This document shows, one piece after another, positions 1 through 64,000 of a stretch of DNA of 64,000 nt; position 1 is the stretch's first letter; each line of letters starts with the position of its first letter. Location: assembly GCA_013373425.1 (NCBI GenBank), contig JABXHW010000003.1, forward strand, positions 1 through 64,000, written 5' to 3'. The stretch is from Flavobacteriia bacterium (GTDB taxonomy: Bacteria > Bacteroidota > Bacteroidia > Flavobacteriales > Schleiferiaceae). The position numbers and the translations under genes are program-made. The notes beneath the pieces are model-generated. The model made no database searches. It was given only the letters and a program-made list of their open reading frames with translations, and was not told where the DNA came from.

Positions 1-56
1 ACTGGGTACTGGGTACTGGGTACTGGGTACTGGGTACTGGGTACTGGGTACTGGGT
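1..56. repeat. 7-base tandem repeat, 8 copies of ACTGGGT
   Basis: Eight perfect head-to-tail copies of ACTGGGT fill the first 56 bases and may continue beyond the window edge. The array contains the core GTACTGGGTAC, which also occurs as half of a perfect 18-base palindrome at 5311-5328. No ORF or terminator uses the array. It looks like an intergenic microsatellite of this genome; function unknown. Confidence 0.95.
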
Positions 57-255
57 ACAAACTAGCACGAGTAAAGGAATGTTCGACTGTTAGGGTGATA
101 TAGTTCTGAACAGATGCTCAATACTGGATACTAGCAATAACGTGCTTACGTACAATCGTGTATGTGTGCTTACATTGATACTGGCTGGACTCACGTCCAA
201 ATCTTGATACTTGTTATTGGTTGGGACAAGTACGAAACCTTAGTACTTCCGCACG
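57..255. other. Intergenic stretch without a gene
   Basis: No convincing coding frame or RNA gene is visible. The stretch holds scattered degenerate relatives of the neighbouring repeat (GATACTGG, ATACTGG and several TACT/GTAC words), consistent with a decayed repeat region beyond the end of the minus-strand operon. Confidence 0.5.
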
Positions 256-284
256 AAAAAAAAGCCCCACTTCCGTGAGGCCTT
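256..284 (-). terminator. Rho-independent terminator of the 338-4555 operon
   Basis: On the minus strand, a stem of about nine pairs (two G-U) closes a GGAA tetraloop and is followed by eight T. It lies about 50 bases past the stop of the hydroxybutyryl-CoA dehydrogenase gene and ends the minus-strand operon. Confidence 0.85.
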
Positions 285-300
285 CTTCAAATCGTATTTT

Positions 301-337
301 CACCTTAGCACCTTAGCACCTTAGCACCTTAGCACCT
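301..337. repeat. 8-base tandem repeat CACCTTAG, 4 full copies plus partial
   Basis: Four perfect copies of CACCTTAG (301-332) and a partial fifth abut the stop codon of the minus-strand gene at 338. On the mRNA strand the unit reads CTAAGGTG. The repeat lies between stop codon and terminator, so it forms the 3' untranslated region of the operon. Confidence 0.93.
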
Positions 338-1228
338 TTAACCTTCAAACTGCGAACTCACCTTCGCGTTCTTCGGTCCTTCGCTATAATTATAGAATCC
401 TTCTCCGGATTTAACACCGAGCTTGCCGGCAGTAACCATGTTTACGAGAAGTGGACATGGAGCGTATTTAGGGTTTCCAAATCCTTCGTACAGTACATTG
501 AGAATGCTGTAGCAAACATCCAATCCAATGAAGTCCGCCAATTGCAATGGTCCCATTGGGTGAGCCATACCCAGTTTCATGATAGAATCAATCTCCTGAA
601 CACCCGCTACACCTTCGTGCAATGAAATGATCGCTTCGTTGATCATCGGCATCAAAATGCGGTTGGCAACAAAACCAGGATAATCGTTACAAGGAACCGG
701 AATCTTATTGAGCTTCTTCGAGAGCTCTACAATCAAGTCGGTTGTTTGATCGCTTGTGCTATATCCTCTGATGATTTCAATCAACTTCATCACAGGAACA
801 GGATTCATAAAGTGCATCCCAATCACTTTATCAGGACGCTTTGTCGCAGCTGCAATCTTGGTAATGGAGATAGAAGAGGTGTTTGTAGCCAAGATACACT
901 CGGGCTTAGTGAGTTCGTCGAGCTGCTTGAATAAATCAAGCTTAATATCTACACGCTCAGTTGCAGCCTCAACCACTAAATCAGCATTGGTCACAGAGTC
1001 GTTCAAGTCGGTAGAAGTAGTAAGACGGCCCAGTGCGGCATTCTTATCATCCTCACTCATCAACTCCTTTGAAACCTGGCGATCCATGTTCTTCTGAATC
1101 GTTCCCAAGGCGCGGTCTAAGCTCGACTGATGCAAGTCGTATAGACGTACGTTGTATCCATGCTGAGCGAAAACGTGTGCAATACCGTTTCCCATGGTTC
1201 CGGCTCCGATTACAGTAATATTATTCAT
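338..1228 (-). CDS. 3-hydroxybutyryl-CoA dehydrogenase
   Basis: Soluble NAD(P)-dependent 3-hydroxyacyl-CoA dehydrogenase (296 aa, normal for the stand-alone Hbd/PaaH type), interconverting 3-hydroxybutyryl-CoA and acetoacetyl-CoA. The N-terminus shows the Rossmann loop GAGTMG (about residues 8-13) with an acidic residue near 31 (YDL), which favours NAD. The middle carries NTSSISIT and GMHFMNPVP, containing the catalytic His, followed by the FVANR segment and the C-terminal dimerisation domain. It is the last gene of a minus-strand operon, 19 bases after the sugar transferase. Its metabolic role (beta-oxidation, ketone bodies or storage polymer) is not set by this context. The family call is firm; substrate chain length is inferred. 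Confidence 0.93.
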   Translation of the reverse strand: MNNITVIGAGTMGNGIAHVFAQHGYNVRLYDLHQSSLDRALGTIQKNMDRQVSKELMSEDDKNAALGRLTTSTDLNDSVTNADLVVEAATERVDIKLDLFKQLDELTKPECILATNTSSISITKIAAATKRPDKVIGMHFMNPVPVMKLIEIIRGYSTSDQTTDLIVELSKKLNKIPVPCNDYPGFVANRILMPMINEAIISLHEGVAGVQEIDSIMKLGMAHPMGPLQLADFIGLDVCYSILNVLYEGFGNPKYAPCPLLVNMVTAGKLGVKSGEGFYNYSEGPKNAKVSSQFEG

Positions 1229-1247
1229 GTGGTGGATTTATAGTGTG

Positions 1248-2663
1248 TTATTTTCCTCGTCCCTGCAAAACTATCAAAATGGTGTAGAACAGAATCTTCA
1301 AGTCGTTGAAGAAGCTCACGTTCTCGATGTAAATCAAATCGAAACGGAGCCTATCAATCATTTGGTCCACTGTCGAAGCGTATCCAAATTTCACCATTCC
1401 CCAAGATGTGATTCCCGGCTTCACTTTGTGCAAATACTTGTAGTGAGGTGCCTTCTCCTTAATCTTGTCGATGTAATACTGACGTTCAGGTCGAGGACCT
1501 ACAATACTCATTTCACCTATTAGAACATTGTAAAACTGTGGAAGTTCATCGAGTCGGTACTTTCGCATAACTCGTCCCCAAGGAGTGATTCGATCATCCT
1601 CATCGCTTGAAAGTTGCGGCCCATGCTTCTCAGCATCTTGGTACATACTTCTAAATTTGATGATATGGAATGGATGTCCGTGTAAACCAATGCGCTGCTG
1701 GCGATAGAAAATCTTGCCGGGAGAGCTTTGTCTGACCATTATAGCTGTGAACAACATAATTGGAGACACCAACAACAGTAGGAGGAGAGAGGCAATGATA
1801 TCAAAGGCGCGCTTGGCGATTCGATGCCAGATCGGCATAATCTCACGCTTTACCTCAATAAGCGGAATGCCGTACGACTCCATTCGAACCTTACCAACGA
1901 TGATGTCATAGGTGTCCGGGATTGATTTCACTTTGACGTCGTGGTCTTCTAGAAGGTTTATAATTGCCTCTAAACGCTCGTGCTCTCTCGATTCAATGGC
2001 AATCAAGACTTCCTCAATCTGATATTCTTCAATGATCCTAGAGAGTTCCTTATAGTTCCCCAGAAGCGGAAGTTCCTTTTCAACGAGGAAATCAATTTTC
2101 TCCTGAACGGAGACGAAGCCTACAAAGTGATGACCCGTTGTGTTTCTTTGTTTTTGAACTTCTTTATAGAGTTTAACGGCCTTTTCGTTAGAACCTACGA
2201 GCAGGGTGTTGAACCATATCTTTCGTGCTTGAATCTTCCGGTTCGTTCGAGTGGAAAGAATGAATCGGAATACGACGGTAGGGACGAATAGAGCGCCGAG
2301 ATAAACTCCGAACGACTCGTAATAATCCTTGTAGCTCTCTACCCAATCATCTAAGATGAACATAAAGAATATCACAATGGAACCGAGCACGTTAGAGCTC
2401 AAGGTTTGAGCAATTTCTTTAAGTCGAGATCTACGCCATATATCCTTGTAAGACCCTACAACGACGTAGAGAAAGATCCAGTAAAGTGTAGTGAAGATTA
2501 ACCCATAGAAATAGCGATCATCGAACCTCAAGCTCTTTACAGCAAAAACATCAGGTTCAATGAACTCCTTGCGGAAAGTATAGAGTACTGTATATGCCAT
2601 CAATGCCGATAGAGCATCGAAGAGCAGATAGAGTGCAACCTGACCGCGGGTATTCTTCTTCAT
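1248..2663 (-). CDS. Polyprenyl sugar-phosphate transferase (WbaP/WcaJ type)
   Basis: Inner-membrane initiating glycosyltransferase that would move a sugar-1-phosphate onto undecaprenyl phosphate to start a surface polysaccharide repeat. The 471 aa protein has four to five N-terminal membrane segments (to about residue 125), a central Rossmann-like CoA-binding-like domain (about 140-265), a hydrophobic re-entrant segment near 285-305 and the C-terminal bacterial sugar transferase domain with GKIFYRQQRIG, FHIIKFRSM, LDELPQFYNVL and GEMSIVGPRPE. The start abuts the stop of the upstream lipoprotein gene (2664). Linkage to a Gfo/Idh/MocA dehydrogenase supports polysaccharide synthesis; the sugar is unknown. 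Confidence 0.93.
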   Translation of the reverse strand: MKKNTRGQVALYLLFDALSALMAYTVLYTFRKEFIEPDVFAVKSLRFDDRYFYGLIFTTLYWIFLYVVVGSYKDIWRRSRLKEIAQTLSSNVLGSIVIFFMFILDDWVESYKDYYESFGVYLGALFVPTVVFRFILSTRTNRKIQARKIWFNTLLVGSNEKAVKLYKEVQKQRNTTGHHFVGFVSVQEKIDFLVEKELPLLGNYKELSRIIEEYQIEEVLIAIESREHERLEAIINLLEDHDVKVKSIPDTYDIIVGKVRMESYGIPLIEVKREIMPIWHRIAKRAFDIIASLLLLLLVSPIMLFTAIMVRQSSPGKIFYRQQRIGLHGHPFHIIKFRSMYQDAEKHGPQLSSDEDDRITPWGRVMRKYRLDELPQFYNVLIGEMSIVGPRPERQYYIDKIKEKAPHYKYLHKVKPGITSWGMVKFGYASTVDQMIDRLRFDLIYIENVSFFNDLKILFYTILIVLQGRGK

Positions 2664-3563
2664 TTAGTAAACGAGCTTGATATTGTCGAAGAGCATGTCC
2701 ATTTCTCCATTGCCCTCCACGTTTACAGCACCAATAAAGATGCGGAAACCCTCCGCATTTGGAACAGCGCTGACTTCAGTTACCAAGTTGATGTAAATCT
2801 TCTTCCATTCACCATCGGTGGGAAAGAGTCCAACTACTGGAACTTGATCCACCTGACCAGGAATTCTTCTGAATACCCCGACCGTAGCAACAGCGTCGAT
2901 TTTGTAGTTCATCTCTAGATATACGTTCGCTCCACCCTTTGGGAGGTCGGTAAACTCTTCAACGCTGATCACTTCGAAGAGGAAGTCCTCATCAGGCAAG
3001 CGCACGTATCCGCTCTGTGTGCTGTTTTCATTGAGCTCGGGGTCATTGAAAACTAAGTTGGGATCTGTAGTTCTACTCAGTCCGGTATCTGCGCGATTTG
3101 AGATTTCAAAGGCAAGGGAAATGTCCTCAAAATCTTCAATAGGTCGATAGGTGTAAAACGATTGCGGACTGTAAGTTACGGTTGGAACGCTATCATTCGC
3201 CGCATCTGGCCAAACATCCTCATTTTCAACGAAAGTCATCACCTCTTCATAAGGTTGATAGAATTCGTAGATGTTACGCAAGCTTTGGATACCGTTTAGG
3301 TTGATTCCAGGATAAAGCTTGAGTTCGTGCTGACCACTTTTAGCTACAGGAACTACTGCAGGTAACTCAAACACACCAATCATATCTCCATCAATTTCTA
3401 CCCACGCTGTAGTGATGTTTGAGCTGGCAGTACCGTGTTCAACGTAATTGGTGCTTACGTTCATCTCATCGATGTGCAAATAGGAGGGAACCGTTGCTGG
3501 TTCTCGGTCACAGCCAAATAATACCGATACACAAAGTAGAAGCGGGAGTAGTCTTTTCATCAT
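2664..3563 (-). CDS. Lipoprotein of unknown function
   Basis: Not recognised as a named family. The 299 aa product begins with a short basic region, a hydrophobic stretch and a lipobox ending LFGC (Cys18), so it should be lipid-anchored in the envelope. The rest is beta-rich and acidic without cysteine clusters or enzyme motifs, possibly one or two beta-sandwich domains. The first of two adjacent ATG codons overlaps the stop of the upstream dehydrogenase gene by one base (TAATG), and the last codon abuts the sugar transferase, so translation is probably coupled. Position suggests a role in polysaccharide export or attachment, which is inference only. Confidence 0.7.
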   Translation of the reverse strand: MMKRLLPLLLCVSVLFGCDREPATVPSYLHIDEMNVSTNYVEHGTASSNITTAWVEIDGDMIGVFELPAVVPVAKSGQHELKLYPGINLNGIQSLRNIYEFYQPYEEVMTFVENEDVWPDAANDSVPTVTYSPQSFYTYRPIEDFEDISLAFEISNRADTGLSRTTDPNLVFNDPELNENSTQSGYVRLPDEDFLFEVISVEEFTDLPKGGANVYLEMNYKIDAVATVGVFRRIPGQVDQVPVVGLFPTDGEWKKIYINLVTEVSAVPNAEGFRIFIGAVNVEGNGEMDMLFDNIKLVY

Positions 3564-4555
3564 TACTTGATAACGTTGAGAGCATGGTCCAATTGCTCGG
3601 AAATCTGGTGAGCAACCTCCAAGGCTCTATATCCATCTTCTAATGTTACGTCTGGAGTGCGGTTTTGGTTGATTGAATCAGCAAGTGCTTGCAGCTCATC
3701 GCGAATTGCATTGCTCTCATCCACGTCGGGTTGTTCGAAGTAAATCTGTTTCTTTGAACCATCAGGGAGGTCGAGAACCATGGCATACGGATTCTCGTTC
3801 GAGTTCTCATCGAATGTCTTCATGCGCACCACTTCAGCGCTCTTCTCAAAGTAATCTACGGTGATGTAAGCATCGCGCTGGAACATTCTTGTCTTGCGCA
3901 AGGTCTTCATCGATATTCTCGAAGCTGTAAGGTTCGCGACACAGCCGTTATCGAACTCTATACGCGCATTAGCAATATCAGGCGTATCACTTACTACCGC
4001 TGCTCCGGAAGCTGAAATTCGCTTTACGTTGGAGTTTACTACAGATAAGACAGAGTCGATATCATGAATCATAAGATCCATTACCACGGAAACGTCAGTT
4101 CCTCTCGGGTTGAATTCAGAGAGACGGTGATTCTCAATGAACATGGGGGATTTGATATATGGTCGTGCTGCTTTGAATGCAGGATTGTAGCGTTCAACAT
4201 GACCTACTTGTGATTTGATGCCTGCTTCTTGCGCTAATTTGATCAACTCACGCGCTTGGTCGAGAGTGTGGGTGATTGGCTTCTCGATAAACACATGTCG
4301 AGATTTGCGAATCGCTTTGACGGCGCAATCGTAATGCGATAGGGTAGGTGTTACGATATCCACTACATCAACGGCTTCTACTAATTCTTCGATGGTGTCA
4401 AATCGCTTCAGACCAGTTGATTCAACACTTTGGGCAGCTTCATCATTCGGATCGAAAAAACCAACCAACTCGTAGGTTTCAGGAATAAGCCCGATGCACT
4501 TGATGTGAATTTTACCAAGATGTCCTGCACCGAGAACTCCAATTTTTAGGGGCAT
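3563..4555 (-). CDS. Gfo/Idh/MocA family NAD(P)-dependent oxidoreductase
   Basis: Cytoplasmic sugar or nucleotide-sugar dehydrogenase (330 aa). The Rossmann fold starts with GVLGAGHLGKIH; EKPITHT, near residue 95, holds the conserved Lys of the family, and MIHDIDSVLSVV the catalytic-region His. The C-terminal alpha/beta domain follows from about 125. First gene of the operon 4555-338; a TACCTTTG -7 box lies 19 bases upstream. The neighbouring sugar transferase suggests it prepares a modified sugar, as in WbpB-like steps, but substrate cannot be read from sequence. A start further upstream is unlikely because it would precede the promoter box. Confidence 0.88.
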   Translation of the reverse strand: MPLKIGVLGAGHLGKIHIKCIGLIPETYELVGFFDPNDEAAQSVESTGLKRFDTIEELVEAVDVVDIVTPTLSHYDCAVKAIRKSRHVFIEKPITHTLDQARELIKLAQEAGIKSQVGHVERYNPAFKAARPYIKSPMFIENHRLSEFNPRGTDVSVVMDLMIHDIDSVLSVVNSNVKRISASGAAVVSDTPDIANARIEFDNGCVANLTASRISMKTLRKTRMFQRDAYITVDYFEKSAEVVRMKTFDENSNENPYAMVLDLPDGSKKQIYFEQPDVDESNAIRDELQALADSINQNRTPDVTLEDGYRALEVAHQISEQLDHALNVIK

Positions 4556-4574
4556 AGTGGAAAAACTTTGATGT

Positions 4575-4582
4575 CAAAGGTA
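4575..4582 (-). promoter_or_regulatory. -7 promoter box TACCTTTG for the 4555-338 operon
   Basis: Exact match on the minus strand to the Bacteroidota -7 consensus TAnnTTTG, 19 bases before the ATG at 4555. A clear -33 TTG is not visible. It faces away from the pcm promoter 57 bases away. Confidence 0.6.
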
Positions 4583-4639
4583 AGGCAAAATGAAAGGATG
4601 AAAAGGGATGAAATTGCTGCGATTTGCACGTGGGTTTGT

Positions 4640-4647
4640 TAATTTCG
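4640..4647 (+). promoter_or_regulatory. Probable -7 box TAATTTCG for pcm
   Basis: TAnnTTCG variant of the -7 consensus, 14 bases upstream of the ATG at 4662. The same variant recurs before other genes of this window. It argues against the earlier in-frame ATG at 4608. Confidence 0.45.
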
Positions 4648-4661
4648 TCCCCACCAAAGAG

Positions 4662-5309
4662 ATGAGAAAAGATACCGCCAAACATCAGGGATTGCGCAAT
4701 CAGCTTGTGAACCTTTTGAGAGAGAAGGGGATAAGTAATGAAGATGTGCTGCAAGCCGTGGGAAAAGTTCCACGTCATTTGTATGTGGATAGCTCCTTCG
4801 AACAGTTTGCCTACAGAGATCAAGCATTTCCAATCCGCGCAAATCAAACGATTTCTCAGCCGTACACAGTTGCATTCCAAACGGAATTATTGGAGGTAAC
4901 GGAAGGCTCAAAGGTGCTGGAGATTGGCACGGGTTCAGGATATCAAGCGGCAGTTCTCTGCGAAATGGGCGTGAAGGTTTACAGCATCGAAAGGCAGAAG
5001 GAACTCTTTGATCATACCCGCGAGCTCTTGCAACAGCTCGGTTATCGACCCACGTTGAAGTTTGGAGACGGATATAAGGGCATGCCAACTTATGCACCAT
5101 TCGACGCCATCGTAGTTACTGCTGCCGCACCAGAAATTCCGAATGCCTTACTCGCCCAATTGAAAGTAGGTGGGAAGCTTGTCATTCCTGTGGGCGATGT
5201 CAGTGATGTTCAACGCATGTATTGCATCACAAGAAAAGGAGAAAAACAGTTCTCCCGCGCCACTCATGGTGATTTTAGGTTTGTTCCGATGTTGGGGAAT
5301 AAGGAATAG
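4662..5309 (+). CDS. pcm: Protein-L-isoaspartate O-methyltransferase
   Basis: Repairs isomerised aspartyl/asparaginyl residues in aged proteins by methylating L-isoaspartate with S-adenosylmethionine. The 215 aa product carries the family features in order: the FRDQAFPI-like segment YRDQAFPI, NQTISQPY, the SAM-binding loop LEIGTGSGYQAAVL and the DAIVVTAAAPEIP block. ATG 4662 was chosen over the in-frame ATG at 4608 because the shorter form matches family length (E. coli Pcm 208 aa) and a -7 box lies at 4640-4647. The gene is divergent from the polysaccharide operon and 60 bases upstream of smpB. Confidence 0.93.
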   Translation: MRKDTAKHQGLRNQLVNLLREKGISNEDVLQAVGKVPRHLYVDSSFEQFAYRDQAFPIRANQTISQPYTVAFQTELLEVTEGSKVLEIGTGSGYQAAVLCEMGVKVYSIERQKELFDHTRELLQQLGYRPTLKFGDGYKGMPTYAPFDAIVVTAAAPEIPNALLAQLKVGGKLVIPVGDVSDVQRMYCITRKGEKQFSRATHGDFRFVPMLGNKE

Positions 5310-5310
5310 A

Positions 5311-5328
5311 GTACCCAGTACTGGGTAC
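5311..5328. repeat. Perfect 18-base palindrome GTACCCAGTACTGGGTAC
   Basis: A perfect palindrome two bases after the pcm stop codon. Its right half contains the same GTACTGGGTAC core as the tandem array at 1-56, and AGTACT words follow it. There is no T tract, so it is not an ordinary terminator; it may be a genome-specific intergenic repeat. Confidence 0.85.
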
Positions 5329-5354
5329 ATAGTACTAAGTACTCCCTGAATCAT

Positions 5355-5362
5355 TACTTTTG
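5355..5362 (+). promoter_or_regulatory. -7 box TACTTTTG of smpB, 7 bases from the start codon
   Basis: Exact TAnnTTTG match ending only 7 bases before the smpB ATG, so transcription would begin at or next to the start codon (leaderless mRNA). No clear -33 TTG is seen. Confidence 0.55.
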
Positions 5363-5369
5363 CTCACCC

Positions 5370-5819
5370 ATGAAAAACGATGTCCTCATAAAAAATCGCA
5401 AAGCTCGACATGATTACGAGCTACTTGATACGTTTACTGCTGGCTTGAAACTGGTGGGAACTGAGATTAAGTCAATCCGACAAGGGAAGGCGAATCTCGT
5501 CGATAGCTACTGTTATTTTGAGGATGGCGAGTTATATGTAAAAAACATGCACATCGCTGAATATGATCATGGGAACATCAATAATCACGACCCGCTGCGA
5601 GAACGAAAGTTGTTGCTATCACGTCGAGAGTTGGATAAGCTCGAGAAGAAGCTCAAGGATCAGGGACTTACCATTGTAACGCTCCGTATGTATATCAACG
5701 ACAAGGGTTGGGCGAAGCTCGATATTGCCCTAGCTCGAGGTAAGAAACAGCACGATAAGCGCGATTCTCTAAAGGAGAAACAGCTTAAGCGCGACATCGA
5801 TCGTGCAAAGTCTTATTGA
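5370..5819 (+). CDS. smpB: SsrA-binding protein SmpB
   Basis: RNA-binding partner of tmRNA, required to rescue stalled ribosomes by trans-translation. The 149 aa length is normal. Hallmarks are [30 protein letters not shown], the [12 protein letters not shown] segment, [11 protein letters not shown] and the basic tail [19 protein letters not shown] that reaches the decoding centre. Only 7 bases separate the start codon from a TACTTTTG -7 box, and no Shine-Dalgarno sequence is visible, so the message may be leaderless. The gene stands alone between pcm and pyrD. The tmRNA gene itself is not in this window. Confidence 0.97.
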
Positions 5820-5830
5820 ATTCATCTACC

Positions 5831-5861
5831 TTGTTTAAGCCCTTGGATTGAGCTATTTTTG
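5831..5861 (+). promoter_or_regulatory. pyrD promoter, TTG-N20-TATTTTTG
   Basis: A -33 TTG (5831-5833) and -7 box TATTTTTG (5854-5861) have a 20-base spacing, within the 17-23 range reported for Flavobacterium promoters. The box ends 16 bases before the ATG at 5878 and sets that start over the in-frame TTG at 5848. Confidence 0.6.
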
Positions 5862-5877
5862 CACTCAAATTCCGCGC

Positions 5878-6906
5878 ATGTACAAGTCGATTATCCGCCC
5901 GATTCTCTTCAGCTTTCATCCTGAAAAAGCACACCATCTCACTTTTAATATTCTGCGCATCTTGCACAGTATTCCAGGTGTGACACCTATCGTGAGAAGC
6001 GCATTCAGCGTAAAGGATAAGTCGTTAGAAAGGGAGGTCTTCGGCATTAAATTCCCAAACCCAGTTGGACTAGCCGCAGGTTTTGATAAAGATGCAAAGC
6101 TGTTCGGTCCTCTTTCAGCCTACGGATTTGGGTTCATCGAAATTGGGACTCTTACTCCTGTCGGGCAACCTGGCAATCCCAAGCCTAGAATGTTCCGTCT
6201 ACCTAAGGATAAAGGGTTGATCAATAGAATGGGATTCAACAACCAAGGGGTTGAGAATGCAGTTCAACGATTAAAAGGAAGAAATCCCGAATACATCATT
6301 GGCGGCAATATTGGGAAGAACAAGGTGACTCCGAATGAAGAGGCGACAGCCGACTATATCAAGAGCTTTGAAGCCCTATTTGATTATGTTGATTACTTCG
6401 TCGTAAACGTGAGTTCTCCAAACACGCCGAATCTCAGAGAACTTCAAGACAAAAAGCCACTGACAGAGCTCCTTACCACCCTAGAGTCGAAGAATGCTGA
6501 GAAACCGACACGCAAGCCAATCCTGCTGAAAATCGCACCAGACATCACAGATGGACAACTTGAGGATATCGTTGCCATCGTGCGCCAATCGGGCATTGAC
6601 GGAGTAATTGCCACCAATACAACTATAGACAGGAGTGGTCTCACTACAGCGAAAGAAGAAGTGGAAGCCATAGGTGCTGGTGGATTAAGTGGAGCCCCCG
6701 TCAAGGATAAGTCAACCGACGTCATTGCAAAACTATCTAAGCTTTCGAACGGAGAGTTTCCAATCATTGCAGTGGGAGGGATTTTCACCGCAAAAGATGC
6801 TCGTGAGAAGCTTGATGCTGGAGCTAGCTTGGTTCAGGTGTACACAGGCTTCATTTACGAAGGACCTGCGATGGTAAAGCGCATTTTGAAAGGATTGAGA
6901 GCCTGA
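5878..6906 (+). CDS. pyrD: Dihydroorotate dehydrogenase (quinone), class 2
   Basis: Oxidises dihydroorotate to orotate in pyrimidine synthesis, passing electrons through FMN to membrane quinone. The 342 aa product has the class 2 N-terminal amphipathic helices (residues 1-35) that form the quinone tunnel, then [36 protein letters not shown], the catalytic-Ser segment [10 protein letters not shown], and the FMN-phosphate loop [11 protein letters not shown] 5878 fits both family length and the promoter; the in-frame TTG at 5848 lies between the promoter elements. It is followed by HMG-CoA lyase after 63 bases. Confidence 0.96.
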
Positions 6907-6935
6907 TATCACTTTTAAATCGCCTTTCAAATCTG

Positions 6936-6943
6936 TATCTTCG
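6936..6943 (+). promoter_or_regulatory. Possible -7 box TATCTTCG upstream of HMG-CoA lyase
   Basis: TAnnTTCG variant box 26 bases upstream of the ATG at 6970. It overlaps the alternative GTG start at 6943, which makes that start unlikely. Confidence 0.35.
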
Positions 6944-6969
6944 TGCTGCCAAAGGCTCAAGGCAAACAC

Positions 6970-7854
6970 ATGAAAGAAGGCTCAGATAACCACATGGATA
7001 TTGTGGAATGTCCAAGGGATGCTATGCAAGGTATCCATCCGTTCATTCCCACCGAAAGAAAGATTGATTACATCAACGCTTTACTCAAAGTTGGCTTTAA
7101 TACGCTCGACTTTGGATCTTTCGTTTCGCCAAAGGCCATTCCTCAACTTCGTGACACTCAAGAGGTGCTCGATAACCTCGACCTCGATGGCAAGACCACT
7201 CGACTTTTGAGCATTGTTGCCAATGTAAGAGGAGCAGAGCTGGCTTGCCAAAACGAGCCTATCGACGATTTAGGTTTCCCTTTTTCACTGTCTGAAACAT
7301 TTCAAATGCGAAACACCAATCGCTCCATGGTTGAAGCTTTTGATATTGTGAAGGAGATAGGAGAGTTGGCCAACAAGAACGATAAGCGTTTGGTGGTATA
7401 TCTCAGTATGGGTTTTGGAAATCCATATAACGAACCATGGAACGTTGAAATCGTAGAAGAGTGGGCCGAAAAAATGGTGTCAGAAGGAGTGAAAGTCCTT
7501 TCCTTGAGCGATACCATCGGCACTTCGAGTCCAGACAGTATTGATTACCTCTTCTCTAATTTGATTCCTCGATTTAAAGATGTCACTTTCGGCGCCCATT
7601 TACACACCACTCCACACACTTGGCATGAGAAAGTGGATGCCGCCTGGAAAGCGGGGTGCAGACGATTCGACGGAGCCGTAAAAGGCTTCGGTGGATGTCC
7701 TATGGCAGCTGACGAACTCGTTGGTAATATGCCAACCGAGAAGCTTCTGAATTATGCGGCTCAAAATAAGTTGGAGACCGGCGTAAATGGCCTGGCATTC
7801 GAAACAGCTTACAACGAAGCCCTCAAAACTTTTCCCTCTACAATCGGAATTTAA
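6970..7854 (+). CDS. Hydroxymethylglutaryl-CoA lyase
   Basis: TIM-barrel lyase that splits 3-hydroxy-3-methylglutaryl-CoA into acetyl-CoA and acetoacetate, the last step of leucine catabolism. The 294 aa protein shows IVECPRDAMQG near the start (family ExPRDG-type motif), FVSPKAIPQL, the SLSDTIG segment, the metal-binding HLHTT and the signature GGCPMAADELVGN containing the catalytic Cys. The ATG at 6970 is preferred to the GTG at 6943, which lies in a promoter-like box. Leucine pathway partners are not adjacent. A related aldolase of the same superfamily is less likely because the GGCP signature is complete. Confidence 0.9.
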   Translation: MKEGSDNHMDIVECPRDAMQGIHPFIPTERKIDYINALLKVGFNTLDFGSFVSPKAIPQLRDTQEVLDNLDLDGKTTRLLSIVANVRGAELACQNEPIDDLGFPFSLSETFQMRNTNRSMVEAFDIVKEIGELANKNDKRLVVYLSMGFGNPYNEPWNVEIVEEWAEKMVSEGVKVLSLSDTIGTSSPDSIDYLFSNLIPRFKDVTFGAHLHTTPHTWHEKVDAAWKAGCRRFDGAVKGFGGCPMAADELVGNMPTEKLLNYAAQNKLETGVNGLAFETAYNEALKTFPSTIGI

Positions 7855-7869
7855 TTCTACCTTCGCGCT

Positions 7870-8030
7870 GTTCGCGGTGTCCCGATGTAATGTTGGGATG
7901 AAAAGGGAACTTGGTGTGAATCCAAGACTGTACCCGCAGCTGTGAGTCCTTAAGTGACTTTGGCACCCTCGCCACTGGAGTATTCCGGGAAGGCGCCAAA
8001 GTTGGACGAGTCAGAAGACCTGCCGAGAAC
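7870..8030 (+). ncRNA. Cobalamin (B12) riboswitch
   Basis: AdoCbl-type aptamer. Conserved blocks appear in order: GATGAAAAGGGAACTTGGTG, the hairpin GTGAATCCAA, CCCGCAGCTGTGAG, CCACTG, GGGAAGGC and the B12 box AGTCAGAAGACCTGCC (8009-8024). The outer P1 stem can form between GTTC (7870) and GAAC (ending 8030). The B12-box hexamer CCTGCC (8019-8024) is exactly complementary to GGCAGG (8061-8066), just before the btuB start codon, so ligand state may decide whether the ribosome site is free. Known riboswitches of this class shut off uptake genes when cobalamin is plentiful; the switching helix here is my inference. Confidence 0.96.
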
Positions 8031-8070
8031 CATAAGACACAATACTCTTCGGGAAGAAAGGGCAGGTGAT

Positions 8071-9951
8071 ATGACAAGCAAGAAATCGATACATACGGTT
8101 TTGGCTCTGTGGGCGTGCGCGCTTTCACAGAATGCAGTGGCACAGATTGTACCTATTAGGGTCGTTCATGTGACAGCCAATCGTCTCGACCATATCCTTC
8201 CTACCAATGACGCCAGAATAGACACGCTTTCCCGCAGATTCCATTCTGACGTCAACCTTTCTGAGCAGATTCAATCCGAGTCCTCCATCTATATCCGCAG
8301 CTATGGTCCTGGTTTGGCAAGTACGGTAAGTCGACATGGTTATAGCCCTTCTCAAACTTCGATCTATTGGAACGGAGTACCATTGAATTCACCGGCTTTA
8401 GGTCTTTCCGATTTAGCCACTCTGCCCACAGGATTCGATGTTACTTTGGATGAAGGAGCGGCAGGTGCATTGTACGGCTCCGGATACATGGGCGGGGGAA
8501 TACACCTTCAGTCAGAACCCAATTATTCTCAAAAGTGGTCCATTCAACAATCTGCTCAATACAGAACTGCGGGTTACGCTTCCTATTCAACACATGGAAG
8601 CTATTCGACGAATTCAACAGCCCACGTTGCGGCCATCGATTACGGCAGAGGGCAGATGGACTTCAGGTATACCGACTTGTATGGTGTGCGAAGAGATCGA
8701 TTAGGCGCTGATCAAGAAAGCATACACCTGAGGTATAACGGTAAGAAGAACTGGCTGCACAGTCGTTTGGATTGGGGAATGTGGGGGTCGGAGCTCAATC
8801 GTGGGATTCCTAGAAGTATTAGTGAATCCTATACGGAGGGTGCTCGACAGTTCGATCAAGTCGCTAGAGCTTATTTAAAATTTAATTGGTCTAATGGGCC
8901 TGTTTCAATAGGGCTACGAACTAGTGGATACGCAGAAGATCAGCGCTATCATTCTACCGTGCTAAGCGACACAAACATCGCTTCGACGATATATAATCAG
9001 GTCGATCTCGCTTGGCGTGTGAGCAATCGATTCAAACTCGTTTATTCTTTAGATCACGCATATCAATACGTCGAGGGCAGTTCAAAGGACTCAAGAAGTG
9101 TGAACAGATATGGGACTTCAGTACTAATGAGTTATCAGTACGATGAGTATTGGAGTGGAGCAATGGGCGGCCGCCTGGAGCACCAGCTTATTACCACACC
9201 CCTTATTCCGTTTGCTCATGTGCGGTGGAAGAAGGACGTTTATGATGCGCAGCTCTCATTCCGTTCGCATTTCCGTTTCCCTACACTTAATGACTTGTAT
9301 TGGAATCCTGGAGGAAATCCCGATTTGAAACCTGAACTCGGTAATACGATTGATTTTCACTCGGGCTACAACTTTGGACTGGATCAACAGAATAGAGTAG
9401 AGTTCTCTTCCTTCTATTCTATCATCGATCAATACATCCAATGGGTGCCTGATGGAGCGATATTCCAACCGCGAAATGTAAAGGCGGTCAGAACCAGCGG
9501 AATGACCATCGACTATGAATATGTATCGAAAGTTGATTTCGATTTTATTCTCGGAGGCAACTATACATGGACTTATGCACGTACCATTGAGAGTCAGCGT
9601 CTTAATGATCCAAGTTTGAATAATCAACTGATATACACTCCAGCACATAAACTCTCAGGACGTATCAGCGTAGCTTGGTATGATGCCTGGGAGGTTAAAT
9701 TAGTCGGCACATTCAATGGAAGAGTGCACACCACTTCGGATAATCAAGATGCACTAGCTATTCCAAGTTTCTTCATTTTAGATTCTGAGGTGAGCTATGA
9801 ACGTAAATTCGCTGGCGACGGCAAAATACGAGGCTCAATTGGTATAAGGAATATGACCAATACCGAGTACTCATTTCAACGATTTTACCCAATGCCTGGA
9901 TTACAGGCCGTTTTTTCATTTACCATTCAATTCGCACAACATGAAACTTAA
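8071..9951 (+). CDS. btuB: BtuB-like TonB-dependent cobalamin receptor
   Basis: Outer-membrane TonB-dependent transporter predicted to import cobalamin. The 626 aa product has a signal peptide ending near NAVAQ (about residue 25), a plug domain (about 40-150, with DVNLSEQIQSES, QTSIYWNGVPLNSP and GSGYMGGGIHL) and a beta-barrel ending in aromatic-rich strands (GLQAVFSFTIQF). The substrate call rests on the B12 riboswitch directly upstream and the BtuG-like gene that overlaps its 3' end by 11 bases. ATG 8071 was chosen because the ORF upstream of it runs through the riboswitch. The sequence alone would say only TonB-dependent receptor. Confidence 0.92.
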   Translation: MTSKKSIHTVLALWACALSQNAVAQIVPIRVVHVTANRLDHILPTNDARIDTLSRRFHSDVNLSEQIQSESSIYIRSYGPGLASTVSRHGYSPSQTSIYWNGVPLNSPALGLSDLATLPTGFDVTLDEGAAGALYGSGYMGGGIHLQSEPNYSQKWSIQQSAQYRTAGYASYSTHGSYSTNSTAHVAAIDYGRGQMDFRYTDLYGVRRDRLGADQESIHLRYNGKKNWLHSRLDWGMWGSELNRGIPRSISESYTEGARQFDQVARAYLKFNWSNGPVSIGLRTSGYAEDQRYHSTVLSDTNIASTIYNQVDLAWRVSNRFKLVYSLDHAYQYVEGSSKDSRSVNRYGTSVLMSYQYDEYWSGAMGGRLEHQLITTPLIPFAHVRWKKDVYDAQLSFRSHFRFPTLNDLYWNPGGNPDLKPELGNTIDFHSGYNFGLDQQNRVEFSSFYSIIDQYIQWVPDGAIFQPRNVKAVRTSGMTIDYEYVSKVDFDFILGGNYTWTYARTIESQRLNDPSLNNQLIYTPAHKLSGRISVAWYDAWEVKLVGTFNGRVHTTSDNQDALAIPSFFILDSEVSYERKFAGDGKIRGSIGIRNMTNTEYSFQRFYPMPGLQAVFSFTIQFAQHET

Positions 9952-10996
9952 CCACAGCGCTATCTTAGGAGTAATTCTACTTTCAGCTTGTACAGTAGAT
10001 GACCCTGCAGAACCTGTAGGCGTGGACTTCTCTGGAGGGGTTTACATCACCAACGAAGGTCCATTCCAAGGGGGGAATGGAACATTGACGTACTATGACC
10101 CAAGCACCAATGCTACCATTCAAGATGTATTCAATACCAATGTTAGTCGACCATTGGGCAATATCGTACACAGTGCACACATCTTCGAAAACGATCTATT
10201 TGTAGCCGTAAATAACAGCGGTGTAGTAGAGAAGGTGCATTCTGACGATATGACTTCGCCAGTGACGTATACAGGTTTCCAGCAACCACGTTATGTCCAT
10301 GGTGTAGAATCTAATGTAATTGCCGTAACCGACTGGGGAACGAACACGGTTACCTTTCTGGACGTGACCACTACAGGGACACTAGGCACTGTGAACGTGG
10401 GCAATGGTCCTGAGCGAATGCTCCAAGAAGGCGCACGACTTTACGTAGCTAATAGCGGTGGATTTGGATTAGATTCGACGGTGATGATGATAGATGTAGA
10501 TACGAGAACCATCATTGACACCTTCTATGTGGGCTTCAATCCCAACTCAATGGTCATGGATATCAATGGCGACCTCTGGGTGCTTTGTGGAGGCTACACG
10601 GATTGGCAGAATTCTGCGAACAATAGAATTGGATCCCTTTACAAGATTGACCCGATTACAGGTTCTGTTCTCGATTACTTCGAATTTGATGCAGCTCCTC
10701 GTCCAACAGCACTGTGCATTAGCTCTTCAGATCAAACGCTGTATTATCTGGATAATGCCTACGGCGGACAGGTTTATGCAATGGATATTTACGAGACAAC
10801 TCTTCCGCTGAGTCCATTGTTGATGGGCGTTAACGGATATTCAATCGCAGTTGATCGCAATGCGAATGAGCTTTATGTTACAGATCCAGTAGATTATTCT
10901 AGCCAGGGTAGAGTATTCCGCTACGACCTTATCAACCAACAAATGGTAGATACCATTGCTGCAGGAATTATCCCAGGCAACGTAATCTTTAACTAA
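9941..10996 (+). CDS. BtuG-like surface beta-propeller lipoprotein (YncE/DUF5074 type)
   Basis: Surface lipoprotein of the seven-bladed YncE/DUF5074 type (351 aa), with lipobox LLSAC (Cys17) and blade repeats such as VYITNEGPFQGGNGTLTYYD, VAVTDWGTNTVTFLDV, LYVANSGGFGLDSTVMMIDV and LYVTDPVDY. In Bacteroides, BtuG proteins are beta-propeller lipoproteins encoded with btuB; they bind cobalamin extremely tightly and cap the receptor. Here the gene overlaps btuB by 11 bases and shares its riboswitch, so I infer the same role. Its 3' end overlaps the convergent FAD oxidase by 8 bases. Whether the cobalamin-contacting residues are conserved needs alignment to BtuG2. Confidence 0.85.
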   Translation: MKLNHSAILGVILLSACTVDDPAEPVGVDFSGGVYITNEGPFQGGNGTLTYYDPSTNATIQDVFNTNVSRPLGNIVHSAHIFENDLFVAVNNSGVVEKVHSDDMTSPVTYTGFQQPRYVHGVESNVIAVTDWGTNTVTFLDVTTTGTLGTVNVGNGPERMLQEGARLYVANSGGFGLDSTVMMIDVDTRTIIDTFYVGFNPNSMVMDINGDLWVLCGGYTDWQNSANNRIGSLYKIDPITGSVLDYFEFDAAPRPTALCISSSDQTLYYLDNAYGGQVYAMDIYETTLPLSPLLMGVNGYSIAVDRNANELYVTDPVDYSSQGRVFRYDLINQQMVDTIAAGIIPGNVIFN

Positions 10997-12113
10997 AGAG
11001 ATTTACGGCTTGTTTTGAAACTTCGGGAGCGATAGCAACGCCCATTCCTCCCAAGCGAGCGGCAAGAACGAGATTATCTGAAAGCGCCTCAACTCGGGGC
11101 GCTTTTTCATTTTTAGCACCGAATGCCATAATACCTGACCATCGCATATCAACCTTATAATTCGCCTTTGGTAATAGCGTTTTCAGCAGTTGCTCCAATT
11201 CTGTTTGAATCTTTTCCGAAGTCACACGTTCGCTCGAGCGTTCGCCTAATACATCTAAGTGTCTTCCGCCACCTAACAACAAGCGGTTCTCTACATTTCG
11301 GAAATAGAAATACCCTCTATCAATGTGAAAAGTGCCCTTCCATTTCAATTCTGGAATAGGGGAGGTCATGAGAATTTGACCTCGGGCGGGTTCAATATTT
11401 TCATCTGGGAAAAGAGACTTGGTCAGACCGTTAGTGGCCACGATACACTGTGCTGCTTTCCATGCAAAGCCACTCTTATCGAGTAGTATAACCTCATCTG
11501 AGGTATTTTCAATTGTCTCAATTTCGATTCCATTGACAATCTCCACTCCGAGTTGGCGAATGGCTTTATCGATGAGTCTGCAAAGCTTGCCGGGGTGCAA
11601 CTGTCCTTCGTGAGGATTGTGGAAACCCTCGGGGTAAATCTCTGCCCCAAAACGGTTGATATCTTTATCCACATCGTACACCCTTTCATTGAGAATAGGT
11701 GTCAATAATTGGTTCAAATAGTCAAGTCTATCTTTCGCATTTTCAACGATGTGTGATTCGCTTAATCGAAAGATTTCCCAGCCACCTCTTTTGTTGAAAT
11801 CGTAATCGTCCGGATTGAAAGTGGATCTGTAGAACTCGAGTCCTTTGACGCGCATTTCAACGCGCTTTAGCGTATCATTTTCTCCAAGTTCACGAAGGTC
11901 ATCGAGAAGTTCTGTGGGTGAACCAAAGCAAGCAAATCCAGCATTTCGAGTTGAAGCGCCGAAAGGGAAAGGGCCTCTTTCTAGAATGCGAACTTTTCGT
12001 GTGGGAAAGCGCTGTGCATAGTGATACGCACAAAGAAGTCCGGTTAAACCGGAACCAATAATCAATAAATCAGATGGAGCGGAGTAGGTGGAGGTTTCCC
12101 AATAACTCTGCAT
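10989..12113 (-). CDS. FAD-dependent amino-acid oxidase/dehydrogenase (DAO family)
   Basis: FAD enzyme of the glycine/D-amino-acid oxidase (DadA-like) superfamily, 374 aa, cytoplasmic. The N-terminal dinucleotide motif is LLIIGSGLTGLLCAYHYA, followed by RKVRILERG with the ribose-binding Glu, and the C-terminal FAD contact RLGGMGVAIAPEVSKQ. RYFYF-like strands and RWSGIMAFG match the DAO fold. The substrate (secondary amine, D-amino acid or glycine-like) is not determined. It lies 13 bases downstream of the DUF6580 gene on the same strand and may be cotranscribed. Its stop overlaps the convergent BtuG-like gene by 8 bases. Confidence 0.87.
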   Translation of the reverse strand: MQSYWETSTYSAPSDLLIIGSGLTGLLCAYHYAQRFPTRKVRILERGPFPFGASTRNAGFACFGSPTELLDDLRELGENDTLKRVEMRVKGLEFYRSTFNPDDYDFNKRGGWEIFRLSESHIVENAKDRLDYLNQLLTPILNERVYDVDKDINRFGAEIYPEGFHNPHEGQLHPGKLCRLIDKAIRQLGVEIVNGIEIETIENTSDEVILLDKSGFAWKAAQCIVATNGLTKSLFPDENIEPARGQILMTSPIPELKWKGTFHIDRGYFYFRNVENRLLLGGGRHLDVLGERSSERVTSEKIQTELEQLLKTLLPKANYKVDMRWSGIMAFGAKNEKAPRVEALSDNLVLAARLGGMGVAIAPEVSKQAVNLFS

Positions 12114-12126
12114 CCCGCAGTTCGAC

Positions 12127-12657
12127 TTAGGCCGCTTGTGTGCTTCTTACACGAGCCTCAATGGCATTCTTTACCATCACGAGCACGGTGCCGTAGGCAA
12201 GTGTACCGAGTAGGGTATTTCTCAAGAATGGAATACCTGCTGTGTACGACGCCATCAATCCTTCAAGAGTTTGAGGATACAAGGCTGTATTACCAAGCCA
12301 AGCCCCGAAATTGGTAGTAAGGAAGAAGAATAAGCTTGCACCTACGCCGAATCCAGCGAGTTTCAAACCGTTCTTTGGCGTTGCTTTACCTTTAAGAGCA
12401 ATGCTGCCAACAAGCGCGATGACTGCATAGGTAGCATAAACGAAAATCATGTTAGGGTAAAGTCCCAAGAACAAATCTGTAGCAAACACAGCTGTCAATG
12501 GAACAAGTATAGCAAGCTCACGGCGCTTAATCCATGCACCTCCTAGAAGTGAAATAGCGAGAACTGCAGTGAAGTTACCCAAGTGAGGAACCAAGCGAGT
12601 GAACGCTGATGCGGTAATCAATACAATAACAAGTAGGAGTGAGTTACGCTTGCTCAT
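12127..12657 (-). CDS. DUF6580 family membrane protein
   Basis: Integral inner-membrane protein of 176 aa with five to six hydrophobic helices separated by short loops (for example LLLVIVLITASAFTRLVPH, FTAVLAISLLGGAWI, IFVYATYAVIALVGSIAL). It matches my memory of the DUF6580 family, whose fold resembles the S component of ECF vitamin transporters; function is unproven. ATG 12657 was selected because a TACCTTTG -7 box occupies 12676-12683, where a longer reading frame would begin. Proximity to the B12 uptake operon is suggestive of a vitamin-related role, but the genes are on opposite strands and this is only inference. Confidence 0.75.
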   Translation of the reverse strand: MSKRNSLLLVIVLITASAFTRLVPHLGNFTAVLAISLLGGAWIKRRELAILVPLTAVFATDLFLGLYPNMIFVYATYAVIALVGSIALKGKATPKNGLKLAGFGVGASLFFFLTTNFGAWLGNTALYPQTLEGLMASYTAGIPFLRNTLLGTLAYGTVLVMVKNAIEARVRSTQAA

Positions 12658-12675
12658 GTCTTTTCGTGTTTCGTA

Positions 12676-12683
12676 CAAAGGTA
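12676..12683 (-). promoter_or_regulatory. -7 box TACCTTTG for the DUF6580 gene
   Basis: Exact TAnnTTTG match on the minus strand, 18 bases before the ATG at 12657. A TTTG lies 21 bases further upstream (12705-12708) as a possible -33 element, inside the end of the CoA-transferase gene's neighbourhood. Confidence 0.6.
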
Positions 12684-12708
12684 AGCAGAGTCGACCTACA
12701 CTGCCAAA

Positions 12709-13980
12709 TCAAGAATGATAGAGTTCAAAGGCTTCTTTCTCTAGTGCTTCTCTATGCTCCGGAGCTGCAATTTGAATCATGGCATTAATCCTTTCGCGGA
12801 TAGATTTGCCGTATAAATCAGCTACGCCATGCTCCGTCACGACATAGTGAACATGAGCACGAGTGGTCACAACCCCCGCACCTGGCTTGAGTTGAGAGAC
12901 AATCTTAGTCATGCCCTTCTTCGTGGAACTCGCCAATGCGATGATGGGTTTACCACCTTCAGATAGAGATGCTCCACGGATAAAGTCCATCTGACCACCA
13001 ACACCTGAATAGAAGCGAGTTCCAATACTGTCCGCACAGACTTGCCCCGTTAAGTCAACCTCAATGGCGCTGTTGATGGCAACAACCTTCTTGTTCTTGC
13101 GAATGGTGGATACATCGTTTACGTAAGCAATATCCAACATGTTTACCATGGGATTGTCGTGGATGAAGTCGTACAACTTCTGTGTTCCGAAGGCAAAGCC
13201 ACTCACAATCTTACCTGGGTGAACCTTTTTCATGCTATTGTCAATAACACCAGACTCTACGAGTGGAATTACACCATCGCTGAACATTTCAGTATGAATG
13301 CCCAAATGTTTGTGATTGCCGAGTTTTTCCAGGACAGCGTTGGGAATAGATCCAATACCCATCTGAAGCGAGCTTCCGTCTTCAATCATGCTCGCGATAT
13401 GTCCTCCAATCGCATCTTCCTCAGGAGTGATAATCCCTGGTTCGTGAATCGGGAGCGGTTGATCGTGCTCAACGGCATAATCAATATCATTCAAATGAAT
13501 CAGACCGTCGCCATGTGAGCGGGGCATCTTAGGATTGACCTGCGCAATGACAACCTCAGCCATTCGCCAAGCTGCGTTCGTAGCGTCTACGGATACACCT
13601 AATGAGCAGAACCCATGCGCATCGGGCGGACTTACTTGAATAAGCGCTACGTCGAGCGGAATGATTCTCTTTCTGAACATGCCGGGAACTTCGCTGAGGA
13701 AAGAAGGGACGAATTGCGCTCGACCTTTTGCAATTGCTCCGCGGACGTTAGAGCCGATGAAAAGAGAGTATACATCAAAGATTCCGTCGTACTCATCATT
13801 GGCGTAGCTCGCATCACCATCCGTGTGGAGGTGATAAATTTTTACGCCATAGAGACTATCGGCTCTGCGTAATAGTGCTTCTACTAATGCTTGAGGAGCA
13901 GCGGCGGCTGTGTGAATGTACAGGTTTTGATTGGGGAGTACTGCCTGAAGAGCTTCGTCGGCAGTAACGAACTTGGCCAT
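12709..13980 (-). CDS. Acetyl-CoA hydrolase/CoA-transferase family protein
   Basis: CoA-transferase or hydrolase of the acetyl-CoA hydrolase/4-hydroxybutyrate CoA-transferase family, 423 aa, cytoplasmic. Features in order: the N-terminal domain with LIQVSPPDAHGFCSLG, GIGSIPNAVLEKLG, the AINSAIEVDLTGQV segment carrying the Glu expected to form the CoA thioester, GVGGQMDFIRGA, and the C-terminal EHGVADLYGKS. It probably moves CoA between acetate and a short acyl-CoA such as butyryl-, succinyl- or 4-hydroxybutyryl-CoA. A 72-codon membrane protein gene precedes it by three bases, so the two are an operon. Acceptor and donor cannot be read from sequence. Confidence 0.9.
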   Translation of the reverse strand: MAKFVTADEALQAVLPNQNLYIHTAAAAPQALVEALLRRADSLYGVKIYHLHTDGDASYANDEYDGIFDVYSLFIGSNVRGAIAKGRAQFVPSFLSEVPGMFRKRIIPLDVALIQVSPPDAHGFCSLGVSVDATNAAWRMAEVVIAQVNPKMPRSHGDGLIHLNDIDYAVEHDQPLPIHEPGIITPEEDAIGGHIASMIEDGSSLQMGIGSIPNAVLEKLGNHKHLGIHTEMFSDGVIPLVESGVIDNSMKKVHPGKIVSGFAFGTQKLYDFIHDNPMVNMLDIAYVNDVSTIRKNKKVVAINSAIEVDLTGQVCADSIGTRFYSGVGGQMDFIRGASLSEGGKPIIALASSTKKGMTKIVSQLKPGAGVVTTRAHVHYVVTEHGVADLYGKSIRERINAMIQIAAPEHREALEKEAFELYHS

Positions 13981-13983
13981 GAC

Positions 13984-14202
13984 TTAGATGATTAAGCCTT
14001 TGAAAATAAAGACGATGAGTAGTAGTAGAAGGATAGCATACAAGACAGTACTGCCTTGTATCTTGAACTTTTTGTGTGTCGCCGAATCGGACTTGTATGC
14101 CCAGATCAAGTAGCCGATAAAGGCCAGAACAAATAATCCTGCAAAAATCCAGTGCCCGGTCTTAATCTCTGCCGACTCTCGGACGAACTTAGTGGTATCC
14201 AT
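13984..14202 (-). CDS. Small two-helix membrane protein
   Basis: Unrecognised 72 aa protein with two hydrophobic helices (about residues 18-36 and 53-71) joined by a basic loop (SATHKKFKIQG). It is probably an inner-membrane peptide. The gene is real rather than a shadow: it has a TACCTTTG promoter box 21 bases upstream, a typical membrane topology and a three-base gap to the CoA-transferase gene, with which it should be cotranscribed. No function can be assigned. Confidence 0.7.
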   Translation of the reverse strand: MDTTKFVRESAEIKTGHWIFAGLFVLAFIGYLIWAYKSDSATHKKFKIQGSTVLYAILLLLLIVFIFKGLII

Positions 14203-14223
14203 AACTTTATTTTACCTTCATGC

Positions 14224-14231
14224 CAAAGGTA
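14224..14231 (-). promoter_or_regulatory. -7 box TACCTTTG for the small membrane protein/CoA-transferase operon
   Basis: Exact TAnnTTTG match on the minus strand, 21 bases before the ATG at 14202; no clear -33 TTG. Confidence 0.55.
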
Positions 14232-14281
14232 CATAGCCTCTCTAATTATATAACTGACTTTCGTCATTCTAGTTCAATTTC

Positions 14282-14674
14282 ATGAAGAAGCAGCTCAACG
14301 CCGTTCACACCTTTCACGAGACGTATAAAATTCCTCAAAATGAATCTCCAGTAGGTGAGATTCCTCACGAACAGTATATGCTCAGATACAAATTGATGCG
14401 TGAAGAAAATGAGGAATACCTAGAAGCTGCTGAGAATAGCGATACGGTTGAAATTGCCGATGCGCTTGGCGATATGCTCTACATCCTCTGTGGTACTATC
14501 TTGAGTCACGGTATGCAGAACGTAATTGAAGAGGTGTTCGATGAAATCCAACGAAGCAATATGTCTAAGCTTGGTGAAGACGGGCAGCCAATTTACCGAG
14601 AAGACGGGAAAGTGATGAAAGGGCCTAACTACTTTAAGCCCAACTTGAAGTCGATTCTAGAGAAGTATCAATAG
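14282..14674 (+). CDS. All-alpha NTP pyrophosphohydrolase (MazG/PRA-PH-like)
   Basis: Small cytoplasmic protein (130 aa) of the all-alpha NTP pyrophosphatase superfamily, which hydrolyses nucleoside triphosphates to monophosphate and pyrophosphate. The metal-binding pattern is visible as LMREENEEYLEA (EExxE-like) and IADALGDMLYILCG (the second ExxD-type helix). It belongs with the Cof-like/PRA-PH group rather than full-length two-domain MazG. It is a lone plus-strand gene; its stop overlaps the convergent thioredoxin-like gene by seven bases. Substrate preference (house-cleaning of damaged nucleotides or a specific pathway) is unknown. Confidence 0.85.
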   Translation: MKKQLNAVHTFHETYKIPQNESPVGEIPHEQYMLRYKLMREENEEYLEAAENSDTVEIADALGDMLYILCGTILSHGMQNVIEEVFDEIQRSNMSKLGEDGQPIYREDGKVMKGPNYFKPNLKSILEKYQ

Positions 14675-15867
14675 CGAGTATTGGCTACATACTTTAAGAA
14701 CTCAATCAACTCGACCTCGTCATCAGATGGGGAAAGCTCTTCAGCGTCACCAAGGACCCTGAGTGCGTCGATATTTCTCCCTTGAACAATGAGAACATCC
14801 GCCTTGATGATGTAAAGCTTCGCGGTAGGTTCACGCTTGATGGCGCCGTTTATCCACTTCAAGCCTTGATCCAGTGCATAAGTAGAACGAGACACACTTG
14901 TGAGTTCTTTGATGATAGACGCCATCTGGTCTGAGTTTGGCTCAACATCTTCTATCATCATACTAGTCGTCTCCAAATAGGTCTGAAAATCACCCATCCC
15001 CAAGTAATAGTCCTGCCACAAATCGAGCTTGCGCATCTTCAATGTATTGGCTGGCTGTGTAGAATCCACTTCTAAGGTAGGAAGGAGGTGATACTCCATA
15101 TTCTCCACCAATCCTGAATCGGCTCTATTAATCGCAATAGTCAAATTGAAGTCGTACAGTTGATCGTAGTAAGATTCCCAAGGGAAATCCTCGCCAAGCG
15201 TTTGTTTCCAGTCAATCTTGATGTATTGATAGAGTGGAGAAGTCAAATCCGACACATAGGTCTGTACGAACGTCCAATACTCCTCTGAATGAAGCGAATC
15301 TAAGTGAAGTGAATTCTTAAAGCTGTTGACCAATTCTGATTCGTAGGATTGATTATTGACTCCCGCGATATACATCAAGTCCAACCAGTCTCTCACTGAA
15401 AGACTATCGGCGCCATTCAGTGCTGCAGGAAGAAGAGTAGGGTATTCACGCGTAAGCTGTGAAGCACGCATGGAGGCTTCGATGATCTCAGAATTATCCA
15501 TGGAGCCCGCTTCTAATCGCCAAACGAATTCCTTGCCCGTCATCCAAAGAGAGCTTGGTACGGATTGAATTTGGAAGCCATCGGCGAACATTCTGGCGAA
15601 TGAAGTTCCCTTTCGAATGTAGACACTGATAAATCTCTGATTAAAGAAATCCTCAACCTCGTCATAATCGAAAGTTGAGTTCTCCATGAATTCACATGGC
15701 TCACAGTCGTCTGCAGAATAATAAACGTATAGCAGTTTGCGATTTTCCTCAGCTAGTGAGAGGACTTCCTCCCAGTCGTGAATGTTGTCCACGTATATGA
15801 AATCGGGATCAGCGAAACCTAAAAAAGAGAAGGTTGAGAAGAGTAGGGTATAGAGAGTTTGTTTCAT
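14668..15867 (-). CDS. Exported thioredoxin-like protein with helical repeats
   Basis: Periplasmic protein of 399 aa. A signal peptide (to about residue 19) is followed by a thioredoxin-like domain with the redox motif CEPC (Cys55, Cys58) and the downstream VPSSLWMTG cis-Pro region, then about 250 residues of helical, TPR-like sequence ending in DALRVLGDAEELSPSDDEVELI. It resembles the thioredoxin-fold DUF255-type proteins that reduce or isomerise disulfides. The start overlaps the stop of the OstA-like gene by four bases, making it the last gene of the fur-purA-ostA operon. A role in folding OstA or other envelope proteins is plausible, not shown. Confidence 0.78.
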   Translation of the reverse strand: MKQTLYTLLFSTFSFLGFADPDFIYVDNIHDWEEVLSLAEENRKLLYVYYSADDCEPCEFMENSTFDYDEVEDFFNQRFISVYIRKGTSFARMFADGFQIQSVPSSLWMTGKEFVWRLEAGSMDNSEIIEASMRASQLTREYPTLLPAALNGADSLSVRDWLDLMYIAGVNNQSYESELVNSFKNSLHLDSLHSEEYWTFVQTYVSDLTSPLYQYIKIDWKQTLGEDFPWESYYDQLYDFNLTIAINRADSGLVENMEYHLLPTLEVDSTQPANTLKMRKLDLWQDYYLGMGDFQTYLETTSMMIEDVEPNSDQMASIIKELTSVSRSTYALDQGLKWINGAIKREPTAKLYIIKADVLIVQGRNIDALRVLGDAEELSPSDDEVELIEFLKYVANTRY

Positions 15868-17357
15868 TGAAATAGGTCACTTAATTGTGGCCGCTCTTCA
15901 AATCTCGGTCTAAATCCCTTCAAGCGCTTTTCTCCTTCCGGAATCTCATCCACAGGATAAAGGGTCGCATTAGGCTTCACCAAGAAAATGATACGGTCGA
16001 TTTTGTTATCGTGAACACGTATCTCCAAATCACTACAATCCGCTCTATTAATTCCCAGAAGCTCCTCATTCTCATCATAAGCGTTGTAGACAGTTTGACC
16101 ATTCCCTGAAACGAAAATTCGCTCAAGTTCATTCTCAACGAACTTGCCATACATGTCTTTACCCTTGATTTGATCATAGAGTATTTCTTCTGTTTCAGAC
16201 ATCAAGAAGGCATTGCCAGTCATGAATAGACTATCCATATTGCCATTTCTCAACTTGAGATCCATATGGTCGGATGTCATCTGATTGGTCCCAGTCCAAA
16301 GAATAGGTGAGTTGTACAACTTGAAAGTTGAATCTACCTCAGAATAGAAGAGGGAATCACATCGGCCTTGGAAGTCGGACTTGAAGATTTTCACGTTATA
16401 GTAAACCTTCAAAAATCGTTCCGACGTATCGTTCTCTCGGTAAGTCAATAGTGTATCTCCACTCAAATGTAGCGTGTCGCCATCTACATCCAGACTGTAA
16501 ACGGGGTGTCCGGTGACGAATGCATAGCTCGTGGCTTGTCGGTAATGCGCAAAGCCTCCCTGAACAACGTAGCCGTCTGCAGTATCGCTCAAATAGACAT
16601 TGTTGAATACCTTCCCAAAATCTTCTTTTTGATCGTAGAAGATCGAATCGCCTCGAATGAGTTGAGATTCATTATAGATATACACACTATCTACGAACCA
16701 ACTCGTTTCATTCAACGCGTCGAAGAACCCCTTTCTACAATAGATGGTTCCGTTCTCTCCGTCGATTTCCGTGTAACCGTAAAACCATGTCCTTTCCAAT
16801 TCACTTTGATACATCATGGTATCAGAATGAACTGTATAATCATCTGTGATGAGAACCACACTGTCTTTGAAGAGCAGAACATCCGTGTTGCTGTTGTAGG
16901 TGCCTCTCATGCTCCAGAGGTCTTGAGATGGTCCTACAATTTTAGCTCCTTGCGTGTAATAGCCTAATCCCGAATTCCTATCGTAACGTAAGGCTGAAGT
17001 GGTAAGATTGAGCTCCGGGTCTTGCAGTCGGACATTGCCCTGCAAGTCTATCATTCGCGTTCGACCGTCGTATTTCAGTTTATCGCCATACAAGTGGAGA
17101 GTGTCCCCTTGATTGATGTGCACATTCTGATAGGCAATGATGGAGTTGGTGGATTGAAACAGGTGTGCGGAATCACAATACATCAACGCTCCTTCATGGG
17201 AGAATTGAACGTCTCCAATCAATCGCACATAGTTTCGCTCTCCACCCCGGGCTTGCTTCCAAACACCAGTGTGTAGAATGTCAATTTTTCTAGTGGAATT
17301 CTGGCCCCACAGTAGAGTGGAGGCAAGAATCAAGAAAAATGTGGTGTAAGATTTCAC
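15864..17357 (-). CDS. OstA/LptA-like periplasmic protein
   Basis: Exported 497 aa protein with a signal peptide (cleaved about residue 19, LLWGQ) and two stretches of OstA/LptA-like beta-jellyroll repeats: RLIGDVQFSHEGALMYCDSA, AYQNVHINQGDTLHLYGDKL, DLQGNVRLQDPELNLTTSAL and later NVYLSDTADGYV, GHPVYSLDVDGDTLHL. Bacteroidota encode such OstA-like proteins as probable parts of the lipopolysaccharide transport bridge between the membranes. It is longer than LptA (185 aa) and has two OstA-type regions but no barrel domain, so it is not LptD. It follows purA by six bases and overlaps the thioredoxin-like gene. Confidence 0.85.
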   Translation of the reverse strand: MKSYTTFFLILASTLLWGQNSTRKIDILHTGVWKQARGGERNYVRLIGDVQFSHEGALMYCDSAHLFQSTNSIIAYQNVHINQGDTLHLYGDKLKYDGRTRMIDLQGNVRLQDPELNLTTSALRYDRNSGLGYYTQGAKIVGPSQDLWSMRGTYNSNTDVLLFKDSVVLITDDYTVHSDTMMYQSELERTWFYGYTEIDGENGTIYCRKGFFDALNETSWFVDSVYIYNESQLIRGDSIFYDQKEDFGKVFNNVYLSDTADGYVVQGGFAHYRQATSYAFVTGHPVYSLDVDGDTLHLSGDTLLTYRENDTSERFLKVYYNVKIFKSDFQGRCDSLFYSEVDSTFKLYNSPILWTGTNQMTSDHMDLKLRNGNMDSLFMTGNAFLMSETEEILYDQIKGKDMYGKFVENELERIFVSGNGQTVYNAYDENEELLGINRADCSDLEIRVHDNKIDRIIFLVKPNATLYPVDEIPEGEKRLKGFRPRFEERPQLSDLFQ

Positions 17358-17363
17358 TAAAGT

Positions 17364-18629
17364 TTAGCGATGAATGGTTTGCGTTCTATCTGGTCCAACA
17401 GAAACAACTTTTACAGGAACTCCTGTGTGCTTCTCGATGTACTCGATGTAGGAACGCAAACTTGCAGGCATTTCGTCTACACTCTTCACCTTAGTGATAT
17501 CCTCGCTCCATCCTGGAAGCTCTTCGTAGATAGGCTCTACTAAGTGATCTTCAATCTTGTATGGGAGATGGTCAACTTCTTCACCACGGTACTTGTACTT
17601 GGTACAAACCTTAATAGTGTCGAAACCACTGAGTACATCAGCCTTCATCATAAAGAGCTGAGTCACACCATTAATATCAATAGCGTATTTCAAAGCTGGA
17701 AGATCTAGCCAACCACAGCGACGCGGGCGACCAGTGGTAGCGCCAAATTCATGACCTGCAGCACGAAGATCCTCACCTGTCTTATCATTGAGTTCGGTAG
17801 GGAACGGACCGCTACCTACACGGGTGCAATACGCCTTGAAGATTCCGAATACCTCACCAATCTGGTTAGGAGCGACACCGAGTCCGGTACAAGCGCCTGC
17901 AGCAGTAGTGTTCGAAGAGGTTACAAAAGGATACGTCCCGAAGTCAATATCTAGTAATGTTCCCTGAGCACCTTCTGCAAGAATCTTCTTGTTCTGACGA
18001 AGTGCATTGTGAACGTAAGGCTCACTATCAACAAGAGTAAGAGTTTTGAGGAAGTCAATCGCCTCGAACCACTCTTTTTCCATGCTATCAAGATCACACT
18101 CGTAGTCGTACAAAGCGATGAGCTCCTTGTGTTTCGCCACCAAGTTGTTATAGCGTTCCTTGAAGTCTGGCAATTCAATATCACCAATACGGAGGCCATT
18201 TCTGCCGGTCTTGTCCATGTAAGTTGGACCAATTCCTTTTAATGTGCTACCAATCTTCTTGTTGCCTTTTGCGGCTTCAGAAGCAGCGTCGAGCATTCTG
18301 TGGGATGGGAGGATAAGGTGAGCCTTGCGTGAAAGCATCAACTTCTCGGTGAAATTGCCTTCAAACTTCTTGAGCTCATCCATTTCACGTTTGAAAATCA
18401 CTGGGTCGATTACAACACCGTTACCTACGATGTTTAGAGCCTCGTCGTGAAAAATCCCAGATGGGATGGTGTGGAGAACGTGTTTGATACCGTCGAATTC
18501 CAAAGTGTGACCAGCATTTGGTCCGCCTTGAAAGCGAGCGATAATATCATACTGACGAGTCAGTACATCAACAATTTTTCCTTTTCCCTCGTCTCCCCAT
18601 TGGAGACCTAACAGGATGTCTACAGCCAT
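17364..18629 (-). CDS. purA: Adenylosuccinate synthase
   Basis: Makes adenylosuccinate from IMP, aspartate and GTP, the first committed step to AMP. The 421 aa protein has every hallmark: GLQWGDEGKGK at the N-terminus (catalytic Asp, GTP P-loop), GPNAGHTLEF with the catalytic His, the STLKGIGPTYMDK and RNGLRIGD segments, EGAQGTLLDIDFGTYPFVTSSNT, and TTGRPRRCGWLDL. It starts 11 bases after the fur stop and is 6 bases upstream of the OstA-like gene, so purine synthesis is cotranscribed with a metal regulator and an envelope gene, an arrangement also common in Bacteroidota. Confidence 0.98.
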   Translation of the reverse strand: MAVDILLGLQWGDEGKGKIVDVLTRQYDIIARFQGGPNAGHTLEFDGIKHVLHTIPSGIFHDEALNIVGNGVVIDPVIFKREMDELKKFEGNFTEKLMLSRKAHLILPSHRMLDAASEAAKGNKKIGSTLKGIGPTYMDKTGRNGLRIGDIELPDFKERYNNLVAKHKELIALYDYECDLDSMEKEWFEAIDFLKTLTLVDSEPYVHNALRQNKKILAEGAQGTLLDIDFGTYPFVTSSNTTAAGACTGLGVAPNQIGEVFGIFKAYCTRVGSGPFPTELNDKTGEDLRAAGHEFGATTGRPRRCGWLDLPALKYAIDINGVTQLFMMKADVLSGFDTIKVCTKYKYRGEEVDHLPYKIEDHLVEPIYEELPGWSEDITKVKSVDEMPASLRSYIEYIEKHTGVPVKVVSVGPDRTQTIHR

Positions 18630-18640
18630 ATGGCGATATC

Positions 18641-19111
18641 TTAATTGGTAGCGTTGGATTCTTTTTCTTGTGTCTCTTCAGCGTTTTTACGAGCGAAGAA
18701 GTAGAGTGAGTGTCCATCGACCTTCACACCAAACACCTCTTCAATCGTAGCTTTTATCTGCTGGATACGAGGATCACAAAATTCAATAACCTCACCGGTG
18801 TCGGTGCAAATAACGTGATCGTGTTGTCTGTTGAAATACGACTTCTCGTAGTGAGCTTGGTTCTGTCCGAATTGGTGCTTTCTAACTAGACCACATGCCA
18901 ATAGCAGTTCAATAGTGTTGTAAAGAGTAGCACGACTCACTCTGTAGTTCTTATTCTTCATGGAGATGTACAGCGATTCGATGTCGAAGTGATCATCACT
19001 CGCATAAATCTCCTTTAGAATGGCGTAACGTTCTGGCGTTTTACGCTGACCGTTCGCTTCTAAGTAGTCCGTGAATACTTGTTTTACCTGCTCGTAAGCT
19101 TGATCGTCCAT
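18641..19111 (-). CDS. Fur family transcriptional regulator
   Basis: Metal- or peroxide-responsive repressor, 156 aa. The N-terminal winged helix covers about residues 15-90 ([34 protein letters not shown]), followed by the metal-sensing dimerisation domain with HDHVIC and the [10 protein letters not shown] region. The usual second Cys after HDHxxC is replaced (CTDTG instead of CxxC), and there is no C-terminal CxxC pair, so the structural zinc site is absent or different. ATG 19111 is chosen because a TATTTTTG box lies at 19133-19140, inside a longer in-frame extension. First gene of the operon with purA. Fur, PerR and Zur cannot be told apart here. Confidence 0.9.
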
Positions 19112-19132
19112 TTCGCAATTTGAACAAAGGGA

Positions 19133-19140
19133 CAAAAATA
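19133..19140 (-). promoter_or_regulatory. -7 box TATTTTTG for the fur-purA-ostA operon
   Basis: Exact TAnnTTTG match on the minus strand, 21 bases before the ATG at 19111. It fixes the fur start, since the longer reading frame would include it. Confidence 0.6.
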
Positions 19141-19205
19141 GCAATTCAGATTGAAGGAAATCGTTTAAACACAACCCTTTCTCACGATTTACCAACATTG
19201 AGATG

Positions 19206-19213
19206 TATATTCG
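19206..19213 (+). promoter_or_regulatory. Probable -7 box TATATTCG for the OmpA-family gene
   Basis: TAnnTTCG variant 21 bases upstream of the ATG at 19235, the same spacing seen for exact TAnnTTTG boxes elsewhere in the window. Confidence 0.45.
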
Positions 19214-19234
19214 ACCCGCCCATCACTTGAATCC

Positions 19235-21127
19235 ATGAAATCTCCTAGAATGAAACGACTCATTCCACTTCTACTCGTTGTTATTACGGCCTGTTCTGCT
19301 GAGAAATACATCACCGAAGCAAGAGATCAAGTGCGCAATAACGATTACGAAGCTGCACTTATCAACATCAATAAAGCGGTTGAAAAAGAACCAGACAATG
19401 TGGATGCTTGGTTGTTCAGAGGAGACTTGGGAATAGTCTTAAATGATGAAGCCCTCGCTATGAATTCATATCGAAAGGCGTACGAGGTTTCGCCCGATAT
19501 GCGCATTTTGGATAAGTGGGGGAGAACCGCTCTCGATTATGGCTACTACCAGAAAGCGGATAGCATCTTTGGTGAGCTCTACGATCAGAGTGTCGGAAAT
19601 GTCCGAGTTCAGCAAATGGTTCAACAGATGCAAGACCAAGCGAAATGGGCACAAAATCAAGTAGATAACCCTGTCGACTTTAATCCTTTAAACATGGGGC
19701 CGAATGTGAATCGTTTGGAAATGCAATATTTTCCAGCGGTTACCGCAGATGGTAATACACTCATGTTCACAGGTCGCAATCTCAGCGACCAAAATACGGA
19801 CGAAGACTTCTATGTTACTTCGAGGGTAGAGAGTGATTGGGACGTTGCTGAAATGCTCCCCGGACGCTTGAATACACCGCGAAATGAAGGAGCCATGTGT
19901 CTTTCTGCGGATGGGAAAGTGATTTTTTACACAGGTTGTACGGACCCTTATAATCCAAGAACGGATTCAAGAGGCAGCTGTGATATCTATGTGAGTTTCA
20001 AAAGACCGGATGGAACGTGGACGGAAGGTCGCAATCTTGGAGATAATATCAATACGGCGCAATGGGAGACTCAGCCTACGTTGTCGCCAGATGGCAAGAC
20101 TTTGTTCTTTGTTCGAGGAAGAAACACCATGGCAAAGAATACCGATATATTTTATTCGGTTTGGGACGGAAACTCATGGTCTGAGGCTCAACGTCTTCCC
20201 GGCGATTTGAACACCGACGGAAAAGAAGAAGCGCCATTCATCCACTTCGATGGAAGAACCATGTATTTCGCGAGTAATGGCCACATGGGAATGGGGCAGG
20301 CCGACTTGTTTAAAGCGGAGTTACTCGAAGATGGAACCTGGGGAAATGTCACCAACTTAGGATATCCTATTAATACCTACAGGGGCGAATTCGGGATGGT
20401 CGTAGCTCCAGATGGGCGTACCGCTTATTATGCATCGGATAGAGGGCAGGCGCTTGATAACATGCAGCTCTATTCATTCGAATTACCCGAAAATGCTCGC
20501 GCTACACCTGTGGCATGGGTTACGGGAATTGTAGTGGATGATGAAACAAATCAACCTGTAGATGCCGAGCTTCAATTCGTGGACATTGCTACCGGTAGAA
20601 GTCCATTAACTGGTCGCTCTGGAGAGAGTGGGGAGTTCACCGTAAGCCTCCCGGCTAATGCGTCATACGCCGTCAACGTTAGTGGAGAGAGCTATCTTTT
20701 CTATTCAGAAAATTTCACACTTCAGAATCAGACCGAAGCAAGTGCAGTTAACCTGGAAATCCGGTTGAAGAAACTCTCGATTGGGGATGCATTGGTTTTG
20801 GAGAATGTTTTCTTTGATACCGATTCAGACGTCATAGATCCGTCATCAGAATCTGAACTCAATCGCCTCGCGGTGTTCCTGAAGCAGAACCCTACGGTGA
20901 AACTGGGAATTGATGGCCACACAGACAATAGAGGTGATGGCAATTACAACATGGATTTGAGTAGAAGAAGAGCTCGTTCCATTGTAGAGTTTTTAGTGGG
21001 TGCGGGCATAGACCAAGACCGTTTAGAAGCGCGCGGCTTCGGCGATACCAAGCCAAAAGCCGATAACTCAACAGCAGAAGGGCGTGCGTTAAATCGCCGG
21101 ACAGAAATGACAATCTTAAATTTGTAG
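19235..21127 (+). CDS. PorE-like OmpA-family lipoprotein (TPR, PD40 propeller, CRD, OmpA)
   Basis: Outer-membrane lipoprotein of 630 aa with four modules: lipobox ending at Cys20; TPR-like helices (about 25-140); PD40/WD40-like propeller (about 165-430, repeats such as GAMCLSADGKVIFYTG, QPTLSPDGKTLFFVRG, FGMVVAPDGRTAYYASD); carboxypeptidase regulatory-like domain (about 430-520, VTGIVVDDETNQPVDAEL); and an OmpA peptidoglycan-binding domain (about 525-630, FFDTDSDVI, GHTDNRGDGNYN, LSRRRARSIVEFL). This is the architecture of Porphyromonas PorE, a type IX secretion component, but Bacteroidota have several paralogues, so the T9SS role is inferred. An internal ATG at 19250 is an alternative start; the promoter spacing favours 19235. 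Confidence 0.88.
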   Translation: MKSPRMKRLIPLLLVVITACSAEKYITEARDQVRNNDYEAALININKAVEKEPDNVDAWLFRGDLGIVLNDEALAMNSYRKAYEVSPDMRILDKWGRTALDYGYYQKADSIFGELYDQSVGNVRVQQMVQQMQDQAKWAQNQVDNPVDFNPLNMGPNVNRLEMQYFPAVTADGNTLMFTGRNLSDQNTDEDFYVTSRVESDWDVAEMLPGRLNTPRNEGAMCLSADGKVIFYTGCTDPYNPRTDSRGSCDIYVSFKRPDGTWTEGRNLGDNINTAQWETQPTLSPDGKTLFFVRGRNTMAKNTDIFYSVWDGNSWSEAQRLPGDLNTDGKEEAPFIHFDGRTMYFASNGHMGMGQADLFKAELLEDGTWGNVTNLGYPINTYRGEFGMVVAPDGRTAYYASDRGQALDNMQLYSFELPENARATPVAWVTGIVVDDETNQPVDAELQFVDIATGRSPLTGRSGESGEFTVSLPANASYAVNVSGESYLFYSENFTLQNQTEASAVNLEIRLKKLSIGDALVLENVFFDTDSDVIDPSSESELNRLAVFLKQNPTVKLGIDGHTDNRGDGNYNMDLSRRRARSIVEFLVGAGIDQDRLEARGFGDTKPKADNSTAEGRALNRRTEMTILNL

Positions 21128-21149
21128 GACAATTCATTCATTTTTTGAT

Positions 21150-21157
21150 TACTTTCG
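21150..21157 (+). promoter_or_regulatory. Probable -7 box TACTTTCG before the 21181 lipoprotein gene
   Basis: TAnnTTCG variant 23 bases upstream of the ATG at 21181. It lies inside an upstream TTG-initiated extension of the frame and argues against that extension. Confidence 0.4.
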
Positions 21158-21180
21158 TAACAGAACCAGTAAGCTTAAGA

Positions 21181-22704
21181 ATGAAACCTAGCTACCTAAC
21201 TACTAGCCTATTATCCTTGGTTCTGCTTGCGGGATGCGTTCCCGATGTAGACGTCGATAAATTCAGTGATCTCAACTATGGGGGAGAATGGGGTGTGCCA
21301 CTCGTAAATGCGAGCATCTCACTATCTGACGTACTTGCCGAGGATACTTTATTCACTATCGACCCAGATGGTGGACTCCGAATAATCTATGAATCTGACA
21401 GTCTAATCGGTTTTTCAATCGATGATTTCGCTTCGATTCCAAGTCAGGATCCTATTGAAACGACTGTTCCACTCGATATTCCTTCATTGTCCATCAGTTC
21501 TAGCCTAGGAACTATTGCAGGTGCGAAATTCAAGCAGTTGAAGATTCGGGATGGTAATTTGAGCTTCACCGTTGAGAACACCCTTAGCGACACAGTAGAA
21601 CTACAGGTAGTCATTAATAATGGCGATATCAGCGGAACAACTTTCGCTGTAAATGTGGTTGCACCAGTAGGGACTTCTACTACGAACGTGAGTGTTGCTG
21701 GCCTCGATATCGATTTGTCGAACAACGGCACCACAGAGAATTATCTCAGCTTTGACATCAACGTATTGAACAATGGCGGTTCACAGCCAGGTGAGTCAGT
21801 CAACCTAAGTATCACTTATCAAGAACTCCTTGTAGGTAGAGCAGTAGGATACTTTGGTCAGCGTTCGGTAAACATCCCAAGCGGTAGTTTCCAGTTGGGT
21901 GTTGAAGCTTTTGAGAATTTCTTGAATGGCCTTTATTTGGCCGATCCTACAGTTGAGCTCATCGTAACTACCAATGTGGGCTTGCCGCTTCAGTTGGATG
22001 TAGATATGGATGGGATCAATACAGCAAACAATGTAGAAGCGCTCGGATTGAATCCAATCATGATCAATGGTCCTCAGAATGTGGGAGATTTCGATACCAC
22101 AAGCATTGTGATCGATAAGAATTCCAGCAACATTGTTGACTTTATTGCCAACGTTCCCAACACCATTCTGTATTCCGGTCAAGGAATTATGAATCCTCAA
22201 GGTGAAACGGGTACAGATAACTTCGTGACCGCGGATGGTGAGATGCAAGTGGGATTGAGATTAGACTTGCCGCTTTCGTTGCGTACGCAAGACTTGATAT
22301 TTCAACAAGACTTAACCGACCTCAATTTCGGCGGACTTAGTGAAGATGCTGATATCGTCGAGAAACTCACGTTGGTATTCCGAATTGAGAATGAATTTCC
22401 TTTTGATGCCGATTTGAAACTCGACTTCTACGATCAGAATGATGTTTTGACCGACAGTGTGATGCTCGATTTATTCGATGCAGCAGACGTGGACATTGAC
22501 GGCAGAAGTACAGGATATAAGGTAACCCTCGAAGAAGAGGTGCTTACTGGAAATAAGATTCAAAGGTTGTTAGAGTCTTCTCGATTGAGAATGACGGTAA
22601 CACTGAACACCACAGATAACGGTAATACTACGGTTACGATTTATGAGGATTATGACATCAAGGTTCGCCTAGGTGTTAAAGCTAAACTTGATTACGACCT
22701 ATAA
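21181..22704 (+). CDS. Large beta-rich lipoprotein of unknown function
   Basis: Not recognised by name. The 507 aa product has a lipobox LAGC (Cys19) and a long beta-rich body with many alternating hydrophobic/Asp-Asn segments (DLNFGGLSEDADIVEKLTLV, LRLDLPLSLRTQDLIFQ), suggesting repeated beta-sandwich domains displayed on the outer membrane. ATG 21181 gives a proper signal; the upstream in-frame TTG would not. The stop overlaps the start of the DUF5723 barrel gene by one base (TAATG), so the two are translationally coupled and probably partner at the outer membrane. Confidence 0.72.
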   Translation: MKPSYLTTSLLSLVLLAGCVPDVDVDKFSDLNYGGEWGVPLVNASISLSDVLAEDTLFTIDPDGGLRIIYESDSLIGFSIDDFASIPSQDPIETTVPLDIPSLSISSSLGTIAGAKFKQLKIRDGNLSFTVENTLSDTVELQVVINNGDISGTTFAVNVVAPVGTSTTNVSVAGLDIDLSNNGTTENYLSFDINVLNNGGSQPGESVNLSITYQELLVGRAVGYFGQRSVNIPSGSFQLGVEAFENFLNGLYLADPTVELIVTTNVGLPLQLDVDMDGINTANNVEALGLNPIMINGPQNVGDFDTTSIVIDKNSSNIVDFIANVPNTILYSGQGIMNPQGETGTDNFVTADGEMQVGLRLDLPLSLRTQDLIFQQDLTDLNFGGLSEDADIVEKLTLVFRIENEFPFDADLKLDFYDQNDVLTDSVMLDLFDAADVDIDGRSTGYKVTLEEEVLTGNKIQRLLESSRLRMTVTLNTTDNGNTTVTIYEDYDIKVRLGVKAKLDYDL

Positions 22705-24137
22705 TGAAGAAGTTAGCTTTTACCCTCGGTTTATCTGTGATTGCTGCTAGTTCAGCCTTTGCACAGTCCAACATTACTCAATTCAATTTTGAGCGAATTG
22801 GAAACTTCCATCAATACAACCCAGCAGCGTACCAACCTTATCGCGCTGTTGTTGGTCTACCGGCACTTTCTTCATTGAATGTGACTTTCCACAACCCTTC
22901 TTTCGACTTCAATACAGTCTTAAGCCCGGAGTTTACGGCAAACCAGTCTATTGAGTACATCCTCGAAACGGTTCAACCTGGTAATAGAATCTTCATCGAA
23001 CAGAGTACAGATCTCATGTTTATTGGATTCAGAACAGGGAAAGGGTACTGGAGCCTCGGAGCTCAGTCTAGAACCTTCATGAACTTTGAGTATCCAATCG
23101 ATATCCTTCGCATGGTGTATTACGGACCTGCGAGTGAGGAGATTGACGGACAATTCAGCATGTCTGGAAATCAAACTCAAGTTACTTCGTATTTGAACTA
23201 CCACGTGGGTTACCAACATGAGCTTTTGGATGGCAAGTTGCGCATTGGTGGTCGTTTTAAATGGCTCAATGGATTGGCACATGCATCTGCACCAGCTTCT
23301 CAGATTGATGCAACACTTGATGCTACAGAATGGAGCTTTAGAACCAACGTTCGAGCAAACATTTCAGCACCTGTTGATATTGAGAACCCATCTGAGTTCG
23401 TCCTAGATCCTATGGACCTACTTTTTGGTGATAACAATGGTTACGCTTTCGACTTTGGTGCGAGTTACGAGGTGATCAAAGGACTTGAAGTAAGCGCTGC
23501 TATTACCGACTTTGGCTCTATCACTTGGAGAAACAATACTCGCTCTTATGTGAGTAACGGCGAGTATACGTGGGATGGACAAGATTACGCTTACGGAGAT
23601 GAGGCTGGTTTCAATGCCGATTCAATCATTAGTGATGTAATCGATGCACTAGAATTTGAGAAACTTCAAGGAGAAGAGTTTACCACCTCACTTCCTTCAA
23701 ACATCACGGTTAACGCTCGATACAACATCACACCAAAACATGGTTTTGCATTTACTTATCAGCTAAATCAGTGGAATACACGGGAATACAATAACTTTGG
23801 GGTGTCATACATGGGGAACTGGAGCAAATGGTTCAGCTTTTACGCGAGCTATGCATTGGTGGAAGGCGACAATACCAATGTTGGTGTTGGATTCTCCGCT
23901 AACCTTGGTCCAGTTCAGCTGTACATGATGACAGATGACATTCTACTAGTTACAGGAGAGAACATCAATATGATGAACCTGCGTTTCGGTATGAACATCG
24001 CTGTATTCCGCAAAGACCTTCGTGGTTACGAGGATATGGATGCGGAAGACTTGACGACTCCAAGCGTAGAAACCATTGAAGTCGATGAAGAAGACAATTC
24101 AGAAGAAAGCAACGACTCAGATGAGTCAGACAAATAA
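22704..24137 (+). CDS. DUF5723 family outer-membrane beta-barrel protein
   Basis: Predicted outer-membrane barrel of 477 aa. A signal peptide ends at AFAQS (about residue 21), then come ERIGNFHQYNPAAYQPYRAVVGLP and regularly spaced amphipathic strands (GYWSLGAQSRTFMNFEYP, LRIGGRFKWLNGL, KWFSFYASYALVEGDNTNVGVGFSANLGPVQLYMMTDDIL), matching DUF5723 of Bacteroidota. The C-terminus is a highly acidic Glu/Asp/Ser tail (DEEDNSEESNDSDESDK). The gene is coupled by a one-base overlap to the lipoprotein before it. DUF5723 proteins resemble PorP/SprF-type barrels in fold, but no transport role is proven. Confidence 0.82.
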   Translation: MKKLAFTLGLSVIAASSAFAQSNITQFNFERIGNFHQYNPAAYQPYRAVVGLPALSSLNVTFHNPSFDFNTVLSPEFTANQSIEYILETVQPGNRIFIEQSTDLMFIGFRTGKGYWSLGAQSRTFMNFEYPIDILRMVYYGPASEEIDGQFSMSGNQTQVTSYLNYHVGYQHELLDGKLRIGGRFKWLNGLAHASAPASQIDATLDATEWSFRTNVRANISAPVDIENPSEFVLDPMDLLFGDNNGYAFDFGASYEVIKGLEVSAAITDFGSITWRNNTRSYVSNGEYTWDGQDYAYGDEAGFNADSIISDVIDALEFEKLQGEEFTTSLPSNITVNARYNITPKHGFAFTYQLNQWNTREYNNFGVSYMGNWSKWFSFYASYALVEGDNTNVGVGFSANLGPVQLYMMTDDILLVTGENINMMNLRFGMNIAVFRKDLRGYEDMDAEDLTTPSVETIEVDEEDNSEESNDSDESDK

Positions 24138-24181
24138 TAAACTAATCTAATTACCAACCGAGAACCTCTAATTAAAGAACT

Positions 24182-25045
24182 ATGAGAAACACAAAGAGTA
24201 ATTTCAAGAGAGCAGCGGTAGCCGTTGCGCTTGTAATAGGTCTTACGGGCTGTGAAGATTTTGGCATCTGTGGACTTACGGAAGACGATTTGAGCATGGG
24301 CGATGCCTTTGTTGAAACGACTGGATACTTCATGAACGTAGTTACCCGTGCGGATCAAGCCATGAGAGATGGCGATCTTCAGCAGAATGGAACCACTACC
24401 ATCGACGGCGCTACGGTTTCATTGGCGAACGATTCATTGACTATCGATTTCGGTGCGAACAACGTTTCCACTGCTGATGGCAAGATGAGAAGGGGTAAAA
24501 TCGTGGGTGCAATCACTGGCGATTACTTCAATCTGAATGGTAACCTTACTCTTGACTTAGTTAACTACCACGTAGATGATGTGCCTATTACAGGGAACAT
24601 TTCATTGAGCAATGATGGAAATAACAATGGTACAGCGCCGTGGAAGGTGACTTTAGCGAGCACCAACTTCGCTATTGGCAATTTGTACGATTACAACTCA
24701 AACCTCACAATGGAGTGGTTGAACGGATATGCTACTACAGATAGCATCGAAGACGATCAATTCTCTATCTACGGTTCTGCAGGAGGAAATGATCTTCAAG
24801 ATTCAATTTCATTCTCTACAGCATTTACTGAGGCTATGATGTTCGACCGTTCATGTGAATACCTCGTAAAAGAGGGTGTTGTTGAAGTTTCTCTTACTGC
24901 TGGTACTGCTGAAGTAGCCACTGTAGAGGTTGACTTCCTCGACGGCGACGGAATTAACTCTGATGGATGTAACAACGTATTGATGCTGAACGCTTCATGT
25001 GAAGGCACAAACGTTAGCTTCCCACAAAACTTTGATGGGTTCTAA
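24182..25045 (+). CDS. Putative lipoprotein of unknown function
   Basis: Not recognised. The 287 aa product has a basic N-terminus, a hydrophobic helix and a lipobox LTGC (Cys24). The body is rich in Asp, Asn, Gly and Thr in a beta pattern, with two or more Cys near the C-terminus (GCNNVLMLNASCEG) that could form a disulfide. It is 44 bases downstream of the DUF5723 gene and ends just before a strong terminator, so it is the last gene of the 19235-25045 envelope cluster. Confidence 0.7.
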   Translation: MRNTKSNFKRAAVAVALVIGLTGCEDFGICGLTEDDLSMGDAFVETTGYFMNVVTRADQAMRDGDLQQNGTTTIDGATVSLANDSLTIDFGANNVSTADGKMRRGKIVGAITGDYFNLNGNLTLDLVNYHVDDVPITGNISLSNDGNNNGTAPWKVTLASTNFAIGNLYDYNSNLTMEWLNGYATTDSIEDDQFSIYGSAGGNDLQDSISFSTAFTEAMMFDRSCEYLVKEGVVEVSLTAGTAEVATVEVDFLDGDGINSDGCNNVLMLNASCEGTNVSFPQNFDGF

Positions 25046-25075
25046 AGACCTTTCAAACTATTTCACACAAACCGG

Positions 25076-25106
25076 AAGGCCTCACAGAAATGTGGGGCCT
25101 TTTATT
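25076..25106 (+). terminator. Rho-independent terminator of the envelope cluster
   Basis: AAGGCC and CACA pair with TGTG and GGCCTT around a GAAA tetraloop, followed by TTATTT. It lies 30 bases past the 25045 stop and between convergent genes, overlapping the last codon of rarA. Confidence 0.85.
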
Positions 25107-26373
25107 TCTTATAACGCTTGCCCCAGTTGTTCTCCATGAATGCTTTTAGTGCTTTCTCGCGATCGCTGCTTCCTGGCTCGAAGAAAGAGGTGCCTTCAAT
25201 TTCATCTGGGAGATAGTTTTGGTCGACGAAATTCCCTTGATGATCGTGTGCGTAAGCATATCCCTTTCCATACCCCAAGTCCTTCATGGATTTAGTTGGA
25301 GCGTTTCTCAAGTGGAGTGGAACCGGCAGATCGCCAGATTTGCGAATTTCGGCTTGGGCTTTACCAATGGCCATGTATGAAGCGTTGCTCTTCGGGCTGG
25401 TAGCAAGATATATTGTACACTGAGCCAACGGAATTCGACCTTCCGGCATGCCAATTCGCTCAACAGCCAAAAAGGTATTCGTAGCCATAATTAGTGCAGT
25501 AGGATTGGCAAGGCCGATATCTTCTGAAGCGCTGATTACAAGTCGGCGCGCTATGAATTTAGCATCCTCACCACCTTCAATCATTCGCGCCAACCAGTAC
25601 GTTGCTGCATTCGGGTCACTTCCTCTGATGGATTTGATAAAGGCAGAAATGATATCGTAGTGTTGCTCTCCCGATTTATCGTAGCGCGCTCCACGCTGCT
25701 GTAAAGTCTTTTCAACGTATTCATCATCGATGACCACTTTGCCTTCCGATCGTTGTACGAGCCACTCTAGCTGATTCAGCAACTTTCTTGCATCTCCTCC
25801 GGAATATCTAAAAAGCGCCTTGGTACTCTTTAATTCAACCTCTACCTGAGAAAGCGAAGTATCTTTCTCAAGGGAAGTGGTCACAATTTCTAGTAAATCA
25901 TCCTCAGACAATGGATTGAGAACGTAAAGTTGTGTTCTGGACAAGAGTGCAGGAATTACTTCGAAGCTCGGATTCTCAGTAGTGGCGCCGATTAAAGTGA
26001 TCACTCCACGCTCAACCGCTCCTAGAAGGGCATCTTGTTGAGATTTGCTAAAACGGTGAATCTCATCAATGAATAGAACAGGAGGGGTGGTTCTGAACAT
26101 GTTCGATTTCTCAGAAGAAGCAATCACCTCTCTCACTTCTTTAACTCCAGAGCTCACTGCACTTAAAGTGTGAAAGGAGACATCGGCCGACTTCGCAAGA
26201 AGGTTCGCCAGAGTAGTCTTTCCAACCCCAGGAGGCCCCCATAATATCATGCTAGGAAGCACCTTGCGTTCTATCGAAGGTCTCAGCGCTCCATCTTTTC
26301 CTACTAGGTGCTTTTGCCCTACATATTCCTCGATGGTTTTAGGTCGCATTCTTTCGGCTAGGGGAGTGTGCAT
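25102..26373 (-). CDS. rarA: Replication-associated recombination protein RarA (MgsA)
   Basis: AAA+ ATPase acting at stalled replication forks, 423 aa, the usual family length. The sequence shows [20 protein letters not shown], Walker [10 protein letters not shown], Walker [10 protein letters not shown], sensor 1 [10 protein letters not shown], sensor 2 [12 protein letters not shown] and the C-terminal tetramerisation domain with [20 protein letters not shown] and the [11 protein letters not shown] end motif. The gene is single, with a TACTTTTG -7 box 18 bases upstream, convergent with the envelope cluster. Identification is firm. Confidence 0.96.
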
Positions 26374-26391
26374 GTTGTGGAGTTATGGCTT

Positions 26392-26399
26392 CAAAAGTA
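26392..26399 (-). promoter_or_regulatory. -7 box TACTTTTG of rarA
   Basis: Exact TAnnTTTG match on the minus strand, 18 bases upstream of the ATG at 26373; no clear -33. Confidence 0.55.
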
Positions 26400-26483
26400 A
26401 GGGAAAGAAGGTGCATCACATTGAATTGTTCAAAAGTTGTAAGGATGTGCCGAGGGTACACGTTTGATTCATAGCTTCACGAT

Positions 26484-27245
26484 ATGAATTCGGTTCAGAA
26501 AAAGAGATCCATCTGGGTCTACACCATATTACCTGCCATAGTAGTTCTTGTTCTCGCTGCCATTCACGGCATCGACGAGCTCTTTGATTTACATCTCAAT
26601 CAATACGGTTTGATGCCTAGAGATTTAAGTCAGTGGTATGGCATTTTCACCTTCTTCTTCCTCCACGGTGATTGGGAGCATTTGGCTAACAATGCCATGG
26701 CGTTGTTCGTGCTGCTGTCACTTGTCAGATACTATTTCCCTGTTCTCTTTCTCAGAGGATTCCTGTTAAGCGTTTTTGCACCTGCTATCGTTACTTTCAT
26801 CATAGCTCGAGAAAACATACATATTGGCGCAAGTGGTGGAATCTACTTCCTTGTCGTCTTCCTCTTCGTGAGCAGCGTATTCCGAACCAATCGATATTTC
26901 CTAGCACTTAGTTTGCTTCTTGTCTTCCTATATGGCGGACTGTGGTGGTGGGTGTTTCCAATCGAAACGGGTGTATCTTATGAAGGACACTTAGCTGGAG
27001 CAGTAACGGGTTTCTTAACAGCTCTCTATTACAGGAAAGCACCTTTTAATCCAGAAGTGGAAGAGCCAAAACCACGATTCGAGTTGGAAGAGGAGGAGGA
27101 AAAGCCCGATATCATCGGAGACCAATGGAAAACCAATTATCAAATTCCTGTTCGCTACATTTATGTTGATAATGAAGAAAGTAAGTCTAGTAGTGCTGAC
27201 CCTTCTGCCGATGATGGCGATGAGTCAGGAGTACCTCCTAATTAA
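26484..27245 (+). CDS. Rhomboid family intramembrane serine protease
   Basis: Membrane-embedded serine protease of 253 aa with about six helices. The catalytic dyad is present: Ser117 in GASGG and His169 in EGHLAG; HGDWEHLANNAMAL (residues 61-74) is the conserved helix 2 His/Asn motif of the oxyanion region. The C-terminal 60 residues are a charged, disordered tail. The last 74 bases overlap the start of the next gene in another frame, so the tail is under two coding constraints. Substrates are unknown. Confidence 0.92.
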   Translation: MNSVQKKRSIWVYTILPAIVVLVLAAIHGIDELFDLHLNQYGLMPRDLSQWYGIFTFFFLHGDWEHLANNAMALFVLLSLVRYYFPVLFLRGFLLSVFAPAIVTFIIARENIHIGASGGIYFLVVFLFVSSVFRTNRYFLALSLLLVFLYGGLWWWVFPIETGVSYEGHLAGAVTGFLTALYYRKAPFNPEVEEPKPRFELEEEEEKPDIIGDQWKTNYQIPVRYIYVDNEESKSSSADPSADDGDESGVPPN

Positions 27246-27684
27246 AAGTAGTGTTGGCAAGGGCATCAAGCGATTCGAAATGAATCAAGATGTTGGTATT
27301 CGCTATACAGGAGCTGAAGAGTTTGTGGTGGGTTACATGACAGAAACGGGCGATTCTTCCATTATCGTCAATCAAGTTGAAATCGGCTTGGATGAGATTG
27401 AAGCCATTAGAATCTACCGACCGTTCTTCAAAGGTATTGGTGTTGCTCAGCGATACGCCGCAGGAGGCATCATCGGACTCAACTTAGTAAATAACGCGAT
27501 TAGTGGATATCGCCCCTTGGTTAGTGAAGAACAAGGAATTTGGGCCGCTAGCCTATTTGTTACAAGCTATGTCTGGGATTATTTTAGTCGAAGAACCTAC
27601 GAATTGGAAGATGGTTGGAGCTACGAAGTGATTCAACTAGAGCCAATTTCGCCTCCATCTTTCGAATCTGCCACTTCAGAGTGA
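27172..27684 (+). CDS. Exported protein of unknown function
   Basis: Not recognised. The 170 aa product starts with a clear signal peptide (KKVSLVVLTLLPMMAMSQ, cleaved after MAMS) followed by a small mixed alpha/beta body, a Gly/Ala-rich hydrophobic stretch near 105-125 (AAGGIIGLNLVNNAI) and an acidic end. The start lies 74 bases inside the rhomboid gene in a different frame; the good signal peptide and the absence of a later start support this unusually long overlap. The 3' end also overlaps the convergent HdeD-like gene by 52 bases. Confidence 0.65.
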   Translation: MKKVSLVVLTLLPMMAMSQEYLLIKSSVGKGIKRFEMNQDVGIRYTGAEEFVVGYMTETGDSSIIVNQVEIGLDEIEAIRIYRPFFKGIGVAQRYAAGGIIGLNLVNNAISGYRPLVSEEQGIWAASLFVTSYVWDYFSRRTYELEDGWSYEVIQLEPISPPSFESATSE

Positions 27685-28211
27685 TTGGTTTTTTGTCCTT
27701 TCATTCTGAATGACATAATTGCCAGATAAAGTCCAAACAGTACGGCGTAGGCTCCCACGATTAAGTGAAGTTGAGATTCTTCTACACCGTCGAACAGCAC
27801 TAATGCCGAAAAGGCGATAGATACAAGCCCGGCAAGAATTACCGGAACAGACCTACTTCCTTTAGTTAAGCCTGAATAGAGCAGGTAGGCTCCCATGAGA
27901 AATGCCCAGAAACTTATCACATTGACAAAGGTTTCACTTGCCCATTGATTTTCGATCAAGTTCACTAGTCCCATGACCAGAACTGCCGTTCCGACCACAT
28001 ACCACCGCCAATCTGCGTGACCTCCTTTGCGGTGCATGTAGAAATTGAGTAGTAACGTAAGTATCCCCATTCCAAGCATGACATAACCGAGGTAGCGTAT
28101 CATGTCGATTAAATTCGTCTGATTATCGATAAGGAGTAGTAGGCCTAAAGCCATGATAATCACTCCGAAAAGCAGGAGGTACCACCAATAACGCGAAAAT
28201 CGCTTGAGCAT
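27633..28211 (-). CDS. DUF308/HdeD-like membrane protein
   Basis: Integral membrane protein (192 aa) with six hydrophobic helices in three pairs (WWYLLLFGVIIMALGLLLLI, LGYVMLGMGILTLLLNFYM, YVVGTAVLVMGLVNLI and so on), the repeat pattern of HdeD/DUF308 proteins. HdeD is linked to acid resistance in E. coli, but this is a fold-level resemblance only. The soluble C-terminal tail (RMKGQKTNHSEVADSKDGGEIGSS) is encoded opposite the end of the convergent exported-protein gene. It is 15 bases downstream of the DUF2400 gene and probably the last gene of that operon. Confidence 0.75.
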   Translation of the reverse strand: MLKRFSRYWWYLLLFGVIIMALGLLLLIDNQTNLIDMIRYLGYVMLGMGILTLLLNFYMHRKGGHADWRWYVVGTAVLVMGLVNLIENQWASETFVNVISFWAFLMGAYLLYSGLTKGSRSVPVILAGLVSIAFSALVLFDGVEESQLHLIVGAYAVLFGLYLAIMSFRMKGQKTNHSEVADSKDGGEIGSS

Positions 28212-28226
28212 AACCGTTGGGATTTG

Positions 28227-28997
28227 TTACCCCAATTTAAGCAAAGGATCCACACCCATCCCGAATAAAGCAAAATCATACTTCACAGGATCACTTGGGT
28301 CTAGTTGGCGAAGCGCTTGGTCCAACTCTTCAACTGCTTTTCTGTCGTTCTGCTTGCGGGTAAGAAGACCGAGAGCTCGAGCATTTACTCCGGTGTGCAC
28401 ATCTAATGGACATGAGAGTTTAGCCATTGGGATGCAGTTCCACAGACCGAAATCAACTCCTTTATCATCTTTTCTTACCATCCATCTCAAGTACATGTGG
28501 ATCCGTTTGGATGCAGCACCCTTTGCTGGATTAGCGATATGTTTAGCGGTTCTACCTGGATCTGCATTCTTGACAACAGATTCTCTGAATCTCTGAATTG
28601 CGTTAAAGTTATCATCTTCTTCCTTTTTCGGGAGGAATAGCCCCTCTAGTGATATGTTTTTGAGATAGATACTGCGAAGCGATTCAATGAAATATCGAAG
28701 GTCTTCTGCGTTGAATGTTCGATGAACAAACTGCAAATCTCTCAACTCCTGAGCAGAAGCACTCATTACAAACTCATAAGGTGATTGCCCCATGATATCC
28801 ATCAAGCGATCTGCATTCTTAAGGATGGTCTTGCGCTGGCCCCAAGCAATGGTTGCGGTTAATAAACCACTGATTTCAATATCCTCCAGCCGACTGAATC
28901 GGTGGGGAATTTGAATGGGGTCGTCATCAATGAAAGAAATTCGATTATAGCGATCGACTAATTCGTCAAGAGTAGATTTAAGCTCGGATGTAATCAC
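28227..28997 (-). CDS. TIGR02757/DUF2400 family protein
   Basis: Cytoplasmic protein of 256 aa in the TIGR02757 (DUF2400) family, widespread in Bacteroidota and of unknown biochemical role. Recognisable features are ELVDRYNRISFIDDDPIQIPHRF at the N-terminus, LLTATIAWGQRKTIL, FVHRTFNAEDLRYFIESL, and the C-terminal KRIHMYLRWMVRKD and CPLDVHTGVNARALGLL blocks. The helical layout resembles HhH-GPD DNA glycosylases (an RWMVR-like loop and a late Asp), but a glycosylase activity is not shown. It overlaps the LolD-like gene by four bases. Confidence 0.9.
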   Translation of the reverse strand: MITSELKSTLDELVDRYNRISFIDDDPIQIPHRFSRLEDIEISGLLTATIAWGQRKTILKNADRLMDIMGQSPYEFVMSASAQELRDLQFVHRTFNAEDLRYFIESLRSIYLKNISLEGLFLPKKEEDDNFNAIQRFRESVVKNADPGRTAKHIANPAKGAASKRIHMYLRWMVRKDDKGVDFGLWNCIPMAKLSCPLDVHTGVNARALGLLTRKQNDRKAVEELDQALRQLDPSDPVKYDFALFGMGVDPLLKLG

Positions 28998-29656
28998 GAC
29001 ATTCTACCGTCTTTCATCACGAGTTTACGGTCTGCGAGTTCAGCCAGCTCGTGATTGTGAGTGACAATGACAAAGCTCTGGTTGAATCGATCGCGTAGCT
29101 CTAGAAAGAGATCGTGCATTTCCTTAGCATGCACTGAGTCGAGGTTTCCCGTTGGCTCATCCGCAAGGACTAAGTCGGGTTGATTGATCAGTGCTCTTGC
29201 CACTGCAACACGCTGTTGTTCCCCGCCCGACATCTTGCTCGGCTTGTGATCAGCTCTATGGTGAATATTTAGCAATTGGAGCAGTTCCATTGCTCTATCC
29301 TTTACTTCAGCATCAGCCTTGCCTGCGATGTAACCTGGCATACAAACATTCTCAAGAGCAGTAAATTCAGGAAGAAGGTGGTGGAACTGGAATACAAATC
29401 CGATGTGCGTGTTCCTAAACTGGCTGAGCTCACGATCTTTCAAATTATGTAAATCAACACTGCCATATGAAAGCTCGCCTTTATCCATGCGCTCAAGCGT
29501 TCCTAGTACTTGAAGCAGTGTGGTCTTTCCAGCGCCAGAAGTGCCGCGAATACTCACGATTTCTCCTTGGTTGACCTCAATGTCAACTCCTTTTAACACT
29601 TCCACATCACCGAAGCTCTTATGGATGTCTTTAGCTGAAACGATAGACTTTGTCAT
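28994..29656 (-). CDS. ABC transporter ATP-binding protein (LolD/MacB type)
   Basis: ATPase subunit of a type VII ABC system, 220 aa. Walker A GTSGAGKTT, Q-loop FVFQFHHLLPEFTALENV, signature MSGGEQQRVAVARAL, Walker B LVLADEPTGNLD and the switch His in VIVTHNHELA are intact. The closest families are LolD (lipoprotein release with LolC/E) and MacB. No permease gene is adjacent: it lies between a DUF2400 gene and a DUF5916 gene with four-base overlaps on both sides. In Bacteroidota the lolD-type ATPase is often separated from its permease, so LolD is the likely but unproven role. Confidence 0.9.
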   Translation of the reverse strand: MTKSIVSAKDIHKSFGDVEVLKGVDIEVNQGEIVSIRGTSGAGKTTLLQVLGTLERMDKGELSYGSVDLHNLKDRELSQFRNTHIGFVFQFHHLLPEFTALENVCMPGYIAGKADAEVKDRAMELLQLLNIHHRADHKPSKMSGGEQQRVAVARALINQPDLVLADEPTGNLDSVHAKEMHDLFLELRDRFNQSFVIVTHNHELAELADRKLVMKDGRMS

Positions 29657-32049
29657 CTGGCGAAGATAGCGTAGTCGAGGAAGTAGGTCAATCGAATTGA
29701 AAAAATGTGCGTGCTCGGCGTGGAGATTGAGTTTGAGAAATTTTCAAAATATCCAGCATCCACCTCGTCGCCATAATTAATCAGCGTATTGCGATAGAGC
29801 AATATCAGTTCACTTCCAGGTCTGAACCACCATGAAAAACGGAGGTCGAGATTCAAGGTGTTGAAATTCAAATCTCTACCGAAGTCGCCATTTAGTGCAG
29901 TCAGATCTCCATCTTGCTCCAAGTTGTAATACTGATTGTACTTCAAAGCTCGCCAATAGTGACGGAAATTGAGGTTCAACGACATGCGAGGGGTGAAGAT
30001 GAAGGTAGATCCAAAGGTCTGTTCAACCGTTATAATATCTCTTCTGCCAAAGATGATGCTGTCATTCTGTGATGTAGCCCAACCCACGTTATTCAAGCCC
30101 ACGCGCGGGACGAAGTCGTAAAACAGGTTCCATCGGTCATTTAGACGAACAATGGGTTTCACTCCCCACTGAAAATACTGATAACCGAAGTCGCCGTTCC
30201 AACTTTCATAGCGAATACGCGAATCGATGGCAAACGGCTTTCGGTAATCTGATGAAATCCATACAGAGGCATTCTGACCACTTGGTTTATTGAATGTTCT
30301 TCCAGGTGATCTGGGTTCGAAATAATCAACCTCACCAATAGGAGTGAGGGTGAAATCTCCTCCAAACGCAAAGAAATTCTTGGTTACAGCGAAGAATGAA
30401 CCGTCGATGATCCATCTTTCATACTTCGACGGATCTGCTAATGTTCTGTACCCTGTTCCAACATCTACTCTAAATCGGTTAAATCCACCGCGTGGTTGAA
30501 AAATCTGGTAAGATCCATTGATGTAGTTCCCAAACTCATTGTTTCGAGCGAGAAACCCAAGGTCATTCTGATCGAAATTATCGTCAATGTAAGAAGCATC
30601 GTATGCCCAGCGCCAATTACCCTGTATTTTCTGAGCTCTGAATTGAACCGATTTTCCACCTTCGACGTTTTCATTCTCGAATACAGAACTATACTTAAAC
30701 TGACCAATGAAATTGTACGTATTCGCATTGTTGTTGATATCTGCCACGAGCGCGGTTACGTTTGCGTCTCTAGAATCTCCATTACGAATCACATTGGTGT
30801 TTACAAGGCTTATCGACTTGTTTCTGTCCAACCGCTGATCAAACACAATCACGTTGTAGTTCGTGAGAGGTTCTGATAAAATGCGCACTTCATTACCCAA
30901 TGAATCTTGCCCTACCAGATAGTTGTTATCTGTAATGGCATTCAAAAAGCCAATTCCCAAGTTATCACCAGTTCTTCCGGATATCTTAGTAGCGTTGAGA
31001 ATGCGCGTATAATCCTGCGTTAGGTTATTCAATCCAGAACCATCAGCGTTCGTGATGTTCTTCGGATCTCCACCAATTCTCCTTGAATAGAAGAGGTTGC
31101 CTTTGGAGAAGAGATCGATTCCCTCTACAAAGAATTGTCGGTTTTCCTGAAACTGATTCTCAAAAGGTGAAATATTCAGCAATTGTTGATCAAATGCAAC
31201 CTGACCAAAGTCCGGAATCAACGTAGCGTCCAACGTGAAGCTCTCATTGATGCCATATTTCAAATCCATACCGAAATTAGCAGACAAGGTGTTCGTTCCA
31301 TCTGGTGCCACATTGTCGTATGCCGAGAGATAGGGCATGAAGGTCAATCGAGTGGGAGGGTCGATGTCGTTCATTCCTCTCAATCGTCCCGTTTGCAATT
31401 CATACGTAGCAATAGATCGGTCGATAAAGTTCCAAGAGTACATTTCTCGCGTTCGACGAACATATCGGATCATATTCAAGCCCCAATCGTCTACGTCTTT
31501 ATCGGAGAAGCGGAGACATTGATAAGGAATCTTCAGCTCCACAGACCAGCCTGTTTCATCTCTTCTGATCTCGCTTTCCCAAACGGTATTCCAGCTGATG
31601 TCATCGCCGTTTGCAGTAGTCCTGCTATCGGTTTGCACCCCTGCGGCTGTCACGTAGAAATTGAAGTCGCTTATACCGTCGTTAAATGGATTGATGAAAA
31701 TGCCGAACCAATCGGTATTGACATTGTACACATCTCGCTGGGAGTACTGACTAAGAATTGCATCGGGCTCGGAGTCGTACATCCTTGCGAACACGTAGAT
31801 GGCATCGTCGTCATAAGCGAGTTGTACTTCAGTAGTTCGCCCGGCTGGCTCAAAGGGGCCATTGTCTGGCTCGAGCATACGGAACCCATCCGCGATAGGC
31901 GCCGATTGCCAGACGTCATCGCCTCCATAACCATCAATAGTGGGAGGTGACTGGGTCTTCTGGATAGAGTACACTTTTGGATCTTGCTGTGAAGCCAGAA
32001 GGTGAGAGGCTAAGCACAACATTGTCAGTGCAATAGTTTTTGTTGTCAT
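29653..32049 (-). CDS. DUF5916 outer-membrane protein with CBM9-like domain
   Basis: Large exported protein (798 aa). A signal peptide (MTTKTIALTMLCLASHLLAS) precedes a carbohydrate-binding family 9-like domain (about 35-230: PTIDGYGGDDVWQSAPIADGF, DAIYVFARMYDSEPDAI, WSVELKIPYQCLRF) and a C-terminal DUF5916 beta-barrel (about 260-798: TFMPYLSAYDNVAPD, FSWWFRPGSELILLYRNTLI, FSIRLTYFLDYAIFA). Function is unknown; surface binding or uptake of a glycan or peptide is a guess. ATG 32049 lies 6 bases from a TATATTTG box; an in-frame start at 32118 would precede the promoter and spoil the signal peptide. Confidence 0.87.
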   Translation of the reverse strand: MTTKTIALTMLCLASHLLASQQDPKVYSIQKTQSPPTIDGYGGDDVWQSAPIADGFRMLEPDNGPFEPAGRTTEVQLAYDDDAIYVFARMYDSEPDAILSQYSQRDVYNVNTDWFGIFINPFNDGISDFNFYVTAAGVQTDSRTTANGDDISWNTVWESEIRRDETGWSVELKIPYQCLRFSDKDVDDWGLNMIRYVRRTREMYSWNFIDRSIATYELQTGRLRGMNDIDPPTRLTFMPYLSAYDNVAPDGTNTLSANFGMDLKYGINESFTLDATLIPDFGQVAFDQQLLNISPFENQFQENRQFFVEGIDLFSKGNLFYSRRIGGDPKNITNADGSGLNNLTQDYTRILNATKISGRTGDNLGIGFLNAITDNNYLVGQDSLGNEVRILSEPLTNYNVIVFDQRLDRNKSISLVNTNVIRNGDSRDANVTALVADINNNANTYNFIGQFKYSSVFENENVEGGKSVQFRAQKIQGNWRWAYDASYIDDNFDQNDLGFLARNNEFGNYINGSYQIFQPRGGFNRFRVDVGTGYRTLADPSKYERWIIDGSFFAVTKNFFAFGGDFTLTPIGEVDYFEPRSPGRTFNKPSGQNASVWISSDYRKPFAIDSRIRYESWNGDFGYQYFQWGVKPIVRLNDRWNLFYDFVPRVGLNNVGWATSQNDSIIFGRRDIITVEQTFGSTFIFTPRMSLNLNFRHYWRALKYNQYYNLEQDGDLTALNGDFGRDLNFNTLNLDLRFSWWFRPGSELILLYRNTLINYGDEVDAGYFENFSNSISTPSTHIFSIRLTYFLDYAIFAR

Positions 32050-32055
32050 GAGCCG

Positions 32056-32063
32056 CAAATATA
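32056..32063 (-). promoter_or_regulatory. -7 box TATATTTG of the DUF5916 gene, 6 bases from the start codon
   Basis: Exact TAnnTTTG match on the minus strand ending 6 bases before ATG 32049, predicting a leaderless message. No -33 TTG at the usual distance. Confidence 0.55.
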
Positions 32064-32131
32064 GGGCACGTAGGCTTTTGAATGGAATCTTTAACACGCC
32101 TTTGATATAGGTGTTCACAGGTTAGGATTTT

Positions 32132-32160
32132 GTTGGCGCGTAGCCTATTTTTGCGCCAAC
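32132..32160 (+). promoter_or_regulatory. sucC promoter with perfect inverted repeat GTTGGCGC/GCGCCAAC
   Basis: A TATTTTTG -7 box (32146-32153) is enclosed by perfect 8-base arms GTTGGCGC (32132-32139) and GCGCCAAC (32153-32160). The right arm starts at the last base of the box, so a protein bound to the repeat would cover the promoter. The ATG of sucC is 24 bases past the box. The repeat lies mainly before the expected transcription start, so it suggests a DNA operator rather than an RNA hairpin. Confidence 0.65.
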
Positions 32161-32177
32161 CTAAAGCGAATCTTAGT

Positions 32178-33368
32178 ATGAATCTCCACGAATATCAAGG
32201 AAAAGAAATTCTAGCAGGCTATGGTGTACGCGTTCAGCGCGGAGTCGTTGCTCAAACACCAGAGGAAGCTGTTGAAGCTGCCAAGAAATTATCGGAAGAC
32301 ACAGGCACCTCTTGGTGGGTTGTGAAGGCACAGGTACACGCCGGTGGTCGCGGTAAAGGCGGTGGCGTAAAGCTTGCCAAGTCGCTTGACGAAGTGCGTG
32401 AGAGAGCAAATGATATCATTGGTATGGACCTCGTTACTCCGCAGACGTCTGCTGAGGGTAAGCGCGTTCACCAAGTGCTCGTAGCTGAGGATGTTTACTA
32501 TCCTGGCGAAAGCGAAACAAAAGAGTATTACATGTCTGTATTGCTCGACCGTCAGAAAGGTCGCAACATGATCTTGTATTCTACAGAAGGGGGTATGGAC
32601 ATTGAGGAAGTAGCTGAAAAGACTCCTCACTTGATCTTTACCGAAGAAATCGACCCAGCTGTTGGTCTTCAAGACTTCCAGGCTCGTCGTATCGCCTTCA
32701 ATCTTCAAACTTCAGGCATGGCCTTCAAGGAAATGGTGAAGTTTGTGAAGTCACTTTACACTGCTTACGAAGGAATCGATGCTTCTTTGTTTGAAATCAA
32801 CCCTGTGTTGAAAACATCAGATGATAAGATTCTTGCGGTTGACTCTAAAGTTACCATCGACGATAACGCATTGTTCCGTCACAAAGACATCGCAGAGATG
32901 CGTGACCTCCGTGAGGAAGACGCAACAGAAGTAGAAGCTGGCGAAGCTGGTTTGAACTTCGTCAAGTTGGACGGTAACGTGGGCTGTATGGTGAACGGTG
33001 CTGGTCTAGCGATGGCTACAATGGACATCATCAAGATGGCAGGTGGTAACCCAGCGAACTTCTTGGACGTAGGAGGTACAGCTGATGCGGCTCGTGTTGA
33101 GAAGGCATTCCGTATCATTCTTCAGGACGATAACGTTAAGGCTATCCTCGTAAATATCTTCGGTGGTATTGTACGTTGCGACCGTGTAGCTCAGGGTATT
33201 GTCGATGCTTACAAGAACATCGGCGACATTCCGGTTCCAATCATCGTTCGTCTTCAAGGAACAAATGCCGAGGAGGCCAAGAAGCTTATCGACGAAAGTG
33301 GATTGCAAGTACACTCTGCAATCATGCTTAAAGAAGCAGCTGATCTTGTTAAAGAGCTCGTAGTTTAA
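32178..33368 (+). CDS. sucC: Succinyl-CoA synthetase (ADP-forming) beta subunit
   Basis: ATP-grasp beta subunit of succinyl-CoA synthetase, TCA cycle step making ATP/GTP from succinyl-CoA. The 396 aa product starts MNLHEYQGKEIL, a near-invariant family start, then WVVKAQVHAGGRGKGGGVKLA, LFEINPVLKT, NGAGLAMATMDI, GGNPANFLDVGG and NIFGGIVRCDRVAQGI. ATG 32178 matches this start; the upstream in-frame extension crosses the promoter. The alpha subunit gene sucD is not in this window, so the pair is split as in many Bacteroidota. A strong terminator follows at 33563. Confidence 0.98.
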   Translation: MNLHEYQGKEILAGYGVRVQRGVVAQTPEEAVEAAKKLSEDTGTSWWVVKAQVHAGGRGKGGGVKLAKSLDEVRERANDIIGMDLVTPQTSAEGKRVHQVLVAEDVYYPGESETKEYYMSVLLDRQKGRNMILYSTEGGMDIEEVAEKTPHLIFTEEIDPAVGLQDFQARRIAFNLQTSGMAFKEMVKFVKSLYTAYEGIDASLFEINPVLKTSDDKILAVDSKVTIDDNALFRHKDIAEMRDLREEDATEVEAGEAGLNFVKLDGNVGCMVNGAGLAMATMDIIKMAGGNPANFLDVGGTADAARVEKAFRIILQDDNVKAILVNIFGGIVRCDRVAQGIVDAYKNIGDIPVPIIVRLQGTNAEEAKKLIDESGLQVHSAIMLKEAADLVKELVV

Positions 33369-33562
33369 TATTTGATAATAAGCGGGTTAGCGTGTAAGGA
33401 ATAGCGCGCTCATCCGTTTAGATATATAACCCTTCAATGTTTTAACACATTTTTTAGGGTTGACGAAAACCAATTACTCTGTAATTGCGTTAGTAAGGTA
33501 TCCGAAAGGATATCAATCTAGGGTAGTTTTCATAGGTTGATTGGTTAGGTTAGTTTGGTTGG
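33369..33562. other. sucC 3' region without a gene
   Basis: About 190 bases with no credible reading frame. A weak nested inverted repeat is visible: AACCCT (from 33428) with AGGGTT about 27 bases later, enclosing AATGT/ACATT. It precedes the strong terminator and could be a long 3' untranslated region of sucC; nothing else is recognised. Confidence 0.4.
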
Positions 33563-33599
33563 TGAGGCCTTTACCGCTCGGTAGAGGCCTCATTTTTTT
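33563..33599 (+). terminator. Strong rho-independent terminator after sucC
   Basis: A 13-pair stem (TGAGGCCT with AGGCCTCA, then TTACC with GGTAG, one G-U) closes a GCTC loop and is followed by seven T. It separates sucC from pnuC. Confidence 0.92.
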
Positions 33600-33654
33600 G
33601 CCCTAACTCTAGATTTAGCTTGATTATTCCAATCATCTGTTCCTTCTTTGCCTC

Positions 33655-34260
33655 GTGGACTTTATTATCGATATCTCTTGGTCGGAAGCATTGGGAGCCA
33701 TTCTCAATCTAGCTTTCCTCATTCTCCTAATTCGCCGTTCAGTTTATTGCTGGCCGTTCGGAATCCTCGGTTCAGGTATTAGTATAGTAGCCTACATTGA
33801 TGCTGGCCTCTATTCAGAAGCAATCCTCTACGGATTCTACGTTCTAATTGGAATTTACGGATGGTACCAATGGGATAAACACTCAGATTCGCACAAGCAG
33901 ATCAAGCCTATTCAATGGGGAATCAAACAACACCTCATTGCCATAGCAGTTGCTTTTGCAGGAATGCTGGGCTTAGGATGGTTTTTTAGTGATGCGGAGG
34001 GGGTGAGCAGACCCTATGAAGATGCTTTTTCAACTTCATTTGCATTTGTAGCTAGCTACCTCGAAGCCAAGCAGGTATTATCGGGATGGATTTACTGGAT
34101 AGTCCTGAACGGATTCTCTGTTTGGCTGAATAACGATAGAGGATTAGTAGCCTTCGCATTCTTGGCAGTAATCAACACCATCATGAGTGTATATGGTTAT
34201 TACAGTTGGATCAAATCCAAGAGAAAGGAAGAACTTCTAAATCCCGATGTTCTCTACTAG
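33655..34260 (+). CDS. pnuC: PnuC-type nicotinamide riboside transporter
   Basis: Inner-membrane facilitator for nicotinamide riboside or a related vitamin, feeding NAD synthesis. The 201 aa protein has about seven helices; family features are the RRSVYCWPFGILGSGISIVAY segment, ILYGFYVLIGIYGWYQW, and WIYWIVLNGFSVWLNNDRGL, including the conserved W and N of the substrate site. The start codon is GTG at 33655; no ATG gives a complete first helix. The end overlaps the convergent hydrolase gene by 24 bases. No nadR or thiamin gene is adjacent to refine the substrate. Confidence 0.92.
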   Translation: MDFIIDISWSEALGAILNLAFLILLIRRSVYCWPFGILGSGISIVAYIDAGLYSEAILYGFYVLIGIYGWYQWDKHSDSHKQIKPIQWGIKQHLIAIAVAFAGMLGLGWFFSDAEGVSRPYEDAFSTSFAFVASYLEAKQVLSGWIYWIVLNGFSVWLNNDRGLVAFAFLAVINTIMSVYGYYSWIKSKRKEELLNPDVLY

Positions 34261-34905
34261 CCAGCTCCGAATATCTTGATATGCTTCTGGTGTGATGCCA
34301 TGTGGCATTTGATATCGCCTGTAGGTATGCTGGATTCCCACCTTTTCGAGATAGCTAACGCTCTGATCCGCCCATGAAACGGGAATCACCGGATCTTCAG
34401 AGCCATGGGTGATAAAGTAGGGGATCTTCTGAACAAGCGCCATTGGAGCTGTTGAAGGCATCAGCTCTTGTACAATGTAACCCGACATTGCCACCACAGC
34501 TTTCAACTTTTCTGGATGACGGAATGAGTAGGCGTAGCTCATTATTGCGCCCTGAGAGAATCCCATCAACGTGATGTTCTCTGTATCTACATCATAATGA
34601 TTGCCCATTTCATCAATGAACTTCTCCAATAGCTGAATGCTATCGAGTCCAGCATCAACATCGGTCCACTTTTCGCCACTCTCATTCCAATTGATTTCAT
34701 ACCAAGCAAAACCACCAAACCCTAGTCTCAAAGGAGCTCTCAGTGAAATGACATGGTGCTTTTGATGTAGGTCTTGGGCAAAAGAGAATAAGTCATTCTC
34801 GTGACTTCCATATCCATGAAGTAACAGAATGACGGGCGCTTTTCCATTCGCTGGTTTCTCTCTTGGCGGTAAATCAACTGCGTGTAATGGGAGGTCTGAA
34901 CTCAT
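34237..34905 (-). CDS. Alpha/beta hydrolase (phospholipase/carboxylesterase family)
   Basis: Serine esterase of 222 aa, cytoplasmic, no signal. The oxyanion segment is LLLHGYGSHENDLFSFA, the nucleophile motif GFSQG, the acid in HGSEDPVIPVSWAD and the catalytic His in YQMPHGITPEAY, so the triad is complete. It belongs to the carboxylesterase type 2/YpfH group that acts on short acyl esters or acyl-protein thioesters; the substrate is unknown. Four-base overlap with the Nudix gene upstream and convergent overlap with pnuC: last gene of the 37380-34237 operon. Confidence 0.9.
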   Translation of the reverse strand: MSSDLPLHAVDLPPREKPANGKAPVILLLHGYGSHENDLFSFAQDLHQKHHVISLRAPLRLGFGGFAWYEINWNESGEKWTDVDAGLDSIQLLEKFIDEMGNHYDVDTENITLMGFSQGAIMSYAYSFRHPEKLKAVVAMSGYIVQELMPSTAPMALVQKIPYFITHGSEDPVIPVSWADQSVSYLEKVGIQHTYRRYQMPHGITPEAYQDIRSWLVENIGI

Positions 34906-35435
34906 GAATTGCGGATATAAGACCCCAAATGTACTTCACTCGAATTTGGATTCTGAAGAAATGCCTTTAAAGCATGCGTATTACTGGAGAAAGCAATTTC
35001 ATTCCAAGGAATTTCAGATGGTTCAAAGAACTCAATTTCAATGCTTTCCGGAGTGAGGGTATATTCGATACTTGAAGATGTGGCCTTGAAAATGAGATAG
35101 ACTTGATTCGCGTGAACCACACTGAAAACGGAATGCAAGCGATCAATAGTAACACTCATTCCCGTTTCTTCTTCCACTTCTCGTAATGCCCCTTCTTCTG
35201 CGGTTTCACCATTCTCCATAAATCCCGCTGGAAGGTTCCAAAACCCTTTGCTGGGTTCGATTCCGCGCTTAGCTAGGAGAATTTTACCGTCATGCTCAAT
35301 CAGGCACCCTACAACAATTAGTGGGTTCTGGTAGTGAATGGTGTTGCAATTCTCACATACAACTCTCAATCGATGGTCGCCATCGGGAATAGTTGATGTT
35401 AATTGATCAGAGCCGCAGTTAGAGCAGTAGTTCAT
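34902..35435 (-). CDS. Nudix hydrolase with N-terminal zinc ribbon
   Basis: Hydrolyses a nucleoside diphosphate linked to another moiety. The 177 aa protein has an N-terminal zinc ribbon (CSNCG, then CENCN about 20 residues later) like the NADH pyrophosphatase NudC group, followed by the Nudix fold with FWNLPAGFMENGETAEEGALREVEEETG split over the Nudix box (Gly, Glu and REVxEExG all present). Without the NudC SQPWPFP signature it is better called a zinc-ribbon Nudix hydrolase, possibly ADP-ribose- or NADH-type. Coupled by four-base overlaps to both neighbours. Confidence 0.9.
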   Translation of the reverse strand: MNYCSNCGSDQLTSTIPDGDHRLRVVCENCNTIHYQNPLIVVGCLIEHDGKILLAKRGIEPSKGFWNLPAGFMENGETAEEGALREVEEETGMSVTIDRLHSVFSVVHANQVYLIFKATSSSIEYTLTPESIEIEFFEPSEIPWNEIAFSSNTHALKAFLQNPNSSEVHLGSYIRNS

Positions 35436-36727
35436 TTTCTCTCCGTGTTCACACTGACTCCTAATTTATGGAGTAAGGTGTACAAGCCAAAGTATGTTCT
35501 GTTGAGATAGATAGCATCAGCAGGACCACGCCCAGCACCAATCTTGCGAATCTTCTTATCCTTTCCATACTTATTTCCCATAGCGTAAATCTTCTCGATA
35601 TACTCAAGGTTGCCAAAGTCGAACGGCGACTCGCGGAAAGGTCGGCCGAGAAGTTCCAAGAACTCCGACATAGTATTAAAAATGAACGTTTTCAGCTCCT
35701 GTTCATCTTTCTCCTCATAGAACTTGAGCTCCATTAACGCGGAGTCCAACTTGTCCTCATCGTTCAGAATGTCTTTCTCTGTAAGCTTGAAGAAGCTGTT
35801 GTAAAAAGAGGTTGGCAATTTTTTTACACATCCGAAATCAATGATTCCAACCTTTCCATCTTGGGTGAAGAGGAAGTTACCCGGGTGTGGGTCTGCGTGT
35901 AACTCGTGCAAGGTGTGAATTTGGAAGTCATAGAAATCCCAAATCGCTTGACCAATTTGCTGTTTGATTTCATCAGATGGGTTGGTGGCGAGAAACTCCT
36001 TTAAATGGAGTCCGTCCATCCAGTCCATGGTTAGAATCCTATCATTACTCCATTGTGGATAGTATTTCGGGAACACCAAATTATCTAGATGGGCACATGC
36101 TTCTGATATTCCAGATCCTCGTTCCAGCTCAAGAACATAGTCACATTCTTCCTCCATTCGTGTAGCCACTTCGCTTACATAGTGCTCAATGTCACTTGGA
36201 TTGAGTTGAAACAGTCGAGCAGCTAATGGCTTCACAACTTTCAAATCGCTTTGCAGACTATCCTTAACGCCGGGATACTGCACTTTAACAGCGTATTTAT
36301 TTCCGTCAAGCTCAGCCTGGTGTACTTGTCCCATACTTGCTGCACTTACTGCCTTCTGGGTAAATGAATCAAAAATATCGTTTGGAGATTTTCCGATTGC
36401 TTTTCGAAAAGACTGAATAACTAGAGGATAGGAGAGTGGAGGGGCGCTGTACTGAGCAAGAGAAAACCGATCAGCGTAAGCCTCCGGAAGGATGCCTTGG
36501 TCCATCGACATCATCTGAGCAACCTTCAAGGCCGAACCTTTTAATTCGCTAAGGGCATCATAGATATCTTCTGCATTCGCTTGGTGGAGATCGTTTTCAT
36601 CGGTTTCTGAGTTCACCAACTTCTTCGCATAGTGCTTCAGGTAGTTCCCACCAATTTGAACACCAGTTTTCAGGAATCTACCTGTTCTGGCACCTTTGCT
36701 GGTAGGGATTTTATCTTGTTCTTTCAT
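35432..36727 (-). CDS. AarF/ABC1/UbiB family atypical kinase
   Basis: UbiB-type protein-kinase-like protein of 431 aa. It has the KxGQ-like motif (GSALKVAQMMSMD), the Ala-rich loop in place of the Gly-rich loop (AVSAASMGQVHQA), the catalytic Lys in YAVKVQYPGV, and HADPHPGNFLF and IIDFGCVKKL (catalytic loop and DFG). Relatives support ubiquinone synthesis or lipid functions; Bacteroidota use menaquinone, so the role here is open. No C-terminal membrane helices are obvious. It overlaps the TetR-like gene by four bases, an arrangement that suggests the regulator controls it. Confidence 0.92.
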   Translation of the reverse strand: MKEQDKIPTSKGARTGRFLKTGVQIGGNYLKHYAKKLVNSETDENDLHQANAEDIYDALSELKGSALKVAQMMSMDQGILPEAYADRFSLAQYSAPPLSYPLVIQSFRKAIGKSPNDIFDSFTQKAVSAASMGQVHQAELDGNKYAVKVQYPGVKDSLQSDLKVVKPLAARLFQLNPSDIEHYVSEVATRMEEECDYVLELERGSGISEACAHLDNLVFPKYYPQWSNDRILTMDWMDGLHLKEFLATNPSDEIKQQIGQAIWDFYDFQIHTLHELHADPHPGNFLFTQDGKVGIIDFGCVKKLPTSFYNSFFKLTEKDILNDEDKLDSALMELKFYEEKDEQELKTFIFNTMSEFLELLGRPFRESPFDFGNLEYIEKIYAMGNKYGKDKKIRKIGAGRGPADAIYLNRTYFGLYTLLHKLGVSVNTERK

Positions 36728-37380
36728 CGGTAATTCTGAAATAAGAATTTACCTAGATCCAAGGCAGAGTCAACACTTCCTTTGCTCAATAAATCAAAAG
36801 CCAGATTGACACTCTTCTCAATGGCTGCATCCGATTTTTCGAATCCGGCACTTTCATCTTTCACCCAAAATCCTGTGATGAATAGCAATAGAATCCAAAG
36901 CGCTTCATCATAGTGATCGCTCATTTTGAAACGCCTTTCGATTTCTCCATTTGATGAACCTTCAATCACCCAAGTCTGGAAAGCGCTTTTCACATGTCCT
37001 CGAAGGCTTTTCAAGGTTGAGCCTGGGAGTGGCGACCATTGATTCTTGAAATTAAGCTGATAGAAACTGCGGTGTTGCTTCAGAAGTTCAACCCACGCAA
37101 AGGAGAAGGTGAGGAAACGATCACGAACGCTGAGTTCTTTTAGTGCTTCATCGTTTTGAACTTGCTCAAACGCACTGTCGAAAGCTGATTTCCAGACTTC
37201 AGTTTCAATCTGTTCGAATGAGGTGTAGAAATCGTAGAACTCACCTTCGGTAAGACCTTGATCGTCGCAGAAAGCGAATACTGACGCAGGAGATTGACCA
37301 TGGCGACAGTAGTATCGAATGTATTCGTGTTTGAGAGAATCGGCCGAAACTTTGGCCTTTTTGGTTTTAGCTGCTGGCAT
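36724..37380 (-). CDS. TetR/AcrR-like transcriptional regulator
   Basis: All-helical protein of 218 aa. The N-terminus (SLKHEYIRYYCRHGQSPASVFAFCDDQGLTEGEFYDFYTSFEQIE) looks like a TetR helix-turn-helix region with a divergent recognition helix, and the rest resembles a TetR C-terminal ligand domain of the Bacteroidota type that is found beside AarF-family genes. ATG 37380 was preferred over the ATG three codons earlier; both are possible. It leads the operon with the kinase-like gene, the Nudix hydrolase and the esterase, so it may be an autoregulator. Ligand unknown. Confidence 0.78.
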   Translation of the reverse strand: MPAAKTKKAKVSADSLKHEYIRYYCRHGQSPASVFAFCDDQGLTEGEFYDFYTSFEQIETEVWKSAFDSAFEQVQNDEALKELSVRDRFLTFSFAWVELLKQHRSFYQLNFKNQWSPLPGSTLKSLRGHVKSAFQTWVIEGSSNGEIERRFKMSDHYDEALWILLLFITGFWVKDESAGFEKSDAAIEKSVNLAFDLLSKGSVDSALDLGKFLFQNYR

Positions 37381-37447
37381 GATAGACACGTTTTAGAGAT
37401 ATAACCATCCAGATTGAGGTTTGTTGTGTCTTCACATAAGATTCACA

Positions 37448-37876
37448 CTAGAGAATGTCCCAGGTATGATCGGCTAGTAATTTCAAGGTGTGAACGTGTG
37501 CTTCGTACTTCATACCATTCGGCCATTCATCGGGGCCAATCATGGAAAGCACATGAGTTCCATCTTCCTTTAAATAGAGGTGATACACGTGATTGATTTC
37601 CGGCTTAAATCCGATTTGTGCAGCATAGATTATTTCGCTCAGCTCTTTACGTCGTTGAATCTTTTCGGCTTGATGGGCGAGTAATTCGATCTGTTCACGA
37701 ATCTGATCGAGCTGTTGATCCGTCTGGTGGTCCATAGCCTCCAGTGCTCGACTTCTATTTCGATTTAAATCTGGAACGGTAATCTTAGCTCCTCCTACAG
37801 TGTGTGCATAGGGGAGGTTGGAGGGGTTCTCCGTGATTTTATCCTTATCGATGGGATTGTCAGAAGTCTTACTCAT
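37448..37876 (-). CDS. DUF2452 family protein
   Basis: Cytoplasmic protein of 142 aa matching DUF2452: an N-terminal NPSNLPYAHTVGGAKI segment, a central coiled-coil-like helix rich in Gln and Glu (AMDHQTDQQLDQIREQIELLAHQAEKIQRRKEL), then IYAAQIGFKPEINHVYHLYLK and LSMIGPDEW. The family is conserved in Bacteroidota without an assigned function. It overlaps the DUF429 gene by four bases and is the last gene of the 38939-37448 operon. Confidence 0.87.
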   Translation of the reverse strand: MSKTSDNPIDKDKITENPSNLPYAHTVGGAKITVPDLNRNRSRALEAMDHQTDQQLDQIREQIELLAHQAEKIQRRKELSEIIYAAQIGFKPEINHVYHLYLKEDGTHVLSMIGPDEWPNGMKYEAHVHTLKLLADHTWDIL

Positions 37877-38469
37877 ACAAAGATGCAGCCTTCACGTTCA
37901 TCACCGTAAGATACGGAAGATCCCATGTCAAAATTCATCGCAGCCATGAGCGCTAAAAGTGAATCGAGATGATGCCAGGTTTTGATATCCATGCAATCCA
38001 TGATGATGTTTGGATTCAAGGCGTCCTGAAGTTTCGATCGACAAGCGTTGATATGCCGAGAATTTGCCTTGTATCCCAAGTTCGATAAGTCGTACTTGTG
38101 TGCTAGAATCTTAGGGTAGGTTTCCTTGACAACAGATCCCGCATCCTCTAGCTTATCCCTTAGGCGCATTGCACGCGCTGTTAACCCCCCTAGGAACATC
38201 GGGCTCATCGCCTTGACCTCCTTGTCCGCATGGCGAAACATATAGTCATCACAACCATCTACATCGCGGTACTTCCCGGGGAGTGATAGGGGAGCGTCGA
38301 TAAATACTACATCTGGCTTGAAATGTTCTGCAGCGTTCAAGATGAATTGATCGGCATCGACACCCTCATCCACATCCATGAAATAAATCTTGTTCTGTTT
38401 AAATATGGATATGACCGTAGTGCCGGCCAACTTACTGCCAAAGTCTACTCCGAAGAGGATTTTACTCAT
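37873..38469 (-). CDS. DUF429 family protein (RNase H-like fold)
   Basis: Predicted 198 aa protein of the DUF429 family, thought from fold comparison to be an RNase H-like nuclease. The N-terminal ILFGVDFGSKLAGTTVIS and the later DVVFIDAPLSLPGKYRD supply conserved acidic residues of the family; ARAMRLRDKLEDAG and KETYPKILAHKYDL follow. A nuclease activity has not been established for this group, so the function is open. Both ends overlap neighbours by four bases. Confidence 0.83.
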   Translation of the reverse strand: MSKILFGVDFGSKLAGTTVISIFKQNKIYFMDVDEGVDADQFILNAAEHFKPDVVFIDAPLSLPGKYRDVDGCDDYMFRHADKEVKAMSPMFLGGLTARAMRLRDKLEDAGSVVKETYPKILAHKYDLSNLGYKANSRHINACRSKLQDALNPNIIMDCMDIKTWHHLDSLLALMAAMNFDMGSSVSYGDEREGCIFV

Positions 38470-38939
38470 GCCGCCTGTTCCTTCTCGTATTTACCAAACT
38501 TTTCTTCAACCGTCTTAAACCGGTGCTCGAAGATATTCTCTAATCGGCTTTTCACCAATATCGGATGCACTATTCGACCCAATATCCCCAGTGGCAACTG
38601 ATAACTTACAATGTCAGTCATTTCAACACCACCTGGAATCTCAACGAAGTGATGCTCGTGGTGCCAAATCTTGTACGGACCTACACGTTGTTCATCAACA
38701 AAGAATTCTTTGTCTCTAACATGTGTGATTTCAGTAGTCCAATTCATCTTAATTCCGAAGAGCGGGGAAACTTTGTAGTGAATGAAAAGTCCCTCGTACA
38801 TTTCATCAGGAACTTCGCTGAGAATCTGGAATCCCAAATCTTTTGGAGTGATCTTTTGTAGGTTGGCTGGTGCCGAAAAGAACTTCCACGCTTCTTCGAG
38901 CGACATCGGGATTCTCTGTGTTCTTTTCAATGTGTACAT
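38466..38939 (-). CDS. SRPBCC (START-like) family protein
   Basis: Ligand-binding helix-grip protein of 157 aa, similar to the group annotated as cell-division-inhibitor-like or polyketide cyclase-like SRPBCC proteins. It starts YTLKRTQRIPMSLEEAWKFFSAPANLQKITPKDLGF and continues with a beta sheet (MTDIVSYQLPLGILGRIVHPIL) and the long C-terminal helix (RLENIFEHRFKTVEEKFGKYE). ATG 38939 is the family start; an in-frame ATG at 38993 would read through the divergent M14 gene's start. Only 34 bases separate these divergent genes, so their promoters must overlap. Confidence 0.86.
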   Translation of the reverse strand: MYTLKRTQRIPMSLEEAWKFFSAPANLQKITPKDLGFQILSEVPDEMYEGLFIHYKVSPLFGIKMNWTTEITHVRDKEFFVDEQRVGPYKIWHHEHHFVEIPGGVEMTDIVSYQLPLGILGRIVHPILVKSRLENIFEHRFKTVEEKFGKYEKEQAA

Positions 38940-38973
38940 TTCACGTGTATTTTTAGAAAAAACACCATCGGGG

Positions 38974-40710
38974 ATGACAAAGTTCAAATTCATCGCATCA
39001 TTTCTACTATTTCTAGGGACAGTCGCACTTCAAGCCCAGTTGATATCAATCCCACATTTGCACGAGGAGAATCAAACTTTCACCTATGAAGAGCTCATCA
39101 GCTACTATGAGCAACTCGCAGAGGCTAGTGACAGATGCATATTGATTGAGATTGGTCAATCCGACGTGGGGTTACCTATTCACGCCTTGGTAGCGACGAA
39201 CGAAGGATTGTCTCCTGAGAACCTCGAACAAGTCATGTCGATGAAGTACGTAATGGCCATCAATAACGGCATTCACCCTGGTGAGAGCTGTGGGGTAGAT
39301 GCTTCGCTTCATTTTATCAATGAATATCTATCCGAAGATGTGATGCCATGGAGCAATGAAATGATCGTGATCGTTCCGATGTACAACATCGGTGGAGCGC
39401 ACAACAGAGGGTGCTGCACTAGAGCCAATCAAAATGGCCCCATTTCACAAGGTTTTAGAGGGAATGCGAGGAACTATGACCTAAATAGAGACCTCATCAA
39501 AGCTGATGCAAGAAACACCTATGCACTTTACCGCTTGTTCGACCTATTTGAGCCTGAGATATTTATTGATACACATTCCACGAACGGTGCCGACTATCCC
39601 TACGAAATGACATTGATCACAAGTCCATGGCAGAAGTATCCAGAGCCCATGCAGGAAGTCGTAAGGAGTGCGGAAGCTTTGATGTTCGAAAGAATGGACG
39701 AAAGAGGTGTACTCATGTCGCCATACATCAATGTCTTTGGAAGAACTCCTAATTCAGGCTTTACGCTGTTTCCTGAAGGAGCGATGTACACAACGGGGTA
39801 CGCGGCACTACATGGCTCTGTTGCTTTTGTAACCGAGGCGCACATGCTCAAACCTTATGACGTGAGGGTCCATGCTACCCAGGTGTTCCTGGAAGAAGCG
39901 CTGTACTTATTAAATCAAGGCGGTCTAGGGAACGATATAGGCAATGCTTACGGACGCTCAATTGAAGAAGAATACAATCGCCAAGTAATCCAATGGAGTG
40001 TAGATGAAACGCATGCCGACACGCTGGATTTCCTGGCTTTCGAGGCAGGATACAAGGAGAGTAAAGTCACTGGTGCACAGCGATTGTTCTACACGGATGA
40101 AATTGAAGAAATACGAATTCCATATTTCAATCGGCTCAAGCCAGAAATGACCATCGTTGTTCCGGAAGCGTACTACATACCAATTGGGCAGTGGGAAATT
40201 CTCGAAAGATTCGCAGCTGTGGGCGTTGAAATGGATACCATCGTTGTGATAGAAGGTAATCAGAATAGGCTTGTACAGCAATTTCATGTAGATAGCTATT
40301 CCTACATAGATCGTCCGTACGAAGGGCATGTTATGATTGGACCACTCGATGTGAGTTTACAGCGAAAAGCATTGCCAGGTGGACAATACGTATACATTCC
40401 CACGCAGCAACCCATGGGTAGATACTTGCAGGAATGTTTACACCCATTAGCTCCATCAAGCTTTATGCGCTGGAATTTCTTCGCTTCCTACTTGCAACAG
40501 AAAGAGCATTATAGCAATTATGTTTGGGAGGATACGGCAGCTGAACTGTTGGAGAACAATGATCAACTTAGGGATGAATTTGAAGCGAAGAAGGAGAGCG
40601 ACCTTGAATTCGCAGGCAGCCCTGACCAGCAATTGTATTGGATTTACATACACAGTGAATATTACGAGGATTCACATATGAACCTTCCATACTATCTCAC
40701 TATCGATTAA
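38974..40710 (+). CDS. Exported M14-family zinc carboxypeptidase
   Basis: Secreted or periplasmic metallopeptidase of 578 aa. The signal peptide (KFKFIASFLLFLGTVALQAQ) is followed by an M14 domain: zinc ligands HPGE (NNGIHPGESCG) and the His in IDTHSTNGADY, and a Glu in FVTEAHML that fits the catalytic position. NYDLNRDLIK contains the conserved Asn-Arg substrate-binding residues. The C-terminal 200 residues are unassigned and there is no T9SS sorting domain. ATG 38974 is set by the signal peptide. The gene diverges from the SRPBCC gene and its stop overlaps the XRE gene by four bases. Confidence 0.9.
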   Translation: MTKFKFIASFLLFLGTVALQAQLISIPHLHEENQTFTYEELISYYEQLAEASDRCILIEIGQSDVGLPIHALVATNEGLSPENLEQVMSMKYVMAINNGIHPGESCGVDASLHFINEYLSEDVMPWSNEMIVIVPMYNIGGAHNRGCCTRANQNGPISQGFRGNARNYDLNRDLIKADARNTYALYRLFDLFEPEIFIDTHSTNGADYPYEMTLITSPWQKYPEPMQEVVRSAEALMFERMDERGVLMSPYINVFGRTPNSGFTLFPEGAMYTTGYAALHGSVAFVTEAHMLKPYDVRVHATQVFLEEALYLLNQGGLGNDIGNAYGRSIEEEYNRQVIQWSVDETHADTLDFLAFEAGYKESKVTGAQRLFYTDEIEEIRIPYFNRLKPEMTIVVPEAYYIPIGQWEILERFAAVGVEMDTIVVIEGNQNRLVQQFHVDSYSYIDRPYEGHVMIGPLDVSLQRKALPGGQYVYIPTQQPMGRYLQECLHPLAPSSFMRWNFFASYLQQKEHYSNYVWEDTAAELLENNDQLRDEFEAKKESDLEFAGSPDQQLYWIYIHSEYYEDSHMNLPYYLTID

Positions 40711-41081
40711 CTCTCTTTTCGAATCACTCTAAAACTTTCTCCTTCGATAAGAAGCAGAGTAGAGGGGATGCCCTTCTCTTCATAGGTGGGCTTTAGTGGC
40801 AATGGAGCAGGCGTAGAAGTTGGCTCTTCAACTCCCTCTTTTTCAAGAGCAGGAGCCTCTTTCTCCTTTGGAGCTTGGCTTTTTCCTTGAAGCAACCAAG
40901 CTGGATCTATATCGTCATACGTATCCAGAATCTGTACCACTACATGAAGAGAAGGCTTATTTCGTCCCGATAAGATATGAGAAACTATAGGGCGCTTGAT
41001 ATCAATAGCATCCGCAAACGCAGCATTGGTCAAGCTTTTCTCTTCAATAATCTGTCGAATTCTATTGGTTATTTCCTCCAT
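40707..41081 (-). CDS. XRE-type helix-turn-helix regulator
   Basis: DNA-binding protein of 124 aa. Residues about 17-56 form a Cro/CI-type HTH (LTNAAFADAIDIKRPIVSHILSGRNKPSLHVVVQIL); the remainder is a Pro/Glu-rich linker and a short C-terminal strand-rich piece with no known domain. It is preceded by a perfect inverted repeat (41085-41105) covering its -7 box, which predicts autorepression, and its start is only four bases past that box. The upstream PhoD-like gene is on the same strand and its stop codon falls in the operator. Target genes beyond itself are unknown. Confidence 0.88.
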   Translation of the reverse strand: MEEITNRIRQIIEEKSLTNAAFADAIDIKRPIVSHILSGRNKPSLHVVVQILDTYDDIDPAWLLQGKSQAPKEKEAPALEKEGVEEPTSTPAPLPLKPTYEEKGIPSTLLLIEGESFRVIRKES

Positions 41082-41084
41082 ACC

Positions 41085-41105
41085 ACAAATGTAAATAACA
41101 TTTGT
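41085..41105 (-). promoter_or_regulatory. Operator/promoter of the XRE gene: ACAAATGT-N5-ACATTTGT
   Basis: Perfect 8-base inverted repeat with a five-base spacer. The -7 box TACATTTG (minus strand, 41086-41093) is embedded in it, and a TTG lies 22 bases upstream (41116-41118). The box ends four bases before the start codon (leaderless prediction). The repeat shape and position fit autorepression by the encoded HTH protein. Confidence 0.75.
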
Positions 41106-42391
41106 TACAAGGAATCAATAGTATGACGGGAAATCTCTTCGCCTTCGCTGTTTTTATAGATCACGGTCATTTGACGCTGTCCGCGTTCTCCTGTTACAGA
41201 TACTACAGCATAGTTGCGCTCATCGATGTAATCACCAATTCTGTTCTCATTGACTTCATCGGCTACAACCGTTGAAGGTCCGGATGTCATAGGTGAAACT
41301 GTAAAATCGACCATTCGATGACCATCAAACTCAAGCTCACTCCTTTCTGAATGATGTCGATCACCTGTAAAGAACACCAAGTTATTATAGCCAGTGGCTG
41401 CTAATTGAGACAAGAGGTATTCCCGTTCTTGTGGATACTGAGCGTAGTTCTCGTAGACAGCAGCTGAATTGAGGACTTGTCCACCAATAGCTACAACAAT
41501 GAAACTCGCACTTCTGTAAAAGCGAACCTGACTCACTAACCAGTCAATTTGTTCTTTTCCGAGGATTTGTGGGTTATGGGCGTGTTCACTCGTTCTATGG
41601 GAACGGTTATCGAGGCCGATGACAACGACATCTGAGTAGGTGCTTACCCAACGCAAGTCTTCTACTTCTGAAGTGCCGTAGGATTCTCGAGGCCAGTAAG
41701 TTACAAACGCTTTTCTCGTTTCATCCATCAAAGAAAATGTGCCTAGGCAGTTGTTTGGACCAGCGTCATGATCGTCCCAGATGGCAAGATTTGGGCGTGA
41801 TGAAAGCAATGGTGATAGTGATTCATTTCTTCGAGAGTAGAAATACCTTCTCATAATTCCCGAAGTACTGGTATAATCTGAAGGACGCAAATATAGATTG
41901 TCCCCGAGCCACAAATTGAAATCAGCATCTTCTGCAGCCATATGACCATAGATTCCGTATCCACCGCCATAAGGATCGCCAGGGCGATCAGTAGATTCCT
42001 CATTGATATAGGAACAGCTTCCTGTTACGAAAGAAAAGTCTGGAGCTTCTTTGCGATGCTGCCAATCTTCCAAGGTCGAGAACTCAGTAACATAGTTAGT
42101 GTCGTACTCATTGGAATTGGAGGTAGGGGTGATGTGTGCAATTCGATACACTGTCCCAGGTTCTAGATCATCGAAGCACTTCGCGGTTTCACCTACCCTC
42201 AGAGGGTGATGTGCGTTGTTTGGGCCTAAAGCGAGCCATCCTAAATGGTTGTAATAATCATGGGCTGGAGCATTAATGGCAATAGAAACACTCGCTGTGC
42301 GGTGCGTTACTTCACCCAGAATCAGGGTAGGAGATTGCGCTACCATCCAGAAAGGAAGCAGGCTTAAAACAACAAGTAGGGGTCTGCGCAT
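41105..42391 (-). CDS. PhoD-like alkaline phosphatase/phosphodiesterase family protein
   Basis: Exported metallophosphoesterase of 428 aa. After a signal peptide (MRRPLLVVLSLLPFWMVAQS) and a fibronectin-like N-terminal domain (about 25-105), the PhoD catalytic domain shows FVTGSCSY, NLWLGDNLYLRPSDY, LAIWDDHDAGPNN and FFTGDRHHSE, which supply the metal ligands. PhoD proteins cleave phosphate esters to gain phosphate; this branch may prefer other phosphoesters. No Tat twin-Arg is obvious (only RR at residues 2-3), so export may be by Sec. Its stop lies inside the XRE operator. Confidence 0.88.
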   Translation of the reverse strand: MRRPLLVVLSLLPFWMVAQSPTLILGEVTHRTASVSIAINAPAHDYYNHLGWLALGPNNAHHPLRVGETAKCFDDLEPGTVYRIAHITPTSNSNEYDTNYVTEFSTLEDWQHRKEAPDFSFVTGSCSYINEESTDRPGDPYGGGYGIYGHMAAEDADFNLWLGDNLYLRPSDYTSTSGIMRRYFYSRRNESLSPLLSSRPNLAIWDDHDAGPNNCLGTFSLMDETRKAFVTYWPRESYGTSEVEDLRWVSTYSDVVVIGLDNRSHRTSEHAHNPQILGKEQIDWLVSQVRFYRSASFIVVAIGGQVLNSAAVYENYAQYPQEREYLLSQLAATGYNNLVFFTGDRHHSERSELEFDGHRMVDFTVSPMTSGPSTVVADEVNENRIGDYIDERNYAVVSVTGERGQRQMTVIYKNSEGEEISRHTIDSL

Positions 42392-42464
42392 GATTATCGT
42401 ACTTTTACCTGAGAAAGATAAGAACAGATACCGGCTAGTACTAGCATTCCGACTTTAACTCTAC

Positions 42465-43652
42465 ATGAACGATAACCAAGCGATTCTGGAAAGTGCACTT
42501 GAATGGTGGGACGATCAATCGTACAATGACGATAGATGGTTAACATTTGAGCAGAAACAAATGTTATTTACAAAAGTAAACACCCCAGTGGGTGAAGCGG
42601 GAGTGTCGTACGAAGGAAAGTCGATTAATGAATACACTTGGGGTCGAGGTTCTAGAGTAGCCATTCTTTGGTCGCAAATGCACGGGAATGAAGCTACCGC
42701 TACTTACGCTTTGCATGATTTACTTTTGTATTTACAATTGTATACGAGCGAATCTTGGGTACAAGAATTGTCGAGAAAGATCTGTTTAAAGATTATTCCG
42801 ATGGTCAATCCTGATGGAGCCAATCGATGGACCAGAAGAACGGCCATGAATATCGATCCGAATAGAGATGCTGTGGCGCTTCAAGCAAATGAGACGCAAA
42901 TCCTTATGGAACGCATCAAGCGATCTGGAGCAGAGGTGGCTTTCAACTTACATGATCAGAGGAATCTATTCCATTTAGAAAAGACAGATAAAAGTGCTGT
43001 AATCAGCTTTCTTGCGCCATCTGCGGATTATGAGCGTAGCGTAAGTCCAACTCGACGAAAGTCCATGAACTGGATCAGTCATTTACAGGAATCACTTAAG
43101 AAAGTGCATAGCCCTGGTGCTGCAAAGTACACGGATGAGTTCTACCCAACTGCATTTGGAGAGAACGTCCAGAAGATGGGATTACCCACAATCTTGATTG
43201 AGTCTGGAGCTTGGCCAAACGACCCGAATAGAAACGTCGCTAGAAGGCTCAATTTTTACCTACTACTCCAGGCCTGTTTGACATTGGCTGAGTCTCACAA
43301 GTTGGATACCTATACCAAACAGGCATACGACGACATCCCATTGAACGACAATAAGCAGTGGGATGTGTTATTCAAGAACGTTTGTATCGGACCAGAGCGA
43401 GAAAGCGCTGTGGATCTCGGAATTAAATTCAACTTCTTTCCACACAAGGAGCTAAAGCAACTACGATATACCGCAGTTATTGGAGATATAGGCGACTTGT
43501 CTAACCATTGCGCACTACATACCATTGATGCAGAGGGGGGCTGGTTTGAAAATGGAAAGAAGCTACCTCGCCTGGACGAAGTAGCCACTTTTGAAATCCA
43601 TCAAAACAATGGATTAACAAAAGTAATCAATGGAGCTGTTGTTAAGAATTAG
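42465..43652 (+). CDS. M14-family metallopeptidase (zinc carboxypeptidase-like)
   Basis: Cytoplasmic M14-type enzyme of 395 aa without a signal peptide, in contrast to the secreted M14 at 38974. Zinc ligands are in MHGNEATATYAL (His and Glu of HxxE) and FNLHDQRN (His); NPDGANRWTRRTAMNIDPNRD holds the Arg/Asn substrate residues, and TILIESGAWPND supplies the Glu. The last 90 residues form a small domain seen in this Bacteroidota group. Possible substrates are peptides, murein stems or amidated small molecules. Divergent from the PhoD-like gene; its 3' end overlaps ssb by 11 bases. Confidence 0.85.
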   Translation: MNDNQAILESALEWWDDQSYNDDRWLTFEQKQMLFTKVNTPVGEAGVSYEGKSINEYTWGRGSRVAILWSQMHGNEATATYALHDLLLYLQLYTSESWVQELSRKICLKIIPMVNPDGANRWTRRTAMNIDPNRDAVALQANETQILMERIKRSGAEVAFNLHDQRNLFHLEKTDKSAVISFLAPSADYERSVSPTRRKSMNWISHLQESLKKVHSPGAAKYTDEFYPTAFGENVQKMGLPTILIESGAWPNDPNRNVARRLNFYLLLQACLTLAESHKLDTYTKQAYDDIPLNDNKQWDVLFKNVCIGPERESAVDLGIKFNFFPHKELKQLRYTAVIGDIGDLSNHCALHTIDAEGGWFENGKKLPRLDEVATFEIHQNNGLTKVINGAVVKN

Positions 43653-43992
43653 CTGGCTCTTTAGCAGAAAGCAGTAGCACATCCTGTGCATTTACTTCAG
43701 TAATGTACTTCTTTACGCCTTCCTTGTCGTCGTACGATCGAGAAGTGAGTTTCCCTTGAAGCGCAATCTTCTTTCCTTTCTTGAGGTATTCAGCACAGAA
43801 ATCACCGAGTCGGCCCCATGCGATAATGTTGTGCCATTCGGTCGTTTCAACCTTTTCGCCTTTGTCATTCTTATAGTACTCATTCGTAGCAATAGAGAAT
43901 GAAACTCTTTTCTTTCCGCTTTCAAATTCCTTCACTTCTGGGTCTCTACCCAATGTTCCAATAAGGTGCACGCGGTTTACTAAGCTGTTCAT
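43642..43992 (-). CDS. ssb: Single-stranded DNA-binding protein
   Basis: OB-fold protein of 116 aa starting VNRVHLIGTLGRDPEVKEFESGKKRVSFSIATNEYY, with TTEWHNIIAWGRLGDFCAEYLKKGKKIALQGKLTSRSYDDKEG and the C-terminal beta strand. It lacks the long disordered linker and acidic DDxxPF tip of replicative SSB, ending EPANS, so it is probably the second, short SSB paralogue (SsbB-like) used in repair or natural transformation rather than the main SSB. Divergent from the zinc-ribbon gene, with a possible operator array between (44082-44117). Confidence 0.92.
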   Translation of the reverse strand: MNSLVNRVHLIGTLGRDPEVKEFESGKKRVSFSIATNEYYKNDKGEKVETTEWHNIIAWGRLGDFCAEYLKKGKKIALQGKLTSRSYDDKEGVKKYITEVNAQDVLLLSAKEPANS

Positions 43993-44081
43993 AGTTATTG
44001 ATTTTGGTTTGGTTCAAATATCTACTAGCGAGTTGGACTATTGCCGTTTGAAAACGTTTACAAACGTTTAATTACGCCTTT

Positions 44082-44117
44082 GTCGCGTTTGGTCGCATTG
44101 AGTGTCGATTCTGGTCG
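44082..44117. promoter_or_regulatory. Four GTCG direct repeats at helical spacing between ssb and the zinc-ribbon gene
   Basis: GTCG begins at 44082, 44092, 44104 and 44114 (spacings 10, 12 and 10), three of the four reading GTCGC. Just upstream are two AAACGTTT palindromes (from about 44053). The array sits between divergent genes, about 60 bases from the plus-strand ATG. Repeats on one DNA face are typical of binding sites. Confidence 0.4.
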
Positions 44118-44175
44118 CAACTTTTTGAAAAAACTTCTTTACCATTGAAGTAACCAAAATCCAAACCATAGAATT

Positions 44176-44544
44176 ATGAACAACAGTTGTAGAAACTGCG
44201 GCGCGCGAATCCGCGGTAGAATCGACAAGAAGTTCTGCGATGATTCTTGTCGCAGTGCCTTCCACAATCAAGTTAATGGCGAAATGACAAGTGTGATGCG
44301 GAACACGCACCGAATGTTACGCCGGAATTGGAAAATCCTCACCCGTCATTTTAATAGGGGCGAGTATGTACTCGACTATGACAGGATCCATCAAGAGGGA
44401 TTCAACGCCAATTTGGTAACGGGCTACGTGTTAGAAGAAAGTAGGATTAAGTACAGATGCTACGAATACACCTTCGAGCTTTCACCCGATGGCTGCGTCC
44501 GATTCGATAAGTACAATCTGAAAGATTACGAGGTCGGGGAGTGA
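44176..44544 (+). CDS. Small zinc-ribbon protein
   Basis: Basic 122 aa protein with an N-terminal CxxC-x12-CxxxC zinc finger (Cys5, Cys8, Cys21, Cys25; KKFCDDSCRSAFHN), a helical region rich in Arg and His (MRNTHRMLRRNWKILTRHF) and a C-terminal beta-rich part (YRCYEYTFELSPDGCVRF). Proteins like this are common in Bacteroidota and are annotated as hypothetical. The metal site and basic surface suggest nucleic-acid binding. It is opposite ssb and has a repeat array upstream; a link to ssb is only positional. Confidence 0.75.
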   Translation: MNNSCRNCGARIRGRIDKKFCDDSCRSAFHNQVNGEMTSVMRNTHRMLRRNWKILTRHFNRGEYVLDYDRIHQEGFNANLVTGYVLEESRIKYRCYEYTFELSPDGCVRFDKYNLKDYEVGE

Positions 44545-44549
44545 GGGGT

Positions 44550-45209
44550 TTACTCTCTCTTCAAACCGTGGATTACCTGGAACGCGCGATTCAAATCGCC
44601 TTCCGTAACAATCACAGTAAACTCGTTCGTTGTGGAAATCACTTCAATCACGTTAATTCCATTCTGAGCCAGCTGCTTAAACAGGTAGTAATACAAGCCC
44701 AAAACATCTGTATTCGTTTGTGGCAGCTTTACTGTGATTGAGGATAGCGGGGATCTGGACTGCACCATTCTCTCCTTGATGAAGGACTCTTTAACGATGC
44801 TATCCAACTTAGAAGACACAACCACTGTAGTTTCTTCTACGCCACGCGAGAAAGTGTGGAAAACGTCACCCATCTGCGTGAGTTCTTGTAGAAACTGTGC
44901 CTGAGCCTCAACGAGGGAAGGGGAGTTGATGAAAGTGTAATCGACCAAACCTGAACGAACCACGATATCGCCTAAGCTCTTAATGTACTGTGTAAGCTTG
45001 TGCTTCGCACGGTATGAACCTGGAGGATCTAATCGGCGAATAGCCATAATTACCGCACCTTCCTTGAGAGATTTACCGAGCGTATCTTCTAGGTCTGGCA
45101 TCAACTGACGAGCAAGAGCAGAAACGTTTAGCAAGTTCTCATGAAGAGCTTCCTCGAGAAATGGATGCTCGTCAAAATACTTTAAGAGGTAGTCGCGTAG
45201 GGTGGTCAT
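44550..45209 (-). CDS. ACT-domain protein (aspartate-kinase-regulatory-like)
   Basis: Cytoplasmic protein of 219 aa without a catalytic kinase domain. The N-terminal helical half (RDYLLKYFDEHPFLEEALHENLLNVSALARQL) is followed by an ACT-like C-terminal half (SSITVKLPQTNTDVLGLYYYLFKQLAQNGINVIEVISTTNEFTVIVTEGDL), similar to the regulatory ACT modules of aspartate kinase. Databases tend to label such proteins aspartate kinase, which would be wrong because the catalytic region is absent. An amino-acid-sensing role is likely but unproven. A TATTTTTG box is 37 bases upstream. Confidence 0.82.
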   Translation of the reverse strand: MTTLRDYLLKYFDEHPFLEEALHENLLNVSALARQLMPDLEDTLGKSLKEGAVIMAIRRLDPPGSYRAKHKLTQYIKSLGDIVVRSGLVDYTFINSPSLVEAQAQFLQELTQMGDVFHTFSRGVEETTVVVSSKLDSIVKESFIKERMVQSRSPLSSITVKLPQTNTDVLGLYYYLFKQLAQNGINVIEVISTTNEFTVIVTEGDLNRAFQVIHGLKRE

Positions 45210-45246
45210 GAGAGGTTCGTTGGTAGTTCAAATTTAAACTCGGCGT

Positions 45247-45254
45247 CAAAAATA
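45247..45254 (-). promoter_or_regulatory. -7 box TATTTTTG for the ACT-domain gene
   Basis: Exact TAnnTTTG match on the minus strand, 37 bases upstream of the ATG at 45209, in the divergent region that also holds two TGTTACAA repeats. Confidence 0.5.
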
Positions 45255-45256
45255 AG

Positions 45257-45282
45257 TGTTACAATCGAATTTATTGTTACAA
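45257..45282. promoter_or_regulatory. Direct repeat TGTTACAA, 18-base period, between divergent promoters
   Basis: TGTTACAA occurs at 45257-45264 and 45275-45282, between the -7 boxes of the ACT-domain gene and the 45300 reductase gene. It is a candidate operator for a shared regulator; chance is not excluded because an 8-mer appears about twice in a window of this size. Confidence 0.35.
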
Positions 45283-45286
45283 AACG

Positions 45287-45294
45287 TACCTTCG
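45287..45294 (+). promoter_or_regulatory. -7 box TACCTTCG, 5 bases from the start codon at 45300
   Basis: TAnnTTCG variant box ending 5 bases before the ATG, predicting a leaderless message. Confidence 0.5.
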
Positions 45295-45299
45295 AGCAC

Positions 45300-45932
45300 A
45301 TGAAAGTGAAGAAACCTACCAGTATTGCGATAATAGGAACCGGAAACGTAGGCAGAGCGCTAGCTGCAGCGTTTTCATCCTTTGGATATAAAGTCACTTT
45401 TGGAGTAAGAAATTTAGACGATTACTCCGCTAAAGAATGGGTTCAGGATCATCCGCAAATCCAAGTGGAGCGAGTAGCAGACGCGGTTGACGTATCAGAT
45501 GTTGTCATCGCTTGCTTCCGTCCAGAGGGTTTGAGCGAAATGGTCAAGCATATGGGTGATCTTGAGAATAAGGTGCTCATTGACGCCATGAACTCCATCA
45601 TCAATAAGAAAACACCATTTGAAACCACTACGCACGCACTTGAGGAACTGACCAACTGCAAAAACGTGGTGAAGTGTTTCAATACAACAGGGGCTGAGAA
45701 CCTCGCTCGTCCCGTTTTCGGACGCCAGTCGATGGACATGTTCATGGCGGGAGACGATGCATATGCTAAAGAAGTTGCGCGCCATTTGGCCAAGGATATT
45801 GGATTCTCGGAGTGTTACGACCTAGGCAGTTCTGAAGTCTATGTGTTGATGGAGCAATTGGCCATGGTCTGGATTCGCTTGTCGAAGTCTGAACTCCGCA
45901 GAGAGTTTGGATTTAAACTTCTTCGCCGCTAG
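45300..45932 (+). CDS. NADPH-dependent F420 reductase-like / NAD(P)-binding protein
   Basis: Rossmann-fold reductase of 210 aa, similar to the pyrroline-5-carboxylate reductase/F420:NADP oxidoreductase group: IAIIGTGNVGRALAAAFSSFGYKVTFGVRN with the GxGxxG loop and a basic region that favours NADPH, then VVIACFRPEGLSEMV, VLIDAMNSI, KNVVKCFNTTGAENLARPVFG and a short C-terminal helical part. Bacteroidota lack F420, so the substrate is unknown. The start codon lies only five bases after a TACCTTCG box. It is followed by the BaiN-like gene after 27 bases. Confidence 0.85.
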   Translation: MKVKKPTSIAIIGTGNVGRALAAAFSSFGYKVTFGVRNLDDYSAKEWVQDHPQIQVERVADAVDVSDVVIACFRPEGLSEMVKHMGDLENKVLIDAMNSIINKKTPFETTTHALEELTNCKNVVKCFNTTGAENLARPVFGRQSMDMFMAGDDAYAKEVARHLAKDIGFSECYDLGSSEVYVLMEQLAMVWIRLSKSELRREFGFKLLRR

Positions 45933-45947
45933 TCCGTTCTCTGTCCA

Positions 45948-45955
45948 TACCTTTG
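45948..45955 (+). promoter_or_regulatory. -7 box TACCTTTG, 4 bases from the start codon at 45960
   Basis: Exact TAnnTTTG match four bases before the ATG, predicting a leaderless message. Confidence 0.55.
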
Positions 45956-45959
45956 CAGG

Positions 45960-47192
45960 ATGCAAGAACAAACTTCAATCATAATAGGAGGTGGCGCAGC
46001 GGGCTTTTTCGCTGCAATTGCTTGTGCTGAAGCGAACCCGCTGAGCAAAGTGATCATTCTTGAAAAAACATCAACCGTTCTTGGGAAGGTAAAGGTCTCA
46101 GGTGGTGGTAGATGTAACGTGACAAACGGCTGTTTCAATCCGGAAGACCTCGTTGAATTCTATCCTAGAGGAAGTCGAGAGCTTCTCGGCCCGTTTCACC
46201 GGTTCGCTACTGGAGATACCATGGAGTGGTTTAGCGATCGAGGAGTTGAGCTGAAGATTGAGTCGGATAATCGCGTGTTTCCAGAAACCGACGATTCGCA
46301 GACTATTATTGACTGTCTTGTTGATTTTGCTGAAAGAGCTGGCGTTGACATCCGCACCAACAGCGGGGTTGAGTCTATCGAGAAAGATAATGATCAATGG
46401 ATTGTCAAGCTTGAATCGAAAAATGAACTTCGTGCTCACAAGGTATTGGTTGCCACTGGCGGAAGTAAGAAAATGTGGGACAGTTTGAAGAAGATCGGTC
46501 ATCGAATTATCGAGCCCGTTCCTTCACTTTTTACATTCAATATAAAAGACCCGAGAATCAATGGCCTTGCAGGAGTTAGCGCGCCGAATGTGTTGCTCAC
46601 ACTTCCTGCATTCGACCTATCCGCTGAAGGCCCTCTTCTCGTTACACACTGGGGCTTGAGTGGTCCAGCGGTACTCCGACTCAGCGCCTGGGGAGCTCGT
46701 GAGCTGCACGACACCTCTTATCGTTTCATCCTTCATGTCAATTTCGTTCCTCAATTCGATGAGGAGACCTTGATTGAGATTTTGAACGATTTCCGCAAAG
46801 ACCCAGACCATCAGCGTAAGCGCATCCAGAGCAATACGTTGTTCAACTTGCCATTGCGATTGTGGAAGAATATCTGTGAATCGGCAAAGATTCCCGAACG
46901 CGCCACTTGGTCCGACATTTCTAAACCCCTTTTGAAGAAGCTCGTTTCCCACCTGAATCATGGCGAGTTTGTGGTTTCGGGCAAAAGCACCTTCAAAGAA
47001 GAATTCGTCACTGCTGGAGGAGTAGATTTAAGTCAGGTTGATTTCCGCACATTCTCTAGCAAGCTTCACGACAATCTGTTCTTCGCAGGGGAGGTTCTCG
47101 ACATTGATGCAATCACTGGAGGCTTCAATTTTCAGGCGGCATGGACCGGTGGATGGATTGCGGGGCATGCGCTGGCAGGGGAAACCGTTTAG
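45960..47192 (+). CDS. HI0933/YhiN (BaiN-like) family flavoprotein
   Basis: FAD/NAD(P)-dependent oxidoreductase of 410 aa in the HI0933 family. It shows IIIGGGAAGFFAAIACAEANP, VIILEKTSTVLGKVKVSGGGRCNVTN (family signature), VLVATGG, the insertion domain around FNIKDPRINGLAGVSAPNV, and the C-terminal GGVDLSQVDFRTFSSK and FAGEVLDIDAITGGFNFQAAWTGGWIAG. Biochemical function is unsettled; BaiN, a gut relative, acts in bile-acid chemistry, but no such role is implied here. It precedes the mutagenesis cassette, with a hairpin and regulatory region between. Confidence 0.93.
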   Translation: MQEQTSIIIGGGAAGFFAAIACAEANPLSKVIILEKTSTVLGKVKVSGGGRCNVTNGCFNPEDLVEFYPRGSRELLGPFHRFATGDTMEWFSDRGVELKIESDNRVFPETDDSQTIIDCLVDFAERAGVDIRTNSGVESIEKDNDQWIVKLESKNELRAHKVLVATGGSKKMWDSLKKIGHRIIEPVPSLFTFNIKDPRINGLAGVSAPNVLLTLPAFDLSAEGPLLVTHWGLSGPAVLRLSAWGARELHDTSYRFILHVNFVPQFDEETLIEILNDFRKDPDHQRKRIQSNTLFNLPLRLWKNICESAKIPERATWSDISKPLLKKLVSHLNHGEFVVSGKSTFKEEFVTAGGVDLSQVDFRTFSSKLHDNLFFAGEVLDIDAITGGFNFQAAWTGGWIAGHALAGETV

Positions 47193-47194
47193 CA

Positions 47195-47222
47195 TTTAAT
47201 CGTTTGACATTCAGCGATTAAA
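47195..47222. other. Hairpin-forming inverted repeat TTTAATCG/CGATTAAA
   Basis: Perfect 8-base arms with a 12-base loop start two bases after the 47192 stop. There is no T tract, so this is at best a weak terminator; it could also be an operator. TTTAGCATT at 47188-47196 overlaps its left arm and recurs in the downstream promoter. Confidence 0.55.
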
Positions 47223-47253
47223 CCTTAGAGGTGAAATTTCTCTTTTTCGTTTT

Positions 47254-47287
47254 TGCTAAAAATTATATCATTCTTATTATTTTAGCA
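47254..47287 (+). promoter_or_regulatory. Candidate operator/promoter of the XRE-S24 gene (TGCTAAAA-N18-TTTTAGCA)
   Basis: Perfect 8-base arms separated by 18 bases, 21-54 bases upstream of the ATG at 47308. The left arm joins TTTTTG (47250-47255, a -33-like element) and the right arm lies in TATTTTAG (47278-47285), a one-mismatch -7 box. A dimeric repressor bound to both arms would block the promoter. A third copy of TTTAGCA occurs at 47188. Confidence 0.6.
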
Positions 47288-47307
47288 TTCGTAAAAGAGA
47301 AGAACTC

Positions 47308-48102
47308 ATGCATCACCTTTCCGAGAACCTCAAACACCTTCGCAAATCGAGGTCGCTAACCCAAGCACAGCTCGCTGAAAAAGTAGGCTTGAAGCGCCCG
47401 CTGATTGGTGCTTATGAAGAGGGGCGTAGCGAACCTAAGCTCGCGACGATACAGCTATTTGCTCATTTCTTCGAAGTGAGCCTCGATACGTTAATCAATG
47501 TCGACCTAACCCAAGGAGAGCAAGGGAGTAAGCCTGATTCGGCGGGGTCTTCATTGCGCATATTACCCATTGCCATTGATAGAGATACTGATCGCGAGAT
47601 GAGTACGCTCGTACCTGTGAAGGCTTCTGCGGGGTATTTAAACGGCTATGGTGATGTTGATTACATCGAACAGCTTCCGCGATTTGATTTGCCTTTCCCA
47701 GAGCTAACTCACGACAGGAGTTATCGCGTCTTTCAAATCAAGGGAGATAGTATGCTTCCCGTCCCGCCTAGTTCATACATCATTTGTACATACATCCAGG
47801 ACTGGAGCGATGTGAAGAACGATGAATGCTATGTATTGGTTACGCGATCCGAAGGGGTGGTCTATAAAAGAGTAATCAATGAACTGAGTAAAGGGGTGTT
47901 TCGATTGAAGTCGGATAATCCCGAATACGACACCTATGAAGTTCCCGTATACGACGTGGTTGAAGTGTGGAAAGCAGTGGGGTATACCAGCTTCTCGTTA
48001 CCTGACGGGATGGTAAGCAGTACTGGTGATCTAAGCGCATTGGCTGAGTCGCTAAAGAGAATCCAAACAGACGTTACAGAAATAAAGAGGAGGATTAACT
48101 AG
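47308..48102 (+). CDS. XRE-S24 self-cleaving repressor (LexA/CI-like)
   Basis: Regulator of 264 aa joining an XRE HTH (about residues 5-62: LTQAQLAEKVGLKRPLIGAYEEGRSEPK) to a C-terminal S24/LexA-type peptidase. The self-cleavage residues are visible: Ala108-Gly109 in KASAGYL, Ser148 in GDSML and Lys187 in VVYKRV; the Ser-Lys spacing (39) resembles LexA (37). Bacteroidota typically lack a classical LexA, so this is a candidate damage-responsive repressor of the cassette. The stop is one base before the dinB start, so it is cotranscribed with dinB, and it probably represses its own promoter via the inverted repeat at 47254-47287. RecA-triggered cleavage is inferred. Confidence 0.9.
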   Translation: MHHLSENLKHLRKSRSLTQAQLAEKVGLKRPLIGAYEEGRSEPKLATIQLFAHFFEVSLDTLINVDLTQGEQGSKPDSAGSSLRILPIAIDRDTDREMSTLVPVKASAGYLNGYGDVDYIEQLPRFDLPFPELTHDRSYRVFQIKGDSMLPVPPSSYIICTYIQDWSDVKNDECYVLVTRSEGVVYKRVINELSKGVFRLKSDNPEYDTYEVPVYDVVEVWKAVGYTSFSLPDGMVSSTGDLSALAESLKRIQTDVTEIKRRIN

Positions 48103-48103
48103 A

Positions 48104-49378
48104 ATGAAGAGGAGCGGAGAGCCAGCAGCAGCTTCGTATAAGCGATTTTCACTGAGAGCGTCAGGGGAGCGGTCTATTGCACACATGGATCTTGATACAT
48201 TCTTTGTGTCGGTTGAAAGATTGATGGACAGTCGGCTCAACGACAAGCCTATACTCATCGGCGGTACGAGTAACCGAGGTGTAGTTGCATCCTGTAGTTA
48301 TGAAGCGAGAAAGTTCGGCGTCCACTCAGCAATGCCGATGAAGATGGCGCTGGAAATGTGTCCTGAAGCCGTTGTAATCCGCGGTAATTCAGCGAACTAT
48401 ACAAAATACTCTAATCTGGTAACAGATGTTATCAAGGATACAGTGCCCGCGTATGAGAAACCCTCTATCGATGAGTTCTACCTGGATTTAACCGGTATGG
48501 ACCGCTTCTTTGGGTGTTATCAGTTCGCATCTGAGCTCCGACAGAAAATAATGAGCGAGACTGGGCTACCGATATCCTTCGGTTTATCGGGGAATAAGAC
48601 GGTTTCAAAGGTGGCTACTGGGGAAGCGAAGCCGAACAATCAAATGCGAATTGACTTTGGGCAAGAGCGCCCGTTCCTAGCGCCATTGTCTGTGAGAAAG
48701 ATTCCGATGGTGGGTGAGAAAACTTATCAAACCCTTCGCCATCTGGGGGTTAAGCGGATTCACACCGTTCAAGATATGCCGGTGGAAATGATGGAAAGAG
48801 TGCTCGGAAAACACGGTCGAAGCATATGGGAGAAGGCTAGGGGAGTGGATAGAACTCCTATAATCCCTTACTCCGAGCGGAAGTCAATTTCAACGGAGCG
48901 AACTTTCGATAGAGACACAATTGATGTCGTGAAGCTGGAGAGTATCCTAGTGGCCATGACGGAAAACCTGGCTTTTCAATTGCGCCGAGGAGTGAAGCTG
49001 ACAGCCTGTATCACTGTGAAGGTGCGGTATTCCGACTTCAACACACACACGCTTCAAGCGCGAATCCCTTATACAGCCTCAGACCACGTCTTGATACCAA
49101 AGGCGAAGGAGTTGTTTAGAAAGCTATACGACAGAAGGCTTCTGGTGCGACTTATCGGTGTGCGTATGAGTCACCTGGTAAGCGGAGGGCATCAGATGAA
49201 CTTGTTCGAGGATAATGTGGAAATCCAACAGCTGTATCAAGCGATGGATAAAATGAGGGATAAGTACGGAGATCGATCAGTTATTCGAGCTGCGGGGATA
49301 CAAGCCAGAACGATTGGTCGAATGACAAACCCGTTCAACGGCGACCCTCCGAATCTGCTCGCTAACAGGAGGGTTTAG
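48104..49378 (+). CDS. dinB: Y-family DNA polymerase (DinB/Pol IV-like)
   Basis: Translesion polymerase of 424 aa. Active-site residues are Asp29 in MDLDTFF (with a Phe steric-gate region, FFVSVE) and Asp123-Glu124 in PSIDEFYLDL; thumb and little-finger domains follow. Residues 364-368, QMNLF, form a good sliding-clamp motif. An N-terminal extension of about 25 residues and a C-terminal tail of about 55 residues make it longer than E. coli Pol IV (351 aa). The start is one base past the S24 regulator stop. It is followed by a 100-base gap with its own inverted repeats, then SRAP. Confidence 0.95.
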   Translation: MKRSGEPAAASYKRFSLRASGERSIAHMDLDTFFVSVERLMDSRLNDKPILIGGTSNRGVVASCSYEARKFGVHSAMPMKMALEMCPEAVVIRGNSANYTKYSNLVTDVIKDTVPAYEKPSIDEFYLDLTGMDRFFGCYQFASELRQKIMSETGLPISFGLSGNKTVSKVATGEAKPNNQMRIDFGQERPFLAPLSVRKIPMVGEKTYQTLRHLGVKRIHTVQDMPVEMMERVLGKHGRSIWEKARGVDRTPIIPYSERKSISTERTFDRDTIDVVKLESILVAMTENLAFQLRRGVKLTACITVKVRYSDFNTHTLQARIPYTASDHVLIPKAKELFRKLYDRRLLVRLIGVRMSHLVSGGHQMNLFEDNVEIQQLYQAMDKMRDKYGDRSVIRAAGIQARTIGRMTNPFNGDPPNLLANRRV

Positions 49379-49411
49379 GCGCGATAGATTCGATTTATGA
49401 TAGGTTTTCAA

Positions 49412-49449
49412 TTCACTATAAATCAATTTATTAAGATTCTTGTAGTGAA
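49412..49449 (+). promoter_or_regulatory. Inverted repeats in the dinB-SRAP gap, possible internal promoter/operator
   Basis: TTCACTA (49412-49418) and TAGTGAA (49443-49449) are perfect 7-base arms separated by 24 bases; inside is ATAAATCAATTTAT (49418-49431, palindromic arms with a two-base spacer). The gap is AT-rich and precedes SRAP by 29 bases, consistent with a second regulated promoter for SRAP-dnaE-radical SAM. The half-site differs from TTTAGCA upstream of the regulator gene. Confidence 0.4.
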
Positions 49450-49478
49450 GTGATAAATGAATATAATCTCACAAGCTT

Positions 49479-50306
49479 ATGTGTGGTAGATATGTGACAG
49501 TTAGTAAGGTTAAGGCGGTAGAAAAGCGCTTCAATGCGGAGGTTTCTCAGCCTGAATTATGGAGAGTGAATACCAACGTAGGACCAGGCACAAAAGCGCC
49601 AGTGGTTACCAACGACGCGCCTAATGAGATTCAACATTTTCAATTTGGGTTCACTCCTCACTGGGCCAAGAAACCTATGTATGTCTTCAACGCCAGAGCG
49701 GAGGGCGATCACAATAAAGACAACAATCCACAATACACTGGCGCCAAAGGCATCATACAGAAGCCCATGTTTCGGAACTCTATTCGTGATCGACGATGCC
49801 TGGTGATTGCTGATGCATTCATAGAAGGTCCTGAAAAAGAGAAGCTCAGCAAGCCGTATGTTGTCTACCTCAGAGAGCGCAGACCCTTTGCTTTTGCAGG
49901 GGTTTGGGATGAATGGGTGAATACCGACACCGGAGAGATGCTTCGTTCGTTTGCGATTCTCACAACTGTATCCAATCCACTTCTACAGAAGATTGGTCAC
50001 CATAGATCGCCAGTCATTCTATCCCCAGACCAAGAGACGGATTGGATTTCCTCAAGTCTACCTCTGAACGATGTAACCAGCATGCTGGAGCCTTATGATG
50101 CGAAGGCAATGAATGCTTACCCTATAGATCCCGCCATCAAAAACCCCAGAGCTCAGGGAGTTGAACTCCTCAAGCCAGTGGGGGAGCGGATTTACAAGGA
50201 GTACGATTATGAAATCTATGAAGAGCTGCGACTAGAAGGCATGGGGGAAACTCGCGCCAGACAACGCGGCCGCGAGAATCAAGACGGTCAACAATCTCTT
50301 TTCTAG
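49479..50306 (+). CDS. SOS response-associated peptidase (SRAP/HMCES/YedK family)
   Basis: Shields abasic sites in single-stranded DNA by forming a stable covalent bond through its N-terminal cysteine. The 275 aa protein begins MCGRY with catalytic Cys2 (exposed after Met removal), Asn71 in VFNARAE, Glu116 in ADAFIEG and a His in HHRSPVIL (His174), the full active set. It is about 50 residues longer than YedK (222 aa) and ends in a charged tail with QQSLF (271-275), a sliding-clamp-like motif. It is followed by dnaE after 15 bases. In animals the equivalent HMCES uses its PCNA-binding box at forks, so a clamp motif here makes sense. Confidence 0.93.
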   Translation: MCGRYVTVSKVKAVEKRFNAEVSQPELWRVNTNVGPGTKAPVVTNDAPNEIQHFQFGFTPHWAKKPMYVFNARAEGDHNKDNNPQYTGAKGIIQKPMFRNSIRDRRCLVIADAFIEGPEKEKLSKPYVVYLRERRPFAFAGVWDEWVNTDTGEMLRSFAILTTVSNPLLQKIGHHRSPVILSPDQETDWISSSLPLNDVTSMLEPYDAKAMNAYPIDPAIKNPRAQGVELLKPVGERIYKEYDYEIYEELRLEGMGETRARQRGRENQDGQQSLF

Positions 50307-50321
50307 ACAATACAACGCACG

Positions 50322-53300
50322 TTGCTACTCAATAGTCATACATATTATAGTTTCAAGTACGGAACCATGTCACCCGACGAACTACTGCAAGCCGCAGTAG
50401 AAATGGGGCATGACAGGATTGCTGTAACAGATGTAAACAGCACATCTGCTTCTCTGCAAGTTCTGCGACTAGCGAAGAAGTACAACATTCACGTTGTGGT
50501 GGGGGTAGACTTTAGAGTAGGTGTTGAACAGCAGTTTGTGGCACTTGCTGTGAATAACGAAGGGTTTCAGCGCATTAATGAATTACTGACCGCCATACTT
50601 CATGGTCGGGTTACAACACCTTCGGAAGCTCCCGATTGGAACGATTCTGAAGTTGCAGTGATTTACCCTCTGCGCAACGCTCCCAAACGAAAGCTTAGAC
50701 CAGGGGAGTATATCGGAGTAGCTCCGCATGAGATGTTCCGCACCACGTGGCGTCAATCGAGTTGGGAAGAGAATCGGTTCGTAGCACTCTGTACCGCTAC
50801 ATTCCGCCACAAGCGCGACTTTAATACACATCGACTTCTTCGAGCGATAGATCAAAATACACTTCTCAGCAAACTGGCTTCAAAGCAAGTAGCCGCACCG
50901 TCTGACAGAATAACAGATACAGCCTCGCTTCGGGACGCATACGCCGACCGACCAGCGTGGTTAATTCGAAGTGCCAATATCCTCGAGCGATGTAATGTCT
51001 ACTTCGGCTTTGGAAATGAGCAACAGTCGCAGAACCAGCAAACTTATACAGGGTCAAGGGATAAGGACTTTGCGCTGCTGGTGAAGTTGTGCAAAGATGG
51101 ACTTTCGTACCGATACCCCGCGCTGAGTAAAGACGTGGAAGAACGATTAAAGAAGGAGCTTGAAATCATTCGTGAGAAGAACTTCGTATCGTATTTCTTG
51201 ATCAACTGGGACATTGTTCATCACGCTCGTCGCAAAGGTTATTTCTATGTAGGTAGGGGCAGTGGTGCGAACAGTGTAGTTGCTTACCTCCTTCGAATCA
51301 CAGATGTAGACCCGATGGAGCTCGATCTTTACTTTGAGCGATTCATCAACTTATACCGTGTAAATCCGCCGGATTTCGATATCGACTTCTCTTGGAAAGA
51401 CAGAGACGATATGACGGATTACATCTTCAAGCGATTCCCCAACACCTCACTGTTAGCCACCTATAACACGTTTCAATTTCGAGCTGTAGTTCGGGAACTC
51501 GGTAAAGTCTTCGGCCTACCTAAGCACGAGATTGATCACTTAGCCCAAGGTCGGTTAAGTCGTCAGCGAACCGACGATCAGGTGGTGCAAGCCGTTTTAA
51601 AGTACAGTCAGTATATACAGGGCTTCCCAAGCCACTTAAGCATTCATGCGGGCGGTATATTGATCACCGAGAAACCCATAGAAGCCTATACCGCCACCTC
51701 CATGCCTCCAAAAGGATTCCCTACAACACAGTTCGATATGGTTGTGGCAGAGGATGTGGGCATTTACAAATTCGACATCCTGAGTCAGCGTGGTTTGAGC
51801 AAGATTCAGGATACAATCGCGGTCATACAAAAGAACCAGCCTGAACGCGCTGCCAACGTTGATATACACGATATACCGAGGTTTAAGGAGGATGAGTCGG
51901 TGAAAGACTTACTTCGAAACGGAAAGGCCATTGGGTGTTTTTACGTGGAATCCCCCGCCATGCGCATGCTCCTCAAGAAGTTGAAAGTCGATAACTACCT
52001 AGGACTCGTAGCCGCGAGCTCTATCATTCGTCCAGGTGTTGCTAAATCGGGAATGATGCGCGAGTACATTTTGCGTTATCGCTACCCAGAACGGAGAAAG
52101 CAGGCCAATCCTATTCTGATGAGCATTATGCCCGAGACTTTTGGCGTGATGGTGTATCAGGAGGATGTTATCCGTGTAGCTCACCATTATGCGGGACTCA
52201 CGCTCGGGGAAGCCGATGTACTCCGCAGGGGGATGTCGGGCAAGTATCGCTCTCGAGAAGAGTTCCAGAAGGTGAAGGAGCGTTTCTTCACCAATTGCAA
52301 GTCGAAAGGGTACCCCGATTCTGAATCTGCAGAAGTTTGGCGTCAGATTGAAAGCTTCGCAGGATACGCATTCGCGAAAGGTCACTCAGCATCCTACGCG
52401 GTCGAAAGTTATCAGAGTTTGTTCCTGAAGGCTCACTTTCCGCTGGAATACATGGTTTCTGTCATCAATAACTTCGGAGGGTTTTATAGAACAGAGTTTT
52501 ACGTCCATGAAGCGCGAATGGCTGGAGCAGAGATTTGCCCGCCTTGTATCAACAATGGCGATCATCACACAACAATCAAGGGGAAGCGCATTTATCTAGG
52601 CTTTATGCATCTTCGATCACTTGAAGATAAAGCGGCCATCAAGATTCTTGAAGAACGAGATAGAGGAGGGGTATTCTTGGACTTTGATGACTTCATAGAC
52701 CGTGTGCCTATTGGCATTGAGCAAGTGAGTATACTCATTCGAATTGACGCCTTCAGATTTACTGGAAAAACCAAGCGTGAACTCCTTTGGGAAGCTCATT
52801 TCAAACTTGAAAAGAAACCGCCTAAAAACCCGACGCCTAGCATGTTTCGTCCGGAGAGTAAATCCTACGAACTACCTCCATTACACCAAACCAAACTGGA
52901 AGACATCTTCGACCAGATTGAGCTTTTGGGTTTCCCTTTGAGTAATCCATTTCATCTGCTCAAGGAAATTCCAGATAGCGACCGACTGGCTTCACACTTA
53001 CCCAATCACGAAGGACAGCGCATTCGGATTTACGGATACCTGGTCACTTTAAAAGACACCAAAACCAACGATGGCAAGCGAATGCACTTCGGTACGTTCC
53101 TAGACCGAACAGGGCATGTATTTGACACTGTTCACTTTCCGCCGGTTGTAGCGAAGTATCCGTTTAGAGGGCGTGGTGTATACGTTATGGAAGGTAAGGT
53201 TGTAGAGGAATTCGGCTTCCATAGTATTGAAGTAGAGATGTGTCACAAGGCCGATCTAATTCCAGACCCAAGATTCTCAGAAGAGGAAGTAGAGAGCAAA

Positions 53301-53324
53301 TTTGATGAAAGGGCTGCGTCATGA
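50322..53324 (+). CDS. dnaE2: DnaE2-like C-family DNA polymerase, alpha subunit
   Basis: Error-prone-type DNA polymerase III alpha subunit of 1000 aa, shorter than replicative DnaE (about 1160) and without its C-terminal tau-binding domain. Domains: PHP (1-230, with the metal site degenerate, SHTYYSF replacing the HxH motif), polymerase palm with PDFDIDF (Asp353, Asp355) and KFDIL (Asp485), fingers/HhH (about 640-820), then an OB fold (about 900-985). LEDIF (859-863) stands where DnaE1 has its internal clamp motif QADMF. The start is TTG: upstream there is no ATG, and LLNSHTYYSFKYGT matches the PHP N-terminus. Overlaps the radical SAM gene by four bases. Confidence 0.92.
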   Translation: MLLNSHTYYSFKYGTMSPDELLQAAVEMGHDRIAVTDVNSTSASLQVLRLAKKYNIHVVVGVDFRVGVEQQFVALAVNNEGFQRINELLTAILHGRVTTPSEAPDWNDSEVAVIYPLRNAPKRKLRPGEYIGVAPHEMFRTTWRQSSWEENRFVALCTATFRHKRDFNTHRLLRAIDQNTLLSKLASKQVAAPSDRITDTASLRDAYADRPAWLIRSANILERCNVYFGFGNEQQSQNQQTYTGSRDKDFALLVKLCKDGLSYRYPALSKDVEERLKKELEIIREKNFVSYFLINWDIVHHARRKGYFYVGRGSGANSVVAYLLRITDVDPMELDLYFERFINLYRVNPPDFDIDFSWKDRDDMTDYIFKRFPNTSLLATYNTFQFRAVVRELGKVFGLPKHEIDHLAQGRLSRQRTDDQVVQAVLKYSQYIQGFPSHLSIHAGGILITEKPIEAYTATSMPPKGFPTTQFDMVVAEDVGIYKFDILSQRGLSKIQDTIAVIQKNQPERAANVDIHDIPRFKEDESVKDLLRNGKAIGCFYVESPAMRMLLKKLKVDNYLGLVAASSIIRPGVAKSGMMREYILRYRYPERRKQANPILMSIMPETFGVMVYQEDVIRVAHHYAGLTLGEADVLRRGMSGKYRSREEFQKVKERFFTNCKSKGYPDSESAEVWRQIESFAGYAFAKGHSASYAVESYQSLFLKAHFPLEYMVSVINNFGGFYRTEFYVHEARMAGAEICPPCINNGDHHTTIKGKRIYLGFMHLRSLEDKAAIKILEERDRGGVFLDFDDFIDRVPIGIEQVSILIRIDAFRFTGKTKRELLWEAHFKLEKKPPKNPTPSMFRPESKSYELPPLHQTKLEDIFDQIELLGFPLSNPFHLLKEIPDSDRLASHLPNHEGQRIRIYGYLVTLKDTKTNDGKRMHFGTFLDRTGHVFDTVHFPPVVAKYPFRGRGVYVMEGKVVEEFGFHSIEVEMCHKADLIPDPRFSEEEVESKFDERAAS

Positions 53325-54361
53325 GAAGAGGAACAGAAGAACAACCGACCAACCGCTTTGATTCACAAAGTTATACGAGAATAGAGGAGTGGATGCTTCC
53401 AGACGAGGAGGAGAACACAAAAACGCAACTCATTGCAACGCATCCAAAATCGATTGTGAACCCTGTAAGTAGCCCTGATGTACCGTCTAATTGGTCGATG
53501 AACCCCTACCAAGGTTGCGAACACGGTTGCCCATACTGCTATGCGAGAAACAGTCATGAATACTGGGGATATAGCGCAGGAGTCGACTTTGAAACGAAGA
53601 TCCTTTATAAAGCAAATGCAGCCGAGCTATTGAGGAAAAAGCTCAATTCACCATCGTGGAAAGGCGAACCTATAATGTTATCAGGCAATACCGATTGTTA
53701 CCAACCCATAGAAAGGAAGTTGATGATCACTCGGGAATTACTGAAAGTAGCATTGGAATACCGTCAGCCTATTGGAGTCATCACGAAGAACGCCCTTGTA
53801 TTACGTGATTTAGATTTGTTAACCGAAATGGCAAAGCACAATCTAATTCATGTAGCCATCTCAATCACATCTTTAGATGCAGCCCTTCAACGCAATTTGG
53901 AACCTAGAGCAAGTGCACCATACAAGCGATTGAATACAATAAAGACACTATCTAGTGCTGGCATACCCACGCTAGCTATGCTTGCACCCATGATTCCCGG
54001 ATTGAATAGTCACGAGCTGCTTCCTTTGATGAAAGCTGTATCCGAAGCTGGGGCGCTTAAGTCGAGATATATAACCGTCCGACTCAATGGGCATCTGCGA
54101 GATTTGTTTGAAACTTGGCTAGATGCGCATTACCCCGATAAGAAATCAAAAGTTATGAACTCCATAAAGCACACCCACAGCGGGAGAGTGAATGCTTTCA
54201 GATATGGAATCCGTATGTCGGGCACAGGAAGAGAGGCCGAAACACTGCGCCAAGCATATGCTGTGGGAAACAAGAAATACTTCAAGAATAAAAAAATGCC
54301 CGCTATGTCTAGCGAGCATTTTGTAAAACTGAATGAACGTCAGTTTGATTTATTCCGTTAA
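53321..54361 (+). CDS. PA0069/Rv2578c-family radical SAM protein (SPL-related)
   Basis: Radical S-adenosylmethionine enzyme of 346 aa in the family related to spore photoproduct lyase. The cluster motif is CEHGCPYC (Cys66, Cys70, Cys73; CxxxCxxC) with NPYQG before it; AMLAPMIPGLN and SGNTDCYQPIE are family features. The SPL relationship suggests repair of a DNA lesion, not proven. The C-terminal RQFDLFR carries QFDLF (341-345), a sliding-clamp-like pentapeptide. In mycobacteria Rv2578c is damage-induced. The ATGA overlap with dnaE2 shows coupled translation. The stop overlaps the convergent lipoprotein gene by four bases. Confidence 0.9.
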   Translation: MRRGTEEQPTNRFDSQSYTRIEEWMLPDEEENTKTQLIATHPKSIVNPVSSPDVPSNWSMNPYQGCEHGCPYCYARNSHEYWGYSAGVDFETKILYKANAAELLRKKLNSPSWKGEPIMLSGNTDCYQPIERKLMITRELLKVALEYRQPIGVITKNALVLRDLDLLTEMAKHNLIHVAISITSLDAALQRNLEPRASAPYKRLNTIKTLSSAGIPTLAMLAPMIPGLNSHELLPLMKAVSEAGALKSRYITVRLNGHLRDLFETWLDAHYPDKKSKVMNSIKHTHSGRVNAFRYGIRMSGTGREAETLRQAYAVGNKKYFKNKKMPAMSSEHFVKLNERQFDLFR

Positions 54362-54903
54362 TCTTCGGCTTGTTCTCGAGCTTCCTCCAAGATATCTTTC
54401 ATAGCCTCAATCACAGCTTCATCGCGTTCAGTCTCAAGTTCTATCTGATCTTCAAGCATGTCGAACATGGAGTTCTTATGGATTTCATAGGCGACAAACA
54501 CAGTGTACTTCTGTCCGTCATAGTATGTCTTTTCATCTAGTTTTCGAACATCTGCTAAACGAGTATCCATCACTTGACGCGCGAGAGATTGGAACTGAGA
54601 CATTACCTCGTCTCGATCAACCATTGCAGATTCTCTCAAATAATCATCTGCAACTTCCCGAATAGTAACATCAACCATTGCTGCGAGTTGTGTTCTCGCA
54701 TCCATATCGGATTTGCGTTTTGCGATTCTCTCATCTGAGCTCTGCGCTTTTCCAACTGCGCGGAAATAGCGGCGGCTTGATTCGTAATCAGAACCTCTGA
54801 ATGGAGTCTCTTGCTCAGCTCCGTATTGATCTACAGATTTACATGCAGGTGCTACGACCATCATGCTGAGTGTAAGTGCGGAAAGGAGTAGTATGCGTTT
54901 CAT
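54358..54903 (-). CDS. LPP20-like lipoprotein
   Basis: Lipoprotein of 181 aa with lipobox VAPAC (Cys21). The body (RRYFRAVGKAQSSDERIAKRKSDMDARTQLAAMVDVTIREV ... YTVFVAYEIHK) resembles the LPP20 family of envelope lipoproteins: an alpha/beta domain around residues 45-135 and a long acidic C-terminal helix (MLEDQIELETERDEAVIEAMKDILEEAREQAED). Function unknown. It is convergent with the radical SAM gene (four-base overlap). Confidence 0.78.
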   Translation of the reverse strand: MKRILLLSALTLSMMVVAPACKSVDQYGAEQETPFRGSDYESSRRYFRAVGKAQSSDERIAKRKSDMDARTQLAAMVDVTIREVADDYLRESAMVDRDEVMSQFQSLARQVMDTRLADVRKLDEKTYYDGQKYTVFVAYEIHKNSMFDMLEDQIELETERDEAVIEAMKDILEEAREQAED

Positions 54904-55060
54904 GTCTCTTCGTTTGATAATGCAATTTCAGAAATCATGCCATAGCATCCTGTAGGAAAGGAATGAAAATGCAAAATCGAATCGACTGACCTGTTCACAA
55001 CTAGCCGATTGTATCCGTTTATTCATGGATTGGAGTAGGCGAGAATCGTAGATTAATAAC

Positions 55061-55130
55061 TGGGGAGGAGGTTGGAGGCCCCCGGAGTCAGCATGTGTAT
55101 CCACTCAGCTCGACCATGCTGAAAGCCCCA
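55061..55130. other. GC-rich hairpin element in the 54904-55136 gap, possible structured RNA
   Basis: The 233-base gap contains a segment clearly richer in G+C than its surroundings. TCAGCATG (55088-55095) and CATGCTGA (55115-55122) form a perfect 8-base stem with a 19-base loop; TGGGG (55061-55065) and CCCCA (55126-55130) could close an outer stem. Neither strand has a T tract. It does not match 4.5S, 6S, tmRNA or RNase P as I know them. Confidence 0.4.
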
Positions 55131-55136
55131 TGAATT

Positions 55137-55319
55137 CTACTGTTCAAGCGCTTCTATTCTAAACTCAACCAATTCTTGATTTTCAAACCGCACGAACAAT
55201 TCCATAGGACGGCAACACACTTCACAGTCTTCAATGTATTGTTGCTGATGAACAGATGGGTCTAGCAAGACCGAAATCTCAGCATTACAAAAAGGACAAA
55301 ATGTGAAGTGTTCAAACAT
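55137..55319 (-). CDS. CPXCG motif cysteine-rich protein
   Basis: Tiny zinc-binding protein of 60 aa with CPFC (Cys8, Cys11) and CEVCC (Cys32, Cys35, Cys36), matching the family called CPXCG motif-containing cysteine-rich protein (PF14255), common in Bacteroidota and proteobacteria. Function is unknown. It abuts the ABC-F gene (stop of ABC-F at 55320, start at 55319), so the pair is cotranscribed and may be linked to ribosome function. The match in length and motif makes this a real gene despite its size. Confidence 0.88.
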   Translation of the reverse strand: MFEHFTFCPFCNAEISVLLDPSVHQQQYIEDCEVCCRPMELFVRFENQELVEFRIEALEQ

Positions 55320-56921
<1,602 letters not shown>

Positions 56922-56939
56922 CTAGCTGTTTTGCGGGTG

Positions 56940-56947
56940 CAAAGGTA
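56940..56947 (-). promoter_or_regulatory. -7 box TACCTTTG of the YbiT-type gene
   Basis: Exact TAnnTTTG match on the minus strand, 21 bases before the GTG start at 56918. Confidence 0.55.
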
Positions 56948-57008
56948 GGGATTAGTACAGTTAATCTTAGTAGTCAGTCCCATTCACTTTCAATTCTTCT
57001 ATCTGCAC

Positions 57009-57016
57009 TATATTTG
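57009..57016 (+). promoter_or_regulatory. -7 box TATATTTG for the 57043 gene
   Basis: Exact TAnnTTTG match 26 bases before ATG 57043. It is 5 bases before an alternative TTG start at 57022, so a leaderless start at the TTG cannot be excluded. Confidence 0.5.
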
Positions 57017-57042
57017 GGTCTTTGCGAAAATCCCTCTCTATC

Positions 57043-58725
57043 ATGTGTTCAAGCTCCCTCATCGGCAAATCCATTCAGAAAAGACGAGTTGCTACTACCT
57101 TAATAATACTAGCGCTTTCTGCGGCATTCAATATAACTAGAGCCCAGACACCTTCACTACAAGCTGGGAATACATATCCCATTGAGGAAGGGTTTAAAAA
57201 TTGGAATCTTTTTTCAGTGAAAGATGGCAATGCTTATTCTTGGAGAATCACAACTAATTCTCCTGGTGTACAGAATTATGTAGAGCTTCATAAGTACAAT
57301 ATCCACACTCAGGAGATCGAGAGTTCTATTTCTTTTGATTTGGCGGTTAGGGAGCTCCAAGATTACGATGCACATTCCACCTTTCTTGATAAAATTGACA
57401 TTGTTCGAGACACTATTGTAATCTACTTTATCCAGAAATCACAAAGGAAATTAAGCTTGTTCAAACTCTCTTTCAACCCTGAAAACCTTGATTTCATTGA
57501 AAGAATCAATGCTTTTGAGTTCGACTTAGACGAAATGGACCTCGACGTTGACGATCTCTATTATCATTTCTATTATGGCCCAGCCTCAGCTTGGGTTTGG
57601 ATTGGAGAAATTGGAGACGAGAGGCCTTATCCAAATGGACAATTCAATACGGAGCTAATTAGCGCAAGCTTGCATCATTTCAATTTTGCGAATTCAGCTC
57701 AAACCGAATTGTTGTCCAATATGACTAGCGTTAACGTTTCGAGTCATGCTGTCTGGAATGATGAAGTAGCATATTTCACACACGAAGAATACAAGGTTGG
57801 AGCAGGAGAGAATATAGTTCTTTCTTCAATCAACGCGATCACTAAACAGGTTGAACATCGCACTCTTCATTTGGAAGATTATCGTCTTTTAGATCCGAGA
57901 ATTGTACTGGATAAATTGCGAAATCAGGTCTTTGTAAGCACCTACAGACACGAGGATGGCCGGTCGCTCAGGGAATTTAGTGACCGACAAGACCAAATTA
58001 TTGATGGATATGTGAATTTTCATTTCGATTTAAACCTCACACTGCTTCAAATCGCAACGTGCGACATAGGAGTTGATTTTGATGAGTTACAATTGGAAGA
58101 GCTTGGCTCAAGTAATGAAATGATGTTCAATCAATATTTGAAATCCATGAGCTCCCTTGGGTCCTCAAATATCTTAACATGGGAGTCTGCAACGACGGGG
58201 GCGATGCTCTCAGTTCCTGTTTCGAGAATAGTCCAGGTTTATGATCAGTCAAATGAATTAGTTGATCAATATATATTCCCAAATACAACCTTAATTAGTG
58301 ATTTGCCAGACGGGCTCAGAATGTGGGAAATTCGAAGTCATCACCAATATGCAAGCGATATACTTCCTGGCTCACAGTCATTTATCTTCGATGGAAGATT
58401 CTACTTCTTTTATACAGATAACCGAAACAATCCATTGGTTGGAACCAACGATCCGGCGCAAGTAATAAGCAATACATCGACCAGAGATCTTAAACCTCCT
58501 AGTGGGCCTTTCAGCGATAGAATCAAATTTGAAGATATATGCATGATCTACGCCAGCATTACGGAGACAGGTGAAATTTCAATTGACGCACTAGAGAATC
58601 GAAGTGATCTTAGTTGTATCATCTCAAATTCTGAGATTGGCACTGATAGTTCGGGTAATCAGTTTGCAGTAGTTTACATGCGAAATGCCACCTCTTGGAC
58701 TTATGGAGTTATATCGATTGAGTAG
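57043..58725 (+). CDS. Exported protein of unknown function
   Basis: I do not recognise this 560 aa protein. It has a signal peptide (KRRVATTLIILALSAAFNITRAQ) and a beta-rich body without cysteine clusters, known enzyme motifs or T9SS sorting domain; successive segments of 50-60 residues (for instance YVELHKYNIHTQEIESS, FSLFKLSFNPENLDF) suggest a WD/propeller-like or beta-sandwich fold. It is monocistronic and its 3' end is 12 bases from the convergent LamG gene, with a 12-base palindrome at 58729-58740. Codon use looks more A+T-rich than in the neighbours, which may indicate acquisition. Confidence 0.7.
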   Translation: MCSSSLIGKSIQKRRVATTLIILALSAAFNITRAQTPSLQAGNTYPIEEGFKNWNLFSVKDGNAYSWRITTNSPGVQNYVELHKYNIHTQEIESSISFDLAVRELQDYDAHSTFLDKIDIVRDTIVIYFIQKSQRKLSLFKLSFNPENLDFIERINAFEFDLDEMDLDVDDLYYHFYYGPASAWVWIGEIGDERPYPNGQFNTELISASLHHFNFANSAQTELLSNMTSVNVSSHAVWNDEVAYFTHEEYKVGAGENIVLSSINAITKQVEHRTLHLEDYRLLDPRIVLDKLRNQVFVSTYRHEDGRSLREFSDRQDQIIDGYVNFHFDLNLTLLQIATCDIGVDFDELQLEELGSSNEMMFNQYLKSMSSLGSSNILTWESATTGAMLSVPVSRIVQVYDQSNELVDQYIFPNTTLISDLPDGLRMWEIRSHHQYASDILPGSQSFIFDGRFYFFYTDNRNNPLVGTNDPAQVISNTSTRDLKPPSGPFSDRIKFEDICMIYASITETGEISIDALENRSDLSCIISNSEIGTDSSGNQFAVVYMRNATSWTYGVISIE

Positions 58726-58737
58726 AATTAACTCGAG

Positions 58738-60120
58738 TTACCTCATAATTACGAAAGGTTCTCGATATGATTCACCAGTCTGAAGCTTCACATCGATAAT
58801 GTAGTAGCCTTCTGGCATGAATCCTACATCAATGTAACCCAGATCGTGAAAAGCGAGCTCGTCAACGATTTGAACTCCCGTTATTGATAAAATACGAACG
58901 CTTGAAATAGTATTTTTTTCAGACTCAACATGAAGCCTGCTATTCGCCGGATTCGGATAAACCAAAAGAGTAGGGGAGTCAAACTCATTCAGTCCAATGC
59001 CTGTGACTGTAACAGAAATGCACTCTGAAGTATCGACGCAACCGTTATTCTCCAGAGCCACAGCATATGTACCGCTTTTCCAAGGGTAGAAATTCTGGTT
59101 AGTTTCATTCTGAATAGCAGTGCCATCAGCGCAATCAATCCATTGGTAAGCGGTGGAAGGGTCGATATCGTTACTCATCAGAGAATCTCCAGTTACGGTA
59201 ACAGTAGAGTCTATACTGATGATATTAAGATTGATGGTGAGCAAACTATCACAGCCATTACTCGCTGAAAGCGCATCTTGATAGACACCTGAAGTAGTCC
59301 ATGTTGCAGATCCACTTGGTGCGGTATATGAATTACATGCTACCACGGAAATTGAATCGGAGGTGTTGCCAGGTACACCAGTCACGAAATTCGACGCAGC
59401 GCCCGTCATTGCAGCGTTAGCGAGACTTGCGTGATAGGTACCTTTGCCATCTAATAATGTTGTAATGGCCGAATTATTACCTCCAGCAGTGCCTTGGTTG
59501 AAGTCATACATAATCTTCAAGTTCACATCATTTGGATCCATGCCACAGCTCGAATAAAGACTGTTTACATCGTTAGCAGTCAATGCTTTATCCCAGAGGC
59601 CCACATCATCAATACTGCCTTGGAAGTAGAAGTTGGTGGTGGTCCAAGGAATGTATCCCACGCTAAATGCGACGTTCGAGTTAGTTATGGTGCCGCTAGC
59701 TGATGCACTAGACACTTGTGATCCGTCGTGATATAGGATCAATGTTGAACCATTGAATGTAAGTACAAAATGATTCCATGAATTCAGATTCATGCCGCCA
59801 TTATACGTAATCGTATATGGAGTGCCTGTATTTGTGCGTATTCTAGCTTCAACATTATTTGAGCCCAATTGAAGGATGTAGAAATCACAATCGGATTCAT
59901 TTCTAAATCCAGCCATGCCACCAAAGTCTGGATAGCCAGGAGAGCTCTGTGTGGGAAAAACCCAAAAGGAAAGTGAAATACCGGAAGCATTTGCAATTAC
60001 TGACGATCCGTTTGACGAAGATGCGTAATCATCCGTGCCATCGAAATTGAACGAATTCTGTGCTTCAGAATGAATTGAAATAAACAAACAGAAGAATCCT
60101 GCGAGTAATAGGTGTTTCAT
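58738..60120 (-). CDS. LamG-domain secreted protein with T9SS sorting domain
   Basis: Secreted or surface protein of 460 aa. A signal peptide (KHLLLAGFFCLFISIHSEAQ) is followed by a LamG/concanavalin-like domain (about 22-195: FNFDGTDDYASSS, SLSFWVFPTQS, WNHFVLTFNGSTLILYHDGSQV, GSIDDVGLWDKALT), a central Ser/Thr-rich region with NACNSYTAPSGS-like repeats, and a C-terminal Por secretion sorting domain (about 385-460: LLVYPNPANSRLHVESEK, YYIIDVKLQTGESYREPFVI). The last domain marks export through the type IX system and cleavage/attachment at the surface. Its ligand is unknown. Confidence 0.9.
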   Translation of the reverse strand: MKHLLLAGFFCLFISIHSEAQNSFNFDGTDDYASSSNGSSVIANASGISLSFWVFPTQSSPGYPDFGGMAGFRNESDCDFYILQLGSNNVEARIRTNTGTPYTITYNGGMNLNSWNHFVLTFNGSTLILYHDGSQVSSASASGTITNSNVAFSVGYIPWTTTNFYFQGSIDDVGLWDKALTANDVNSLYSSCGMDPNDVNLKIMYDFNQGTAGGNNSAITTLLDGKGTYHASLANAAMTGAASNFVTGVPGNTSDSISVVACNSYTAPSGSATWTTSGVYQDALSASNGCDSLLTINLNIISIDSTVTVTGDSLMSNDIDPSTAYQWIDCADGTAIQNETNQNFYPWKSGTYAVALENNGCVDTSECISVTVTGIGLNEFDSPTLLVYPNPANSRLHVESEKNTISSVRILSITGVQIVDELAFHDLGYIDVGFMPEGYYIIDVKLQTGESYREPFVIMR

Positions 60121-60229
60121 GGTAGCCTCATTTGAAAAGAATAAGATACTGAATTCAAATACGCGCTACATTTCTCAATATCCCAAATATTCCTGTTTTG
60201 TCTCATAATTAATATTATGTTCAATTAGA

Positions 60230-60267
60230 TATTTTAAAATAAAGGGGAATCAATAATGACTCCCCTC
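60230..60267 (-). terminator. Rho-independent terminator of the TPR gene
   Basis: On the minus strand AGGGGA pairs with TCCCCT and TCA with TGA around a short loop, followed by TTTATTTT. It lies 16 bases past the stop of the TPR gene at 60283, in the 162-base gap before the LamG gene. Confidence 0.8.
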
Positions 60268-60282
60268 TAGATTATAAACTGA

Positions 60283-61605
60283 TTACTCAGCTGCTTCTAG
60301 CCTCTCAGCTTTTCTCTTGTACTCAAGTGCTGTTGCAGAATCACCGATTTGGTAGTACACCTCGAAAAGTGTTCTGGCCAATCCAGCGTCATTTGGTTTC
60401 AGTTCCTCAGCCATAAGAAAGTATTCCAATGATTGACGGAAATAATCCTTCTTAGCTTCTAGCAATGCGTCGAGTTCGCGTTGTGGTGTCGACATTGGCT
60501 TCGCATTGTACTCCTCGCCTTTCTGGTTACCCAAGTCTACGCGGAGCACTCCTGCCATGTACATTGCATCGAAGTACGTAGAGTCTGCAGCAATTGTACG
60601 ATCGTAATAATCGGCGGCTGCCTCGTAATTGTCCATGTACTCCTGATTGATAAAACCAGCGTTGTACAAGTAAACAGGGTCATTTGGAGAGTTAGCCAAC
60701 AACTCCTCAATAACGGTCAATGCACCTGCATAATCCTCATTGTTGAGCATGCTTTGAAGACCGATGAGCTTGATATCGCTGTTATTCGGATAAATCTCAG
60801 CGGCTTCCGCCATTACTGCTTGCATCTCTTCTTCTCTTTCGAGCTCCTGTAGCAATAGAACGAGCGTTACGTAAAGCTGTGGACGAATATTCTCACTGCG
60901 ACGTGGGTTACGCGCCTGACCAGCTTCAATCAAACTGTTCATCGTTCTTTCATTCGGCATATCGATAAGGGCCCAATCTGACTCTTCATTCTGCTTATAC
61001 TCTGCTTGCCAGTGAACTCCGGTATATCCCAAGTCCAATAGCTCACGAATGTGAGTAACAGCAGCTGATTTGTCAAACTGTTGCGCCATACTCATCATAG
61101 TGTACAATGAAGATGTATCTACTACGGGTTCAGCAAGCTCCTTCCTCAAGTTGTACAAACGTGAAAAGGTATTGTATGCTCCTTGATAATCTTCAGCTTC
61201 GTAATAATCGAAACCGACATCATTAAGCGCCACAAGCATAGATTGCAAAAATCGCCCTGAACGCTCAGTATAATCATCGTCATCAATTGCCTCTTCATAA
61301 GCAATCAAGGCAGTCAAGTTTTCGATAGCCTCATTGATGTACTCTTCTGTCGGCTCATTGTTCGCCAATGTAGTGTAGATCTGGCCTCTGCGGTAGTAGT
61401 ACTTCTGAAGCGTGCTTTCGCGAACTGCGTTCACACCCTTATCATCTACAATCACTTTAGCGTCATCAATATGGCCTTTGGCCTCCATTACATCGCCTCT
61501 ATCGATGGCAATTGCTGCACTAGTCACTTGTGGACGTTGCGCTAAAGCGCTCATGCTCAAACCGATTACGGCTCCGAGTGTAAACAAACGTGCTTTTGAA
61601 TACAT
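60283..61605 (-). CDS. Exported tetratricopeptide repeat protein
   Basis: TPR protein of 440 aa with a signal peptide (KARLFTLGAVIGLSMSALAQ). Multiple 34-residue helical repeats are visible (AIENLTALIAYEEAIDDDDY, DYYEAEDYQGAYNTFSRLYNLR, VYLYNAGFINQEYMDNYEAAADYYDRTIAADS, LEYFLMAEELKPNDAGLARTLFEVYYQIGD), suggesting a periplasmic or outer-membrane scaffold. ATG 61605 was selected because it begins a proper signal peptide; the longer frame starts at 61722, within the end of gyrA. A TATTTTTG box lies 31 bases upstream. Function unknown. Confidence 0.85.
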   Translation of the reverse strand: MYSKARLFTLGAVIGLSMSALAQRPQVTSAAIAIDRGDVMEAKGHIDDAKVIVDDKGVNAVRESTLQKYYYRRGQIYTTLANNEPTEEYINEAIENLTALIAYEEAIDDDDYTERSGRFLQSMLVALNDVGFDYYEAEDYQGAYNTFSRLYNLRKELAEPVVDTSSLYTMMSMAQQFDKSAAVTHIRELLDLGYTGVHWQAEYKQNEESDWALIDMPNERTMNSLIEAGQARNPRRSENIRPQLYVTLVLLLQELEREEEMQAVMAEAAEIYPNNSDIKLIGLQSMLNNEDYAGALTVIEELLANSPNDPVYLYNAGFINQEYMDNYEAAADYYDRTIAADSTYFDAMYMAGVLRVDLGNQKGEEYNAKPMSTPQRELDALLEAKKDYFRQSLEYFLMAEELKPNDAGLARTLFEVYYQIGDSATALEYKRKAERLEAAE

Positions 61606-61636
61606 ATCGTATTTAGTTGTGGTTTTCAATGTTTTG

Positions 61637-61644
61637 CAAAAATA
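61637..61644 (-). promoter_or_regulatory. -7 box TATTTTTG of the TPR gene
   Basis: Exact TAnnTTTG match on the minus strand, 31 bases before ATG 61605, between gyrA and the TPR gene. It indicates the TPR gene has its own promoter and is not only read through from gyrA. Confidence 0.55.
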
Positions 61645-61666
61645 AGGAATGAAAATTTCCTCGGGG

Positions 61667-64000
61667 TTATTCATTTGCAGTTTCCGTGCCAGATTCCGCT
61701 GATGCGTCTGCCCCACCTTCATTTTCTACTCCTTCCACATCTTCTAACGATTCATCTTCGTCACTGGTTGGAACCTTCGCCACACTCGCAATCTCGTCAG
61801 AGCCTTTGAGGTTGATAAGTCGTACACCCTGAGTTGCACGTCCCATCACACGAAGCTGTTCTACTTCCATGCGAATCATCACGCCAGAACGATTGATGAT
61901 CATCAAATCATCTTCATCTGTAACACCTTTGATCGCAATAAGTTGACCCGTCTTGTCGGTAATATTGAGCGTCTTCACTCCTTTACCACCACGGTTTGTC
62001 ACGCGATAATCATCTAAATCCGAACGCTTACCGTATCCTTTCTCACTTACAACGAGGATATCGCCTTCACCTTCCTGGATACAAACCATTCCAACGAGCT
62101 CGTCATCGTCATGACCTAATGACATGCCACGCACACCTGAGGCAGTACGCCCCATGTTTCGAACAGCAGATTCGTGGAATCGGATGGCTTTACCCGACTT
62201 CACGGCCATGATGATTTCACTGTTGCCGTCGGTAAGTTTCGCTTCAAGAAGTTGATCTCCTTCGCGAATTCCGATAGCGTTGATACCATTCACACGAGGA
62301 CGGCTGTAAGCTTCAAGAGATGTTTTCTTCACTACACCTTTCTTGGTACACATCACAATATTGTGACCGTTGATGTAATCTTCATCCTTGAGGTTTAGCA
62401 CGTTAATGAATGCTTTCACATTATCGTCCTGCGGGATATTGATCAAGTTTTGAATAGCTCTACCCTTGCTTGCTCGGTTTCCTTCAGGAACTTCGAATAC
62501 TCTCAACCAGAAACACCTACCCTGCTCTGTGAAGAACAATAGATATTGGTGATTGGTAGCGGCAAAGACGTACTCAATAAAGTCTTTATCTCGAGTCGAA
62601 GCGGCTTTGGAGCCTACTCCACCTCTCGACTGAGTGCGGTATTCACTCAATGAGGTACGCTTGATGTAACCTGCGTGTGAGATAGTGATTACCACCTCTT
62701 CATCAGGGATCATATCCTCGATGCTCACATCGCCACCGGCGTACTCAATATTGGTGCGGCGCTCATCGCCGTATTTCTCTTTTACTTCAACAAGCTCCTC
62801 CTTGATAATGGACATTCTCAAGTCGTGCTCATTAAGGATGCGCTTGTAGTAAGCGATGCGCTCCATCAATTCGGCGTACTCTTCCTTAATCTTGTCACGC
62901 TCAAGTCCAGTTAACTTCTGGAGACGCAAGTCGAGAATAGCTCTAGCTTGAACTTCGGTCAAGCCAAAGTTGCTCATCAAACCATCACGTGCTTCCTCTA
63001 CAGTAGCGCTACCGCGAATGAGCTTGATCACTTCATCCAGGTTGTCGATGGCAATCAACAATCCTTCTAGAATGTGCGCTCTCTTCTCTGCTTGTGCAAG
63101 TTCGTACTTCGTTCTGCGAACCACAACATCGTGGCGGTGGTCTACGAAGTGACGGATCAAATCCTTGAGGTTTAGCATCTCAGGACGACCGTGGACAAGT
63201 GCAATGTTATTTATTGAGAATGAAGACTGTAGAGCTGTGTACTTGTAAAGTTTGTTCAACACTACATTTGGTACCGCGTCACGCTTGAGTACGTATACAA
63301 TACGCATACCTCCTCTATCCGATTCATCGCGAATATCGGCGATACCGTCGAGCTTCTTCTCATTTACCAAGTCGGCCGTCTTCTTGATCATGTCGGCCTT
63401 ATTCACCTGGTAAGGGATCTCATTAACAATAATGCACTCGCGACCATTCACCTCTTCGATGTTGGCTTTCGCACGAAGCACTACTCTACCTCTACCCGTG
63501 TGGTATGCATCGCGAACACCTTCATATCCGTAGATAGTTCCACCAGTAGGGAAATCAGGAGCCTTGATGGTTTCAATCAACTCATCAATCTCAACGTCAT
63601 TATTGTCGATGTACTGGATCGTCGCATCAATCGTATCCGTCAAGTTGTGAGGAGCCATATTCGTTGCCATACCTACCGCGATACCACTGGCGCCATTCAC
63701 AAGCAAACCAGGAATTCGAGTAGGAAGAACCGTAGGCTCCTTCAGCGAGTCATCAAAATTAAGTTGGTGGTCAACCGTATCTTTCTCGATATCGACCAGC
63801 ATCTCTTCTGCGATCTTTCTCAAACGAACCTCGGTATATCGCATCGCTGCAGGGCTATCGCCGTCTACAGAACCGAAGTTACCTTGTCCGTCTACCAACA
63901 TGTAGCGCAATGACCATTCTTGGGCCATACGAACCATGGTATCATATACAGAGCTATCGCCGTGCGGGTGGAATTTACCTAACACCTCACCGACGATACG
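61667..64000 (-). CDS. gyrA: DNA gyrase subunit A (3' part, truncated by the window edge)
   Basis: Cuts and rejoins DNA as the A subunit of gyrase. About the first 65-70 residues are outside the window; the visible part begins [27 protein letters not shown] and includes the catalytic Tyr in AMRYTEVRL, the [10 protein letters not shown] region, the coiled-coil arm (about residues 360-490 of the full protein) and the six-bladed C-terminal propeller with the GyrA box QSRGGVGSK (consensus QRRGGKG), which separates gyrase from topoisomerase IV. The C-terminal tail is acidic ([17 protein letters not shown]). The gene reads toward the TPR gene, which starts 61 bases later. Confidence 0.97.

Follow-up and report, generated by a model that had tools for sequence, protein, structure and literature searches.

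A riboswitch-preceded BtuB-BtuG pair in a member of the Schleiferiaceae, and an adjacent DUF6580 membrane protein as a candidate corrinoid transporter

The window, a stretch of 64,000 nucleotides from a bacterium of the family Schleiferiaceae, carries a cobalamin riboswitch followed on the same strand by the gene of a TonB-dependent receptor (btuB) and by the gene of a beta-propeller surface lipoprotein (btuG). Two genes lie on the opposite strand: one encodes a FAD-dependent oxidoreductase (DAO) and is convergent with btuG, the other, upstream of it, encodes a membrane protein of the DUF6580 family (Table 1). The first-pass annotation had placed riboswitch, BtuB-type receptor and BtuG lipoprotein in this order, with an overlap of 11 bases between the two genes. 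The RF00174 match, the reading frames and homology bear out the order, and the gene ends bear out the overlap; the span assigned to the locus, 7870-10996, is right at the btuG stop codon but cuts the aptamer at its other end, the real start being near 7858. The start codons are ATG at 8071-8073 for btuB and ATG at 12655-12657 (minus strand) for the DUF6580 gene.

Table 1. Features of the locus, in positions of the window
Feature	Position	Strand	Basis or remark
Cobalamin riboswitch aptamer (RF00174)	7858..8041	+	cmscan 112.5 bits, full model 1-189
L5 kissing bases CCCG	7933..7936	+	place in the aptamer; L5 consensus and L13 partner as in PMC10653944
B12-box hexamer CCTGCC, within the P1 3' strand	8019..8024	+	
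P13 hairpin CTCTT-CGGGAAGA-AAGGG	8045..8062	+	counterpart hairpins in related leaders, both strands varying, L5 matched
L13, P13 loop bases CGGG	8050..8053	+	
GGCAGGT, complement of ACCTGCC 8018-8024	8061..8067	+	shares the final two bases of P13
btuB, TonB-dependent corrinoid receptor, 626 aa	8071..9951	+	Pfam Plug 5e-08; phmmer 5e-38 to 8bmx_C
btuG, beta-propeller surface lipoprotein (predicted corrinoid-binding), 351 aa, lipobox LSAC	9941..10996	+	phmmer, Pfam DUF5074, AlphaFold2 model
FAD-dependent oxidoreductase (DAO); converges on btuG and lies 3' of the DUF6580 gene	10989..12113	-	Pfam DAO 1.4e-44
DUF6580 membrane protein, proposed as a solitary corrinoid transporter of the inner membrane	12127..12657	-	PF20221; AlphaFold2 fold; linkage

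Judged by its sequence, the btuB product, which contains a Plug domain, is a TonB-dependent receptor related to BtuB of Bacteroides; its phmmer match, 8bmx_C, is the receptor of the BtuBG complex of Bacteroides thetaiotaomicron. Against the E. coli-type equivalog TIGR01779 it scored 31.6 bits and missed the cut-off (curated 599.7 bits). The btuG product carries a lipobox, with the lipobox cysteine (Cys17) nearly invariant in the BtuG alignment (A2), and matched chains of BtuG2 and BtuG3 in phmmer at E about 1e-38, all of its best PDB sequence matches being BtuG. In a Foldseek search with its AlphaFold2 model (pLDDT 92.9), each of the 16 leading PDB rows was either a BtuG entry or 3dsm, a relative, with TM values of about 0.8-0.85; the rmsd to BtuG2/BtuG3-type structures is about 2 Å. 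The protein is thus related to the seven-bladed propeller BtuG2 by both sequence and fold, and its identity as a BtuG is secure on these two grounds, with 94 of 308 aligned positions (about 30%) identical to BtuG2.

The comparison of cobalamin-contact residues with BtuG2 that the first-pass annotation had proposed gave a mixed outcome. It is partial, covering the residues named in the main text of PMC10404256, while the residues of the 13 hydrogen bonds are listed in the supplement of that paper. Asn54, Glu55, Gly56, Tyr316 and Tyr335 of BtuG2 are retained in the protein from the window, whereas Trp272 is replaced by Arg, Tyr239 by Thr and Trp194 by Phe. The contact residues are thus conserved in part, which is not the total loss that the first-pass annotation had set as refuting its reading. 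The changed pocket residues would suit a general propeller lipoprotein of the DUF5074/YncE type that binds some other ligand, but the gene overlaps that of a riboswitch-controlled BtuB, the closest PDB entries are BtuG in sequence and fold alike, and five of the named residues are kept, which makes such a protein highly improbable here.

The aptamer scored far above the RF00174 cut-off of 31.5 bits (E 2e-27) and is the sole match to this model in the genome from which the window comes. Its expression platform was surveyed in 85 aptamers with downstream sequence, taken from the family of the window organism. A short hairpin follows 3' of every one of them, a few bases 5' of the start codon in many genera and further upstream in others, and its loop starts with CGGG, CAGG, CTGG, CGCG or CGCA. 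Loops L5 and L13 covary naturally, as CCCG/CGGG, CCTG/CAGG, CCAG/CTGG, CGCG/CGCG and TGCG/CGCA; in the leader of the window L5 CCCG pairs with L13 CGGG, which corresponds to an L5-L13 kissing loop with P13. The P13 hairpin was picked automatically by stem strength alone, blind to L5, and its loop was complementary to L5 in 77 of the 83 leaders that could be parsed (two of the 85 could not). Counted as distinct combinations of genus, L5 and loop, 24 of 29 matched, compared with a mean of 10.0 and a maximum of 20 in 20,000 shuffles. The P13 stems vary on both strands between genera. As to the six mismatching leaders, in G037 and G060 the script had taken a wrong tetramer as L5, and in G024, G043, G039 and G084 a different hairpin had outscored the one bearing L13.

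According to PMC10653944, the L5-L13 kissing loop stabilises P13 and represses, and the L5 consensus is UCCCG. The riboswitches of E. coli btuB and env8HyCbl treated there share with that of the window the aptamer core, L5 CCCG, L13 CGGG and a P13 adjoining the translation start; the window differs in that P13 lies 8 bases 5' of the start codon and there is little platform beyond it, and in that five covarying loop types occur inside a single family. P13 by itself is weak (-2.9 kcal/mol, z -0.5), as expected of a hairpin that needs a kissing loop. On the covariation among the leaders, the conserved hairpin P13 with its L5-L13 kissing loop is the expression platform, an arrangement which predicts that B12 represses btuB-btuG, and in the natural covariation of the two loops the evolution of the kissing loop is cleanly recorded.

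Another switch had been proposed in the first-pass annotation, namely a helix in which, in the ligand-free state, the B12-box hexamer pairs with GGCAGG (8061-8066) just before the start codon. The complementarity is exact and with the flanking bases extends to seven contiguous Watson-Crick pairs between ACCTGCC and GGCAGGT. In this one leader that exceeds chance: when the 32 bases 3' of L13 were dinucleotide-shuffled 200 times, no shuffle reached a run of 7. One leader of a different genus (G025) has an identical GGCAGGT and one congener (G031) a run of 6, but in another congener (G030) the run is only 4, GGCAGG occurs in 2 of the 85 leaders (that of the window and G025), and runs of at least 6 that pair the B12 box with the 32-base stretch 3' of L13 are found in 4 of 85. 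The helix as a conserved switch was therefore rejected over the 85 leaders, whereas the L5-L13 pairing covaries; loss of the GGCAGG pairing in related leaders is the outcome which the first-pass annotation had itself named as refuting. Folding of the window's leader with and without the aptamer constrained, suggested along with the helix, was divided: in the unconstrained nested fold of the full leader, which can represent neither the ligand nor a kissing loop, the helix had a probability near 1 and P13 of 0, which nevertheless counts against the P13 model, and with the aptamer pairs forced the helix fell to 0 and P13 pairs rose to as much as 0.65. The polarity is also wrong for an uptake gene: the helix takes up the P1 3' strand, so it could form only in the absence of ligand and would mask the sequence 5' of the start codon at low B12. 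Moreover, GGCAGGT is in part the 3' strand of P13, which together with the resemblance of AGGTGAT to a ribosome-binding sequence gives the motif a simpler origin. It is therefore very unlikely that the GGCAGG helix is the switch, although it may tune the ligand-free state in the species of the window.

The kissing-loop platform and the two genes behind it are best read, at a probability of about 0.85, as a corrinoid uptake locus that is repressed by B12 through L5-L13/P13 and in which BtuG serves as a lid feeding BtuB. What was observed are the parts, their homology, and the way in which the kissing loop and P13 covary. With corrinoid plentiful, the aptamer would bind its ligand and L5 would kiss L13, locking the otherwise weak P13 in front of the btuB start; judging from the distance alone, the locked hairpin would block initiation sterically. 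With corrinoid scarce, P13 would open and btuB-btuG would be translated. BtuG would then act at the cell surface, capturing corrinoid and passing it to BtuB.

The combination of riboswitch and BtuG is family-wide, the riboswitch being present in 84 of the 88 genomes of the family and a BtuG relative in 75. As the same family includes Owenweeksia hongkongensis, described in PMC3570807 as a free-living seawater isolate, the earlier suggestion that BtuG is used outside the gut holds. Wexler et al. describe btuG as restricted to Bacteroidetes and, in gut strains, as linked to genes of B12 transport (PMC6143338), and Abellon-Ruiz et al. stated that BtuG is encoded by almost all B12 transport loci of Bacteroidetes (PMC10404256). 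In the light of these statements, its presence in non-gut bacteria extends the literature and overturns nothing; among the papers listed by a search of one paper collection, judged by title and abstract opening, none reports a native BtuG from Flavobacteria or marine bacteria. The BtuB2-BtuG2 and BtuB3-BtuG3 systems of B. thetaiotaomicron, as described in PMC10404256 and PMC6143338, are alike in the adjacent receptor and lid genes, the corrinoid riboswitch and the propeller fold. The genome of the window differs from them in its single riboswitch, in having no detected FecCD/BtuC permease and in the altered Trp272 and Tyr239 positions of BtuG2. The finding as first annotated is thus a sound member of the BtuB-BtuG systems with an ordinary kissing-loop riboswitch.

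The genome encodes three B12 enzymes, MetH, methylmalonyl-CoA mutase and IcmF, and a profile search that recovered 13 of 14 controls found no FecCD/BtuC permease in it. Strong FecCD matches (PF01032, above 280 bits) occur in only 7 of the 88 genomes of the family; weak matches of at most 53 bits were set aside, partly from the lengths of the paired frames, as what we take to be zinc/manganese ABC-3 permeases. EcfT/CbiQ (PF02361) was found in none of the 88 genomes (control 10 of 14), that is, there is no ECF module. At the level of the order, DUF6580 occurs in 58 of 246 genomes and strong FecCD in 101, with both in 7 by a count made by eye; the two are thus nearly exclusive, but along family lines, and this is not taken as independent evidence. 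Most genomes of the families f8 and f11 carry the riboswitch but lack both DUF6580 and strong FecCD, and hence another transporter must exist somewhere. Many B12-requiring bacteria with BtuB are without BtuCDF, as reported in PMC6072759.

The AlphaFold model of the DUF6580 protein (pLDDT 93.1, from 39 sequences) gave BtuM (8c7p) as the first PDB match in Foldseek (E 0.019, TM 0.71), followed by an S-component at E 0.24. In VIA-align 2, BtuM reached Z 15.2 (8ovv) and 15.0 (8c7p), with an rmsd of 2.8 over 157-159 residues, BioY and FolT 14.3 each and ThiT 13.5. On the model, the ECF S-component fold is secure; the closeness to BtuM in particular is only suggestive, because BioY and FolT lie within about 1 Z. 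BtuM of Thiobacillus denitrificans is, according to PMC6072759, a B12 transporter that acts alone and has an invariant cysteine bound to the cobalt. DUF6580 resembles it as its best PDB match, in the six-helix S-component fold, in a genome without EcfT and in the linkage to B12 uptake genes. It differs from BtuM in that no cysteine is invariant in the 39 sequences, in that a search of the PDB sequences with the DUF6580 profile gave 0 matches at E 10, BtuM included, and in having an invariant Arg-Pro-His-Asn-Thr motif instead. The invariant residues, in a numbering that starts from Ser2 of the protein, are Arg20, Pro23, His24, Asn27, Thr29, Asp60, Phe110, Asn115 and Gly132. As it lacks the invariant cysteine, DUF6580 is not a member of BtuM; judging from the model, it may work like BtuM all the same.

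DUF6580 is present in 78 of the 88 genomes of the family and in 54 of the 56 near-complete ones. It lies at most 4 kb from a BtuG-family gene in 59 of the 78, representing 12 of the 18 genera that bear it; in the others it is on the same contig but far away (3 genomes), or on another contig or in a genome without a BtuG match (16). It adjoins cobT in 9 of 40 searched stretches from 7 genera, the stretch from g15 being without a btuG match, and the cobT beside DUF6580 in Owenweeksia has a Pfam DBI_PRT match of 8.9e-60. The order riboswitch, btuB, btuG, DAO and DUF6580 recurs in family f14, where an additional gene stands 3' of the riboswitch. In a hand-picked set, hence not a random one, a B12-binding domain was found in 13 of 14 genomes with DUF6580 and in 3 of 8 without it. 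Family f5 has the same upstream genes (by eye) with DUF6580 directly 3' of them and no btuG there, so that the linkage of DUF6580 and btuG is partly shared synteny. The assignment of the first gene of the riboswitch operon in Owenweeksia to DUF4465 was unsupported by Pfam, and a search of the paper collection gave no paper on DUF6580.

We give an even chance to the reading that DUF6580 represents a new family of solitary corrinoid transporters of the S-component fold, which replaces BtuCDF behind BtuB-BtuG in the family of the window organism and in which the invariant histidine is a possible cobalt ligand. That DUF6580 carries a non-corrinoid, with another, unrecognised protein moving corrinoids across the inner membrane, is a serious possibility which we hold at somewhat less than even. 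The S-component fold serves many vitamins, the steadiest partner of DUF6580 in the family is the FAD oxidoreductase, and in family f7 DUF6580 stands beside saccharopine-dehydrogenase-like genes (by eye) with no riboswitch match and no btuG there; the many f8 and f11 genomes with a riboswitch and neither candidate point the same way. Against this, DUF6580 neighbours btuG in 12 genera and cobT in 7, B12-binding domains occur in 9 of the 10 f7 genomes that bear it, and the count for EcfT is 0 of 88.

For the inner-membrane step in bacteria that have BtuB and no BtuCDF, DUF6580 is a specific candidate in this lineage, and the adjacent protein is the part of the locus worth an experiment. BtuB-BtuG itself is a standard B12 importer in a family with a free-living seawater member, so gut competition need not have been its origin.

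Ten leaders from related genomes in which the L5 loop of the cobalamin riboswitch reads CCTG (L074, L052, L021, L045, L050, L051, L053, L064, L081 and L058) were compared, and seven of them contain a complete 8-base downstream partner for the 5' strand of hairpin P13 together with its loop, L13 (CTTTCAGG), followed directly on the 3' side by T6. The resulting terminator-like hairpin and P13 are mutually exclusive in these leaders, the same layout as that of the activating corrinoid riboswitch outlined in PMC10653944. L058, however, precedes genes for a TonB receptor and a DUF5074 protein, which would make activation by B12 odd.

In G031, a congener of the window organism, an additional, weaker riboswitch match (L093, 43 bits) carries CGCG/CGCG as L5/L13, and no long ATG frame was found near it.

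The most constant neighbour of DUF6580, in the window and in relatives, is an FAD oxidoreductase, which may act in the processing of corrinoids or have no connection with them.

Neighbour of DUF6580 in the window
Feature	Position	Strand
FAD oxidoreductase (DAO)	10989-12113	-

In Owenweeksia and other genera, cobT adjoins a divergent BtuG-like gene that is not part of the btuB operon (L172:7216-8241; L188:4884-5894), in an arrangement convergent with DUF6580. Many genomes of two families of the order, f8 and f11, possess a cobalamin riboswitch with neither a strong FecCD match nor DUF6580, which points to an additional, unrecognised corrinoid transporter.

Follow-up and report, generated by a model that had tools for sequence, protein, structure and literature searches.

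A group of non-canonical LexA proteins was described in Bacteroidetes in 2021 (Sanchez-Osuna et al., 2021; PMC8565304). According to the main text of that study, direct binding to the palindrome CTAA-N5-TTAG and induction by mitomycin C were shown for the protein of Pontibacter actiniarum (WP_025606010.1), substitutions in either dyad abolished operator binding by this protein, and the characterized relatives require a rigid N5 spacer. The same text describes control of several operons, including recA, as common in the CTAA-N5-TTAG group, with regulons that vary in size, and several promoters with multiple instances of the motif; we did not find a 17-bp tandem register stated there. A second group of these proteins, represented in that account by S. 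agarivorans, has the operator GGA-N5-TCC.

Here we compare with these systems an XRE-S24 repressor and the cassette that follows it in a window of 64,000 nucleotides (contig JABXHW010000003.1, positions 1 to 64,000) from a member of the genus Phaeocystidibacter. As far as the main text describes the P. actiniarum system, both combine an XRE HTH_3 domain with an S24 peptidase and Ala-Gly/Ser/Lys residues, and both have a 13-bp N5 palindrome in the regulator's own promoter and translesion polymerase genes under control. The window differs in its left half-site (CTTA), in two palindromes set in a 17-bp register over the -7 box, in a cassette that directly follows the regulator, and in recA, which has no site in Phaeocystidibacter. 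The GGA-N5-TCC group, as described there, is alike in domain order and function and different in operator. With the canonical LexA of E. coli and B. subtilis the window shares a self-cleaving, autoregulated S24 repressor of error-prone polymerases, but its operator is not the SOS box, and a Pfam search of the repressor for a LexA winged-helix DNA-binding domain found none, returning HTH_3 (PF01381) only. The lambda and P22 repressors also resemble it, in their type of helix-turn-helix and in having several operators per promoter, but the window's repressor belongs to a repair cassette of the chromosome rather than to a phage.

The repressor and its cassette

We first consider the protein (Table 1). 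Its predicted structure (mean pLDDT 76) has a CI/P22 c2-like N-terminal part, residues 1–66 matching P22 c2-type HTH domains (Z 11.9), and a second part, residues 97–230, that matches the LexA catalytic domain (Z 12–13). After the S24 domain the model places an extra C-terminal helix (239–263), with moderate to low confidence (pLDDT 45–68). The repressor is 44–46% identical over nearly its full length to proteins of several Pontibacter species, a comparison that lay outside the P. actiniarum protein itself, and in a tree it falls in the same region as the Pontibacter-type regulators, with a GGA-type homologue far outside. Of the 88 genomes of the family, 82 had an orthologue; the promoter set comprised 70. 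The predicted cleavage site Ala108-Gly109 and the dyad Ser148/Lys187 are invariant in 70/70 orthologues, which confirms the intact cleavage residues noted in the preliminary description of this locus. One record titled Flavobacteriaceae (L194) carries a Pedobacter-like regulator and promoter.

The DinB gene starts 2 bases past the repressor stop and the DnaE and rSAM genes overlap by 4 bases, so the five genes appear to form a single transcription unit, broken by one gap of 100 bases. Both further Phaeocystidibacter genomes have the complete set in identical order (Phaeocystidibacter luteus LMG 25704 is among the members compared), and in other genera parts of it lie beside the regulator. We looked for an operator in the gap between DinB and SRAP and found none (best score 4.4). 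The gap (49379–49478) does hold a repeat, TTCACTA...TAGTGAA, which could mark an internal promoter and contains no CTAA operator.

Table 1. Features of the regulator promoter and cassette, in window coordinates
Feature	Position	Strand	Basis or remark
Upstream HI0933-like gene	45960–47192		Stop codon overlapped by TTTAGCATT
Possible -33 element, TTTG	47252–47255	+	22 bases before the -7 box; weak
Inverted repeat TGCTAAAA-N18-TTTTAGCA	47254–47287	+	Outer half-sites of predicted O1 and O2; conserved in the genus only
O1, decayed upstream operator (predicted), CTAA-AAATT-ATAT	47256–47268	+	Exactly 17 bp upstream of O2
O2, main operator (predicted), CTTA-TTATT-TTAG, 13 bp, CTAA-N5-TTAG type	47273–47285	+	Matrix score; conservation in at least 12 genera
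Putative -7 box TATTTTAG, consensus TAnnTTTG	47278–47285	+	Sequence and consensus; merged with right half of O2
XRE (HTH_3) and S24 peptidase repressor, 264 aa	47308–48102	+	Pfam HTH_3 2e-13 (2.4e-13), Peptidase_S24 1e-8
Y-family (DinB/Pol IV-like) polymerase	48104–49378	+	Pfam IMS 2e-44; second cassette gene
SRAP (YedK/HMCES-type) protein	49479–50306	+	Pfam SRAP 9e-48
DnaE-like polymerase III alpha subunit, 1000 aa	50322–53324	+	Pfam/NCBIfam polC, error-prone DnaE
PA0069-family radical SAM protein	53321–54361	+	NCBIfam rSAM_PA0069 2e-137; last cassette gene

From the inverted repeat to a 13-bp palindrome

The preliminary description had drawn attention to an inverted repeat with an 18-base spacer upstream of the repressor gene and proposed it as the operator. 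The repeat is there: its arms, TGCTAAAA (47254–47261) and TTTTAGCA (47280–47287), match exactly and are conserved in the genus, and a pattern search of the 3.09-Mb genome, the window included, found the arrangement at this place only. Against shuffled sequence the bare repeat is unimpressive, since 61/400 dinucleotide shuffles of the AT-rich 120-bp stretch contained one or more perfect 8-bp repeats with gaps of 4–30 bases, and 20/400 matched the two 8-bp repeats observed; the case for the repeat therefore rests on comparison across genomes. That 15% of region shuffles yield a comparable repeat would fit an accidental origin in AT-rich intergenic DNA, but conservation in the genus and family excludes chance for the palindrome that we call O2 and leaves it improbable for the left arm, and we give this explanation hardly any credence.

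A third copy of the half-site had been proposed at 47188. This candidate, TTTAGCATT (47188–47196), was dropped: it overlaps the stop codon of the upstream gene, relatives do not have it there, and repeated 9-mers of this kind are present in 69/400 shuffles, which is chance level. Directly after the same stop lies a perfect repeat, TTTAATCG-N12-CGATTAAA (47195–47222), which folds as a short hairpin and is not kept in the genus alignment.

Alignment of the three Phaeocystidibacter members showed that TTTGCTAAAAAT..T.TCATTCTTATTATTTTAGCA is retained in 3/3, with diverged flanks. Both arms at N18 spacing were found in Phaeocystidibacter only (three species, 3 genomes); in other genera what stays constant is the N5 palindrome. 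Among orthologous promoters, then, the right arm proved conserved across the family and the exact N18 repeat was confined to the genus. The element conserved in orthologous regulator promoters is a 13-bp palindrome, CTWA-N5-TTAG, extended rightward by CA, which precedes the regulator in most family genomes. We scored the window with a matrix built from ten other genera, leaving its own genus out. The palindrome O2, CTTATTATTTTAG, scored 15.6, compared with a mean maximum of 2.6 in shuffles, and 0/500 shuffles equalled it. The same palindrome, mostly in single copy, lies upstream of Pontibacter, Pedobacter and Mucilaginibacter orthologues; those of Pontibacter and Pedobacter have 42–47% protein identity.

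O2 agrees with the CTAA-N5-TTAG type at 7/8 core positions and in its N5 spacer, with CTTA instead of CTAA as its left half. Perfect CTAA-N5-TTAG copies occur in orthologous promoters, several family genera have CTTA, CTTT or CTTC at the left half, and the CTTA of O2, which lies inside the N18 spacer, is kept in all three Phaeocystidibacter species. Because dyad substitutions abolished binding by the Pontibacter protein, according to the main text of PMC8565304, tolerance of CTTA must be a trait of the window's lineage.

Next, we asked how the palindrome relates to the protein. Among 123 distinct regulators, the recognition helix G[AST]YE[ED]x[RK] was accompanied by the site in 95 of 110 promoters, with none in the remaining 14% or so, and other helices were accompanied by it in 0/13. 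The regulators L066–L071 (genera g6, g15 and g17) have the altered helices SAYEIGS, NSYENKL and NSYENQL and promoters without CTAA-N5-TTAG. We looked for a shared replacement palindrome in promoters of regulators with other recognition helices, and no common one was obvious. In the promoters of 20 regulators from other parts of the order the palindrome was found in 0/20. One of these, L257 (G165), a 28%-identical XRE-S24 homologue, shows GGA-N5-TCC three times, at -137, -119 and -96, and no CTAA site, and at the level of sequence serves as an independent negative control. Its sites are of the published second operator type, likewise in multiple copies.

Tandem register and promoter

When scores were averaged by genus, a second palindrome was strongly preferred only at a distance of 17 bp from the best one, on either side, the mean second-site score being -0.9 at offset -17 versus -15.5 (sd 3.4) over all offsets. 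Both palindromes score at least 8 in at least 8 genera (g2, g3, g4, g7, g9, g11, g16 and g19), and tandem palindromes also occur in a few MAGs from beyond the family set. In the window the corresponding position is occupied by O1, which has only its left half-site intact, inside TGCTAAAA, and a full score below threshold. This left half, CTAA, is kept in 3/3 genus members and the right half is lost (ATAT, TTGT, GTAT); genus g18 shows the opposite decay, with the right half TTAG retained. Since the left arm lies exactly in the 17-bp register, the N18 repeat is, on this comparison, the pair of outer half-sites of a predicted tandem double operator, O1 and O2. The earlier proposal therefore stands in that the repeat marks a predicted operator overlapping the regulator's own -7 box, and falls in that this is not a single N18 dyad for one dimer: what the family shares is the 13-bp palindrome, and the arms belong to two palindromes 17 bp apart.

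A dimer or tetramer contacting only the outer half-sites, 26 bp apart, would still make the N18 repeat one operator. Both arms do keep identical spacing in the three genus members as several bases between them vary (47262–47268), and the two species other than that of the window have longer arms, of 10 bp (TTTGCTAAAA/TTTTAGCAAA). However, half-sites 26 bp apart (about 2.5 turns) face opposite sides of the helix, outside the genus it is the 13-bp palindrome and not the outer pair that is constant, and the CTTA within the spacer is conserved; the rigid N5 spacer of the characterized relatives, as given in the main text of PMC8565304, also argues against this arrangement, which we regard as very improbable.

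The promoter itself could be placed by its -7 box, for which the consensus TAnnTTTG at -12 to -5 has been described (PMC9723704). TATTTTAG departs from it by one change, and TAWWTTAG is conserved together with the operator across the family, which places O2 on the -7 box. With the last base of the box set at -5, transcription is predicted to start near 47290, with a leader of 18 bases. The preliminary description had let the arms coincide with this box and with a -33-like TTTTTG (47250–47255). The first coincidence holds, but the second is weak: the TTTG candidate is kept within the genus and absent from most other genera.

The left arm might nevertheless be kept only as a TTTG -33 box, not as a half-site, with O2 as the single operator. 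TTTG does lie within the genus-conserved block and O1 does score under threshold. Yet the conserved block extends through CTAAAAAT, past any -33 box, the left arm sits exactly at the 17-bp register of other genera, and the 22 bases from TTTG to the -7 box are long for promoters of this type, so we consider this account unlikely.

Finally, the repeat could act as RNA. A hairpin at 47238–47301 in read-through transcripts from upstream would occlude the repressor's start region, and mRNA from the repressor's own promoter would be without the left arm. The window's copy folds better than shuffles (z -4.5 for 115 nt, -3.4 for 78 nt), as does that of the genus member G031 (z -6.3). When the core was kept and only the flanks were shuffled, however, folds as good were obtained in 54/400 cases for the window and 124/400 for P. 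luteus, and G031 alone was special (1/400). Flanks swapped between species folded about equally in most combinations, and most other genera are without such a fold. The flank-shuffle and swap control thus ruled out the hairpin as the main reading, except in G031, and we judge a role in RNA improbable. The extended repeat around the operator of G031 (L004, 1425–1500) is unusually strong, unlike that of the other two species.

Regulon and proposed circuit

We probed the organism's own genome by patterns, not by the full matrix, so that weaker targets were possibly missed, and the only strong site found was the promoter of the regulator-DinB-SRAP-DnaE-rSAM cassette. Exact CTAA-N5-TTAG (CTAANNNNNTTAG) occurs at 14 places in this genome versus 149 for the backward-read control, making it about ten-fold rarer; reading of the ORFs around the 14 places showed no recognized repair gene adjoining. 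Besides the cassette site there were 22 one-mismatch matches, and the 16 that were read were mostly intragenic, none of them beside a recognized repair gene. A search of the recA promoters of the three genus members gave no convincing operator; the window organism's own recA has TATATTTG in its promoter. In genus g18, CTAATATTTTTAG or CTAATATTATTAG closely follows TACATTTG in 8/8 recA promoters read. These promoters (L223, L229, L231, L232 and L234–L237) have the CTAATATTWTTAGCA palindrome directly 3' of the recA -7 box. With a recA site in the sibling genus g18 and none in Phaeocystidibacter, the circuit differs between genera. In Phaeocystidibacter the regulon may be confined to the cassette, since recA and the other sites examined in the window's genome lack a convincing operator.

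Altogether, we put at roughly 85% the probability that a non-canonical LexA of the XRE-S24, CTAA-N5-TTAG group uses this element as its auto-operator. Weighing against it are the CTTA left half of O2, the sub-threshold score of O1, the missing operators at recA and the other sites examined in the genome, and the helix-matched promoters that have no site. A repressor dimer would bind O2, and as O2 is merged with the -7 box, the bound dimer would block RNA polymerase, holding the cassette low and limiting the repressor's own level. O1, with its single half-site, would probably provide weak secondary binding beside the -33 region. Upon DNA damage, RecA filaments would stimulate the repressor to cut itself at Ala108-Gly109 by means of Ser148/Lys187, the dimers would be lost, and the translesion cassette would be switched on.

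A dimeric repressor that shuts its own promoter had been proposed before, and an autoregulatory XRE-type S24 repressor with a predicted operator over its own -7 box agrees with this, although not by way of one N18 dyad. The LexA-like circuit suggested at the same time is supported by comparison, through operator conservation, cleavage residues, register, the placement of O2 on the promoter and the covariation of recognition helix and operator. It had been thought unusual for the phylum, and is no longer unexpected there, because non-canonical LexA proteins with exactly such an operator type were shown in Bacteroidetes in 2021, according to the main text of PMC8565304.

We tentatively suggest a wider model, which is possible at best: in this family, two 13-bp palindromes set in the 17-bp register may give the SOS repressor four half-sites, one about every 8.5 bp, across the -7 and -33 boxes, with cooperative binding of two dimers or use of alternative half-site pairs. 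Lineages might then tune the switch by decay of different half-sites, the inner right of O1 in Phaeocystidibacter and the outer left in g18, and by gain or loss of recA.

As judged from its sequence, this mutagenic DNA-repair switch of a marine member of the Bacteroidota adds a further example to the non-canonical LexA proteins described in 2021. The analysis assigns the cassette to an SOS family that has experimental support and corrects which bases form the predicted operator. It adds a testable sequence rule, a 17-bp tandem register over the -7 box that covaries with the recognition helix, and the differing control of recA between sibling genera offers a tractable case of loss or gain in the SOS network of Bacteroidota.
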